Positions 1-41,236 of a stretch of DNA of 41,236 nt are shown here, piece after piece. Under the pieces are notes generated by a model. It ran no database searches. It was not told where the DNA came from and saw only the letters and a program-made list of their open reading frames with translations. Each line of letters opens with the position of its first letter. Position 1 is the stretch's first letter. Origin of the DNA: Cellvibrio sp. OA-2007. Its GTDB lineage: Bacteria; Pseudomonadota; Gammaproteobacteria; Pseudomonadales; Cellvibrionaceae. Position numbers and translations under genes: made by a program. The DNA lies in NCBI RefSeq assembly GCF_000953825.1, contig NZ_BBUL01000074.1, positions 1-41,236 of the forward strand. Direction: 5' to 3'.

Positions 1-137
1 ACTGATTAACTATGCAGGCGTGGGGCGCAGCCCCACATAACAAAGGTCTGGGGCGGTAGCCCCTGTCGCAGCCCGAGCAACGAAAGCGCGAAGCGATTGA
101 GTGCGGGGCGAGTATGTTGCGGCTCTGCCGCATTCCT
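1..137. repeat. Left arm of 137-bp inverted repeat
   Basis: This arm matches the reverse complement of 41085-41221 at 132 of 137 positions; all five mismatches lie between 81 and 97. Within the arm are three short perfect hairpins: 20-36 (GTGGGGC, loop GCA), 50-63 (GGGGC, loop GGTA) and 118-132 (TGCGGC, loop TCT). It is much richer in GC than the flanking sequence. The arm ends within the stop codon of the kfrA-like gene. On a circular molecule the two arms are separated only by the 15 bases 41222-41236. Confidence 0.95.
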
Positions 138-774
138 ACTTGGTTTTTGATTTCGCCGCTTGCTCCATGCCCGCTAACTTGCCGCGCAATTCGGCAGCTT
201 CTTCCCCTGTGCGCTTGGCGTCTGCTCTAGCATCCCTTAATTCTTCCAGCAGTGACGGTAGCGACTCAATCCGTAATTCGGCTTTACCAAGTGCAACCTG
301 TGCTGCCTCGCGGGCTTTCGCTTCAGAGGCGATCTGTTCGCGTGCGCGAACAGCCTCCACTTCTAGCTGCTCTATTTGGCCAGATTGGCTTTGTGCTTGG
401 GCGCGTAGTGCATTCAATTCAGCCTCTTGCGCCTCGATTTGAGCCGCCTGACGCTCGTTCTCTCCGATAACACTTGCAAGATCACTTTGAAGCTCTGCGA
501 GCTTTGAATTTGCTTCTGCCGTAGCGTCCAGAATCCGGCGCGCAAGCATATTACTGATAGAGCGGGAAACCTCAGCATCTATTGCATCATCAATGGCCGC
601 GCTTGCACGGGATTGGCCAGCTCTCCAGTTTTGCAAAAATTTAACCACTGTTGCCATGCTGCCAGAACCAAGAGTATCTAAAACGGCGCGGTTGGTAGGT
701 TTTTGCCCTGCCGCGACTAGGGCGTCAGCTGCCGCGTTTACTTGCTCTTGTGTAATCGTTGCTTCGCGTCCCAT
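136..774 (-). CDS. kfrA: KfrA-like DNA-binding coiled-coil protein
   Basis: The first 60 residues (MGREATITQEQVNAAADALV, then a PTNRAVLDTLGSGSMATVVKFLQNW stretch in three helices) fit the KfrA N-terminal DNA-binding domain found in plasmid proteins. The rest, about residues 75-212, is an Ala/Glu/Arg-rich heptad-like coiled coil. KfrA of IncP plasmids is an autorepressor that forms filaments and supports stable inheritance. An upstream GTG at 783 keeps the frame open, but its bases are part of the GAGGTG ribosome site, so ATG at 774 is the better start (212 aa). The gene stands alone, transcribed away from the stb operon end, with a repeat-rich operator directly upstream. The stop codon touches the terminal inverted repeat. 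Confidence 0.85.
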   Translation of the reverse strand: MGREATITQEQVNAAADALVAAGQKPTNRAVLDTLGSGSMATVVKFLQNWRAGQSRASAAIDDAIDAEVSRSISNMLARRILDATAEANSKLAELQSDLASVIGENERQAAQIEAQEAELNALRAQAQSQSGQIEQLEVEAVRAREQIASEAKAREAAQVALGKAELRIESLPSLLEELRDARADAKRTGEEAAELRGKLAGMEQAAKSKTK

Positions 775-790
775 AAATATCACCTCTGTT

Positions 791-827
791 ACGTTATGTT
801 ATCTTAGTTATGTTATGATACGTTATG
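791..827. promoter_or_regulatory. Probable KfrA operator (GTTAT repeats)
   Basis: Five GTTAT units occur in 34 bases, at 793, 798, 807, 812 and 822. They form two GTTATGTTAT decamers 14 bp apart, and the octamer ACGTTATG opens (791) and closes (820) the stretch. It sits immediately upstream of the kfrA-like start, where KfrA proteins are known to autoregulate. The assignment to KfrA is inference. Confidence 0.6.
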
Positions 828-863
828 GTATTAACTAAAGCAAGGTCTTGCTAATATTCAGGC

Positions 864-889
864 AAAAAAAAGGAGGCATAAATGCCTCC
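864..889 (-). terminator. Rho-independent terminator of the stb-trbM operon
   Basis: An 8-bp perfect stem (GGAGGCAT, ATGCCTCC) with a 2-base loop lies at 872-889. It is followed on the minus strand by eight U (864-871). It lies 30 bases after the trbM stop. Confidence 0.9.
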
Positions 890-918
890 AAAGACCAACT
901 AATTTTGTTGTCGCAAAA

Positions 919-1416
919 TTACAGGTTGCTGTTAATTTCATCTCTGCATTTCGCGGCTTCTAGCGGATCTAATTTTTTGCAATTATTTCTAGCGTACTCC
1001 GCCGTCATTGTTACTATGCATTTTTGAAGGCTTTTTGCATCTATAGCAATCTTTTTTACTGATTTACAGTAGGCGGTTGCCCCTACTCTTGATGAGGTTA
1101 TAATCGCTAACTCAGTTGGTATATCCGTTGATGAATCCTTGGCCAACTGTTCATTGTCAACAGCATTATCTGTTGGGCAAAGTTTAAGGAAGTTTTTTCT
1201 GGCTTCAAGCGTTTTCTTCGGATTGATTCCAAAAGTACTTTTAATCACAATCTTATAATATTTTTTCAAAGCATCATCACATTCATGTGGCGGAGATCCT
1301 GTAGATAAACACATGATCGCTTCACAAGCGGCCTTTTTTTGTCCTGTAAAGTCAGCTTGTGTATTGGCCGCAAAAAATGCAGTCAACACAAGTACACCTA
1401 AAAGTTTGTTTTTCAT
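919..1416 (-). CDS. trbM: TrbM-like conjugal transfer protein
   Basis: The 165-aa product has a signal peptide (MKNKLLGVLVLTAFFAANTQA), so it is periplasmic. The mature start carries the TrbM signature ACEAIMCLSTGSPPHECDDA and several paired cysteines. TrbM/KikA/MpfK proteins accompany mating-pair formation genes on IncP and related plasmids; their exact role is unclear. The start at 1416 has AGGTGATTT in front and lies 7 bases after the stbC-like stop, so it is the last gene of the stb operon and is followed by a strong terminator. It is unusual that it sits with stb genes and 13 kb away from the virB operon. Confidence 0.85.
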   Translation of the reverse strand: MKNKLLGVLVLTAFFAANTQADFTGQKKAACEAIMCLSTGSPPHECDDALKKYYKIVIKSTFGINPKKTLEARKNFLKLCPTDNAVDNEQLAKDSSTDIPTELAIITSSRVGATAYCKSVKKIAIDAKSLQKCIVTMTAEYARNNCKKLDPLEAAKCRDEINSNL

Positions 1417-1423
1417 AAATCAC

Positions 1424-2008
1424 CTATTTTGGTTTGTGAGGGGGGTTAACTTTTTGATCTTCAACGTGCTTTAAAAATGCCTGCATATACACAGCTTCTT
1501 TGTACGAAGCCAGCTGCCAGCACACAGCGCCGCTGCACACAACAGATGCGACAATCACCAATGTAATTGCCACCGTTGCCCATGTTGGAATTGACGCTCT
1601 CCTGGAGCTGGATAAAACAGCCGTCATTCCACTTGATACCTCTTCGTACTGGCTTTTAAGGCCTTCGATAGCGAGAGCGTTTTGTTTTGTGAATTTTGCC
1701 TGTAAGCCGTCAATCTCCTTGGTGTTCGACTCTAAAGCCTTTGCAAAGGCTTGCTCGATATAGGAGTGCAGCTGTCCTTTCACAAAATCAATACGCTCGC
1801 CGCCTGCATCAAGTATTCCTTTATTAACAGTGTCCAGTGTCTCAATCATTCCCGATTTAAGAAGGTCGAATAATTGCGGCAATGATTCTTTTAACTGGTT
1901 GATGATTGGGCCAAGCTCGGCAACATCATCTTTTATGTGAAGTACATCCGACGCAATTTCAGCGATAATCGCGTTTTTTAATGCTTCAGTAGCGCTTTCG
2001 TTCTCCAT
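1424..2008 (-). CDS. StbC-like plasmid protein with one membrane segment
   Basis: The 194-aa product has a long helical, partly coiled-coil region (about residues 10-130). One hydrophobic segment at about 143-165 follows, then a short tail, suggesting a membrane-anchored protein. The frame is open up to 2089, but that would overlap stbB by 70 bases; ATG at 2008 has GAGGGCGG just upstream and is preferred. It is third in the stbA-stbB-?-trbM operon, the place held by stbC in R388-type stb operons, though the sequence itself is not decisive. Function unknown; a membrane anchor for the partition ATPase is a guess. Confidence 0.6.
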   Translation of the reverse strand: MENESATEALKNAIIAEIASDVLHIKDDVAELGPIINQLKESLPQLFDLLKSGMIETLDTVNKGILDAGGERIDFVKGQLHSYIEQAFAKALESNTKEIDGLQAKFTKQNALAIEGLKSQYEEVSSGMTAVLSSSRRASIPTWATVAITLVIVASVVCSGAVCWQLASYKEAVYMQAFLKHVEDQKVNPPHKPK

Positions 2009-2018
2009 GTTGCCGCCC

Positions 2019-2720
2019 TCATTTAAAAGTCGCTTTGAAAGCTGCATCAAGTGTTTCTTGTAATTCTGCGGCCAGCCATTTAAGTGCACGTTGCTGTGAG
2101 TATTTGACTTTTTCTTCTGGTGTACTCGCGGCCTTTATAAGTGCGTTGAAGTCCGTTGTATCGTCTAACACGCTTTCAACAGTTATATCTTTTCCGGTTG
2201 CGCGACTAAAAAAGTCATGTTGATACACCACAGCCTTTTTGTTTAAGGTGAATGTTTTTTCTGCTTTGTGGTAGGCGAACAACGACCAGAAATCGCGCTC
2301 TAATTGCACTTCGCTGTTTTCAACCATGTTAAAAACCAAGCGAATTTTTTCTGGAGGAACACCAATTGCAGCAAGTGCTTCGATTGTGGAAATGGTGTCT
2401 TTTATTTGTTTGTCGCGATGGATAACCGGAACCACAAAATAATCGAATATTTCGTGCGAGCCTTTGTACTGCTGCATGAGTGAAATTGTGTCGGCGACGT
2501 TAGACGACCCAACATCAACAATCGCATTATCGAAAAGAGCCAGCCCTTCGATTAGCTGCCCGTATTGTTTCCCTTTTAGATTGTCGTCAGAGTCGCCATC
2601 GTGAGCGTTGATTGTTTCTATCGGGATGGCTTTGGCGTTTTCCATCCGGGGCGAAAGCATGTACCGGGTTAAAGTGGATTTACCGACATTTCCTGAAAAG
2701 TTTGTGACCATTACATACAT
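2019..2720 (-). CDS. stbB: StbB-like ParA-family ATPase
   Basis: The 233-aa product starts MYVMVTNFSGNVGKST, a deviant Walker A motif at residues 7-16 typical of ParA/MinD ATPases and of StbB in IncW/IncN plasmids. A Walker-B-like strand (LFDNAIVDVGSSNV) follows near residue 65. In R388, StbB helps conjugation while StbA secures segregation and restrains transfer. The start has AGGA eight bases upstream. It lies 10 bases after stbA and 10 bases before the stbC-like gene, so the three are one transcript. Confidence 0.8.
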   Translation of the reverse strand: MYVMVTNFSGNVGKSTLTRYMLSPRMENAKAIPIETINAHDGDSDDNLKGKQYGQLIEGLALFDNAIVDVGSSNVADTISLMQQYKGSHEIFDYFVVPVIHRDKQIKDTISTIEALAAIGVPPEKIRLVFNMVENSEVQLERDFWSLFAYHKAEKTFTLNKKAVVYQHDFFSRATGKDITVESVLDDTTDFNALIKAASTPEEKVKYSQQRALKWLAAELQETLDAAFKATFK

Positions 2721-2730
2721 ACAAGTATTC

Positions 2731-3129
2731 CTATGTTTTCTTTAGTTGGTGGAGTAGCGGATTATTTGAACTTGTATAGAACTCCGCTTTTTGTTGCCGC
2801 TTTTCAGTGGCGGTAAGGGTTTGTTCCTGATCGTCACTCTCAGAAGTGCGCAACCTGGATAACTCTGTTTTTGCCACTGGAAGAACCGCGTCACTTGGCC
2901 TATCTGTGTTTTTTCCGGTCAAACCAAGCTCAAATAACACTTGCCGAAAATAGCGAACCGATACAGTTGAGCCGCCATCCCGTAAGGCCTCGCAAATCGC
3001 CTCATGGGGAACACGGTGCATTCTGGCTTCGAGGATTTCGCTTTTTAACAGCGAAACTTGCGAAGTAATAGGCAGTTTTTTGAAGCCCGGTATCGCCTTC
3101 GCCCGTTCGGTAATTTTGATTAAAACCAT
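2731..3129 (-). CDS. stbA: StbA-like DNA-binding segregation protein
   Basis: The 132-aa product has a helical N-terminal domain (residues 1-75) with EARMHRVPHEAICEALRDGG followed by SVRYFRQVLFELGL, which reads as a helix-turn-helix. A polar, disordered C-terminal half follows. That layout is typical of StbA proteins. It is the first gene of the operon, with GAGGTG before the start. The region directly upstream carries two arrays of repeats with an 11-bp period, the same period as the StbA-bound repeats of R388. Together these support StbA, although the sequence alone is weakly diagnostic. Confidence 0.7.
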   Translation of the reverse strand: MVLIKITERAKAIPGFKKLPITSQVSLLKSEILEARMHRVPHEAICEALRDGGSTVSVRYFRQVLFELGLTGKNTDRPSDAVLPVAKTELSRLRTSESDDQEQTLTATEKRQQKAEFYTSSNNPLLHQLKKT

Positions 3130-3149
3130 CTCAACACCTCATAAAGGTA

Positions 3150-3168
3150 ACACGAAAATTTTTCGTGT
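3150..3168. promoter_or_regulatory. Perfect 9-1-9 inverted repeat before stbA
   Basis: ACACGAAAA, one T, then TTTTCGTGT form a perfect inverted repeat between the stbA start and the phased repeats. It may be an operator for the stb promoter or an oriT element. Confidence 0.5.
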
Positions 3169-3189
3169 CCAGCAGTGACGGTGATTACA

Positions 3190-3279
3190 TGACAAACACC
3201 TGACAAATACAAGACAAAACGCCGGTATTTGGTCGCAAAAGTGTTTAAACCTGACAGACCCATGACAACACCCTGACAA
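3190..3279. repeat. Two arrays of 11-bp-phased TGACA repeats (candidate StbA site)
   Basis: The core [T/A]GACA starts at 3190, 3201 and 3212, and again at 3252, 3263 and 3274, so every step within an array is exactly 11 bp. The two arrays start 62 bp apart. R388 stb sites also consist of two sets of 9-bp repeats separated by 2 bp. The place, upstream of stbA and next to oriT, is the same. Confidence 0.7.
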
Positions 3280-3299
3280 CTCGCGAAGAACACACAAAA

Positions 3300-3400
3300 G
3301 CCGGGTATGTGTCGGTTACGACACAGGCACGCTATGGATGTATACACGTCGCTACGCGCCGTCTATAATCCCGTGCCAAAGGGGTACCCTTTGAAACCCA
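3300..3400. other. oriT: Candidate origin of transfer (oriT)
   Basis: This lies between the divergent stb operon and the mobC-relaxase genes, the usual place for oriT. It holds a perfect hairpin TGTGTCG-GTTA-CGACACA (3308-3325) and a second AAAGGG-GTA-CCCTTT (3378-3392). Just left of the second is TATAATCCCGTGCC (3364-3377), which faintly resembles nick regions of IncP/IncI type (ATCCTG-C). The nick position is not determined by the sequence. Confidence 0.55.
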
Positions 3401-3428
3401 AAATCAGCCTCTACGAGTCTCCAAAAAT

Positions 3429-3800
3429 ATGAGCGGTAATCAGGAAAAATTGAGGGAGAAATCGGTAGTAATTTCGTTCAGGTTGCCGGTGTCGGTTTAT
3501 GAGCCGTTTAGAGAGCCTGTGAACCAAACTTGCGGCGGAAACAGGTCGAAATTTTTTCGTGCTCTGTTTGTGGATAAGAAGGTTAAGTTTGTTGCTAATG
3601 GCAACCAGTCAGCGGGTGAGGATTACAAGAAATACTTGCACTTGGTGAACAAGGCTTCTAACAACCTTAACCAGCTTGCAAAGCTGCTTAATGGTGCCGA
3701 AAAGTCTGGAAAGATAACCTCCGCCCAATACCTCGCCGGGTTGAATAACTTGAATAGTATTCGCCTGCTACTGAATTCAAAGCTTGGTAAGGAGGATTGA
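3429..3800 (+). CDS. MobC-like relaxosome accessory protein
   Basis: The 123-aa product has an N-terminal strand-helix-helix region (KSVVISFRLPVSVYEPFREP, residues 11-30) that suggests a ribbon-helix-helix DNA binder. A C-terminal helix with NKASNNLNQLAKLLN (about residues 77-91) is the hallmark of the MobC family. Such proteins bind oriT and help the relaxase reach its nick site. It starts close to oriT and stops one base before the relaxase start, so the two are coupled. Confidence 0.75.
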   Translation: MSGNQEKLREKSVVISFRLPVSVYEPFREPVNQTCGGNRSKFFRALFVDKKVKFVANGNQSAGEDYKKYLHLVNKASNNLNQLAKLLNGAEKSGKITSAQYLAGLNNLNSIRLLLNSKLGKED

Positions 3801-3801
3801 T

Positions 3802-6800
3802 TTGATCATTCGTTACGGTGGTGGAAATGCCGGTATCAAGGAGTATTTAGAAGGTGGTCGAAAAATGGATCGCCATTTTGCCCGCGATGAAATGGACACG
3901 CGAATCCCGATTGAGGGTGATTTAGCCGTGACGCAAGCGGTATACGACTCAATTGAAGACAAAGGACAAGATCGTTATCTGCATATTACTTTGTCGTTCA
4001 ATGAGCCTGATGTAACCCCCGAATCGATTGCTGGTGTTTTCCAGCAATACAAAAACCAGCTGATGACAGCTTATAAGGACGATGAATTTAACATCTATGC
4101 GGAAATCCACTGGCCGAAGATCAAGGAGGCATACAACCACGCGAGCGACACAATGGAGGCTAGATACCCGCATGTTCATGTAGTGATCCCGAAGCGCAAT
4201 TTATTAACCGGCGGGATGTTAAACCCGGTTGGTATGCATGAGCAAAGCGTTAAGTACCTCGATGCGATCCAGGAGAAACTAAACCGTGATAACGGTTTGT
4301 CCTCGCCTCGCGATAATCCCCGCGTTGGAAATAACCACTATGAATCCGCGCTGGCTAAATACAAGGAAAAAGAATTTAAATCAAAGAATGGTGAAGTTAA
4401 GCAGGAAATATTTAAACAACTTCAAGAGCGGGATATTCGAACATGGGATGCCTTTAACACCATGTTGAGTGAGTACGGCGAGGTGAAAATTCGGAACGCT
4501 GCCACAAGCAACCCATATGCAGCAGTAAAAATGCCCGGTGATACGAAATTCACAAATCTAAAAGGCAATATTTTTAACAAAGCTTACATCGAAAACAGAA
4601 CCTTAGTTTTAGATCCAATCACAGACGCACAGGTATCAAACAGAATTGAAACCTGGCAGCAGATCCAAAGTCGCGAAATCAAATTTATAAGTAATGCCTC
4701 AGCCAAAGTTAAGGCTCATTACAAAAGTTTAAGTCTTCCAGAACGCCGCGAATATCTCACCCTGAAGGAGAACCAATATGAGCAAAAAAACAGACAACCA
4801 ACATTCGATAATGGAAAAAAAGGACTACCCAGCTTGCCAGAGGGAAATTACAAGCCAAGTCCTTTTGAATATGCCAGAGGCGTCGAGGCCGAAGGAGCGC
4901 GTAATTTGTATGAGCTGCGAGCAAGCAGTGTGGATTACTTCGGAGAGGCGCCAAATGCAAGAGATAGATTGTTTTTGCAGGGTCATGAAAACGATGACCT
5001 ACAGCACCTATATGAAGAACGAAGTCCTGGATTGCGACGTGATTTATATGCTGGAGGCGGCAGCGCAAGAATAAGCACCGCACTAACAGACGATCCAGCC
5101 TCTAGCGTTATCGGTGCGCGATTAGAAGCGGAAAACGCCAAGTCGAATAGCGCTTCATCATTAAAAAAATATGCGGAAATCAGAAAAAAATTAGATCCAC
5201 AAAGCCTGCTGGCATACGCGCAAGTCAAATATGGAATAGACCCCGCCAACCATAAAATATCAAAGGCAAAAGATGGCAGCCCTAGAATCAGCGCCGGAAA
5301 ATATAACTACAACGTGTCTGATTTTTTGACCAAACACATTGGGCTGAAGTGGGAAGAAGCGGCAGAAACCTTGGATAACCTATACGAAAAACAGGTGTTA
5401 GGTTTGGGCAGCAAACCAAAGTCAAAAGTGGCGCATATTGATGATTGGAGAAAGTTCAGAAATGACGTTTTTCCAAGCCACATAAAAACCTATGACCAAC
5501 TTAAAAACGAAATCAAAACAACGTCAAAAACATCGCTAAAAACCATAAATAACGAGTATTTTGCACAACGTAAAGCAATCACTAGTGATGATTCACTTAC
5601 AAGGTCGCAAAGGCATTACTTTAGATCGGTTGCGATACTGGAAAAATTACAAAAAATTGAGGTGTTGCGCGATGAAATTAACACGAAAAATAGGTATAAA
5701 GATCAAGTTAAATACCCGTATTCATCATTGTTTTATAACTTTGTAAAAACCGAAGAGGATTTCAACATGAAGATTTTGGAAAATTGGAAAAAAGCATACC
5801 AACCGAAGGCCGAACAATTGGGAAGTCCTAACTCCATTGGTTCCGGTAAACCCTTTACGCCTGAAAATATGCCTAGTGGTGCCGAGGCGGCTAAACGCGC
5901 TCGCTTGGTGGCACAACTGAACGAACAAGAGCGAGACAAAAAAGAGATAAAACTAAAAATAGGTGATTTACGCCCTCAGCCGTTAGCTAGTGGTGCTGTG
6001 GCTTTTACTCATCGAGAGCACGGCAAGCAGGTTTTTGTTAACCACCCGGACAGACTCGAATTAAACCGCGTTACAGAGCCAGATGAAGTGGCTGTGAGTT
6101 TAACTTACGCCATCGAGCGGTTTGGCTCGCCATTAGAAATTAAAGGCACAAAGGAGTTTCAACAGCAGGTTATAGAGGTCGCAGCCGAAAGGGATATGGA
6201 TATTACCTTTACCGACGAAAAATTGAATACAGCGCTTGCGGCGAAGCGTGAAGAGTTAGGAATGAAGCCATTACAAAGTAACTCCATTTCTGTTGCCGAA
6301 ATGGAGCTAGATAAATCGCTCCCGCTCGATAAGGCAATTGATAAGGCCTTGCTTGACTCAAGGGTAAAAGAGCTTACAGAAATTAATCGTGCTCCTGTAG
6401 ACCAAACCGACGCCGCAACGCGGAGCCAACTGGTGATGGATGTGCTAGAGCGACACGATGAGGTAAATTCTGGCTTTATGGACAGCGCAAAAATTGTAGA
6501 GATTGCACAACAAGATGTTGCGGCTTACAAGCATTTGGAGGGCAAGCCAGAGCAACAGAAAGTTGCTTTAGCAATGTATGGATTAATGCAATCCAAAGAT
6601 TTGGGTGCAGCGTACAGCACTGCAATCAAAGAAAATGGCCCGTCAGAACTTATGTTAACTATAGATGCTGCCAGGATTATTCAATCTAAGCCGGAGTTGT
6701 CAATCGTCCCGGATCAAAAACCAGAAAACCAAAACCTCAATGCCACCGTTAAATCTTTAGTCGATACCTCACCAGTTGAAGAGCCGACGAAAGATAAAGA

Positions 6801-7869
6801 AGTAAAAGCATTTACAGAATCGCTTGAAAGCTCAAAAAAGGCGTTGGAAACAAGCGCCGTCCCAACTGCTGCCGATATTGAAGCTCGTAACATCCATTAC
6901 GGTAACGCACAAGCTGAAGCGGCTACCGCACAACTTGCGGAAAAATTAGCGGCTGAAGGTGCAAAGGAATTAGCTGTATCCCGAGGTATTGGGTTGGGCG
7001 CTTTGTATTCTGATTCTGCACAAGAACGTGCATCAGAAAACGAAACAGCTAAAAAGCTGGAAGTCTCAGCTTATCAAAAATTAATAGCTGTTAGCCCGGA
7101 AAGAGCTAGTGAATTGGTTGCTATTGAACGCAGTAAAATTGTCAATGATGGACAACTTTCTAATTCAATTTACTTTGAATCCTCAAAATATGACTTAGCT
7201 AAAGCTGCCGATATGGAATCGCCTGAAAGCTCAAAAATGGCAGGCGTGAAGGATTTGCAAAGTAGAGTGGAAATCATCACCCAGCAGGAGGTGATTAAAC
7301 CCGAAGCAATAAAAGAATGGGCTAAAGTCGATGCTGAGCAATTCAAGCGCATCCAAGACCCAAGCGAGAAGGAGTTTGCGGCCATTCTAATTGTTGAAAA
7401 CATGCGCAATAAAATTTATCAGGAGACATTGCAGGCAAATGAAAAAGACCTATTAAAAACAGTAGAAGCTCTCAATAAAGAGAATGATCGCCGCGTTGAA
7501 GAAAAAGAACAGCGTAAAGCCGATACTAGCTTTGCTGTCGAGCAACCTAATCCAATCCAGAGAGTTATCGATCAAGCCGCAGTAATCGAAATGAACATGC
7601 GTCATGAAAAATTGCAATCCAAGTCTATTCCTGGTAGCGAAGTTGCTGAAACAGATTTGAAAGCGTTTACGCAAGTTAAGTCGCAAACAGAGAAAAATAC
7701 GATGGCAATTGCCATCGATAAAATGATGCTGGCCGACTCCGATTACAAAGTGCACGTTGCCCTAAATGCACCTGATGACCTTTACGTCACTATTGGTGCG
7801 GCTCATGCGGAGCAAGACACGGTTGCAGCCCAGCGCAACTCACAGCAAGACAAAGATATACAAATGTAA
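3802..7869 (+). CDS. Large relaxase with LPD7-like domain
   Basis: A TTG at 3802, six bases after AAGGAGG, gives MIIRYGGGNAGIKEYLEGG and a 1355-aa protein; a further TTG at 3784 lies upstream of that ribosome site and is unlikely. The N-terminal 145 residues hold relaxase motifs: Tyr5 and Tyr15 as candidate catalytic tyrosines, RYLHITLSF (His61), YAEIHWPKIK (Glu101, His103), and YPHVHVVIPKRNLLTGG (His124, His126) for metal binding. At about 725-815 a region with FVNHPDRLEL and RFGSPLEIKGTKEF resembles large polyvalent protein domain 7 (LPD7). The rest is helical and charged, with no helicase motifs visible. It would nick and lead transferred DNA at oriT. The MOB family is uncertain; MOBP-like is my best guess. 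Confidence 0.85.
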   Translation: MIIRYGGGNAGIKEYLEGGRKMDRHFARDEMDTRIPIEGDLAVTQAVYDSIEDKGQDRYLHITLSFNEPDVTPESIAGVFQQYKNQLMTAYKDDEFNIYAEIHWPKIKEAYNHASDTMEARYPHVHVVIPKRNLLTGGMLNPVGMHEQSVKYLDAIQEKLNRDNGLSSPRDNPRVGNNHYESALAKYKEKEFKSKNGEVKQEIFKQLQERDIRTWDAFNTMLSEYGEVKIRNAATSNPYAAVKMPGDTKFTNLKGNIFNKAYIENRTLVLDPITDAQVSNRIETWQQIQSREIKFISNASAKVKAHYKSLSLPERREYLTLKENQYEQKNRQPTFDNGKKGLPSLPEGNYKPSPFEYARGVEAEGARNLYELRASSVDYFGEAPNARDRLFLQGHENDDLQHLYEERSPGLRRDLYAGGGSARISTALTDDPASSVIGARLEAENAKSNSASSLKKYAEIRKKLDPQSLLAYAQVKYGIDPANHKISKAKDGSPRISAGKYNYNVSDFLTKHIGLKWEEAAETLDNLYEKQVLGLGSKPKSKVAHIDDWRKFRNDVFPSHIKTYDQLKNEIKTTSKTSLKTINNEYFAQRKAITSDDSLTRSQRHYFRSVAILEKLQKIEVLRDEINTKNRYKDQVKYPYSSLFYNFVKTEEDFNMKILENWKKAYQPKAEQLGSPNSIGSGKPFTPENMPSGAEAAKRARLVAQLNEQERDKKEIKLKIGDLRPQPLASGAVAFTHREHGKQVFVNHPDRLELNRVTEPDEVAVSLTYAIERFGSPLEIKGTKEFQQQVIEVAAERDMDITFTDEKLNTALAAKREELGMKPLQSNSISVAEMELDKSLPLDKAIDKALLDSRVKELTEINRAPVDQTDAATRSQLVMDVLERHDEVNSGFMDSAKIVEIAQQDVAAYKHLEGKPEQQKVALAMYGLMQSKDLGAAYSTAIKENGPSELMLTIDAARIIQSKPELSIVPDQKPENQNLNATVKSLVDTSPVEEPTKDKEVKAFTESLESSKKALETSAVPTAADIEARNIHYGNAQAEAATAQLAEKLAAEGAKELAVSRGIGLGALYSDSAQERASENETAKKLEVSAYQKLIAVSPERASELVAIERSKIVNDGQLSNSIYFESSKYDLAKAADMESPESSKMAGVKDLQSRVEIITQQEVIKPEAIKEWAKVDAEQFKRIQDPSEKEFAAILIVENMRNKIYQETLQANEKDLLKTVEALNKENDRRVEEKEQRKADTSFAVEQPNPIQRVIDQAAVIEMNMRHEKLQSKSIPGSEVAETDLKAFTQVKSQTEKNTMAIAIDKMMLADSDYKVHVALNAPDDLYVTIGAAHAEQDTVAAQRNSQQDKDIQM

Positions 7870-7914
7870 CTAATGCGATAATTATTTAAACCTAGACACA
7901 TGAGGAAAGTGAAA

Positions 7915-8247
7915 ATGAAAAAACTTTTAATGGCTTTGGCAGTATGTGCATCATTGGTAGGTTGTAACAGTGATGATAAGGGCGCGTCTTTTGTTGGTGT
8001 TTGGAAAAATAACGGCAAGTCGGCGCAGACTATGACTATCTCTAAAGTGGACGGAGGTTATCGTGTACAAGCTAAATTCGATGATCCCCAGTGGAGTGCG
8101 ATGGATGTAGAAATGAAACTGAAGGCGGAATCAGATCAGTATTTGGTAACGGAGGACGGGCAAAAGCGGATTTTAGAACTTGGTAGCGAAGGCGAATTAA
8201 AAAGTTATTTATATCGCGAGCCAAAAACCTTTGCTAAGGCCAATTAA
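7915..8247 (+). CDS. Small predicted lipoprotein
   Basis: The 110-aa product starts MKKLLMALAVCASLVGC, a lipoprotein signal with lipobox LVGC (Cys17), so it is probably membrane-anchored in the envelope. The mature part (FVGVWKNNGKSAQTMTISKV and onward) is strand-rich, like small lipocalin-type folds. The ATG at 7915 is chosen over 7900 because GAGGA lies about eight bases before it. It follows the relaxase by 45 bases in the same direction. Function unknown. Confidence 0.75.
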   Translation: MKKLLMALAVCASLVGCNSDDKGASFVGVWKNNGKSAQTMTISKVDGGYRVQAKFDDPQWSAMDVEMKLKAESDQYLVTEDGQKRILELGSEGELKSYLYREPKTFAKAN

Positions 8248-8302
8248 TATCAACACACAGCTTCCAAACCTACCAGCCATCCTACTGTAAGAGGTTAGTA
8301 AA

Positions 8303-8617
8303 ATGAATTTAAGGTTCTCTTTGTCATTGGCTTTACTTGGTATATGTATCAACGCAACCGCGCAAATTCCCGGAGCGTATGAAATTCCCGGAATGGACAA
8401 ACAGTGGACTTGTAAAAAGCGTATTAGCGGATATGTGGCTGGACTGGAAACGGCATTGGCCGCTGATCCAACTAATACGGCAGCTAAAACCGAACTGGAC
8501 AGAATTAATAACCTATCGGTCAATCTTGGTGCTTGTGACAAATTAGCGCAGATTCCGGCGCTCGCACAATCCGATCTGGCGGTGGAGCATGCTGCGGCGC
8601 AGTCAACGGAGCAATGA
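8303..8617 (+). CDS. Small exported protein of unknown function
   Basis: The 104-aa product has a signal peptide (MNLRFSLSLALLGICINATA, cleavage before QIPG). Two cysteines in the mature part (WTCKK and LGACDK) could form a disulphide bond. AGAGG lies about nine bases before the start. It is the last gene of the mob operon, followed by a KorB-like palindrome and a terminator. I do not recognise the family; a periplasmic helper for conjugation is only suggested by position. Confidence 0.7.
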   Translation: MNLRFSLSLALLGICINATAQIPGAYEIPGMDKQWTCKKRISGYVAGLETALAADPTNTAAKTELDRINNLSVNLGACDKLAQIPALAQSDLAVEHAAAQSTEQ

Positions 8618-8644
8618 GGTAACAAATTAGAGCTAACTAATACA

Positions 8645-8662
8645 TTTTCGCGGACGAGAAAA
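8645..8662. promoter_or_regulatory. KorB/ParB-like palindrome, copy 1 (one mismatch)
   Basis: TTTTCGCG, GA, CGAGAAAA. This differs from the perfect 8-2-8 palindrome at 34652-34669 at one arm base and in the central pair orientation. It lies between the last gene of the mob operon and its terminator. Confidence 0.5.
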
Positions 8663-8690
8663 TAAGCGTAGTTATCTTAAAAACATTAGA

Positions 8691-8722
8691 AAAAGCCGGA
8701 TTACTTAATCCGGTTTTTTTTT
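8691..8722 (+). terminator. Rho-independent terminator of the mob operon
   Basis: A perfect stem CCGGATTA (8696-8703), loop CT, TAATCCGG (8706-8713) is followed by nine T. It carries A residues on the left, so weak activity on the other strand is possible. Confidence 0.9.
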
Positions 8723-8834
8723 GCCAAAAATTCCCACTCCTTAGATGCAGAAACACAAAGGGTAAAGGTCTTTAGACGAAAATAGAAAATCGAACAATCA
8801 AAAGTTGATTATCGAATACACAAGGAATAGTATC

Positions 8835-8868
8835 TTGGATATTCAATATTTAAATATTGAATATCCAA
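8835..8868. promoter_or_regulatory. Perfect 34-bp palindrome
   Basis: The left half TTGGATATTCAATATTT is followed directly by its exact reverse complement, with no loop. It lies 23 bases upstream of the first gene of the heme sensor operon. It is too AT-rich and lacks a following T-run to be a normal terminator. A dimeric repressor site or a cruciform is more likely. Confidence 0.85.
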
Positions 8869-8891
8869 AAACACACATTCATGGAGACCGT

Positions 8892-9437
8892 ATGGACGTT
8901 TTAAACGCATTTGTAAGCCGGTTAGCAAACCCGCGACGGACATTATCGCAACTGCTGCACCTCCCTCTAAAACCCGCAAACCCACTTGCAATCGGGCGCG
9001 AAGTAATTTTGTCCTATGACAATTTTTTATCTAAAGCATGCGCCGCCGCTGATCTTCCAGAAGTACAACGCCTGCTAGCCGAACTACGTACTCACTTGGT
9101 TAAACATAACTCGAATGTGAGCATGTTGCTCGTTAACGGTTTCGTTGAGCAGGGCTGGCACAAGGAGGCGGCAGAGTTAAAAACTCTGTTCCTGGAGCAC
9201 AACGCGAAATATCGAGCCGCTCGCGATTTAATTAATGCTCTTATCCTCAACCCGAACAATATCGACCTTGCAACGCCTGACGACACGACTCTAGTAGATC
9301 GTTTTGCCACGTTAACAGATGGCCACAACACCTATCTTTTCGGTTCGCTGCTCAATTTGCGAATCAACATTTCTTACATCGAAGAGACTTGGGGAAAGAT
9401 GGCGAAATACGAACAAAAATTGTTTGGGGGTTTGTGA
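8892..9437 (+). CDS. Unknown helical protein, first gene of heme sensor operon
   Basis: The 181-aa product is soluble and mostly helical, with no signal peptide, no membrane segment and no motif I recognise. ATG at 8892 has GGAGA five bases upstream; the frame is open from 8805, but that would run through the 34-bp palindrome. It ends TGATG, sharing a base with the start of the heme sensor, so the two are translationally coupled and probably work together. A cytoplasmic partner of the sensor is inference. Confidence 0.65.
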   Translation: MDVLNAFVSRLANPRRTLSQLLHLPLKPANPLAIGREVILSYDNFLSKACAAADLPEVQRLLAELRTHLVKHNSNVSMLLVNGFVEQGWHKEAAELKTLFLEHNAKYRAARDLINALILNPNNIDLATPDDTTLVDRFATLTDGHNTYLFGSLLNLRINISYIEETWGKMAKYEQKLFGGL

Positions 9438-10414
9438 TGACATTTAAAAGCACATCGATGCAGCTGGCGAAGATTTTCACCAACCGCTCACTGATAACCC
9501 AGCTGACGACAGTATTTATTTTGTTGATGCTTTTTTGGTTCGCTGGCGCATACAAATTTATGAATAACCTTTTTAATTTTCAGCTTATTACTCAGGCTGA
9601 AACGACAGTTAACAATGCCGAAGCTTTGGGTGATCACGTAAGCCAACACGGTCGTTTCTGGGTTAAGTCAGGCGCTGACTACGGTGGCAACTGGATTGAC
9701 AAGATAGCCTCTCCAGATGGTCAATTTTTTTATTCGAAAAATCCGGCTATGGTTCAGCGTGAATTTTCAGACCAAATTTACGCGAACGGGTTTCCGGCCA
9801 GGTTTCGATTGACTGCACTCGATGTAATGAACCCTAACAACACGCCCAACGATTTCGAGCGCAAGGCGCTGGAAGAGATAAAAGCGTCGTTGAGCCAAAA
9901 CCCTAAGCACCAATACACAAATAGTAAATTTGAATATGTAAAGCCAATTTATTATGTAGCGTCCTGCCTTGCGTGTCATGGTGATGTTAAAAGTGCCCCC
10001 GCTTCTGTTCGCCAGCAGTATGGCGAAACGAACGGATATGGCTATAAAGTTGGTGATCTTGCCGGTGCTGTTTCTGTGAGTATTGAGGTCGATAAATCCA
10101 AGCTGATTGGTGATGTTGTTGATTCAAACATCATAATTTTTATTGTGGTGCCAACATTTTTATTTTTTGCTTTTGTGTTTCGCCTGACCAAGTACATATC
10201 CAAGGTTTCCACGCAAATCAGTTCATATCAGCGCGGGCAACCCATCGGAATCAATACCCACACAATCGATAAAAATTCATCCAATGAATTGCATGGGCTG
10301 ATCCAGTCAATCGCTGCCGTGATGGAGCTGATGGAAGGCACATACAAACAGGTTTTAATGCTTACTGATCGCCTTAAATCTGCCGACAAAAAGGAGCAAG
10401 GCAATGCAAAATGA
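9437..10414 (+). CDS. Membrane-anchored c-type heme sensor (Tll0287/DUF3365-like)
   Basis: The 325-aa product has membrane segments at about 19-40 and 230-250, enclosing a periplasmic domain. That domain ends in CLACHG (Cys177, Cys180, His181), the c-type heme binding motif, in the setting typical of Tll0287-like/DUF3365 heme PAS domains (KPIYYVASCLACHGD then YGYKVGDLAGAVSVSI). After the second membrane segment about 75 residues remain. They look like a HAMP-type linker helix pair and carry no kinase, cyclase or methyl-accepting region. Domains of this type are thought to sense redox state or gases. It would need a partner to pass on a signal; the coupled genes on either side are candidates. 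The heme would need the host's cytochrome c maturation system. Confidence 0.8.
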   Translation: MTFKSTSMQLAKIFTNRSLITQLTTVFILLMLFWFAGAYKFMNNLFNFQLITQAETTVNNAEALGDHVSQHGRFWVKSGADYGGNWIDKIASPDGQFFYSKNPAMVQREFSDQIYANGFPARFRLTALDVMNPNNTPNDFERKALEEIKASLSQNPKHQYTNSKFEYVKPIYYVASCLACHGDVKSAPASVRQQYGETNGYGYKVGDLAGAVSVSIEVDKSKLIGDVVDSNIIIFIVVPTFLFFAFVFRLTKYISKVSTQISSYQRGQPIGINTHTIDKNSSNELHGLIQSIAAVMELMEGTYKQVLMLTDRLKSADKKEQGNAK

Positions 10415-10607
10415 TAAACCCTTTATGAATATCCCACTGGCTATCAATGTATCTGTGATTGTAGCCAACGTCCTTTTTGCTTTGTTGTATCCAGAGTGGT
10501 GGATTGTGGGTGTACTTGGCGCCCTGTTTTTTTTGGTTCGTTTGATCAAATCTGGCCGCAAAAAGCACCCTATCCCGAAGCTGGCAGACAGCTCGGTAAA
10601 AGAGTGA
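10404..10607 (+). CDS. Small membrane protein, third gene of heme sensor operon
   Basis: The 67-aa product has two hydrophobic stretches, about residues 10-26 and 29-46, and a basic tail (KSGRKKHPIPK). Its start overlaps the heme sensor's end by 11 bases and has AAGGAG upstream. Possibly it holds the sensor complex together; the family is not recognised. Confidence 0.6.
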   Translation: MQNDKPFMNIPLAINVSVIVANVLFALLYPEWWIVGVLGALFFLVRLIKSGRKKHPIPKLADSSVKE

Positions 10608-10693
10608 CTAGTCATTGATATTACAATATCGGACATTCGCAGATTCAATATTGTCGATTTGTTATATAAATCCCTATCAGATCACCCGCCTAC

Positions 10694-11011
10694 ATGCTAA
10701 AAATGCGAACTTTAGTTTTTGGGCGGGATTTTTTAGACATGCCAATTATGTATGACAGAGAATTGAAACTGCTGGGCGCTACAGGTTCCATCGTCGGCGC
10801 CAAGGCGATTAAAGCCTCTGAGGAGGACGACAAGGGGCGACTGACGTTCGAGCTTCACTTGTTAATTAAAGGCAGTACCGAGTGGTCTAAACTTGTTACA
10901 AGCCACAATAAAACCCGCCTTTTTCCAAACTTAAACTTCCTATACTCGCTGGTTATGGATAGCTGCCCGTCAATTGATGCAGTCCAAGTAGTGATTAGCA
11001 GAGACAGTTAA
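10694..11011 (+). CDS. Unknown 105-aa protein
   Basis: A soluble protein with alternating strands and helices and no recognised motif. The start is uncertain: ATG at 10694 or 10703, neither with a clear ribosome site. Upstream is an inverted repeat GATATT-AC-AATATC (10617-10630), similar in sequence to parts of the 34-bp palindrome at 8835. A clear terminator follows the gene, so it is a single-gene unit. Confidence 0.5.
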   Translation: MLKMRTLVFGRDFLDMPIMYDRELKLLGATGSIVGAKAIKASEEDDKGRLTFELHLLIKGSTEWSKLVTSHNKTRLFPNLNFLYSLVMDSCPSIDAVQVVISRDS

Positions 11012-11036
11012 CACGGGTTAATTCAACTGCATCCAC

Positions 11037-11068
11037 CAAAAAGCCGGATTGAAAAATCCGGCTTTTTT
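11037..11068 (+). terminator. Rho-independent terminator
   Basis: The stem AAGCCGGATT (11041-11050), loop GAAA, AATCCGGCTT (11055-11064) continues into a T-run. Much of the stem sequence is shared with the terminator at 8691-8722. Confidence 0.9.
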
Positions 11069-11132
11069 AGTCTACACCCTCACCCCGCTGCTGCTTTCTG
11101 CCAAAGCCAAGCTTTTTATGCCAACATATACC

Positions 11133-11148
11133 ATGTATATTTATACAG
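11133..11148. promoter_or_regulatory. LexA-like box
   Basis: ATGTATATTTATACAG matches the CTGT-N8-ACAG consensus of gammaproteobacterial LexA boxes except for the first base, with the usual AT-alternating centre. It lies 24 bases before the next start, so SOS control of that gene is plausible. Confidence 0.45.
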
Positions 11149-11172
11149 TATAAACCTTGGGAGGGTAAAATC

Positions 11173-11592
11173 ATGCCAGCAATTAGGTATAGACCCAATA
11201 ACGTATGTGCAGCTGTTCTTTGTGAGATTCCAACTGGCCACGTTTATTTAAAGAAGCGCGATATCCAAGGGCAACCCGCAGCCTACCTTAGTGCCAAATG
11301 GCTAGGCTTCATTTGCCTTACAGGTTTTCGGAAGTTCTACGGTGGGCGGAAATGCAAACTCATAGCGCGATCCATTTCCAATGGAAATGGGATGTGCGGC
11401 GAATGGCTGGATATTGGGGAACATGACTACGTAGTAGGGTTGGCGGTACAGCTGGATGATGAAACCCTTGGCGCGTATGCAGTGGTTGGCGCTGACGGTT
11501 GGCCTGTCGTTCGCTCGGATAAAGGGCCTCGGTTGACTGTTGTGGTTCCAGACTGGACACCTAAAACTCTGAAATTCTCTAAGGCGTCCTAA
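11173..11592 (+). CDS. Unknown 139-aa protein, possibly SOS-controlled
   Basis: A soluble, strand-rich product with no recognised domain. The N-terminus (MPAIRYRPNNVCAAVLCEIP) lacks a signal peptide, and four cysteines are spread through the first 85 residues. GGGAGG lies about ten bases before the ATG, and a LexA-like box lies upstream. It is followed directly by the palindrome island. A role in DNA repair or plasmid defence is suggested only by the LexA-like box. Confidence 0.6.
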   Translation: MPAIRYRPNNVCAAVLCEIPTGHVYLKKRDIQGQPAAYLSAKWLGFICLTGFRKFYGGRKCKLIARSISNGNGMCGEWLDIGEHDYVVGLAVQLDDETLGAYAVVGADGWPVVRSDKGPRLTVVVPDWTPKTLKFSKAS

Positions 11593-11602
11593 AACTATTG
11601 TT

Positions 11603-11753
11603 GGTACCATTTTCACTTGCTGCAGGGCTTAACCTGGTTTGATCCGGGCGCGGTTTTGGTACCAAAACGGTACCGGCCAAAATGGTACCAAAACACGCGC
11701 GATCGCCGGCGAGCTCCAGCTGCGGCCGCGAGTAATTTGGTACCAAATTACTC
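11603..11753. repeat. Palindrome island with GGTACC repeats and back-to-back restriction-type sites
   Basis: Five GGTACC sites occur, at 11603, 11658, 11669, 11684 and 11739. Three sit in longer perfect palindromes: 11653-11668 (16 bp), 11668-11675 (8 bp) and 11730-11753 (24 bp, half site GAGTAATTTGGT). Between the last two sites are packed GCGATCGC (11699), GCCGGC (11705), GAGCTC (11711), CAGCTG (11717) and GCGGCCGC (11722), nearly without spacers. No gene can be supported here. Confidence 0.85.
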
Positions 11754-11758
11754 TACGA

Positions 11759-11914
11759 TCACTTCTTTTTCTTTTGTTGGTTTGGAATTTTCACGCGGGT
11801 GTTTTTCTTAGTTATCGCGTCAGCAATTATTTGAACTTGCACAGACGTTTTACCTGAACAGGTCTGCCCAATAACGAGGGGAAAAGACAAAAAAGGTTTA
11901 TGGTTATCACTCAT
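11759..11914 (-). CDS. 51-aa Walker-A mini-protein, probably a truncated P-loop NTPase
   Basis: Read on the minus strand from ATG at 11914, the frame gives MSDNHKPFLSFPLVIGQTCS then GKTSVQVQIIADAITKK and ends in a lysine run at a TGA (11759-11761). GQTCSGKTS is a full Walker A motif after a hydrophobic strand, but no Walker B or further fold follows. AGGA lies eight bases before the ATG. Its start overlaps the end of the upstream gene (11907), so it is translated as part of that operon. It ends six bases before the 24-bp palindrome, so it may be the stump of a longer ATPase cut off there. Confidence 0.6.
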   Translation of the reverse strand: MSDNHKPFLSFPLVIGQTCSGKTSVQVQIIADAITKKNTRVKIPNQQKKKK

Positions 11915-12287
11915 GGTTTTTTCCTATGTTAGGGGCAATTTTAGTCAGTATACCGGCGTTCCAACTAGCAATGAGCGCTAGATTTTCAACGCCTTTATCG
12001 CGCAGTTCTATCGCCAAAGCCGCATTCATTCGCCAGGATTCTAAATTACGCTCGTCAGGATTCTCCATACCTTGCAATTGAGCATTTAATTTTTGTGTTA
12101 GATAAACAAGTTGATGTAACTGAAGCACTTGATCCTCCAGCTCAGATATTCTTTGTTTTGTACAAAGTTCCTGCCCCGAAAGAATTGGTTCAAAGCATTC
12201 CAACCTACTATGCATCATCCCCATATATCTATCATGGGTTGTACTAGCTTTAATAAACTCATCTGTATATGCCTTCAATTGCTTCAT
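11907..12287 (-). CDS. Unknown coiled-coil protein
   Basis: The 126-aa product is helical, with a likely coiled coil at about 45-75 (KQRISELEDQVLQLHQLVYL). No signal peptide or known motif is seen. Its stop overlaps the start of the Walker-A mini-protein by eight bases, which suggests coupled translation. A small intergenic inverted repeat separates it from the membrane protein gene upstream on the same strand. Function unknown. Confidence 0.6.
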   Translation of the reverse strand: MKQLKAYTDEFIKASTTHDRYMGMMHSRLECFEPILSGQELCTKQRISELEDQVLQLHQLVYLTQKLNAQLQGMENPDERNLESWRMNAALAIELRDKGVENLALIASWNAGILTKIAPNIGKNHE

Positions 12288-12343
12288 TTGATTTCCCCGA
12301 ATCTTTTAATTACAAACAATAATCGTAGCAGGTACGTGCAATC

Positions 12344-12365
12344 AGGTATAAATAACTTTATACCT
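12344..12365. repeat. 9-4-9 inverted repeat
   Basis: AGGTATAAA, TAAC, TTTATACCT. It overlaps the stop codon of the membrane protein gene (minus strand). It may attenuate the transcript between the two genes; there is no T-run. Confidence 0.5.
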
Positions 12366-12762
12366 ATCGAAAGAAATCAATTTTCACCTGATACGCTGTA
12401 GCGCAAGCAGCGCAAAGCGTCACAAAAAAGTATGACCAAGAAAAAACTGCTGGCAGCTCACCAAGCCCAAGAGTGGTGAAATTCTCGATATATATTTCTG
12501 TGCTCAGTCCGTAGAATCCAACCAGCAATATGACTGAAGAAACGCCGAAAAGAATTTTCCAATAAACAGTGATCAACTCGCGAACAATGTATAACAAAAA
12601 CATGACTGTAACGACCGATCCTACAAGATGCCTTGCAGACTCAAACCTAATGTTCAGCGCAAACGACAAATAAACAGAAACCATATAAAGGGCACCAACA
12701 AATAGCCCCAAAAATAATCCCATTTCTAGCAAATCTTTTTTGTCTTGCTGTGTAATCATCAT
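12364..12762 (-). CDS. Four-segment membrane protein, unknown
   Basis: The 132-aa product shows hydrophobic segments at about 14-35, 46-66, 70-85 and 105-125 with short loops. There is no motif for transport or catalysis. Start 12762 or 12759 (two ATG in a row). It is the first gene of the three-gene minus-strand group that ends in the Walker-A mini-protein. Immunity or exclusion roles are possible for such plasmid genes, but nothing in the sequence proves one. Confidence 0.6.
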   Translation of the reverse strand: MMITQQDKKDLLEMGLFLGLFVGALYMVSVYLSFALNIRFESARHLVGSVVTVMFLLYIVRELITVYWKILFGVSSVILLVGFYGLSTEIYIENFTTLGLGELPAVFSWSYFFVTLCAACATAYQVKIDFFR

Positions 12763-12796
12763 ATTCCACCTATATCGTTTGTATTAATTGCTGTTA

Positions 12797-13381
12797 CTAA
12801 CTCTCAACCGATGACGCATCTGATACTGCCCTACTTGCAGCAGGACAATACCGATACAGTGTCGCTACCGAAACCCCCAATGTATCTGCCACGTCCTTAG
12901 CTGGCGTTCCGCTGGCTAGCAGTGTCAGTGCTATTGAAGTTTTGGAGTTGTTCATTTTAGGCTTGCGGCCACCTACCCTACCCGCCTGCTTTGCTGCTTT
13001 CAACCCGGCCAGTGTTCGCTCCCTGTTAAGTTCCCGTTCCATCTCTGCCAGCGCAGCCATTATGTGAAAGAAAAAGCGCCCCGCCGCACCCTTGGTATCA
13101 ATGCCATCAGTAATGCTCTTTAAATCGATTTCACGCCGTTCTAAGGCGGCTGATAGGTCTACCAGTTGCTTAACTGACCGGGATAGCCTGTCAAGCTTCC
13201 AGACACATAGCGCATCGCCGGGACGAGCAAATGCCAGTGCATCGTTTAAACCTGGACGGTCTTTTTGCGAACCACTCGCTTTGTCGGTAAATATTCGTTC
13301 ACAACCGGCGCCTTGTAGTGCATCCAGCTGTAACTGTAGATCCTGGTCTTGAGTAGATACACGAGCATATCCAATAAGCAT
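12797..13381 (-). CDS. Serine recombinase (resolvase/invertase family)
   Basis: The 194-aa product starts MLIGYARVSTQDQDLQLQLD with catalytic Ser9. It has the KLDRLSRS arginine motif near 65-72 and the EMERELNRERT long-helix start of Tn3/Gin-type enzymes. A C-terminal helix-turn-helix (GTPAKDVADTLGVSVATLYR) follows. The start has AGGA eight bases upstream. A region of repeated TGAGAA/TTCTCA half sites directly upstream looks like its res site. No transposase is nearby, so it probably resolves plasmid multimers. Confidence 0.9.
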   Translation of the reverse strand: MLIGYARVSTQDQDLQLQLDALQGAGCERIFTDKASGSQKDRPGLNDALAFARPGDALCVWKLDRLSRSVKQLVDLSAALERREIDLKSITDGIDTKGAAGRFFFHIMAALAEMERELNRERTLAGLKAAKQAGRVGGRKPKMNNSKTSIALTLLASGTPAKDVADTLGVSVATLYRYCPAASRAVSDASSVES

Positions 13382-13417
13382 CTGGCCGATCCTGTTTTGA
13401 TAGGAGGGGCTATTCTA

Positions 13418-13550
13418 TTCTCAAAACTCATGAAAACGCTTGGATTTGAGAAGTGAATTTTGAGAGACGTTTATGAGAAGGTAATCGGGGGAGAACAAGG
13501 ATATTTTTTTAAGCGGCAAATTATTCTCATAAACGGTCGTTTATGAGAAT
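13418..13550. promoter_or_regulatory. res: Candidate res site of the resolvase
   Basis: A near-perfect palindrome of 13-bp arms (ATTCTCATAAACG, centre GT) lies at 13523-13550. Further half sites TTCTCA at 13418 and TTGAGA/ATGAGAA at 13447, 13459 and 13472 lie nearer the gene. The multi-subsite pattern next to a serine recombinase is that of a res site. Confidence 0.7.
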
Positions 13551-13618
13551 GATTTGATAGAATGGTTTGCAATCATCATTTCCAGCTTATCGCCGAACAT
13601 ATGATTTCTCCTGCTTGA

Positions 13619-13954
13619 TTACGCTCGATGCTCAATACCGACCGCTAAATCCTCAGGGCGTGACCCAATGGCCATGAAGCGCTCATGCACCCGATACACG
13701 CTTGGCAATACCCCTTTCGGTTCTCGGGCATCCGGTTCGCGCTTGCGCCAACTCTTTTTATTGATGGCAAATTCACGATCCCACCGATGGGTGCGTTCGT
13801 TGTCAATCGCAATACAAACCATATAGTTATCGGGATTGCGCTCACTCTTGGCAATCTTTAACGCTTCAAGAATGGTTGACGGCGTAAAAAAAACGTCATC
13901 ACCATTATTGTTTCTGACCTGTACTTTAATAATCTCGCGGAAAATATCTGTCAT
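13619..13954 (-). CDS. Unknown 111-aa protein
   Basis: A soluble, charged protein (SWRKREPDAREPKG near the C-terminus) with no recognised domain. ATG at 13954 has GGAG nine bases upstream and is preferred to 13969. It stands between the resolvase region and the BamE-like gene on the same strand. Function unknown. Confidence 0.5.
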   Translation of the reverse strand: MTDIFREIIKVQVRNNNGDDVFFTPSTILEALKIAKSERNPDNYMVCIAIDNERTHRWDREFAINKKSWRKREPDAREPKGVLPSVYRVHERFMAIGSRPEDLAVGIEHRA

Positions 13955-14003
13955 TAAATAAATCTCCATTTATGCACCGGCTTCCCGGCAATGTTTACTT
14001 GAA

Positions 14004-14333
14004 TTATTGACGGCCATTACGATTGGTTTTGTACGCCTGTATTAACTTACCGTTTGAATCCCACTCAAAAACGGTTGCTTTGGTGGGGCGCCCACCAGCA
14101 GCACCGATTTTTGCAGCCTCGTAATACCACAATTCTTTTCCGTCTACGGGAACCTTCCTGCTTGGATGGCCAACAGCAGAAACTACATCTAGTTGAATGG
14201 TGCTACCGGGCGAAAACTGCGCTAGCTGCTCAGATTTAATTCTTGTTCCGGCTTTGTAATCCATTGGTGAGCTAGTGCAACCAACCAAGATAAGAACGGA
14301 CACTAAAACAACAGGCATGCATCTTGAATTCAT
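14004..14333 (-). CDS. BamE/OmlA-like lipoprotein
   Basis: The 109-aa product starts MNSRCMPVVLVSVLILVGC, with lipobox LVGC. The mature part resembles the SmpA/OmlA/BamE fold: TTIQ-like STIQLDVVSAVGHPSRKVPV followed by KELWYYEAAK and ATVFEWDSNGKLIQAY. It lies 55 bases after virD4 on the same strand, so it may belong to the transfer operon and support the outer membrane channel or act in exclusion. The family fit is by pattern only. Confidence 0.6.
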   Translation of the reverse strand: MNSRCMPVVLVSVLILVGCTSSPMDYKAGTRIKSEQLAQFSPGSTIQLDVVSAVGHPSRKVPVDGKELWYYEAAKIGAAGGRPTKATVFEWDSNGKLIQAYKTNRNGRQ

Positions 14334-14388
14334 AACAATTACCTTTTATTAACCGAGTTGAAGTAATTAAAAACAAAACCAATACCGA

Positions 14389-16119
14389 TCAGTGCTGAAA
14401 AACCATGTCCGGGATTTTTGGCGTTGGTAGGTTTGCCTTAGCCATAAAATAAGGATCGGTATACCAAACAATCTTTGAGCACCGCATGGGCAAAATTTTG
14501 CCGCCTCTCTTAAATAGCAGCTGATCACTGTAAGGGAGTCGCTGAATTTCTTGCGGTAATAAAAGCGCGCGGGAGTGTCGTTGCACGGAGCGCGTAGAGC
14601 TGCTGCCAGACGACGACAGAGTTCTACTTGTTTCACGATGCTTTAAGGTAATATTCCCCAACCGCTTAGAATATTCCTCAGCCTCTTCGATACTTTCCGT
14701 AGCGAATACAACTTCGTTATGAAATGTTTGCAATAGTGATTCGCCGCCAGCTTTCCCATAGCACTCGTCAGCAAAAACCTGTGCCTTATTCTGAAATACA
14801 ATTGCATATCGCATATTGTACGCACGGGTATATCCAGAGGAAGATCGAATAATTTCAATCGGCCCAAGTGCTACAAATTCATCAAGTAACATCAAGCATT
14901 GATATTTTAATATCGGATCGCCGTTAGCATCCTTTGGCCCCTCTTCAGGCAAATGAACTGTATTGATCATTATCACTTGCGAAAAAAATAGATTTAGAAG
15001 CCGCTGGAATTTAACGATATTTCCAGGAGATATACCCACATAGATTGTCATGCGCTTCTTGCGTAGATCATTAAAATCAAAATCAGATTTTCTAGTAGCG
15101 GCACGGCAAAGTGGATCGGAAAAAGCCGCCAGATAGGTGCCAATAATTCCTCTGGTGGTTTCACGCTTTCTTTCGTGTTCATTCGCATAGCTCATGAGCA
15201 ACATCACGCAGGTTTCGCTCAGTGGGTTATCAGACTTAGCACGGTTTGCCACGGTCAATATAATCCATTTTTCTATACCAATCGGATCAGAATTAATGGC
15301 GTTGACGCGGTACATTGTTAGTTCTTCAGTTGGCGTCTCCATCAAATACAGAATCAAACCATCGACAGCATTACGAGCGCCCAAAAAGAAAGATTGGTTT
15401 GGCCCTTTTTCGGCCGGGATTAAAATGCTCGATAGGTTTTTTATCTGCGCCAACTGTCTGCGCGGGTCGCGACTAATGTAATCCAGTGGGTTCCACCCAT
15501 GAGAAACAAAGCTATCGTTATCCGGGGAAAACAAATAAACCTCTTGTCCTAAAACATCCTTGCGATACCCTGACGTTATCGCAAAGTTCTCCAGCTTAGG
15601 ATCTAAACACACTGCGCTATGGTCATAGTGCAGAAGATTAGGCACCACGAAACTAACACCTTTACCGGCACCGGGTGCAGCAGACAGCGTTGTATATTCT
15701 TGCGAATAATCGGCGATAAACTGCTTGCCCATTTTCCCCAGTAGTACCGGCGGCCACTTCGAATCTTTCTTTTCGTCGAAAAACATTCCTGCCTTTTGAA
15801 TTTCAAACTTGGTTGCAAAGCGTGCCTCTCCATAGAGGCGGTCGATTAAAGCTTTGCGCATCAAGATAGCAGCCAAAAAAACAAAAACTGTCAGAACCAC
15901 AGGAGCAAAGGCAATGGCAAGCCCCATCTTAATCGCCTTCGCCATATCGCTAGTTTCCTTCCCATATGCCGTGTAATACACGTACAGCGTATCGATCTTA
16001 ACCGTGTGAGGATCAAGACCAATTTTTTGTAAGAGAAAGAATCCGCCCGCAAACTGACCACCAACAACCAGAACCGCGAGCATAAAAACAATTACCAAAA
16101 TTAGAATGATAATTTTCAT
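14389..16119 (-). CDS. virD4: VirD4/TraG-type coupling protein
   Basis: The 576-aa product has two N-terminal membrane segments (about 1-30 and 65-88), Walker A APGAGKGV at 148-155 and Walker B LMLLDE at 409-414. This is the layout of type IV coupling proteins, which bring the relaxase-DNA complex to the secretion channel. Its start overlaps the virB11 stop by four bases (ATGA). It is the last secretion gene of the operon, as in virB systems with the coupling gene downstream of virB11. Confidence 0.95.
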   Translation of the reverse strand: MKIIILILVIVFMLAVLVVGGQFAGGFFLLQKIGLDPHTVKIDTLYVYYTAYGKETSDMAKAIKMGLAIAFAPVVLTVFVFLAAILMRKALIDRLYGEARFATKFEIQKAGMFFDEKKDSKWPPVLLGKMGKQFIADYSQEYTTLSAAPGAGKGVSFVVPNLLHYDHSAVCLDPKLENFAITSGYRKDVLGQEVYLFSPDNDSFVSHGWNPLDYISRDPRRQLAQIKNLSSILIPAEKGPNQSFFLGARNAVDGLILYLMETPTEELTMYRVNAINSDPIGIEKWIILTVANRAKSDNPLSETCVMLLMSYANEHERKRETTRGIIGTYLAAFSDPLCRAATRKSDFDFNDLRKKRMTIYVGISPGNIVKFQRLLNLFFSQVIMINTVHLPEEGPKDANGDPILKYQCLMLLDEFVALGPIEIIRSSSGYTRAYNMRYAIVFQNKAQVFADECYGKAGGESLLQTFHNEVVFATESIEEAEEYSKRLGNITLKHRETSRTLSSSGSSSTRSVQRHSRALLLPQEIQRLPYSDQLLFKRGGKILPMRCSKIVWYTDPYFMAKANLPTPKIPDMVFQH

Positions 16120-17156
16120 GATGATTCGCCGTTTAAAATGCGCAGTTTTTCCTCTGGTTCAAATCGAACTTCTTTTAGATACGAACCCTCCCAAAAACAC
16201 ACCGCATCGATAGAGGTTTGCACTGTTCTATAAATGAATCGTTCATCAAGGGTTAGGCCAATGTCTGACTGCTTAACAATTTCTGTCAGCCGAGAATAGG
16301 CACTTGCGCAATTGTTAAAATGCGCAGTGGTTAAACTGCCGTTATGACCAGTATTCAAAATGGAAAAATATGCCCACGTCTCATCACCTTTGAGTTCAGA
16401 CATAAAAATGTGATCGCCTTTCATACGCATACAGCTTTCAACAAGCTTTTTAGCTGTCATGTGCGTACCAAAAAACAAATGCACTCTATTGGGATGATTC
16501 GGCATTTGTAATTCGTGGGTGTCTTCAATCGTAATGTAACGGCGATTTGAGGGGTAAAGATCGACGACTGCTTTAGAGAAAGTTGTTTTTCCAGAACCAG
16601 TTGCGCCGCCAAATAATAAATTGAGCTTGTGTTTTACGGCTAACTGAAAAAACCGCCGCATGTCGTCATTTTTGACGCACATCACCATTTCTTTTTTGAA
16701 GTCCTCGATATCCGTTTGTTTTTCTACCACTTTGTACCCGCTTAACCTGCCGGTATTGTGGTAGTCATCAAGGGTAAACCTGGATGTTGAAGGTTTACGA
16801 ATGGTGATTGATACGCATCCCTTTTCTGTTGCTGGCGGCATTACTATTTGCCCGCGCTCCCCATCGGGAAGCAGAACGGGACAAATAGGATTTTTTTCAA
16901 GCTGGGCCATATCATTAGAGACTTGAACTGCAAGGCTGTTTGCAAGTTGCTTACAAATCTCGAAGTTTAATTGCGCAACCGGTTTTACTTTCCACTCACC
17001 AAGCTGCTCAAACCACACTTCACCAGGGCGGTTAATGGCAACCTCTGTAACGCCATCCAATTGCAGCAAGCCACTAATACCCGTGCGTTCCATTAACGCA
17101 CGGATAGGTTTCGAGGAATCATATGAAGGTATAACTTCTTTCAAGGGCGCATTCAT
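16116..17156 (-). CDS. virB11: VirB11 traffic ATPase
   Basis: The 346-aa product has Walker A GATGSGKT at 184-191, an Asp box TIEDTHEL at 209-216 and a Walker B region near HIFMSEL. It is a hexameric cytoplasmic ATPase that works with VirB4 in pilus assembly and substrate export. It is joined to virB10 by TAATG and to virD4 by ATGA. Confidence 0.96.
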   Translation of the reverse strand: MNAPLKEVIPSYDSSKPIRALMERTGISGLLQLDGVTEVAINRPGEVWFEQLGEWKVKPVAQLNFEICKQLANSLAVQVSNDMAQLEKNPICPVLLPDGERGQIVMPPATEKGCVSITIRKPSTSRFTLDDYHNTGRLSGYKVVEKQTDIEDFKKEMVMCVKNDDMRRFFQLAVKHKLNLLFGGATGSGKTTFSKAVVDLYPSNRRYITIEDTHELQMPNHPNRVHLFFGTHMTAKKLVESCMRMKGDHIFMSELKGDETWAYFSILNTGHNGSLTTAHFNNCASAYSRLTEIVKQSDIGLTLDERFIYRTVQTSIDAVCFWEGSYLKEVRFEPEEKLRILNGESS

Positions 17157-18451
17157 TAATTGACTCCGTAAATACTTCTGAAATCAATGTCACGAGCAAC
17201 AATAATGTTCAATTCAGTGGCATGTTGCACATAACCAGTTGGCGGAATGTTGATGCTATTTTCCAGTGCGATGGCTGACATATCCTGAGCATTCTGGGTG
17301 CTGTTATCAAAGTTCATGCCTTCGCTGTTGGAGTTTTTCTGTGCAACTGCTTCAAATACATCATCCAAAAAGCTCAACAAAATGGCACCGCCGAAGCGCT
17401 CACCATAATGGTTATCAATTACCGCATTAATACCCGCAGCACCCAACCCGTCAGCCGCCATTGAATCAATATTAATCTTGAGGCCGTCTGTGGTTTCTAT
17501 ATCACTCCACGCAGCAAACACCGTTGTTTGTCCTGGTCTTATCGCGACCTTTCTTTCGCCGCGCGCAACAGAGCCTTTAGCAATAAGCAAAATGCTTCCG
17601 TTAGCGCTGTAAACGTCACGATTCACCATGCAGCTAATGCCTGCTGGATGATCGGTAACGATCCTTGGGCGCAAAGTACACGGAATTGATGTTCCGTTTA
17701 TAAGCAGAAATTTCAAATCAGGTCTGGCGAAAACAGTTCCGTTTGGAAACGTTTCTGTTTCGAGAAGGCCACCAATGCTGTCCGCCGAATTTCCGCTTGC
17801 ATCACCACCAAGATTATTCGCTTGCGTCATAGCGCGATAACGCTCTTCCGGTGTCATTGGCGCATCGCGTTGCTGGCCTTCAGCGCCGCCGCTATCACCA
17901 TCACCTGTCCAAAGCACTTCACCATCAAACCTGCGCAATTCAGCTTGTTCTTTAGGTGTTAATACTTTTTCACCCGATCCATTACCAGAGTTTGAATTGT
18001 CTTGACTGGCAAATTGACCTCTATCAGGCGCGCCATTCGGTGTAGTGGCGGTAGCATCATTTGTGGTGGTGCTGGCATTTTCCGCTGCTGCCCTCTCTTC
18101 CTCGGCCTGTGCTTCTTGGCGCTGCTGCTCTTCAGACTTCAGCTTGTCCTGAAGTCTGCCGATATCTACAGCAACCGTCGCAACGGTTTCAAGCGCAGGA
18201 TCAGAAGCTACCTCAATTGATTCACTTGACGCCTTGGTTACAGCGTTATAGAAAAAATAGCCAAACATTCCTACAGCAAACAGCGTAAAAATAATCACAC
18301 CGACAATCGCAATGACTACTCCTGTTTTTTTCTTTTTCGGTGCCTTGGTGGTCGGTTCGCCACGGTCGCTAGAGATTGGATCGGGAACCACCAAAGGTGC
18401 GATAGGTGCTGCTTCTTCATCGTCAATTGGTGCATACGGATTATTTATCAT
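17156..18451 (-). CDS. virB10: VirB10 core complex protein
   Basis: ATG at 18451 with CGAGGG upstream gives MINNPYAPIDDEEAAP and 431 aa; the open frame up to 18505 would only deepen the overlap with virB9. There is a cytoplasmic Pro-rich start, one membrane segment at about 43-68, a long Glu/Ala/Asn-rich periplasmic linker, then the TrbI-type beta domain (FARPDLKFLLINGTSIPCTL onward). It spans both membranes in the core complex with VirB7 and VirB9. Confidence 0.95.
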   Translation of the reverse strand: MINNPYAPIDDEEAAPIAPLVVPDPISSDRGEPTTKAPKKKKTGVVIAIVGVIIFTLFAVGMFGYFFYNAVTKASSESIEVASDPALETVATVAVDIGRLQDKLKSEEQQRQEAQAEEERAAAENASTTTNDATATTPNGAPDRGQFASQDNSNSGNGSGEKVLTPKEQAELRRFDGEVLWTGDGDSGGAEGQQRDAPMTPEERYRAMTQANNLGGDASGNSADSIGGLLETETFPNGTVFARPDLKFLLINGTSIPCTLRPRIVTDHPAGISCMVNRDVYSANGSILLIAKGSVARGERKVAIRPGQTTVFAAWSDIETTDGLKINIDSMAADGLGAAGINAVIDNHYGERFGGAILLSFLDDVFEAVAQKNSNSEGMNFDNSTQNAQDMSAIALENSINIPPTGYVQHATELNIIVARDIDFRSIYGVN

Positions 18452-19274
18452 CGAGTCTAACCCTCGTTTCGCCAGTAGTAGTTTTTCGCTCATTGAATGG
18501 TGCATCGCGGAGTGAATCAGTTTTTACCCCCAGTACTCTTTCACCTAAGCGCAGGCGAAATTCGCTCGCAACTTCATGAACGACTACAACATCATCTTTA
18601 ATATGAAAATTAACCAAAGCCTCTTTCAATTCCGAGCCGGGCGTATAGCGATAAACAACTGGAAGTGCTTTTGAGGTTGGAAACCGAAAACAGGTAAAGC
18701 GGCCGTCATCCCATACTTCAGTGGGTGACAAAACCTGATGACCATATTTAAACCAGTTCAGATTTTTCGGGCCATCGGAGCATGGGCCAAGATCTGGATG
18801 AACAATTTTTTTAGGTGGCTCAGGTGGAGCTGGGTATTTAAAACGAACCTGCCAAGCAGCATCGGTGATATTGGGAACATCAACCAACGAAATTGAGTAC
18901 GTGCGCTTGTTCGTAACTATATTGATATTGGTATTGGGAAAAGGGGCTTTTGGTTTGATAAAAATATTGTGTTCACGAACGCCTACTGTCCAGGCGCCTG
19001 TATCACCAAAAGACAATCCCCCTTCTCTCACGCCATCAACAACTTCCCCTTTTTCCAATTGTATGAGAGTTGAATTTCCGGTACGTGTACGGATAACCGT
19101 TACATCATCCGGGTTGTACATAACGCTTTGAATCCGGGGGTCAAAGGCGGAACCATTTGGAACAACAGCACCAATCGCATAAGGCGATGAAAACGCCACG
19201 CAAACGAAAATTATGAAACATCCAAAAGCCACCGAACCAGAAAACAAAATGTTGCGATCAGTTTGAAATCCCAT
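18441..19274 (-). CDS. virB9: VirB9 core complex protein
   Basis: A 277-aa product starting MGFQTDRN at ATG 19274, which shares a base with the virB8 stop (TGATG). A GTG at 19277 is possible but less likely. The hydrophobic stretch 9-37 serves as export signal. The CagX/VirB9 pattern is seen in FDPRIQSVMYNPDDVTVIRT and the C-terminal TCFRFPTSKALPVVYRY region. Confidence 0.93.
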   Translation of the reverse strand: MGFQTDRNILFSGSVAFGCFIIFVCVAFSSPYAIGAVVPNGSAFDPRIQSVMYNPDDVTVIRTRTGNSTLIQLEKGEVVDGVREGGLSFGDTGAWTVGVREHNIFIKPKAPFPNTNINIVTNKRTYSISLVDVPNITDAAWQVRFKYPAPPEPPKKIVHPDLGPCSDGPKNLNWFKYGHQVLSPTEVWDDGRFTCFRFPTSKALPVVYRYTPGSELKEALVNFHIKDDVVVVHEVASEFRLRLGERVLGVKTDSLRDAPFNERKTTTGETRVRLDDK

Positions 19275-20071
19275 CACTGAAGCCCCCCTTTTTCTTGAAC
19301 AACTTGATATGACGCTATCTTCATACCAAGCGGATTTAAACGGCGTTCTGCCGGTTTTAACTTAGGGTTTGGGTACTCATACTTTATTGTCGCAATGTAG
19401 TAGGTTATAGGAATATTAATCATTGGTTTCCCATCTTGACCCATAACCGTCTTACTAAAGCGCACAACGGCCGTACTTGTTTGTTCGTCCAAAACAGGAT
19501 CAGAGTTAATTCCTACAACCACGCGAGCTTTATCACCCAAAATCGCAAGAGGTGACTTATCTGAATACAAAAATGTAGTGTATTCATTAAAGGTTGACTC
19601 ACCCTCATAACTAAATGATTTCACTGTGTCGAAGTAGAGTTGTGCAAGCCCCCAATCATGCGATTCCCGAGCCATTACATATGTCCGAAGATGAAAATCG
19701 TCTAACACTTTCCCGTATGTCGGGAGAGGGTTGCTAAGCGGTTGCATAATACTCACGTGCCCACTTTCCTTATCAACCATTAACATAAATGGCTCGACTG
19801 TTTTTAGTGGCGTCAGCACAATAAGCGCAATACCAAGAATCATGTTGAGAGCAACCGACACGCCCGCTATCCCGAACGCAACGAACATCGCTTTTTTTAG
19901 CAATGAAGCCTTAGACTTTTTAAAGTTGGCCGCCTCCTGCATCATCCGATCAACTTCTTTCTTTACCAATAACTTATCAGCTGCATCGCTGCTGCCCTTT
20001 GGGGTTAAGCTCTCGCGCCCTTTCGCAAATATTGGCTCCAGTGTTCCGCTATTTTCTGCATTAGATTGCAT
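19274..20071 (-). CDS. virB8: VirB8 inner-membrane assembly protein
   Basis: The 265-aa product has a cytoplasmic start of about 55 residues, one membrane segment (about 60-88, ending in ALIVLTPLKTVEP) and a periplasmic NTF2-like domain (MVDKESGHVSIMQPL onward). This is the typical VirB8 layout. The start is coupled to the virB7 stop by TAATG. Confidence 0.93.
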   Translation of the reverse strand: MQSNAENSGTLEPIFAKGRESLTPKGSSDAADKLLVKKEVDRMMQEAANFKKSKASLLKKAMFVAFGIAGVSVALNMILGIALIVLTPLKTVEPFMLMVDKESGHVSIMQPLSNPLPTYGKVLDDFHLRTYVMARESHDWGLAQLYFDTVKSFSYEGESTFNEYTTFLYSDKSPLAILGDKARVVVGINSDPVLDEQTSTAVVRFSKTVMGQDGKPMINIPITYYIATIKYEYPNPKLKPAERRLNPLGMKIASYQVVQEKGGLQ

Positions 20072-20217
20072 TATTTCTTACCTCCGAATTTAACGTGCGG
20101 TTGATCCATGTTGACCTTAACAAGTGGCCCTTTCGGCTCTGGTGGCATAGGTGGCATCGATGTACACCCAGAGAGAGCTGCTACGATAAAAATCAAACCA
20201 AAGCTTATTTTTTTCAT
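20071..20217 (-). CDS. virB7: VirB7-like lipoprotein (48 aa)
   Basis: The frame reads MKKISFGLIFIVAALSGCTS followed by MPPMPPEPKGPLVKVN, a lipoprotein signal with lipobox LSGC and a short Pro-rich mature part as in VirB7 proteins. It sits exactly between virB6 and virB8 and ends TAATG at the virB8 start. An alternative ATG at 20223 (MCMKK) is closer to the AGGA ribosome site. VirB7 stabilises VirB9 at the outer membrane. Confidence 0.88.
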   Translation of the reverse strand: MKKISFGLIFIVAALSGCTSMPPMPPEPKGPLVKVNMDQPHVKFGGKK

Positions 20218-20238
20218 ACACATTTTTTCCTGTTTTTT

Positions 20239-20254
20239 TTTCGCGTCCGCGAAA
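20239..20254. promoter_or_regulatory. KorB/ParB-like palindrome, copy 2
   Basis: TTTCGCG-TC-CGCGAAA is a perfect 7-2-7 palindrome in the gap between virB6 and virB7. Confidence 0.6.
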
Positions 20255-20260
20255 TTTAAA

Positions 20261-21232
20261 TTAACCTAATCGTTTATTACCGCCGCCAGCAATCGTATTG
20301 CCGCCGCCGCCGACAGCGGCTTTCGCTCCGCCCCCTACCAGCTTTGTGAGGCTCCTGGTTAAAGACCCGCCCAACCCACTGACCGCGCCCATGCCACTAA
20401 TGCCTACCCCGCCAGTTAGCTGTGAGGTCAACGCAGGCAACGCAGCAACAACACCGGTGAATAACAAGAAAGTGAATAAAAGTTTCAGGTTTGTCATGTC
20501 GCCCATTGGAATCGTGCTAGCGAAACCGGCGCCGAGGATAAACTTCTGGAGTAAATTGGTTAACAGAGTGAAGGTGAATCCAAACATCGCGGAGAGCAGA
20601 ATGTAATTCAAAAGTTGACCGAGCCACTTCATAAAATATTCACGCGTCAGTGGAAAAAAAGCAGCAGAAATATAAAGAGGCCCAAGCATCAGTACGAGAG
20701 CAACCAGAACTTTTGCGATCAGAAGGTATAGTGCCGACACGACCATAAAGATTGTCCCGAAAATCGAAATAATCACTATCGTGGAGATCGCGCGTAACAG
20801 CGGTTGAATGTCTAGGTTGGTCAACGATAAATTAGGTGTGTTATCCCAAATGAGTTGAATCGTATCGAGAATTTGATTGGCCATTTGATCAATGACGTGC
20901 GGCGCGGTTTTACCGCTGGAAGAAAACGCATTTGCGATTTCGTTACCAATAGAGTTAACAGGGTTCACGACAACATCCATATAGTAGGGAATGTTGAATG
21001 CGAAATACGTAAATAAGGATAGGTTTGTGATTTGTTTTATCACATCTGAAGGCAGCTGATTCGTGCCGCCTGAATATAAAAAATGGAGCGCTTTAAGAAC
21101 AAAATACAGCGCTATAAAAGCACCGATGAGAGGTGCAATCAGGGCTGCAAAATTGTTTAACCCACTTGCGTAGGTTAAACTCAGGCCCTCATCGATAGAC
21201 GTAAAAATATCAGAACCTAGCGTGAAGGCCAT
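20261..21232 (-). CDS. virB6: VirB6 polytopic membrane protein
   Basis: The 323-aa product has about six hydrophobic segments between residues 30 and 270. A conserved-looking central block (NTPNLSLTNLDIQPLLRAIS) and a glycine-rich tail follow the TrbL/VirB6 pattern. GGAG lies eight bases before the start. It forms part of the inner-membrane channel. No entry-exclusion gene is found in the 11-base gap to virB5, where some plasmids carry one. Confidence 0.92.
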   Translation of the reverse strand: MAFTLGSDIFTSIDEGLSLTYASGLNNFAALIAPLIGAFIALYFVLKALHFLYSGGTNQLPSDVIKQITNLSLFTYFAFNIPYYMDVVVNPVNSIGNEIANAFSSSGKTAPHVIDQMANQILDTIQLIWDNTPNLSLTNLDIQPLLRAISTIVIISIFGTIFMVVSALYLLIAKVLVALVLMLGPLYISAAFFPLTREYFMKWLGQLLNYILLSAMFGFTFTLLTNLLQKFILGAGFASTIPMGDMTNLKLLFTFLLFTGVVAALPALTSQLTGGVGISGMGAVSGLGGSLTRSLTKLVGGGAKAAVGGGGNTIAGGGNKRLG

Positions 21233-21243
21233 AATCGTTACTC

Positions 21244-21921
21244 CTACTCGCCAGCCAGAAATGCGCCAAAACTATCGTTTTGCTTGCGCACCATGAGTTT
21301 GTTGTTCTGCGCCATCAGCTGCGCCGAAGTGTCCATTCGATTTTTATCGTTTTGAATTGCGGCTTGTTCAAGCGCGATACGAGCCTGAATATCAGCCTTC
21401 TCTTGTGGTGTTTTGGCAGAATCTGCAAGACCCGTTAGGCTCTTGATATTTTCCAACCGTTTATTGGTTGCTGAATAAGTCTTTTGCAACGTATTAAAGT
21501 TGGTTAAGTCGGTATCAAATGCTGCTTGCTGCACAGTGTTTGTCGAAGTCATTCCATATGTTTTTCGCATACTGGCGAGCTTCGACTTATCCATACTGCT
21601 ATAGATTTCTGACCAACTATCGGTTGTTGTTGCAGTGGGCAAATAATCATAAAGTCCTGAACTGTTTAATAGCTTTCCTAGGCCAGAGTTGCCTGTCACC
21701 AATGACTTGGTTTCTTTGAACTGATTTTCAGCTTGGCTAAATTCCTTCTCCATATTTTTAAGCTGTTCGGCCCATTGCGCCATATTTTCGATCTGATTAA
21801 TGAACGACGGCAAATCCGTTGTGACGGTAACGGGGATTTGTGCCCGAGCGGAAACAGAACAGAATAGGGATGCTAAAAATACCAGCCCTACCCAGTGTCG
21901 TTTTAACGTAAACCTTTTCAT
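21244..21921 (-). CDS. virB5: VirB5 minor pilin
   Basis: The 225-aa product has a signal peptide ending SVSARA before QIPVTV and is helical with Gln-rich coiled-coil stretches (ENMAQWAEQLKNMEKEF near 47-63). This is typical of VirB5/TraC pilus-tip proteins. It stands between virB4 and virB6. Confidence 0.88.
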   Translation of the reverse strand: MKRFTLKRHWVGLVFLASLFCSVSARAQIPVTVTTDLPSFINQIENMAQWAEQLKNMEKEFSQAENQFKETKSLVTGNSGLGKLLNSSGLYDYLPTATTTDSWSEIYSSMDKSKLASMRKTYGMTSTNTVQQAAFDTDLTNFNTLQKTYSATNKRLENIKSLTGLADSAKTPQEKADIQARIALEQAAIQNDKNRMDTSAQLMAQNNKLMVRKQNDSFGAFLAGE

Positions 21922-21971
21922 AAGAAAAACTCCTGATAATTGATAAATGTGTGTGATTTACATTCAAGAAC

Positions 21972-24359
21972 TTACAACTTGCCAGCACTCTTAAGCGCGC
22001 GATAACGCTTACGAAATTCTGGCACCCACACGGCCGGGTCATCGCTGCCCAACTCTTGTTTTATCGAATGCGATAATTGAATCGATTCCCATGTCCCTGA
22101 AATAATCGGCAAGAATTCGCCAAAATCTGAAAGGTCGAGTTTTGCAAAACAGGACTGGTGTTCCTGTTTAATGAGGAAGGTGCGAGATTCTTTTTCCAGC
22201 GCGATTAGATCATTAAACTCTTTTTCATTGAGTCCGCACTTTTGATACTGCTCAAATGTTGCGCTTGGGTTGGGCAAGTAAACCTTTGTAGGAGTTTGCT
22301 GCACAATTGGCGCAAATATTTCACATTCAATTGCATCTTCAGGCGATTGCGAAACAAGAAACATGAACTCGCCTTTGATACGACCCGCTTTTAATGCGGA
22401 CTTGATTTGCTCTTGAGTCGTTGGGAAATTGGCTGGAACCCAAAATTCCTCAATCAGCGACAGCATCAAGTTTCCGTCCTTTTGCATTATGTCTTTCATG
22501 TGAAATAAAACAGATAACACTGGTTCAGTAGCGGGATTTCCTTTTCTTAATAGGCTTGTAGTATTGAAGCCAATTTTTCGCATTGTGGTTGGGTCAAATA
22601 GATTGCGAGGACAATCTAACGCCCAAGCAAGAGAGCCATTGCAGGACGCTTGCCATTTGGAAAGACGCATACCTAACCCTTTTGGGTCGGCTGGATTTGG
22701 AGGAATAAAGGCACTTACATAACTAAAGCGACGATCATGAAAATCCATGACCATAATCGAGTCTACGGTCTCTTTAATTTTGATTTCGTCACTAGCATCG
22801 AGCGCAGAATCAACTGGCCTGCCACAAGCACCAACCAAATCATAAAGAAACGAACGTGTAGCCGGTGAATCGGGCAATTGAAATGGATTAAGGCCTGTTT
22901 CAATACCATCTTCAAAACTGAAATAGGTTGCCCCATAGGTTTCAAGAAACAGTTGCATTGATCGATTAAAATCAATTGCAAATATATCTACGTTAAACCG
23001 TGTCAAGAAACCAACTATAACGCCCTCCAGTGTGGTCTTACCCGCACCGGTTGCGCCCAGCATCATCATGTGACCGGGATATTTTTGACCTGTAACATCC
23101 TGAGCGGGGTTGCTGTAGTGCGTATTAAAGAAATAGATTGAGTCTGACCGCGTTCGTAGCGGCAGAATCGCACTACCATCCCCGATGGGATTTCCATATT
23201 GCTTCCCTACTGGGAAATTATTGATGGAGAAAGTTGATGCAACATTGCGCGTGGTTTTTGGTTCGGAGAACGGTTTAAATTCCGATCCTGGCAGCATTGA
23301 GAAGTATGTAAAAATACCTGATCCGGTGGCTCTAATGAAGCGCGCGCCACTGTTCGCTAGGATGTTAGTAGATAGCGTATTTCCGTTATCACCAGCCTCC
23401 TTCGGAGAATCACCGTAAACCACCAGCGCACCATGAAGCTCACCGAAGTTAATTTCACCCGATGAAACGTAGCCCTTGGCATCATTCATTTCTTGCACAT
23501 AATGCGCAGGAAAATCGGTACCGGACTGTATTGCATTAACTTGTTTATTTATAACCGCTAATGTATGCGTGGCAGTGAAGCTAAAATATGACTGAGTTAA
23601 TACAAACTCGTAAGGCTCAGACAAAAGTTGATTCCACATACCACGTTTGGTGGCGTCGGGCATTTCACGCAGATCAAAATAGGTGGCAAACTTTTTGCCA
23701 CCCGCCGCTGGCCGGATTTCGCATAAATCAAAACCGAAATTCAATTCAGAGGTGAGAATAGATTCCTGAATGTCATTACTGCAAACTGGCACCAAATCAT
23801 CAGAGTAATTTACTAACCGCCCGAGGAAGCGCCCAATTTGTGAATGAGCTAACCCCTGCGGACTGATTTCAACTGATAGCGCAATTGGGTCATAGCGCCT
23901 CAGTGAACGAAGCAAAAAATCCAATAGCATATTTAGCGATTCAATACCGCTGTCTAAATCATCATCATATTTATAGATTACGGTTGCGCTGTAAGTAGTT
24001 CTGAAAAACTTATCGTTTTTGAAACCAGCCAAATATTTTTTTGCAAAATCGCCAACAAATGCGTTTTCGAAATCGTAATTAAGATCAAGAGAAACACGGC
24101 GCTTTCCAATGTGTAACCAGCTGGCGACCTTCGGTGCATTGACCTTGGCAACTTCAGCAAGCGTTTTCGTTAATGAATTGAATGCCTGCTCCAGCTGCTT
24201 GTCTGGCGTCGTTTCAAAGGGAACGCCCTGCAACTCGATAATGGCAAGCAGTCGCTCACCATCCATCGAGATAATGCGATCATCGACATGAACCCCATAG
24301 CTAGGAATGAGTTCAGCTGGATCGATGAATTTTTGTAAGCTTTTTGCGAAAACGCTCAT
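21972..24359 (-). CDS. virB4: VirB4 ATPase
   Basis: The 795-aa product carries Walker A GATGAGKT near residue 437, a Walker B-type LSLIEEFW near 640, and an N-terminal CagE/VirB4 domain. It powers pilus assembly and links substrate passage to the channel. Its start overlaps the virB3 end by 47 bases. Confidence 0.96.
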   Translation of the reverse strand: MSVFAKSLQKFIDPAELIPSYGVHVDDRIISMDGERLLAIIELQGVPFETTPDKQLEQAFNSLTKTLAEVAKVNAPKVASWLHIGKRRVSLDLNYDFENAFVGDFAKKYLAGFKNDKFFRTTYSATVIYKYDDDLDSGIESLNMLLDFLLRSLRRYDPIALSVEISPQGLAHSQIGRFLGRLVNYSDDLVPVCSNDIQESILTSELNFGFDLCEIRPAAGGKKFATYFDLREMPDATKRGMWNQLLSEPYEFVLTQSYFSFTATHTLAVINKQVNAIQSGTDFPAHYVQEMNDAKGYVSSGEINFGELHGALVVYGDSPKEAGDNGNTLSTNILANSGARFIRATGSGIFTYFSMLPGSEFKPFSEPKTTRNVASTFSINNFPVGKQYGNPIGDGSAILPLRTRSDSIYFFNTHYSNPAQDVTGQKYPGHMMMLGATGAGKTTLEGVIVGFLTRFNVDIFAIDFNRSMQLFLETYGATYFSFEDGIETGLNPFQLPDSPATRSFLYDLVGACGRPVDSALDASDEIKIKETVDSIMVMDFHDRRFSYVSAFIPPNPADPKGLGMRLSKWQASCNGSLAWALDCPRNLFDPTTMRKIGFNTTSLLRKGNPATEPVLSVLFHMKDIMQKDGNLMLSLIEEFWVPANFPTTQEQIKSALKAGRIKGEFMFLVSQSPEDAIECEIFAPIVQQTPTKVYLPNPSATFEQYQKCGLNEKEFNDLIALEKESRTFLIKQEHQSCFAKLDLSDFGEFLPIISGTWESIQLSHSIKQELGSDDPAVWVPEFRKRYRALKSAGKL

Positions 24360-24687
24360 GCTTAGATCCTATTTTATTTGGTGAAACAGTTAAGACTGTT
24401 GACGATTTTTTGAAGCGGAGCAGCAGCGCCTTAATATTCCAACGCGCGCGCTCCATTGCTTTGTTATCGGATTCACACACTGTCTTCAGGCCTAACAAAG
24501 CTCCAGCGCAAAGGAAGAGCCACAAAAGCCCAGCCACGCCGACCAGGAATACCAAAAGAAAAGTTCCTGCTATTCCCAAAAAACACAAAATTAATAATGG
24601 AAATAGCGGTACGCCCTTAACCATCGAGACGTAACCAAGCCCTTTAAATGAAGCGAATGTGACTTCTTCCTCTTTGCGCTCTGCCAT
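24313..24687 (-). CDS. virB3: VirB3 membrane protein
   Basis: ATG at 24687 (MAERKEEEVTFASFKGLGYV, 124 aa) shares a base with the virB2 stop (TAATG) and has GGGGA upstream; the open frame up to 24708 lies within virB2. Two close hydrophobic segments (about 29-47 and 49-70) match VirB3. The C-terminal tail is slightly longer than usual and overlaps virB4. Confidence 0.88.
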   Translation of the reverse strand: MAERKEEEVTFASFKGLGYVSMVKGVPLFPLLILCFLGIAGTFLLVFLVGVAGLLWLFLCAGALLGLKTVCESDNKAMERARWNIKALLLRFKKSSTVLTVSPNKIGSKHERFRKKLTKIHRSS

Positions 24688-25025
24688 TACGTCCCCCAAA
24701 TGCTCCAAGCCCAGCCTGCCGCAACTAAGACGCCACCGGCCGCAGCCACCTTAGCCAAATCCCCTAGTACATCCATCCATGACTGCTTATTCAATAAAGC
24801 CAATATCACGCTGTACATAACGAATAAAAAGACACACACACCCAGAAACCCGTAAAGCCATGTTTTCCATTCATTTGCCGCCGCAGTGGCTTTAGCAAGC
24901 CCCCCCGTACTTTGTGCCATTACAAAATTGCTAACCAGCAACATTAAAAAAACAAACATAAATTGAGCGCCCGTTTTAAAAAAACGGTGCTCATAAATAC
25001 CAGCTGGATTACCTAATTTTTTCAT
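24687..25025 (-). CDS. virB2: VirB2 major pilin
   Basis: The 112-aa product has a long signal region with likely cleavage after VMA (residue 37) before QSTGG. Two hydrophobic segments in the mature part, about 58-77 and 90-108, match the prepilin layout of VirB2/TrbC. It lies between virB1 and virB3. Confidence 0.92.
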   Translation of the reverse strand: MKKLGNPAGIYEHRFFKTGAQFMFVFLMLLVSNFVMAQSTGGLAKATAAANEWKTWLYGFLGVCVFLFVMYSVILALLNKQSWMDVLGDLAKVAAAGGVLVAAGWAWSIWGT

Positions 25026-25039
25026 GCGTTACTCCAAAA

Positions 25040-25708
25040 TTAATTATCAAAATCGTTGAGAACATCCCACGACACACGTTTAGTCTCAGCATCTTTACTA
25101 TCAATGCCGGACGTATTACTCACATCTTCGAGAGCTTTAACATCTTTACCTGCTTGATCGGTTTCTTTCTGTTTCTGCGGTACCTCCTTTATGTCATTGG
25201 GTGTGAATTGAATTTCGGGAACGTTTTTCAGTTTTGCGTTATTGACTGCAATTTTTTTTACATAGCTGGGCTGGTTATTGCCTTCAGTGACAAAACCGCG
25301 AGTGAAGTTATTGGAGTAGTAACAAGAGAACGCCGCCTTTAATGCGTCTTGACCTTCTCCCTGTTGGGTGCTGGCTCGCGTATAGCAGCTACTAAGAATC
25401 TTGCTGCTAACGCCCAAGTTGGTACACGCATCAAAAGCAGACTCAATAGTCAGGCCATAAGCATCGAAATTCTTATGATTGATTTGGCCCAGCCCAACGC
25501 TGATATTTGCGCCTTTCGCAATCAGCATTTTTGCGGTATCAATCGCTTCTTCCAGATTGGCAGGCTGCTTGTCCAAGCGCATATCAACCACGCCAATGGC
25601 ATATGGGTTGCCGCTTGACTCTGACGCGACTAACGCAGCCATCGTATTTGGGTCAACATCCGGGGAGCACTGTTGTGCTAGTGTGAAAACTACGGCTGGT
25701 AGGAGCAT
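25040..25708 (-). CDS. virB1: VirB1 lytic transglycosylase
   Basis: The 222-aa product has an SLT-type domain: ALVASESSGNPYAIGV with catalytic Glu30, then SVGLGQINHKNF and the later ACTNLGVSSKILSSCYTR motif. It opens peptidoglycan for the secretion channel. GGAGG lies 11 bases before the start. It is the first gene of the virB operon. The C-terminal 60 residues are polar and disordered. The signal peptide is short. Confidence 0.92.
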   Translation of the reverse strand: MLLPAVVFTLAQQCSPDVDPNTMAALVASESSGNPYAIGVVDMRLDKQPANLEEAIDTAKMLIAKGANISVGLGQINHKNFDAYGLTIESAFDACTNLGVSSKILSSCYTRASTQQGEGQDALKAAFSCYYSNNFTRGFVTEGNNQPSYVKKIAVNNAKLKNVPEIQFTPNDIKEVPQKQKETDQAGKDVKALEDVSNTSGIDSKDAETKRVSWDVLNDFDN

Positions 25709-25774
25709 TTAACGTTGAACCTCCGGGTGTGATTGAAAGCACTCGGCCGAAGTGGTCAACTCATCATTCGATTT

Positions 25775-25787
25775 GCGATATAATCGC
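25775..25787. promoter_or_regulatory. Inverted repeat around a TATAAT box between virB1 and the XRE gene
   Basis: GCGAT-ATA-ATCGC is a 5-3-5 inverted repeat that contains a perfect TATAAT (25779-25784) on the plus strand. It sits in the 110-base divergent gap. It is a good candidate operator for the XRE protein, which would then control itself and perhaps the virB operon. Confidence 0.5.
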
Positions 25788-25818
25788 GAGCTAATTAACG
25801 CGCCATAAGAAATTTGAT

Positions 25819-26058
25819 ATGTCACAAACCACAGAAGATGTAACCAAGCGGAAGGCGCTGGCCGCAGACGTCGTAAACTTGCGGCTAGCGGTAGGGCACA
25901 CGCAGAAAGAAGCGGCCGCATTTTTGTACGTGACAACACGGACTTATCAAAACTGGGAATACAGCGACACAATGCCTTTTGCGATATTCGAGCTATATCA
26001 ACTAAAGGCGATGGCCCGCGGCTTGATAAGCGCACAGCCGCATACAACCAAAAAGTAG
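25819..26058 (+). CDS. XRE-type helix-turn-helix regulator
   Basis: The 79-aa product carries a helix-turn-helix at about residues 18-50 (LRLAVGHTQKEAAAFLYVTT then RTYQNWEYS), as in Cro/CI-type regulators. It is transcribed away from virB1. Small divergent regulators of this kind repress transfer genes on related plasmids, so control of the virB operon is a reasonable inference. Confidence 0.8.
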   Translation: MSQTTEDVTKRKALAADVVNLRLAVGHTQKEAAAFLYVTTRTYQNWEYSDTMPFAIFELYQLKAMARGLISAQPHTTKK

Positions 26059-26073
26059 ATCCACTTAACACCA

Positions 26074-26391
26074 TCACTTTAAGGCGCCCCCAATGTTCAG
26101 AGCGTGGGCGTTTCCGCTAGTCTGCTTGGCCAAGACAATCTCGATAGTACACACCGCAAAAAAATTGGCCTGAACAAACAGAACGGCTCTATCAAAGCTT
26201 CGCCAAGTGCGAAAAACATCCCCTTGCTTCCGCGCTATCAGAATGCGCTGGTAGCTATTCCGTAAAACAATGCACAGGCTTTCATCATCGAGAACGTGGA
26301 ACTCCGCTGCATCGAGCGGCGCTTTCAGCGAAGTTTTTTTAATTATGCTCACTGGAAGGAGGTTTTCGGGGTAACTAATGAAGTTCACCAT
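26074..26391 (-). CDS. Unknown 105-aa protein
   Basis: The product reads like a real small globular protein (LDAAEFHVLDDESLCIVLRN then SYQRILIARKQGDVFRTWRS) but has no family I can name. It converges on the XRE gene. The start is uncertain: ATG 26391 or GTG 26403, neither with a strong ribosome site. The possibility of a chance frame remains. Confidence 0.45.
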   Translation of the reverse strand: MVNFISYPENLLPVSIIKKTSLKAPLDAAEFHVLDDESLCIVLRNSYQRILIARKQGDVFRTWRSFDRAVLFVQANFFAVCTIEIVLAKQTSGNAHALNIGGALK

Positions 26392-26403
26392 TGCAAACAC
26401 CAA

Positions 26404-26895
26404 TATCCGTTTTTGTTTTCAGGGGTTCACAATGATGAATTTTATAATTCATAAAGATGAACTTATTGGAGCGGATATTAATGTTTTGAAGGGCGCTGCA
26501 CAAGCTGAAAAGTATGTAAATGGGAACCAAACCTATACTTTTTGGTGCGTTTTTAGGTTATTTTATGCGCCAAAATGACAAAAACAGTAATATATGGCGC
26601 GAAAGTGGGCGTTTTTGATGTGCGTGTAGGTGAATTGATTAGTTCCTTTTCAGGCACTGATATTTTTAAAGCATAGGAGAGGTTATTCAGTAGTGGTCAA
26701 TATGGTATTCATTAAAATGGTGTTTTTGGTTCATCTTTGAGTTGAGCCGAATGTATATAAAGCACTGTAATATGAGACAATTCAGCCAGTTAGAGTGAAT
26801 ATTTAAGCTAATCTATCGCCGGGGATGAGCGATGGCATCCGTACAGGACGTGCTTATTTTTTTCGACACTCTTTTAAGAGGTCTAGAGGTATATT
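26404..26895. other. Stretch without a firm gene
   Basis: A short plus-strand frame (26378 or 26432 to 26578) starts after AGGGGTTCAC and gives at most 66 aa, with no known motif; I do not call it a gene. A loose inverted repeat (GCGCCA at about 26566, TGGCGC at about 26600) follows. The part from 26700 is AT-rich and should hold the promoter of the two-component genes. Confidence 0.4.
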
Positions 26896-27546
26896 TTGGT
26901 TAACTTACTTATTGCAGACGACCATCCATTTTATATGCAAGGTCTAACGCTCTCTGTTTCAGACGCAGACATAAACGTGTTAGAGCATATATCCGACGTG
27001 CATTCGATTATCGAGGCATATAAACGATTGAAGCCTGATGTTTTTCTGTGCGATATAAAATTTGGACAGGAGCAAACCAGCGGGTTAGATGTTTTAGAAA
27101 AACTCCTGACGATTGACCCAAAAGCAAAGGTTATTTTGCTGTCGCAGTACGACCAGGACATGATGATCAAGCAGTCTTATGCCGCAGGAGCGAAAGCATT
27201 CTTATCGAAATCGATTGCGCGAGAAGACCTTATTAACGCAATACAAACGGTTGCTAAAGGCGAGCTTTATTTCACTCCCGAAAACGCTCTTATCCTGGCG
27301 CGGTTGACATACGATAAGGCACCAGACGAGCGACCATTAGAGGAAATTTTGAACGAGAAGGAAATAGAAGTGATGCGATTACTAACTAATGGCTCACGCG
27401 AAAAGGACGCCGCCGCCGAGCTGGATGTAACAGTGCGCACAATTGCAAAACTCAAAGCAAGCATCAAAGAAAAACTAAATGTTGACAGTGATTCATCCCT
27501 AATCAAATTAGCGCTAAAACACGGCTTAATAAGCATGGATGATTGA
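26896..27546 (+). CDS. NarL/FixJ-type response regulator
   Basis: The 216-aa product starts at TTG 26896 with AGAGG six bases upstream. The receiver domain (1-122) has acidic Asp8-Asp9, phospho-acceptor Asp53 (LCDIKF) and Lys105. The LuxR-type helix-turn-helix at about 152-213 reads LNEKEIEVMRLLTNGSREKD and TVRTIAKLKASIKEKL. It precedes its likely kinase by 30 bases and would act as a DNA-binding output. Confidence 0.93.
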   Translation: MVNLLIADDHPFYMQGLTLSVSDADINVLEHISDVHSIIEAYKRLKPDVFLCDIKFGQEQTSGLDVLEKLLTIDPKAKVILLSQYDQDMMIKQSYAAGAKAFLSKSIAREDLINAIQTVAKGELYFTPENALILARLTYDKAPDERPLEEILNEKEIEVMRLLTNGSREKDAAAELDVTVRTIAKLKASIKEKLNVDSDSSLIKLALKHGLISMDD

Positions 27547-27576
27547 TTATTAATAACGGGCGGGAGTTTCCATAAG

Positions 27577-29535
27577 GTGTGTGCATTCATAAAAAATGTT
27601 TGTTTATTATTGCTGCTATACATAACAACCATAACGCAATTTGCTAAAGCTGATTTACCTGTGGTTGATTTATCAGCACAGACTCTAGGGCAAGAAGAGT
27701 TATTAGAAATTCCAAACTCTTGGCGCTTTTACTGGCAACAATACCTGTTTTTAGGAGATTCGTTTGCTGGAGGTGAGCCGATAGGAGCCACTTTGCCTTG
27801 GACAACAATACCGAACAAGGAAAGCGGCCATCCTGCACATGGTTTTGGAACTTACGCATTAATACTAAAGCTCCCCAAGCGCACTGAACCCAACCTAGCT
27901 CTAAAGATGCGCCGCGTTAAAACAGCTTACGCGTTATACATTGACGAAGTACTAGTAGGCCACACCGGAAACCTCGCCAATTACCCCCGACCTTTAACAC
28001 CACCCATCAATAAAAGCGGCATCGTGAATATTCAGGTTCCTATAGAAAAGTCTGAAATCACAATCCTAATCCATGTATCCAGCATGAAATATTATCGCGG
28101 CGGACTTGATCAGCCGCCCCAGCTTTCTTATGTCGATACGGCGAACGCATCTAAAATGCGCGACATATTGTGGCCAGCGTTCATCGCAGGTGCCTTGCTA
28201 TTTATGGGTTTTTATCACTTGGCCCTTTGGATCAAGCGAAAAACAAGCGTCACATCGCTACTTTTTTCGGTGTTTTCCGTTGCGGTAGGTACGCGTGTAT
28301 TTTTCACATACAAACTAGCCTATTTGATGTTTCCGAACTTAACAGAGGACACGATGTTATGGTGCGAAACCGTGCTGGCCTACACCGCTCTGCCCTTCTT
28401 GCACCTGTTTATCTCGTCGTCATTCCCCTTAGATGCCAACAAGTACATCACACGCCTCTCATGGGTAACATGGGTCGCAATGATGATTGTATCGTTCGGA
28501 ACGAGCCTCTACACAATGAGCCGAGCCTTACCGGTATTTGAAATCTATTTCATCGTGATTTTGTTTCACATGCTTTACATGGGCTTTGTAGCAATCCGCA
28601 GGCAGCGCGAAGGTGCAGTGATATTTACCATCGGTTTTATTATCGCGATATTTGCAGGTATTCATGATGTGCTTTTTTACAATGGAACGATACCAGGTTT
28701 AGGTAGAGCGATTTTTCCCTTTGGTGTATTGATCTTCGTATATGCTCAATTCTTGCTGCATTCAATGCGATTCTCTCGCGCGTACAGAGAGCTTGAAATA
28801 CTGACTAACACCCTTGAATTGCAGGTTCAGGAAAGAACAAAAGAACTTTCGGCCGCGCATCAGGAGAGTAAAAAAGCGCATGAAGAAACCAAACATTTGA
28901 GCAATGCAATTACCAACTTATTGGAGGATGAGCGCAAATCTATCGCTCGGGAGTTGCATGACGACTTTGGCCAAAGCCTACGAGCTGCCGGTCATTTTGC
29001 GGAGGCTATATCTCGGAGCCTCAATAAGATTGAGCAGCCAACGGATGAACTGAAGAAAAGCATCGCAAACGCGGATCAAATTGCCAGCGTTCTAATTGAT
29101 ATGTACCATAAAAACCGTGATTTGCTACGAAGATTGCGGCCTGAAATTATCGATACATTAGGGTTGGAGTCGGCTATAGAAGAGTTGCTCGCTAATTATC
29201 GGCGAAATGATTTTAAAATCGATTTCAAGTGTGATGCGAACGTATCCAGTTTGGGTAACAAAGAAAAAATAACGATCTATCGAATTTTGCAGGAAGCAAT
29301 CACAAATATTTTGAAATACGCAGACACTAAGGCCTTCACTGTTTTATTGACGGAAACCAACGAGCAAATTGTTTTCGCAGTCGCCGATAACGGAAAAGGT
29401 TTTGATGTAACAACTGCTAGAGGTGTAGGTTTAATATCGATGCGAGAGCGCATGGCAGATATTGGAGGCAGTATCGAAGTACTAAGCGCACCATCGGCGG
29501 GTACCAAGATAATTGCTAAATTCCCAAAGAATTAA
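27577..29535 (+). CDS. DISM-type sensor histidine kinase
   Basis: The 652-aa product starts at GTG 27577. Order: signal peptide (1-25), extracellular jelly-roll-like DISM domain (about 30-190, typically a carbohydrate or small-ligand sensor), seven hydrophobic segments (about 197-395), coiled coil (about 402-448), HisKA_3 with RELHDDFGQ and His461. The ATP-binding domain follows, with EAITNILKYA at 573-582, DNGKGF at 604-609 and GVGLISMRER at 616-625. The kinase type pairs with NarL-like regulators such as the one encoded just before. Ligand unknown. Confidence 0.93.
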   Translation: MCAFIKNVCLLLLLYITTITQFAKADLPVVDLSAQTLGQEELLEIPNSWRFYWQQYLFLGDSFAGGEPIGATLPWTTIPNKESGHPAHGFGTYALILKLPKRTEPNLALKMRRVKTAYALYIDEVLVGHTGNLANYPRPLTPPINKSGIVNIQVPIEKSEITILIHVSSMKYYRGGLDQPPQLSYVDTANASKMRDILWPAFIAGALLFMGFYHLALWIKRKTSVTSLLFSVFSVAVGTRVFFTYKLAYLMFPNLTEDTMLWCETVLAYTALPFLHLFISSSFPLDANKYITRLSWVTWVAMMIVSFGTSLYTMSRALPVFEIYFIVILFHMLYMGFVAIRRQREGAVIFTIGFIIAIFAGIHDVLFYNGTIPGLGRAIFPFGVLIFVYAQFLLHSMRFSRAYRELEILTNTLELQVQERTKELSAAHQESKKAHEETKHLSNAITNLLEDERKSIARELHDDFGQSLRAAGHFAEAISRSLNKIEQPTDELKKSIANADQIASVLIDMYHKNRDLLRRLRPEIIDTLGLESAIEELLANYRRNDFKIDFKCDANVSSLGNKEKITIYRILQEAITNILKYADTKAFTVLLTETNEQIVFAVADNGKGFDVTTARGVGLISMRERMADIGGSIEVLSAPSAGTKIIAKFPKN

Positions 29536-29560
29536 CTATAGATAACGACTGGATAAAATC

Positions 29561-30004
29561 ATGACTGACCATACAAGCGCAATATTAAAAAAGCACGAAC
29601 AGGAAATGGAAGTTAGGGATTATGAATGTGATATGGCAGATGGAGTAAACAATTCTGTGTATTACAACTATTTTGAACACGCTCGACATTCAATGCTGAA
29701 AGCAGGAGGAATCGATTTTGCTGAACTCGCAAGGCAACGCATTGGATTAATTGTTGCTCGGGCTGAAATCGACTTTAAGCGGTCTTTGGTGAGTGGTGAT
29801 AAATTCAAAATAACAACCGTTGTTAGGCGAATTAGCAAAATCAGGTTCGAATTTTCACAGGAGATATTTAAGCTCCCGGATCTAACACTCATCGCGAGTG
29901 CAAAAGTAATAGGTTTACCTATTGACCCTTCTGGTAAACCTAAATTGACTCCAGACCTGGAGGCATTGATATTGCCCATGTTGTCAGAAGTAGAAACCGC
30001 ATAA
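29561..30004 (+). CDS. Hotdog-fold acyl-CoA thioesterase (YbgC/FadM-like)
   Basis: The 147-aa product has the 4HBT signature near its start: YECDMADGVNNSVYYNYFEH then ARHSMLKAGG, the DxxGVNNxxYxxYxExAR pattern of YbgC/FadM thioesterases. It lies 25 bases after the kinase on the same strand and ends before a terminator. It hydrolyses acyl-CoA thioesters; substrate unknown. Its place in a two-component operon is unusual. Confidence 0.85.
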   Translation: MTDHTSAILKKHEQEMEVRDYECDMADGVNNSVYYNYFEHARHSMLKAGGIDFAELARQRIGLIVARAEIDFKRSLVSGDKFKITTVVRRISKIRFEFSQEIFKLPDLTLIASAKVIGLPIDPSGKPKLTPDLEALILPMLSEVETA

Positions 30005-30005
30005 C

Positions 30006-30055
30006 AAAAAAAGGCGGTGGACAAAACAGTAAATTAACTGTTGTTCCCCACCGCC
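30006..30055 (-). terminator. Terminator between convergent genes
   Basis: The stem GGCGGTGG (30013-30020) pairs with CCACCGCC (30048-30055), with a further partial stem inside. On the minus strand seven U (30006-30012) follow, ending the receptor transcript. It may also slow plus-strand transcription. Confidence 0.85.
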
Positions 30056-30102
30056 CTGCACTCACGCGCCCTTGCCTTTCGGCTTTTCCAGTAAATTAAA
30101 TA

Positions 30103-32514
30103 TTAAAACTGATATTCAGCACCAAACGTTATCGAACGCGGGCTTTTGGCGAACGTGTAAAACGTGTTTGTGCCAAATTGCGATCCAGACAATGGGGCAT
30201 TTGATTGGTACGTTTTTACATACTCATTCGTTAAATTGTTACCGGTAATCCTTAGCACTAACGCGTCTAATCGATAGATGATATTCGCGTTGATCATGTA
30301 GTAACTATCCTGATATCCATTCGGATCAAGACTTTCGTGTACGTTATGAGTGCCCACATATTCGGCATTGATCGCATATTGCATCTGACCACCAAATAAC
30401 GCGTGCGAATACTCAGACCCAACATTGTACATTTCTTCAGGGGCGAATCCTGGACGTAGCCCGGAGTAATCGCAAAGATCAGAAACGCCATCGCCGTTAA
30501 TGTCGGTACCATCCGGGGTTTGACCTTGGTAGCAATTGCCGTTTTTAAAATCCTTATACTCAATATCGACGTAACCAGCGCTATAAAACACTATCCATTG
30601 AGGTGTAATGAGCGCGCGGCCGTCAAACTCAAATCCTGTGGATTCGGTCTTTTTCGCATTGCCAACATTAAAGCCTAACGCCCCGTCAAATTGGCTAACT
30701 TGTAATTCGTCGTAGGTTGTATGAAAAACCGTGATTCCATTTTCAAACTGCCCACTAGCGGATTCTGACCGCAACCCCAGCTCGTAAGTTAAGGCGTTCT
30801 CTTCATCAAATTCAAAACTATTTGCAGCGTTGGAGCGCGGATCAAACCCACCAGATTTGTGACCGGATTTTACCGAGAAGTAAACAGAGTTTAATTCATC
30901 CATTTGGTGGTTAAGTGTTGCAGATGGTGAAAAGCTATTTTCATTCCTGGATTGATCCAAGTCATGCCCTACAGAAAAACCTTTCGCTAAATTAATCGGC
31001 TTTGCACCGCAATCATTCGGAAGACCTTTTGACTGTATGGTGTCAGCTTTGACCCCATACAGGTATGCACACGCGAGAGCAGGATTGGAAATTATTTGGT
31101 CGTTTTCGTTAATTATGTTTAACGATCTAGTCGCATCTTTACTGTCAAAAGTGTAGCGGCCATTTAAAACGAGTGTGGTGGCTTTGGTGAGGTTAAATCC
31201 ATACTCACCGTAAACTGAAAAGACGCTTTCGTCTTGCTCAAAAGCTCGCTTCGCGCCAGAACCTGGCAACGGATTGCCTATTGCTTTTAACACACTATCA
31301 GACGGCACGAAAAAGCGGTCATTGAAGTGTAATTCAGCTTGTTGAGCGTAAATACCAGCCATCCATTTACTACCGGCGCCATCCGCATTTTTAATAAAAC
31401 TATCGATAGAATATTGGTGATACTGTTCGTCGAGTTCAAGCGTCAAAATATTTGCAGGCGTGTAATCAGCATCAACTGATTCATCATACCCATAATTCAC
31501 TGCCGCAATCGTGTTATGCCATTCAACGCCACCAAAATCATATACCCCATGCAGCGAATAATTATTGATATGGTTATCGCTAAATTCCGGCGCGTTAGTT
31601 TGACGTTGCCAATCAGCATTAGCATCAAAGCTAGGTTGCTTTAGCAGCACCGTTAATATGTTGTTGTAGGTCGATGGAATCGCATTCAGAACAGCGTTGC
31701 CGGGTTTTCCCGCAATTACATCGAGCGTTCGCGGGCTGGCAATGTCCATCGTAATTTCATACGGGCGCCCTTCAACTTCAAATGACGTACTTTCGATTTT
31801 TGCGTCGAGAGTAAATTTTTCGCTTGCTTGCCAATTTAGTTTTAATCGAGCAGATTTTTCTTCACGGCTGCCAGATTGACTTTTCGTTGTATTTTCAAAA
31901 TACCCATCGTCTGTTAATCCGTACAAGGATAGGCGTGCATTCAGTGAATCAGTCAGCGCACCGTTAACGACAAAATCAGTTTGCTTCTGATTTAATTCAT
32001 CGTTGTAAGCGGCCGATATTCTCGAATAGGTTTCGTTAGTTGCATTAGCTGTATTGACGATAACCGCACCGGCAATCGAATCTTTCCCAAACAACGCATT
32101 TTGCGAGCCTCTAAGGATCTCGACGTTTTGGAGGTCGTACAGTGGCGCCCTGAATAGTTGCGCGCGGCCGTAATACACGCCATCAGAGAATTGCGAAACT
32201 GACTGCTCAAAGCCTTGGCTGTTGCCAGATCCAATTCCGCGTATGCGAACTTGGGTAGACAAACCTGATTCAGTAAAATGGATATTGTTGGTTAAGCCGA
32301 CAAGATCCTCGATTCGATCTGCGCCCATGCCGGTAAGTGTCTTACCATCAAGCGATGTAATCGAGGTTGTTACCTTGTTAATATTTTCTGTTCGCTTAGT
32401 TGCAGTAACTAATATTTCCTCTAATTTTTCTTGCGCAAATGCAGGAGAAATAATTGAGAGCATAAAAGCATAAAGTGCGGTTTGACCAATTTTTATATTT
32501 GAAACTTTGTTCAT
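30103..32514 (-). CDS. TonB-dependent outer membrane receptor
   Basis: The 803-aa product has a signal peptide ending SPAFA-QEKLEE, a TonB-box-like EEILVTATKR, a plug domain with VEILRGSQNALFGKDSIAGA, and a C-terminal barrel ending in aromatic GAEYQF. In the barrel a DINGDGVSD loop with nearby cysteines looks like a calcium-binding extracellular loop. Substrate unknown. It faces the two-component/thioesterase genes, which may control it. Confidence 0.93.
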   Translation of the reverse strand: MNKVSNIKIGQTALYAFMLSIISPAFAQEKLEEILVTATKRTENINKVTTSITSLDGKTLTGMGADRIEDLVGLTNNIHFTESGLSTQVRIRGIGSGNSQGFEQSVSQFSDGVYYGRAQLFRAPLYDLQNVEILRGSQNALFGKDSIAGAVIVNTANATNETYSRISAAYNDELNQKQTDFVVNGALTDSLNARLSLYGLTDDGYFENTTKSQSGSREEKSARLKLNWQASEKFTLDAKIESTSFEVEGRPYEITMDIASPRTLDVIAGKPGNAVLNAIPSTYNNILTVLLKQPSFDANADWQRQTNAPEFSDNHINNYSLHGVYDFGGVEWHNTIAAVNYGYDESVDADYTPANILTLELDEQYHQYSIDSFIKNADGAGSKWMAGIYAQQAELHFNDRFFVPSDSVLKAIGNPLPGSGAKRAFEQDESVFSVYGEYGFNLTKATTLVLNGRYTFDSKDATRSLNIINENDQIISNPALACAYLYGVKADTIQSKGLPNDCGAKPINLAKGFSVGHDLDQSRNENSFSPSATLNHQMDELNSVYFSVKSGHKSGGFDPRSNAANSFEFDEENALTYELGLRSESASGQFENGITVFHTTYDELQVSQFDGALGFNVGNAKKTESTGFEFDGRALITPQWIVFYSAGYVDIEYKDFKNGNCYQGQTPDGTDINGDGVSDLCDYSGLRPGFAPEEMYNVGSEYSHALFGGQMQYAINAEYVGTHNVHESLDPNGYQDSYYMINANIIYRLDALVLRITGNNLTNEYVKTYQSNAPLSGSQFGTNTFYTFAKSPRSITFGAEYQF

Positions 32515-32599
32515 TTTTGTCGTCCTGGTATAAATAAATTAATAACTTGCTCCATTGCTTTTTTTATCCGTCGGACAAAAAAAGGTGGCGCAGTTTACA

Positions 32600-34633
32600 T
32601 TACTTAGCGCTTGAATAATCTGGCGCACCCTTCACGTTTTTATAACTTTCTTTGCAGCCGTCGCTAAATCCAGAGCAGCCCCAAAAGTCATAACCGCCCT
32701 TCCCTTTTTTCTGTCTATGCACCAAGGGTTTGCTGCATTTCTCACAGAGGAAATTGGTTAGCTCTACTTTTTTGCGAGCACCCGGTTTGCCTCGCACATC
32801 CGGCAAAGAGGTTGAGCAATCTGGGTAGCCTGTACAGCCCCAAAACGGGCCGTGGGCACCTTTTGCGACATATCGCAGGGGTTTATTGCAATCGGGACAG
32901 GGGAATACTTCTGGGGCTTTAGTGGGTACTGCGGATTGCTGCCTCTGTAAATCTGCAGCAAGAGATACATACATTTTTTCAATGACTTCCTTGAAGGTCT
33001 TAGAACCTGTCGCTACACCGTCTAACTCACTCTCCATCCCGCGAGTAAAACCCATGTCCATAAAACCCCATTCATCTTCCAGACGACTAACCAACAGATC
33101 GCCAGTAGGGAGCATTTTAATAAAGCGCTTGTCGGCCATGCCCACATATTCACGGGCACAAATGTTGGCCCAAATCGCAGCATACGTTGAAGGTCTTCCT
33201 ATACCTGCCGCCTCAAGCGCACCTATCAAACTAGCTTTTGTAAAGCGCGACGGTGCTTTTGTTTTTTTCTCTTGCAGTTCGCCGGTGGAGGCAAAAACCC
33301 TTTCGCCGTCGGCAAGGGTAGGTATGGAGTTGACGGTTTCAGTTTCGTCCTCATCTGCATCATCCGCTGTGTCAGTTGATAACAACTGGAGCCAGCCTGG
33401 ATCAATTAGCGTCCGTCCTTTGGCGCCAAACCGCAGCAGCTTCCCGTCAACAGGTTCCAGCGTTTCCAGTACAACAGTGCTCACTTTGTAGCGGGCTGCT
33501 AAAAGCTGCGAGGCAATGGCACGTATGCGAATTAATTTATATAGCGCCTTTTCAGCGTCATTATCTCCTGCACTCTCTACGTCCCAATGAGTAGGAGTAA
33601 TGCCGGGGTGGCCTTCTTGCGCATCGTCACCAGCGCTGAAGTTTCTGCGTTTCTCAACTACTTCCAGCCCAAGTTTCTTCGCCACCGCCCTAATATCTGG
33701 CATTGCCTCTTCGGATACATTTGGGTTGTCGGTGCGGTGATAACTGATATGTCCTTTTTCATATAAATTTTGTGCAATCTTCATTGTCTCATCTGGGTCA
33801 AAGCCAAGCGCGTTGCTAGCTGCCTTTTGTAGCGTTGTCGTTTTAAACGGTGCAGGAGGGTTCCGGGACGCGGGCGACTCATCATACGAAAGCACCATCA
33901 CTTGCCTGACCTGAGCCACTTTTTCAGCAAATCCGCGATCCATGAAGTAAGGATTGTCTGAAGTAGTAAAGCCCTCGCCGGTTAACCACTCAGCGCACCA
34001 CTGTTCCCCAATTTTCGCGCCCGCGAAAGTTAGGCGGACTCCAAAATGATTAGTGACTTTAAAATTCTTTATTTCCCGCTCCCGCACAGCCACCACATAC
34101 ACTGCAACAGATTGAACCCGGCCAGCGGATAGCTTTACGCCGGTTTGGCGCTTTAGCTCAGGGCTAACTAAATAACCAACCAATCGATCCACTACCCGGC
34201 GAGCCTCCTGCGCACTAACCCGCCTCATATCTATTCGGCGCGGCGCCGCCAATGCCTCTCGCACTTTAGCTTCCGTAATCTCGCCAAATGCAATGCGAAT
34301 GGGATTTTTTAAGCCGAGCGCGTCTTTTAAATGCCAGCTGATACTTTCGCCTTCTCTGTCTGGATCGGTCGCAAGGTAAACCTCATCAGCACGCGCTACG
34401 TCACGCTGTAGTCTTGTGACAACCTCGCGGCCTCTTTCGGTCAGTTCGTAAATGGGCGTGAAATCAGCACGAACGCCAGTGGTAATTTCTCCGTCGCCTT
34501 GTCCTGTCGATGGCAAGTCACGAACATGGCCAACGCTCGCTACAACGCGCCAAGTTTCACTCGGCCGAATTTCCGATAGAAGTTCTTGCAATTTCTTCGT
34601 TTTGCCCGGCGACTCAACAATCATCAATTTCAT
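32600..34633 (-). CDS. topA: Type IA DNA topoisomerase I
   Basis: The 677-aa product has the TOPRIM start MKLMIVESPGKTKKLQELL, acidic TDPDREGE at 89-96, and active-site Tyr298 in GHISYHRTD. Two C-terminal zinc fingers follow (CPDC...CTGYPDC near 585-612 and CEKC...CSGFSDGC near 634-664). It is shorter than chromosomal TopA (about 865 aa) by having two fingers. It would relax supercoils during plasmid replication or transfer. A KorB-like palindrome lies just upstream and another inside the gene. Confidence 0.94.
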   Translation of the reverse strand: MKLMIVESPGKTKKLQELLSEIRPSETWRVVASVGHVRDLPSTGQGDGEITTGVRADFTPIYELTERGREVVTRLQRDVARADEVYLATDPDREGESISWHLKDALGLKNPIRIAFGEITEAKVREALAAPRRIDMRRVSAQEARRVVDRLVGYLVSPELKRQTGVKLSAGRVQSVAVYVVAVREREIKNFKVTNHFGVRLTFAGAKIGEQWCAEWLTGEGFTTSDNPYFMDRGFAEKVAQVRQVMVLSYDESPASRNPPAPFKTTTLQKAASNALGFDPDETMKIAQNLYEKGHISYHRTDNPNVSEEAMPDIRAVAKKLGLEVVEKRRNFSAGDDAQEGHPGITPTHWDVESAGDNDAEKALYKLIRIRAIASQLLAARYKVSTVVLETLEPVDGKLLRFGAKGRTLIDPGWLQLLSTDTADDADEDETETVNSIPTLADGERVFASTGELQEKKTKAPSRFTKASLIGALEAAGIGRPSTYAAIWANICAREYVGMADKRFIKMLPTGDLLVSRLEDEWGFMDMGFTRGMESELDGVATGSKTFKEVIEKMYVSLAADLQRQQSAVPTKAPEVFPCPDCNKPLRYVAKGAHGPFWGCTGYPDCSTSLPDVRGKPGARKKVELTNFLCEKCSKPLVHRQKKGKGGYDFWGCSGFSDGCKESYKNVKGAPDYSSAK
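34012..34029. promoter_or_regulatory. KorB/ParB-like palindrome, copy 3 (inside topA)
   Basis: TTTTCGCG-CC-CGCGAAAG, one outer mismatch. It lies within the topA coding sequence and could be a chance match, but the 14 core arm bases are identical to copies 2 and 4. Confidence 0.45.
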
Positions 34634-34651
34634 TTTTTAGCCTCTTATTAA

Positions 34652-34669
34652 TTTTCGCGTCCGCGAAAA
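34652..34669. promoter_or_regulatory. KorB/ParB-like palindrome, copy 4
   Basis: TTTTCGCGTCCGCGAAAA is the best copy, a perfect 8-2-8 palindrome 19 bases upstream of the topA start, in the divergent topA-ssb gap. A ParB/KorB-family protein is encoded 1.6 kb away. Binding is inferred. Confidence 0.65.
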
Positions 34670-34757
34670 AATAACGAATGGTTTAACGCAAAAACACACC
34701 GAATGTTACCACCGGCAGCGCAAAAACACGAATATTTTGCGTAAAGTGACCTGTAAA

Positions 34758-34789
34758 CAGTTGACAACAGACGAGCAGGAAACAATAAT
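34758..34789 (+). promoter_or_regulatory. Promoter of ssb
   Basis: TTGACA at 34761-34766, a 17-base spacer, and AATAAT at 34784-34789. The 19 bases starting CAGTTGACAA are shared with the parA promoter at 17 positions. Confidence 0.65.
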
Positions 34790-34889
34790 GATTTCCAAGG
34801 AAAAGTACTTTTTCCTTGCTCATAGCAGAGGTAGGCGGGGAATGCCCTAGCGCTTCAAGCAAGCAATTCAACATGACGAGGTGATTTTT

Positions 34890-35345
34890 ATGGCGCGCGG
34901 AATTAACAAAGTGCTTTTGATCGGCAATGTGGGGCAAGACCCCGAAGTGAAGTACATGCCATCTGGTGGTGCTGTTACCAATCTCAGTTTGGCAACGACT
35001 GATACTTGGAAAGACAAGGTGAGTGGTCTGCCACAGGAGCGAACCGAATGGCATCGACTAGTGTTCTTTAATCGCCTCGGTGAAATAGCAGGCGAATACC
35101 TGAAGAAGGGAAGCAAAATTTATGTTGAAGGGGCGTTGCGCACGCGTAAATGGCAGGCACAAGACGGAACAGACCGCTACACCACTGAAATTGTAGTCAG
35201 TGAAATGCAAATGCTTGATGGCCGCCCCGGCCAGGATGGCGCCGCAAATATAGCGTCCAGCGCCCCAATAGATAATCAGCAGCCACCTATTCCTGCTTCT
35301 GTGCCCGCAGGATTCGATTCATTTGATGACGATATCCCTTTCTGA
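34890..35345 (+). CDS. ssb: Single-stranded DNA-binding protein
   Basis: A 151-aa product from ATG 34890 ([20 protein letters not shown]), with GAGGTG upstream. The OB-fold domain covers about 1-110. A Gln/Pro linker and the acidic tip DSFDDDIPF, which recruits partner proteins, follow. It protects single strands in replication and transfer. Confidence 0.96.
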
Positions 35346-35357
35346 AAACGAGATTTA

Positions 35358-35376
35358 AGCCCGGTATAGCCGGGCT
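35358..35376 (+). terminator. Hairpin after ssb
   Basis: AGCCCGG, loop TATAG, CCGGGCT. A 7-bp GC-rich stem 13 bases after the ssb stop. There is no T-run, so it may be a weak terminator or an operator before the parA promoter. Confidence 0.5.
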
Positions 35377-35400
35377 AAACTGGAAATCATCACTTATATT

Positions 35401-35431
35401 CAGTTGACAATAGACGCGCTTTAAGTAGAAT
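35401..35431 (+). promoter_or_regulatory. Promoter of the parA-korB operon
   Basis: TTGACA at 35404-35409, a 16-base spacer, TAGAAT at 35426-35431. CAGTTGACAATAGACGCGC differs from the ssb promoter copy at two bases, so a shared operator is likely. Confidence 0.65.
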
Positions 35432-35478
35432 CAATCCCAATCTTGGCCGCGTATGTCATCGCACTAAAGGAAACAACA

Positions 35479-36258
35479 ATGAAGATATTAGCAGTGGCAA
35501 ATCAGAAGGGTGGAGTAGGAAAAAGCACTGTTTGCGTGGGCACCGCCTATGCGGCAGTTGAGGCAGGTAAGCGAGTACTCTTGGTGGATTTTGACCGCCA
35601 AGGCAGTTTGTCTACATCATTCCCTGAAACCGGCGCCGACGATGGAACCGCAACAACCGCAAGCCAGTTATTCGCAGAGCAGGCAACTATTCGCCCTGAA
35701 ATTCTCGCTCCTGGATTAGCGATTTTACGCGCGGACGACACGCTATCGATGCTGTCCGGTGTTAATCAAGAGGGGATAAAACGCCCAGCGCGTTATCTTC
35801 GCGAGCTGGCCAAAGATTTTGATATTTGCATCATTGATACGCCCGGTGTGCTTGGGGTAAATCCACCAATGACAATCGCCGCTTTGGTTGCGGCTGATGC
35901 TGTCGTGTGCCCCTTTGGTGTAGGGCTTTATGAGAGCAAAGCCCTGTCGGATTTATGGGACTATTTGCGCGGTGTTCGCGCTAATGGCTATAACCCGAAG
36001 TTACGGCTAATGGGATTAATCCCATCCAAAGTACATACCGCAAGCCGTGAAGAAATGGCGGCTTTAGAGCAGTTGCGCGAGCAGTTTGGCAACATCATTT
36101 TGCCGCTAATGCTTGGAGAGCGAGCTTCTGTTAAGCAGGCAATTGCAAACCGAAAACCTGTATGGAAAGGAACCCGTGGGGCTGGCCATCTGAAAGCGGC
36201 ACAAGAATGGAAAGCGGCAACTCAGTACATTCTGACCAATTTGGGAGTTTTAAAATGA
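35479..36258 (+). CDS. parA: ParA partition ATPase
   Basis: A 259-aa product from ATG 35479 with AAGGAAACAACA upstream; the open frame from 35443 runs into the ribosome site. Deviant Walker A QKGGVGKST is at about 9-17, LLVDFDRQGS near 40-49, and Walker B IIDTPGVLG follows. It has no N-terminal DNA-binding extension, so it is of the short IncC/Soj type. Its stop overlaps the next start by four bases (ATGA). Confidence 0.94.
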   Translation: MKILAVANQKGGVGKSTVCVGTAYAAVEAGKRVLLVDFDRQGSLSTSFPETGADDGTATTASQLFAEQATIRPEILAPGLAILRADDTLSMLSGVNQEGIKRPARYLRELAKDFDICIIDTPGVLGVNPPMTIAALVAADAVVCPFGVGLYESKALSDLWDYLRGVRANGYNPKLRLMGLIPSKVHTASREEMAALEQLREQFGNIILPLMLGERASVKQAIANRKPVWKGTRGAGHLKAAQEWKAATQYILTNLGVLK

Positions 36259-37460
36259 CAACTAAGGCACAGGGGAAAAAGCCGGGCGCGTTTAGCGGAC
36301 TTGGCGACATGATGAACATGGGCGGCTTTGATGACATTTTTGCGCCCAAAGACGCTAATAAACCAACGTTTAGCCTTATTAAGGCTGCTGATATACAGGT
36401 GCTACCACAACAGCGAAATGCTGATGAAATGGAGACCGAGGAACAAACTATCGCCGACCTTGGAGCCAGCATTTTGGCTGATGGGCTTTTGCAGCCAATT
36501 GGTTTGGTTGCAAACGCGGATGGATCTTGGCGATTGATTTTCGGTGAGCGCCGTTTGCGCGCGTGTATGCTGGTTGGGCACGATCCAATCGAATCTCTTT
36601 GTTATGAGTCGCTAACCGATGAACAAATTCAGCGCATCCAGTTTGCTGAAAACATTCAGCGCCTCAATCTTTCGCAAATCAATGAAGCCCAAATACTAAA
36701 AAACGATATAGACCTGTATGGTGGCATTGAAGCCGTGATGGCAATCCGCAACAAAAGCGCCAGCTGGATTTCAAAGCGTCTATCACTCCTGGATTTGCCG
36801 ATTGAAACCACGCGTCTTTTAAAGGAAAACATCACGGCCGATTTAGAGGTGATCAATGCCGTTAAGCAAATTGAAAAAATCGATCCAGTCGCAGCAGCAG
36901 AGGCCGTAATCGAGCTTAAAGAAAGCGCCGGTAAGAAAGGATCTAATGCGCGCGATACGGTCAAGAAAGCGAAGGAAAAAGTAAAGCCTCCTAAACCAAA
37001 AACGGAAAAAGCCAAGCCGGTTAATGCTGAGAATATAGCCAAACCTAAAGATAATAGCTTTATGGACGCTGGGCCTGTTATCCAGATCGATCCCGATAGC
37101 CAATCAAACGAATCAGAGGAAGAGCAACAGGATTTCGATTTTAACGACCTTGAACCTGTACCCCTGAATGCGTTGAACACCATTTACGACTTTATATCCG
37201 GGCGCGGCAAAGATCCTAAGTTGGTCTATAAAGCGCTACCAAAGCTACAGCGTGAAGCGGTAGAGGGATGGCTAGAAGAGTTCTACCATGCTGGGAAGGA
37301 ATGTAAAAATTTGGGTAACGCCGTTATTCAGGGTTTTCGTAATAACAAATTTGGCGATGAAGGCTATAAAGCCTATGCGTTGATCGCCTTTTTAAATGGC
37401 AGCGAGGACGGCGTAACATTCAATTGTTTGGACATTCTTGGAACGGTTAAGCCTCAATAA
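36255..37460 (+). CDS. KorB/ParB-family protein
   Basis: A 401-aa product from ATG 36255. The N-terminal CTPase domain shows PQQRNADEMETEEQTIADLG, GERR at 97-100 and ENIQR at 132-136. The helix-turn-helix is at about 150-185 (GGIEAVMAIRNKSASWISKR). A Lys/Pro/Glu linker (about 225-300) and a C-terminal domain follow. KorB of IncP does both partition and gene control at dispersed palindromes. Coupled to parA. The four TTTTCGCG palindromes are likely targets. Confidence 0.88.
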   Translation: MTTKAQGKKPGAFSGLGDMMNMGGFDDIFAPKDANKPTFSLIKAADIQVLPQQRNADEMETEEQTIADLGASILADGLLQPIGLVANADGSWRLIFGERRLRACMLVGHDPIESLCYESLTDEQIQRIQFAENIQRLNLSQINEAQILKNDIDLYGGIEAVMAIRNKSASWISKRLSLLDLPIETTRLLKENITADLEVINAVKQIEKIDPVAAAEAVIELKESAGKKGSNARDTVKKAKEKVKPPKPKTEKAKPVNAENIAKPKDNSFMDAGPVIQIDPDSQSNESEEEQQDFDFNDLEPVPLNALNTIYDFISGRGKDPKLVYKALPKLQREAVEGWLEEFYHAGKECKNLGNAVIQGFRNNKFGDEGYKAYALIAFLNGSEDGVTFNCLDILGTVKPQ

Positions 37461-37514
37461 GCCTAGATCGCATTAAGTTCAATATTCTACTGGTTTGGTC
37501 GGAGCAACTATTTT

Positions 37515-37844
37515 ATGACCTTTGAAAAAGACCCGGCTTGCGTTACTGATGGATCGCGCAAGCCGCGCGGCCCAGATCGCGCCAATCGCGCCAAAAGCCG
37601 CAACTTGACTGCAATCCAATTTGAAGCGGTTCGTCCCTTTTTGCGCATCTCAGATGATCGCATCGAGGCCGCACGTTTGGCCATGGTAGAAGGTCAAAAA
37701 CTTGCAGACATCGCCGCACAGTTCAATTGGAAGTCCCGGCAAGCGGTGAGTGCCGCCGTGGGTTTGGTTTGGGATGCATACAAGAAGCTGCAAGAGTCAC
37801 AGAAAATATTAGCGGGTGAGGCTGACGCAGATGTACAGCGTTGA
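37515..37844 (+). CDS. KorA/TrfB-like repressor
   Basis: The 109-aa product has LTAIQFEAVRPFLRISDDRI then EAARLAMVEGQKLADIAAQF and KSRQAVSAAVGLVWDAYKKL. This is the TrfB/KorA helix-turn-helix order (QF...IeaAr..LVeGq..adiA...SRQAVS..V...W). Such proteins repress plasmid backbone promoters together with KorB. The repeated CAGTTGACAA promoter motif is one possible target. Confidence 0.85.
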   Translation: MTFEKDPACVTDGSRKPRGPDRANRAKSRNLTAIQFEAVRPFLRISDDRIEAARLAMVEGQKLADIAAQFNWKSRQAVSAAVGLVWDAYKKLQESQKILAGEADADVQR

Positions 37845-37883
37845 CAGCATCTAATTGTTGCGACGTGACAACATTGGTGGTTT

Positions 37884-38408
37884 ATGACCCCTGAAGACTT
37901 TAGAAAGTTATCCATCATTGAGCGGCTGGAGGCGTTAGCAGCCCGAACCGCCGCTCAGGAGTCCGGCCACTCGATTAAAAAAGCCCTTGGGCTTAATCGC
38001 TATGAGCTATCCCATCTACGGCGATTAGATAGATGCCTATCTGATACAGCCAAACACCTGATCAATAAAAACCGGTTATCTGAAGGCCATGCCAGAGCAT
38101 TGGCCCGCTTGCCTCATCCACAACAGGAGCGGTTAGTCAGGGACACGCTACAAAAGCAATGGAGTGTGCGCGACCTGGAGCAGGCAGTTAAGGCGACTAT
38201 TGAAGGGGCGGACATTAGGGATAAATCAGCCGATGCCCGATACTATGATCAACTGGGAGTGTACATATCGGATCAACTCGGGCACCCGGTGAAGATCCAG
38301 CCAGCGCATACACCCGGTCATGGTCAAATCACGATTACTTACTTTGGACTGGACTCTTTTGACGGCATATTAAATAGAATGCGGATAAAATTACCTGATG
38401 AACTTTAA
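37884..38408 (+). CDS. ParB-like protein lacking the CTPase domain
   Basis: The 174-aa product reads like the middle and end of a ParB: helix-turn-helix region at 28-58 (KKALGLNRYELSHLRRLDRC), second helical part SEGHARALARLPHPQQERLV and a C-terminal dimer domain (YYDQLGVYISDQLGHPVKIQ onward, near 125-170). The GERR/ENxxR nucleotide-binding part is absent and the upstream frame does not provide it. It is transcribed with the korA-like gene, 40 bases after it. It may bind a parS without sliding, or regulate a promoter. Confidence 0.75.
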   Translation: MTPEDFRKLSIIERLEALAARTAAQESGHSIKKALGLNRYELSHLRRLDRCLSDTAKHLINKNRLSEGHARALARLPHPQQERLVRDTLQKQWSVRDLEQAVKATIEGADIRDKSADARYYDQLGVYISDQLGHPVKIQPAHTPGHGQITITYFGLDSFDGILNRMRIKLPDEL

Positions 38409-38411
38409 AGG

Positions 38412-38480
38412 GTAAGAATTTCTCCACATATAGGAGAATTTGTACCAGTTTAAAAGTCGAGTAAGAATTCCTCCACATAT
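38412..38480 (+). repeat. Iteron group A (two copies)
   Basis: Two 20-bp iterons, at 38412-38431 and 38461-38480 (GTAAGAATTCCTCCACATAT), start 49 bp apart in the same orientation as the groups nearer rep. The rest of the stretch up to 38700 holds no gene I can support; a 67-aa frame at 38440-38643 runs through the second iteron and has no features. Confidence 0.9.
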
Positions 38481-38700
38481 CAAGCATGCCCTCACCTTTT
38501 GTAAAAAATTCCTTTCTGCGCAGTCAAAGAATGGCGTAAATCGCCCCCGTGCGCTATTTATGAGCCAGCCAAGAAAAGTGCCTATGTTATTGTTGTTATT
38601 TGATTTTTCGATGTTTATATTGCTCTCGAAACATAGCGCATAGCAGGTAAATAAAATTAAAAGCTGGAACGCATTCACATATAAAAATCAGACATTCGAC

Positions 38701-39204
38701 TTGACCCACCTCAGTGAGTTTGAGCATGCCTTTGTACAAGCGGCAAGCGGGAACAAGCCTGAAAAACAGTATAAATTTGTAATTGAGTTTGGTTTGCATT
38801 GTTTCACTAAAGCACCAAACAAAAAGAAAAAAGAAACGCTATCTGATTTCCCGGCTGACCTTTATTACAGTGACTCGCGTGAAACCAGGATTTTTTGTTT
38901 TGATCGACACCAGCTTTCGTTTGGACTACCGGAAATTGCTAGATCGGTGGCCAATCGCCAGTGCTTTCATACAGGGAAAGGTAACTTCTTTTTGATTGAA
39001 TTCGTTGATAGTAACGGCGAAAAGGAAGAATACGAAGTTTATTTTAATGTTGCTAGATCGGGCAAAGGCTTACTTCGATTGTTTATCGAGAGCGCTTATG
39101 TTCGGGATGATGAACATGAAGGATCTCAACCTGCAAAGAAAAAAATTAACTTCTTTGTGATTGCCCATAAAGTACAAAACAATCAAAAAATAACAGCCCC
39201 ATAA
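38701..39204 (+). CDS. Conserved-looking unknown protein
   Basis: A 167-aa product from TTG 38701; an internal ATG is not well placed. The sequence has clear globular segments (RETRIFCFDRHQLSFGLPEI, QCFHTGKGNFFLIEFVDSNG, LLRLFIESAYVRDDEHEG) that look conserved, with several aromatic and cysteine residues. I have no family name. It lies between two iteron groups and ends in a strong terminator, so it is its own transcript. Confidence 0.65.
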   Translation: MTHLSEFEHAFVQAASGNKPEKQYKFVIEFGLHCFTKAPNKKKKETLSDFPADLYYSDSRETRIFCFDRHQLSFGLPEIARSVANRQCFHTGKGNFFLIEFVDSNGEKEEYEVYFNVARSGKGLLRLFIESAYVRDDEHEGSQPAKKKINFFVIAHKVQNNQKITAP

Positions 39205-39206
39205 AG

Positions 39207-39236
39207 AAAAAGCCCTGCAGAAGCAGGGCTTTTTTT
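39207..39236 (+). terminator. Rho-independent terminator
   Basis: AGCCCTGC (39211-39218), loop AGAA, GCAGGGCT (39223-39230), then six T. Confidence 0.93.
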
Positions 39237-39399
39237 AACTAGGCTCTCTTTACAACCGCACTTGGGCTTGTAACCATTTCTGGCTGGAGGGGCGCGTGGC
39301 AGAAGCCATCCCGTTTATACGCCCTATGCATTAATCATAATTGATAAACGCCTCTATTGCAATGCTATTGCAATCCCTCTATGTCGGCCGTAAGGGCTG

Positions 39400-39665
39400 G
39401 TAAGAATTCCTCCACATATCAGAGCCGGTGATACCGGTCTGCCAGATCATGTAAGAATCCCTCCACATATCAGAGTCTGTGAGGCTAGGGTTAAACGGCG
39501 TGTAAGGATTCCTCCACATATTAATTCAGGCGCCAAGCGGTGCCCGCGAGCCGTGTAAGGATTCTTCCACATATCCCTGCGCTAACGAAGCCACCTTACA
39601 GGGCGTGTAAGGATTTCTCCACATATAGGAGCAGTTGAAAGCCATGTAAGAATTTCTCCACATAT
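39400..39665 (+). repeat. Iteron group B (six copies, about 51-bp spacing)
   Basis: Copies of GTAAGRATTCCTCCACATAT start at 39400, 39451, 39502, 39555, 39607 and 39646, with steps 51, 51, 53, 52 and 39. All share orientation. The spacers are unrelated in sequence and GC-richer. The region 39237-39687 holds no gene. It lies just past the rep stop. Confidence 0.93.
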
Positions 39666-39687
39666 GGAGTCAGTCCCGGCATTTAGA

Positions 39688-40380
39688 TCAAAACATAAAT
39701 GCTGATTGCTTTTTTTCGGTGAAGTGAAACCACAACTTAACAACCACCCGACCTTGCTTTTCGGGTTCAAATCGCACATCCAGATTCGTTTTTTCGTTGA
39801 TTTCGGCTAGGGCAGGCTCTATTACACACTTGCGCAAGTCGGCGTACTTTTCGTATTTTTCCTCCAGTTCAAACATGGAACGCAGGTCTGCAATGCTGAT
39901 CCAGCGGCGCCCCTCGCTGATATATTTCCAAAGCAACTCATACAACCGAATAGAGTAAATACTCTTTAACTGTTTTACGTTCGTTAGTTGATAGCTAGTG
40001 AAATTGTCTTTTATTTCAGAAATGTAGGGGTATAAGGTAGGGGAGAATGAGATCTCTACGCGCCCTTCTCCTGGATAGTATTTTGCTCTGTGTATCCAGC
40101 GTTGACGGGTAAGCGCCTTACCTTCCTTAAATTTAATATCCCTTTCATAGAGCTTGTTGGAGGCATCATCGAGCTGTTGATAGCCTGCCTGTATCTTCAA
40201 TCCAAACAAAGCAGCATATTCGGCAGCGGTAATTTCAATGACAGGAGGAAGCGTTTTGCGCGAATCAATTTTAGAGATCGCAACAATAACAAGCCTCTTT
40301 TCCTCAAGACTCAGCTTATAGCTCGCCTCGATCAATGAATTTGATTGCGTGACTTTGTTTTCTCGTAGATCGGTTGCCAT
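39688..40380 (-). CDS. Rep_3-type replication initiator
   Basis: The 230-aa product has two winged-helix domains as in RepE/Pi/RepA initiators: N-terminal NSLIEASYKLSLEEKRLVIV (about 14-33) and FTSYQLTNVKQLKSIYSIRL, then YELLWKY and the second DNA-binding part (RSMFELEEKYEKYADLRKCV, near 166-185). It binds iterons to open the origin. Iterons lie upstream, and inverted half-sites cover its promoter, so autorepression is expected. Confidence 0.93.
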   Translation of the reverse strand: MATDLRENKVTQSNSLIEASYKLSLEEKRLVIVAISKIDSRKTLPPVIEITAAEYAALFGLKIQAGYQQLDDASNKLYERDIKFKEGKALTRQRWIHRAKYYPGEGRVEISFSPTLYPYISEIKDNFTSYQLTNVKQLKSIYSIRLYELLWKYISEGRRWISIADLRSMFELEEKYEKYADLRKCVIEPALAEINEKTNLDVRFEPEKQGRVVVKLWFHFTEKKQSAFMF

Positions 40381-40400
40381 ATGTGGAGGTCTGGTTATTA

Positions 40401-40438
40401 GTTTCCATATTTATATATGTGGAAAACTTTTGTGTCAA
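40401..40438 (-). promoter_or_regulatory. rep promoter with overlapping inverted operator
   Basis: On the minus strand TTGACA (40438-40433), a 17-base spacer and TATAAA (40415-40410). The stretch GTTTCCATAT...ATATGTGGAAAAC (40401-40427) is an inverted repeat of iteron-like CCACATAT halves over the -10 box. A further inverted half-site lies at 40379-40390. This is the usual design for Rep dimer autorepression. Confidence 0.75.
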
Positions 40439-40463
40439 CTCCATGCATGTATAACTTGCAGAT

Positions 40464-40651
40464 TTATCCACAAATATGGTGGATAACTGGCTTAAAACCG
40501 TGTTGAAAGTGTAAGAAAGTCTCCACCTAACATGTAATAATCTCTCCACATATAAGTAAGAAAGTCTCCACATATAAGTAAGAAAGCCTCCACATGTGTG
40601 GATAAGGTTGTAATAAAGTCTCCACAAATCAGTAAGAAACCCTCCACATAT
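40464..40651. other. oriV: Origin of replication: iteron group C and DnaA boxes
   Basis: Six 20-bp iterons (type GTAAGAAAGTCTCCACATAT) start at 40511, 40534, 40556, 40578, 40610 and 40632, steps 23, 22, 22, 32 and 22. The extra 10 bp in the fourth step holds a perfect DnaA box (TTATCCACA reversed, 40597-40605). A second perfect DnaA box is at 40464-40472 and an 8 of 9 match at 40478-40486. All iterons point the same way. Confidence 0.92.
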
Positions 40652-40797
40652 GCAATAAAATTGCACTAAAATTATCTATTAAAATCAAACAGTTATAAGG
40701 ATTATTTTCAGAGGCTAAAAACAAGGTAAAAACAAGAAAACTTAAAAACACAAATAATATTTGAATAATACCCTGAACAATTACGAGGTTATTTTTT
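40652..40797. other. AT-rich stretch, probable unwinding element
   Basis: Long A/T runs with few G or C follow directly after the last iteron. No gene is present. Position and composition fit the strand-opening region of an iteron origin. Confidence 0.65.
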
Positions 40798-40899
40798 GAC
40801 CACCGACCTAAATTTTTAGCCCGCCGCGCCTCCTACCCTGCGCTATCCCTGCTCCGCCCCGCTTCGCGGCCTGCGCGGCATCCATGCCGCTCAAAGGCA

Positions 40900-41080
40900 A
40901 AAATGCCTCGGCAAGCCGAGAAACTCTTTTAAGTAACTCGCAGATCACCTGTCATAAAAGCCTCTCCTGGTCTGGAAGTAAAAACCTCAACTACGAAAAT
41001 GCCTCGGCAAGCCGAGAGATTCTTTTAAGTGACTCGCAGATCATCTTTTATAAAAGCTTGATCGAGTCGGGAAGTAAAAG
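40900..41080. repeat. Two 85-bp direct repeats, 96-bp period
   Basis: Copies at 40900-40984 and 40996-41080 start AAAATGCCTCGGCAAGCCGA and end GGAAGTAAAA, with scattered differences in between. Each starts with a small hairpin (CTCGG-CAAG-CCGAG). Just before them, GCGGCAT-CC-ATGCCGC forms another hairpin near 40876-40891. They lie between oriV and the right arm of the terminal inverted repeat. Confidence 0.88.
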
Positions 41081-41084
41081 GAGA

Positions 41085-41221
41085 AGGAATGCGGCAGAGC
41101 CGCAACATACTCGCCCCGCACTCAGTCGCTACGCTCCTTCATTGCTCGGGCTGCGACAGGGGCTACCGCCCCAGACCTTTGTTATGTGGGGCTGCGCCCC
41201 ACGCCTGCATAGTTAATCAGT
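41085..41221. repeat. Right arm of 137-bp inverted repeat
   Basis: This is the partner of 1-137; base i on the left pairs with base 41222-i. The last 15 bases of the window (41222-41236) are outside the repeat and would form the loop if the ends are joined. Confidence 0.95.
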
Positions 41222-41236
41222 AAATGATTGGGTGCC

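Follow-up and report, generated by a model that had tools for sequence, protein, structure and literature searches.

The window analysed here, a stretch of 41,236 bases, is the entire contig C24 of a 4.6-Mb Cellvibrio genome. It contains three closely spaced genes, designated P1, P2, and P3, that lie downstream of a long palindrome (Table 1). The P1 stop and P2 start share one base at 9437 (TGATG), which gives a 1-nt overlap, and the P3 start at 10404 falls 11 nt inside the 3' end of P2. Inverted repeats flank the trio near 8696-8713, where the scan calls a minus-strand terminator, and at 11038-11067. A terminator-like site also lies inside P3 (10508-10524); the scan returned two such sites in total, against 3.9 expected by chance. 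A first-pass annotation of this sequence had proposed three coupled genes encoding a soluble helical protein, a two-segment membrane protein with a c-type heme motif in a Tll0287-like domain, and a 67-aa membrane protein. The overlaps and a gene order that is the same in other carriers bear out the coupling, and all three protein assignments agree with the analyses that follow.

Table 1. Features of the P1-P2-P3 locus (positions in the window)
Feature	Coordinates	Strand	Description
Weak sigma-70-like promoter	8805..8833	+	Identified by eye: TTGATT - 17 nt - TAGTAT; 8 of 12 consensus bases
Palindrome	8835..8868		Perfect, loopless, 34 bp, 17-bp arms; candidate operator or 5' leader hairpin
P1	8892..9437	+	ATG at 8892, stop ends at 9437; 181 aa; soluble, predicted four-helix bundle; candidate partner of P2
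P2	9437..10414	+	325 aa; helix, Tll0287-like (sCache_heme) domain with CLACH, helix, putative HAMP-derived tail; no enzyme
CLACH heme-c attachment motif	9965..9979	+	P2 residues 177-181
P3	10404..10607	+	67 aa; small membrane protein with a hydrophobic stretch at about residues 10-51

Proteins and upstream region of the locus

P2 matches the Pfam Tll0287-like family PF11845 with an E-value of 1.6e-28 (100.4 bits against a curated cut-off of 24.1), and a three-row P2 profile finds Tll0287 of Thermosynechococcus (PDB 5b82) at 3.4e-12. The domain lies between two hydropathy peaks (residues 19-41 and 232-250). The protein has two cysteines, both within CLACH, and thus no third cysteine that could act as an axial ligand; C177, C180, and H181 are invariant in nine of nine aligned homologs. 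CcmE, the one heme-c maturation protein tested for, is encoded in the same genome. Together, these features suggest that P2 carries covalent heme c and senses NO or redox state. About 75 residues follow the second hydrophobic stretch and contain no enzyme, as the first-pass annotation had noted in calling P2 a sensor without an output enzyme. Its description of this tail as a HAMP-like stub holds in part. The tail can be aligned with that of a homolog, L042, right through the HAMP region, but Pfam HAMP is unreported for P2 of the window up to E 1 (and for the P2 of a second carrier, L004, up to 0.1). The model is reported in two homologs, L042 (1.9e-6) and L047 (2.5e-10), and we regard the P2 tail as probably HAMP-derived. 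An AlphaFold2 model of P2 built from three rows was too poor for use (mean pLDDT 46.4).

P1 has no hydropathy peak. Its structure model (mean pLDDT 76) places helices at residues 31-51, 55-87, 90-119, and 151-178, from which a four-helix bundle is predicted. No Pfam or NCBIfam family matched P1 at cut-off, DUF7674 appearing only at E 0.074, and a Foldseek search of the model against the PDB gave no match at or below 0.001, the best (E 0.23) being a designed protein. A hemerythrin assignment was rejected on the same threshold, the DcrH hemerythrin domain appearing at 0.30 and 0.41. Residues N73, S74, N75, E102, H103, and N104 are nearly all invariant across the three known P1 sequences. NSN (73-75) and EHN (102-104) are equally distant from the turn that joins helices 2 and 3 and may therefore be opposite one another, a placement reasoned from residue positions. 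For P3, the best family match was DUF4342, whose E-value of 0.0019 corresponds to 18.7 bits, below the cut-off of 25; neither P1 nor P3 reached any family cut-off in the Pfam, NCBIfam, or PADLOC scans. PADLOC gave no match to P1-P3 of the window, so that an anti-phage defence system was rejected; on four proteins of the relatives, it gave a single marginal match (P1 of L004, 0.029). A two-component system was likewise rejected, as Pfam and NCBIfam found no histidine kinase or receiver domain in P1-P3.

The palindrome (TTGGATATTCAATATTTAAATATTGAATATCCAA) lies upstream of P1, with 23 nt between its end and the start codon. Among 200 second-order Markov copies of the window, loopless arms reached at most 12, compared with 17 observed; the perfect palindrome of the first-pass annotation stands. 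Its 30-bp core is a single site in its own genome even when three mismatches are allowed, and viral contigs hold no exact match to the core. Leader RNA that includes the palindrome folds as a hairpin (-16.1 kcal/mol, z -2.62; matched in stability by 4 of 200 shuffles). The start point of the weak promoter in Table 1 would fall inside the palindrome. A promoter scan listed no plus-strand promoter upstream of P1; the weak one is absent from its list because it has 8 of 12 consensus bases and the scan requires nine. Across 7800-11300 the scan returned four promoter-like sites, against 7.8 expected. In the relatives described below, P1 lies only a few bases after a topoisomerase gene, which leaves no room for a palindrome. 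Because the palindrome is unique and missing in these relatives, it is best considered an operator candidate of this plasmid copy and not a fixed part of the system, a candidacy based on its perfection and position alone.

A role for the palindrome as a shared plasmid operator was rejected, since its half-site has seven matches in the window against 6.7 expected, the level of chance. Two sequences in the AT-rich interval 10615-10661, between P3 and the next gene (10694), resemble palindrome half-sites (CAATATCG and CAATATTG), to be read against these chance-level matches across the window. Two further strong palindromes, at 11730-11753 (12-bp arms, no loop) and at 13523-13550 (13-bp arms, 2-nt loop, about 140 bp upstream of a resolvase gene), are unlike the 34-bp one in sequence. 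The plasmid that holds these three palindromes also encodes KorA- and KorB-like proteins.

Mobile setting and conservation of the trio

The window encodes a Rep3 initiator, ParA, KorB-like, KorA-like, and ParB-like proteins, KfrA, and TrbM, together with a MobC-like protein, VirB-type secretion proteins, and an LPD7 protein that weakly matches a relaxase. Judged by these replication, partition, Mob, and VirB-type genes, the window is a conjugative plasmid, in agreement with the plasmid-borne location first proposed. No overlap of 11 to 300 bases was found between the contig ends, and circularity is thus not shown. In a VirB4 comparison the two closest plasmids came from Pseudomonas hydrolytica and P. 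mendocina (69% identity each). The P. hydrolytica plasmid, the one of the two that was examined, has matches to the window's relaxase (59%) and to one lipoprotein gene (43%). P1, P2, and P3 are all absent from it, even though relaxase and secretion genes are present. Because so closely related a plasmid does without the trio, the trio looks like accessory cargo.

Two side observations concern these plasmids. NZ_CP100554.1 (L070, L071) is typed as non-mobilizable in PLSDB, yet its annotation includes MobC, an LPD7 protein, and VirB genes; the LPD7 protein matches the window relaxase at 59%. The window itself holds a separate cargo block at 26896-32514, with genes for a LuxR-type response regulator, a 7TMR-DISM histidine kinase, a thioesterase-like protein, and a TonB-dependent receptor; the plasmid thus has another sensor system besides the trio.

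Of 21 Cellvibrio genomes, the present one included, three carry P1. The first-pass annotation had asked whether homologs would show the three genes to be unrelated elsewhere; the trio proved intact in both other P1 carriers (L003 and L004), so that the P1-P2-P3 order is the same in three of three. This order persists despite identities to the window proteins of 28-35% (P1), 38-39% (P2), and 38-46% (P3). The junctions are also close: P1 and P2 overlap by 1 nt and P2 and P3 are separated by 2 nt in L003, and the gaps in L004 are 11 and 3 nt. In a P1 search that covered 390 genomes from the order and 274 from the class, all matches beyond the genus were marginal and partial; these fell in four places (E 6e-4 to 8e-3, in parts of 84- to 770-aa frames) and were not counted. 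Scans of species-genome contigs, which need short exact peptide patterns and can therefore miss distant relatives, yielded no relative with the single P1 protein and only the two known ones with a three-row P1 profile. The plasmid collection contained no match to P1 or to the DNA of 8600-11100, and other Tll0287 proteins gave partial matches there (4 and 7 records, each below 60% identity and 80% coverage). Viral contigs contained no relative of P2.

All three trios are on contigs with conjugation genes, one on the plasmid and two with genes of integrative conjugative elements (ICEs). Both relatives' contigs encode a member of ICE ATPase family TIGR03744, separated from the trio by about 48 and 68 kb. 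Upstream of the trio, both ICEs carry ParA-like, ParB-like, and topoisomerase frames similar to those of the window, together with an Ssb-like frame, which was identified by BLAST in one ICE and recognised by eye in the second. A TraT gene follows the trio in one ICE (Pfam), and in the other a TraT-looking frame recognised by eye comes after two other frames; in both, the trio thus sits between the topoisomerase and TraT genes, within a few kb. One carrier genome (G010) is rated 7% contaminated. Its contigs C95 and C105, read whole, contain no match to topoisomerase, traT, or the trio. In three of three cases, then, the three genes form a real unit carried on mobile DNA.

Partner genes beside enzyme-less relatives

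We asked what lies beside related sensors in the order, using the P2 profile at E 1e-12, which matched 23 of 390 genomes and, with its own genome set aside, left 22 others. The profile was that of the trio's own P2, and enzyme-fused members are consequently under-sampled. A Ser/Thr kinase gene directly adjoins the sensor gene in 16 of the 22 (L025-L040; one kinase was called by Pfam and the rest by similarity to it), and a 91-92-aa protein does so in two (L042, L043). No partner was recognised in the remaining four (L022-L024, L041), so that 18 of 22 have a partner gene next door. Within the genus, PF11845 occurs at nine loci in 8 of 21 genomes: three trios, four loci with a protein of about 90 aa, one with a kinase, and one in which the kinase is fused (L065), the last two read by eye.

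The proteins of about 90 aa (L042, L043, L061-L064) share a VGPIG-type core and gave no Pfam match at E 0.1 beyond one at chance level. A profile of these six matches 7 of 17 kinases weakly, with full-sequence E-values of 4.7e-5 to 0.017 and single-domain values of at least 0.021. The weak similarity lies in the C-terminal part of the neighbouring kinases, and one partner domain may therefore recur in two forms, within a kinase and alone. P1 was rejected as a further form of this partner, as the same profile finds no match in it. P1-P3 look like a third partner set, carried by mobile elements, beside the kinase and ~90-aa types.

A tree of 30 rows (the window, L003, L004, the 22 order matches, and five genus loci, the fused L065 excluded) places the P2 proteins of the trios in one clade with support of 100/98. 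This clade is nested in a 12-row clade (100/100) that also contains the ~90-aa group and three partnerless rows, and the other side of the tree holds the kinase group and L041. Several long end branches make finer placement unsure. All 30 frames, P2 plus 29 further members of the family (two from the other trios), end after the HAMP region as judged by length and ending; four were scanned with Pfam, namely those of the window, L004, L042 (the sensor of L020), and L047 (the sensor of L025). The ~90-aa loci resemble the trio in pairing an enzyme-less receptor, 28-31% identical to P2 and in the same 12-row clade, with an adjoining small partner gene; they differ in that the partner belongs to another family, P1 and P3 are lacking, and the neighbours look chromosomal by eye. 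The kinase loci (L025-L040, L060) share the enzyme-less Tll0287-HAMP receptor with a directly adjoining partner in trans, but have a Ser/Thr kinase output and fall on the other side of the tree.

Several neighbourhoods were also read by eye. The sensor-kinase pair of L060 (2789-8937) lies downstream of apparent type VI secretion genes, among them one for what we take to be a ClpV-like AAA protein. A diverged partner-type protein of about 97 aa adjoins an apparent hybrid kinase gene in L086 (6233-6526; contig C5 of the same genome as the window) and in L087 (6977-7270); the neighbourhood of L064 is similar, with a Tll0287 gene in addition. The plasmid P2 is the only PF11845 match in its own genome, which looks to have lost a chromosomal Tll0287 sensor.

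The first-pass annotation considered such an output-less sensor, borne on a plasmid and signalling through its neighbours, unusual. That view is not supported for the output-less layout: besides the 29 family members that end past the HAMP region, a HAMP-only, enzyme-less sCache_heme protein that binds NO tightly has already been purified, according to a 2026 preprint (PMC12889525). This Pseudomonas azotoformans protein (Target 2, WP_033902098) is described there as a dimer with two helices and a HAMP domain; it has no axial Cys, and its release of NO is slow. Release is fast in a relative that stands alone and has Cys/His ligation (PMC12889525). Target 2 resembles P2 in its two membrane helices, sCache_heme domain with CXXCH, enzyme-less cytoplasmic end, and absence of an axial Cys; it differs in having a HAMP domain by the preprint's account where P2 has a putative HAMP-derived tail, and the two are likened by description, not sequence. 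Of the features that the preprint gives for its Cluster 2 (sensory sCache_heme proteins with HAMP), P2 thus has the missing axial Cys but not a HAMP that Pfam recognises up to E 1. Tll0287 of Thermosynechococcus shares with P2 its domain family and heme-c motif; unlike P2, it is stand-alone and Cys/His ligated (PMC12889525) and lacks the two-helix receptor layout. The main text of the preprint contains the word 'operon' 0 times, and its abstract, introduction, results, and discussion name no signalling partner for the HAMP-only protein (PMC12889525). Literature within our coverage, which excludes most subscription papers, describes no such partner genes for DUF3365, Tll0287, or sCache_heme, and a search on heme or NO sensing and conjugation found nothing on point.

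A putative split receptor and its alternatives

The reading toward which we lean, if only somewhat, is that the trio constitutes a split receptor carried as cargo of conjugative elements, in which P2 signals in trans via P1 as its main output and P3 as an accessory. P2 would form a dimer in the inner membrane and expose its heme-c Cache domain to the periplasm. NO binding there, or a change in heme redox state, would shift the HAMP-derived tail together with the second of the membrane helices. Because it has no enzyme of its own, P2 would hand the signal on to other proteins translated from the shared message. P1, a presumably cytoplasmic four-helix protein, would contact P2 as its main output partner, thereby filling the place held elsewhere by the kinase or the ~90-aa protein; P3 would serve as a small accessory subunit in the membrane. 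The trio would be accessory cargo of Cellvibrio conjugative elements; the plasmid copy has an upstream region to itself, in which the palindrome is the candidate operator, and the ICE copies follow the topoisomerase gene. Signalling through neighbours had been suggested at the outset, and the comparison with the relatives' partner genes is the one line of evidence that speaks for it. The split receptor is further favoured by the trio order in three of three P1 carriers despite 28-46% protein identity, by the tightness of the gene junctions, by the single clade of the three P2 proteins (100/98), by CcmE in the plasmid's own genome, and by the absence of a third Cys from P2, which matches the NO-binding protein described in the preprint (PMC12889525). 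Against it stand the failure of Pfam to see HAMP in P2 of the window and L004, the lack of sequence relationship between P1 and the ~90-aa partner, the four partnerless relatives among 22, the fused L065, the under-sampling of enzyme-fused members, the terminator-like site within P3, and the finding of P1 in only three genomes, all of one genus and one of them rated as contaminated.

The unrecognised HAMP could also mean that the signalling parts of P2 have been lost. P2 would then resemble a membrane cytochrome and serve to move electrons or to buffer NO, with P1 and P3 as assembly or docking subunits and no signal passed on; the preprint assigns redox roles to stand-alone members of the family (PMC12889525). 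We consider such an electron-transfer module unlikely, since P2 retains both membrane helices as well as a tail that can be aligned to HAMP, lacks the third Cys of the redox-type member, and is accompanied by a soluble P1 that, if cytoplasmic, is ill-suited to periplasmic electron transfer.

The location of all three trios on contigs with conjugation genes, and of both ICE trios between topoisomerase and TraT genes within a few kb (TraT by Pfam in one case, by eye in the second), would suit a device, in the vein of the first-pass proposal, whereby respiration or NO tunes conjugation or surface exclusion. This argument is one of location alone, and the closely related plasmid that has relaxase and secretion genes without the trio, like a palindrome half-site that is not enriched in the window (7 versus 6.7), makes a link to transfer improbable. 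That P1, P2, and P3 are unrelated genes adjacent by chance is scarcely credible: P1 and P3 do fall below every family cut-off, but the same order and close junctions recur at low identity on different element types in three carriers, which largely refutes the idea.

The output-less sensor is itself not new; what the trio adds is a candidate partner family for which no relative was found outside it. The partner genes that adjoin 18 of the 22 enzyme-less relatives sampled offer a testable answer to how a HAMP-only protein signals. More tentatively, and with doubt outweighing confidence, the enzyme-less sCache_heme receptors of the order may be split NO receptors with exchangeable partners next door: a kinase with a ~90-aa-type domain, that domain alone, or P1-P3. 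The version on Cellvibrio conjugative elements, with its new four-helix output protein, might then let the element or its host answer periplasmic NO. With the trio, conjugative DNA carries what is likely a receptor for NO or redox state.
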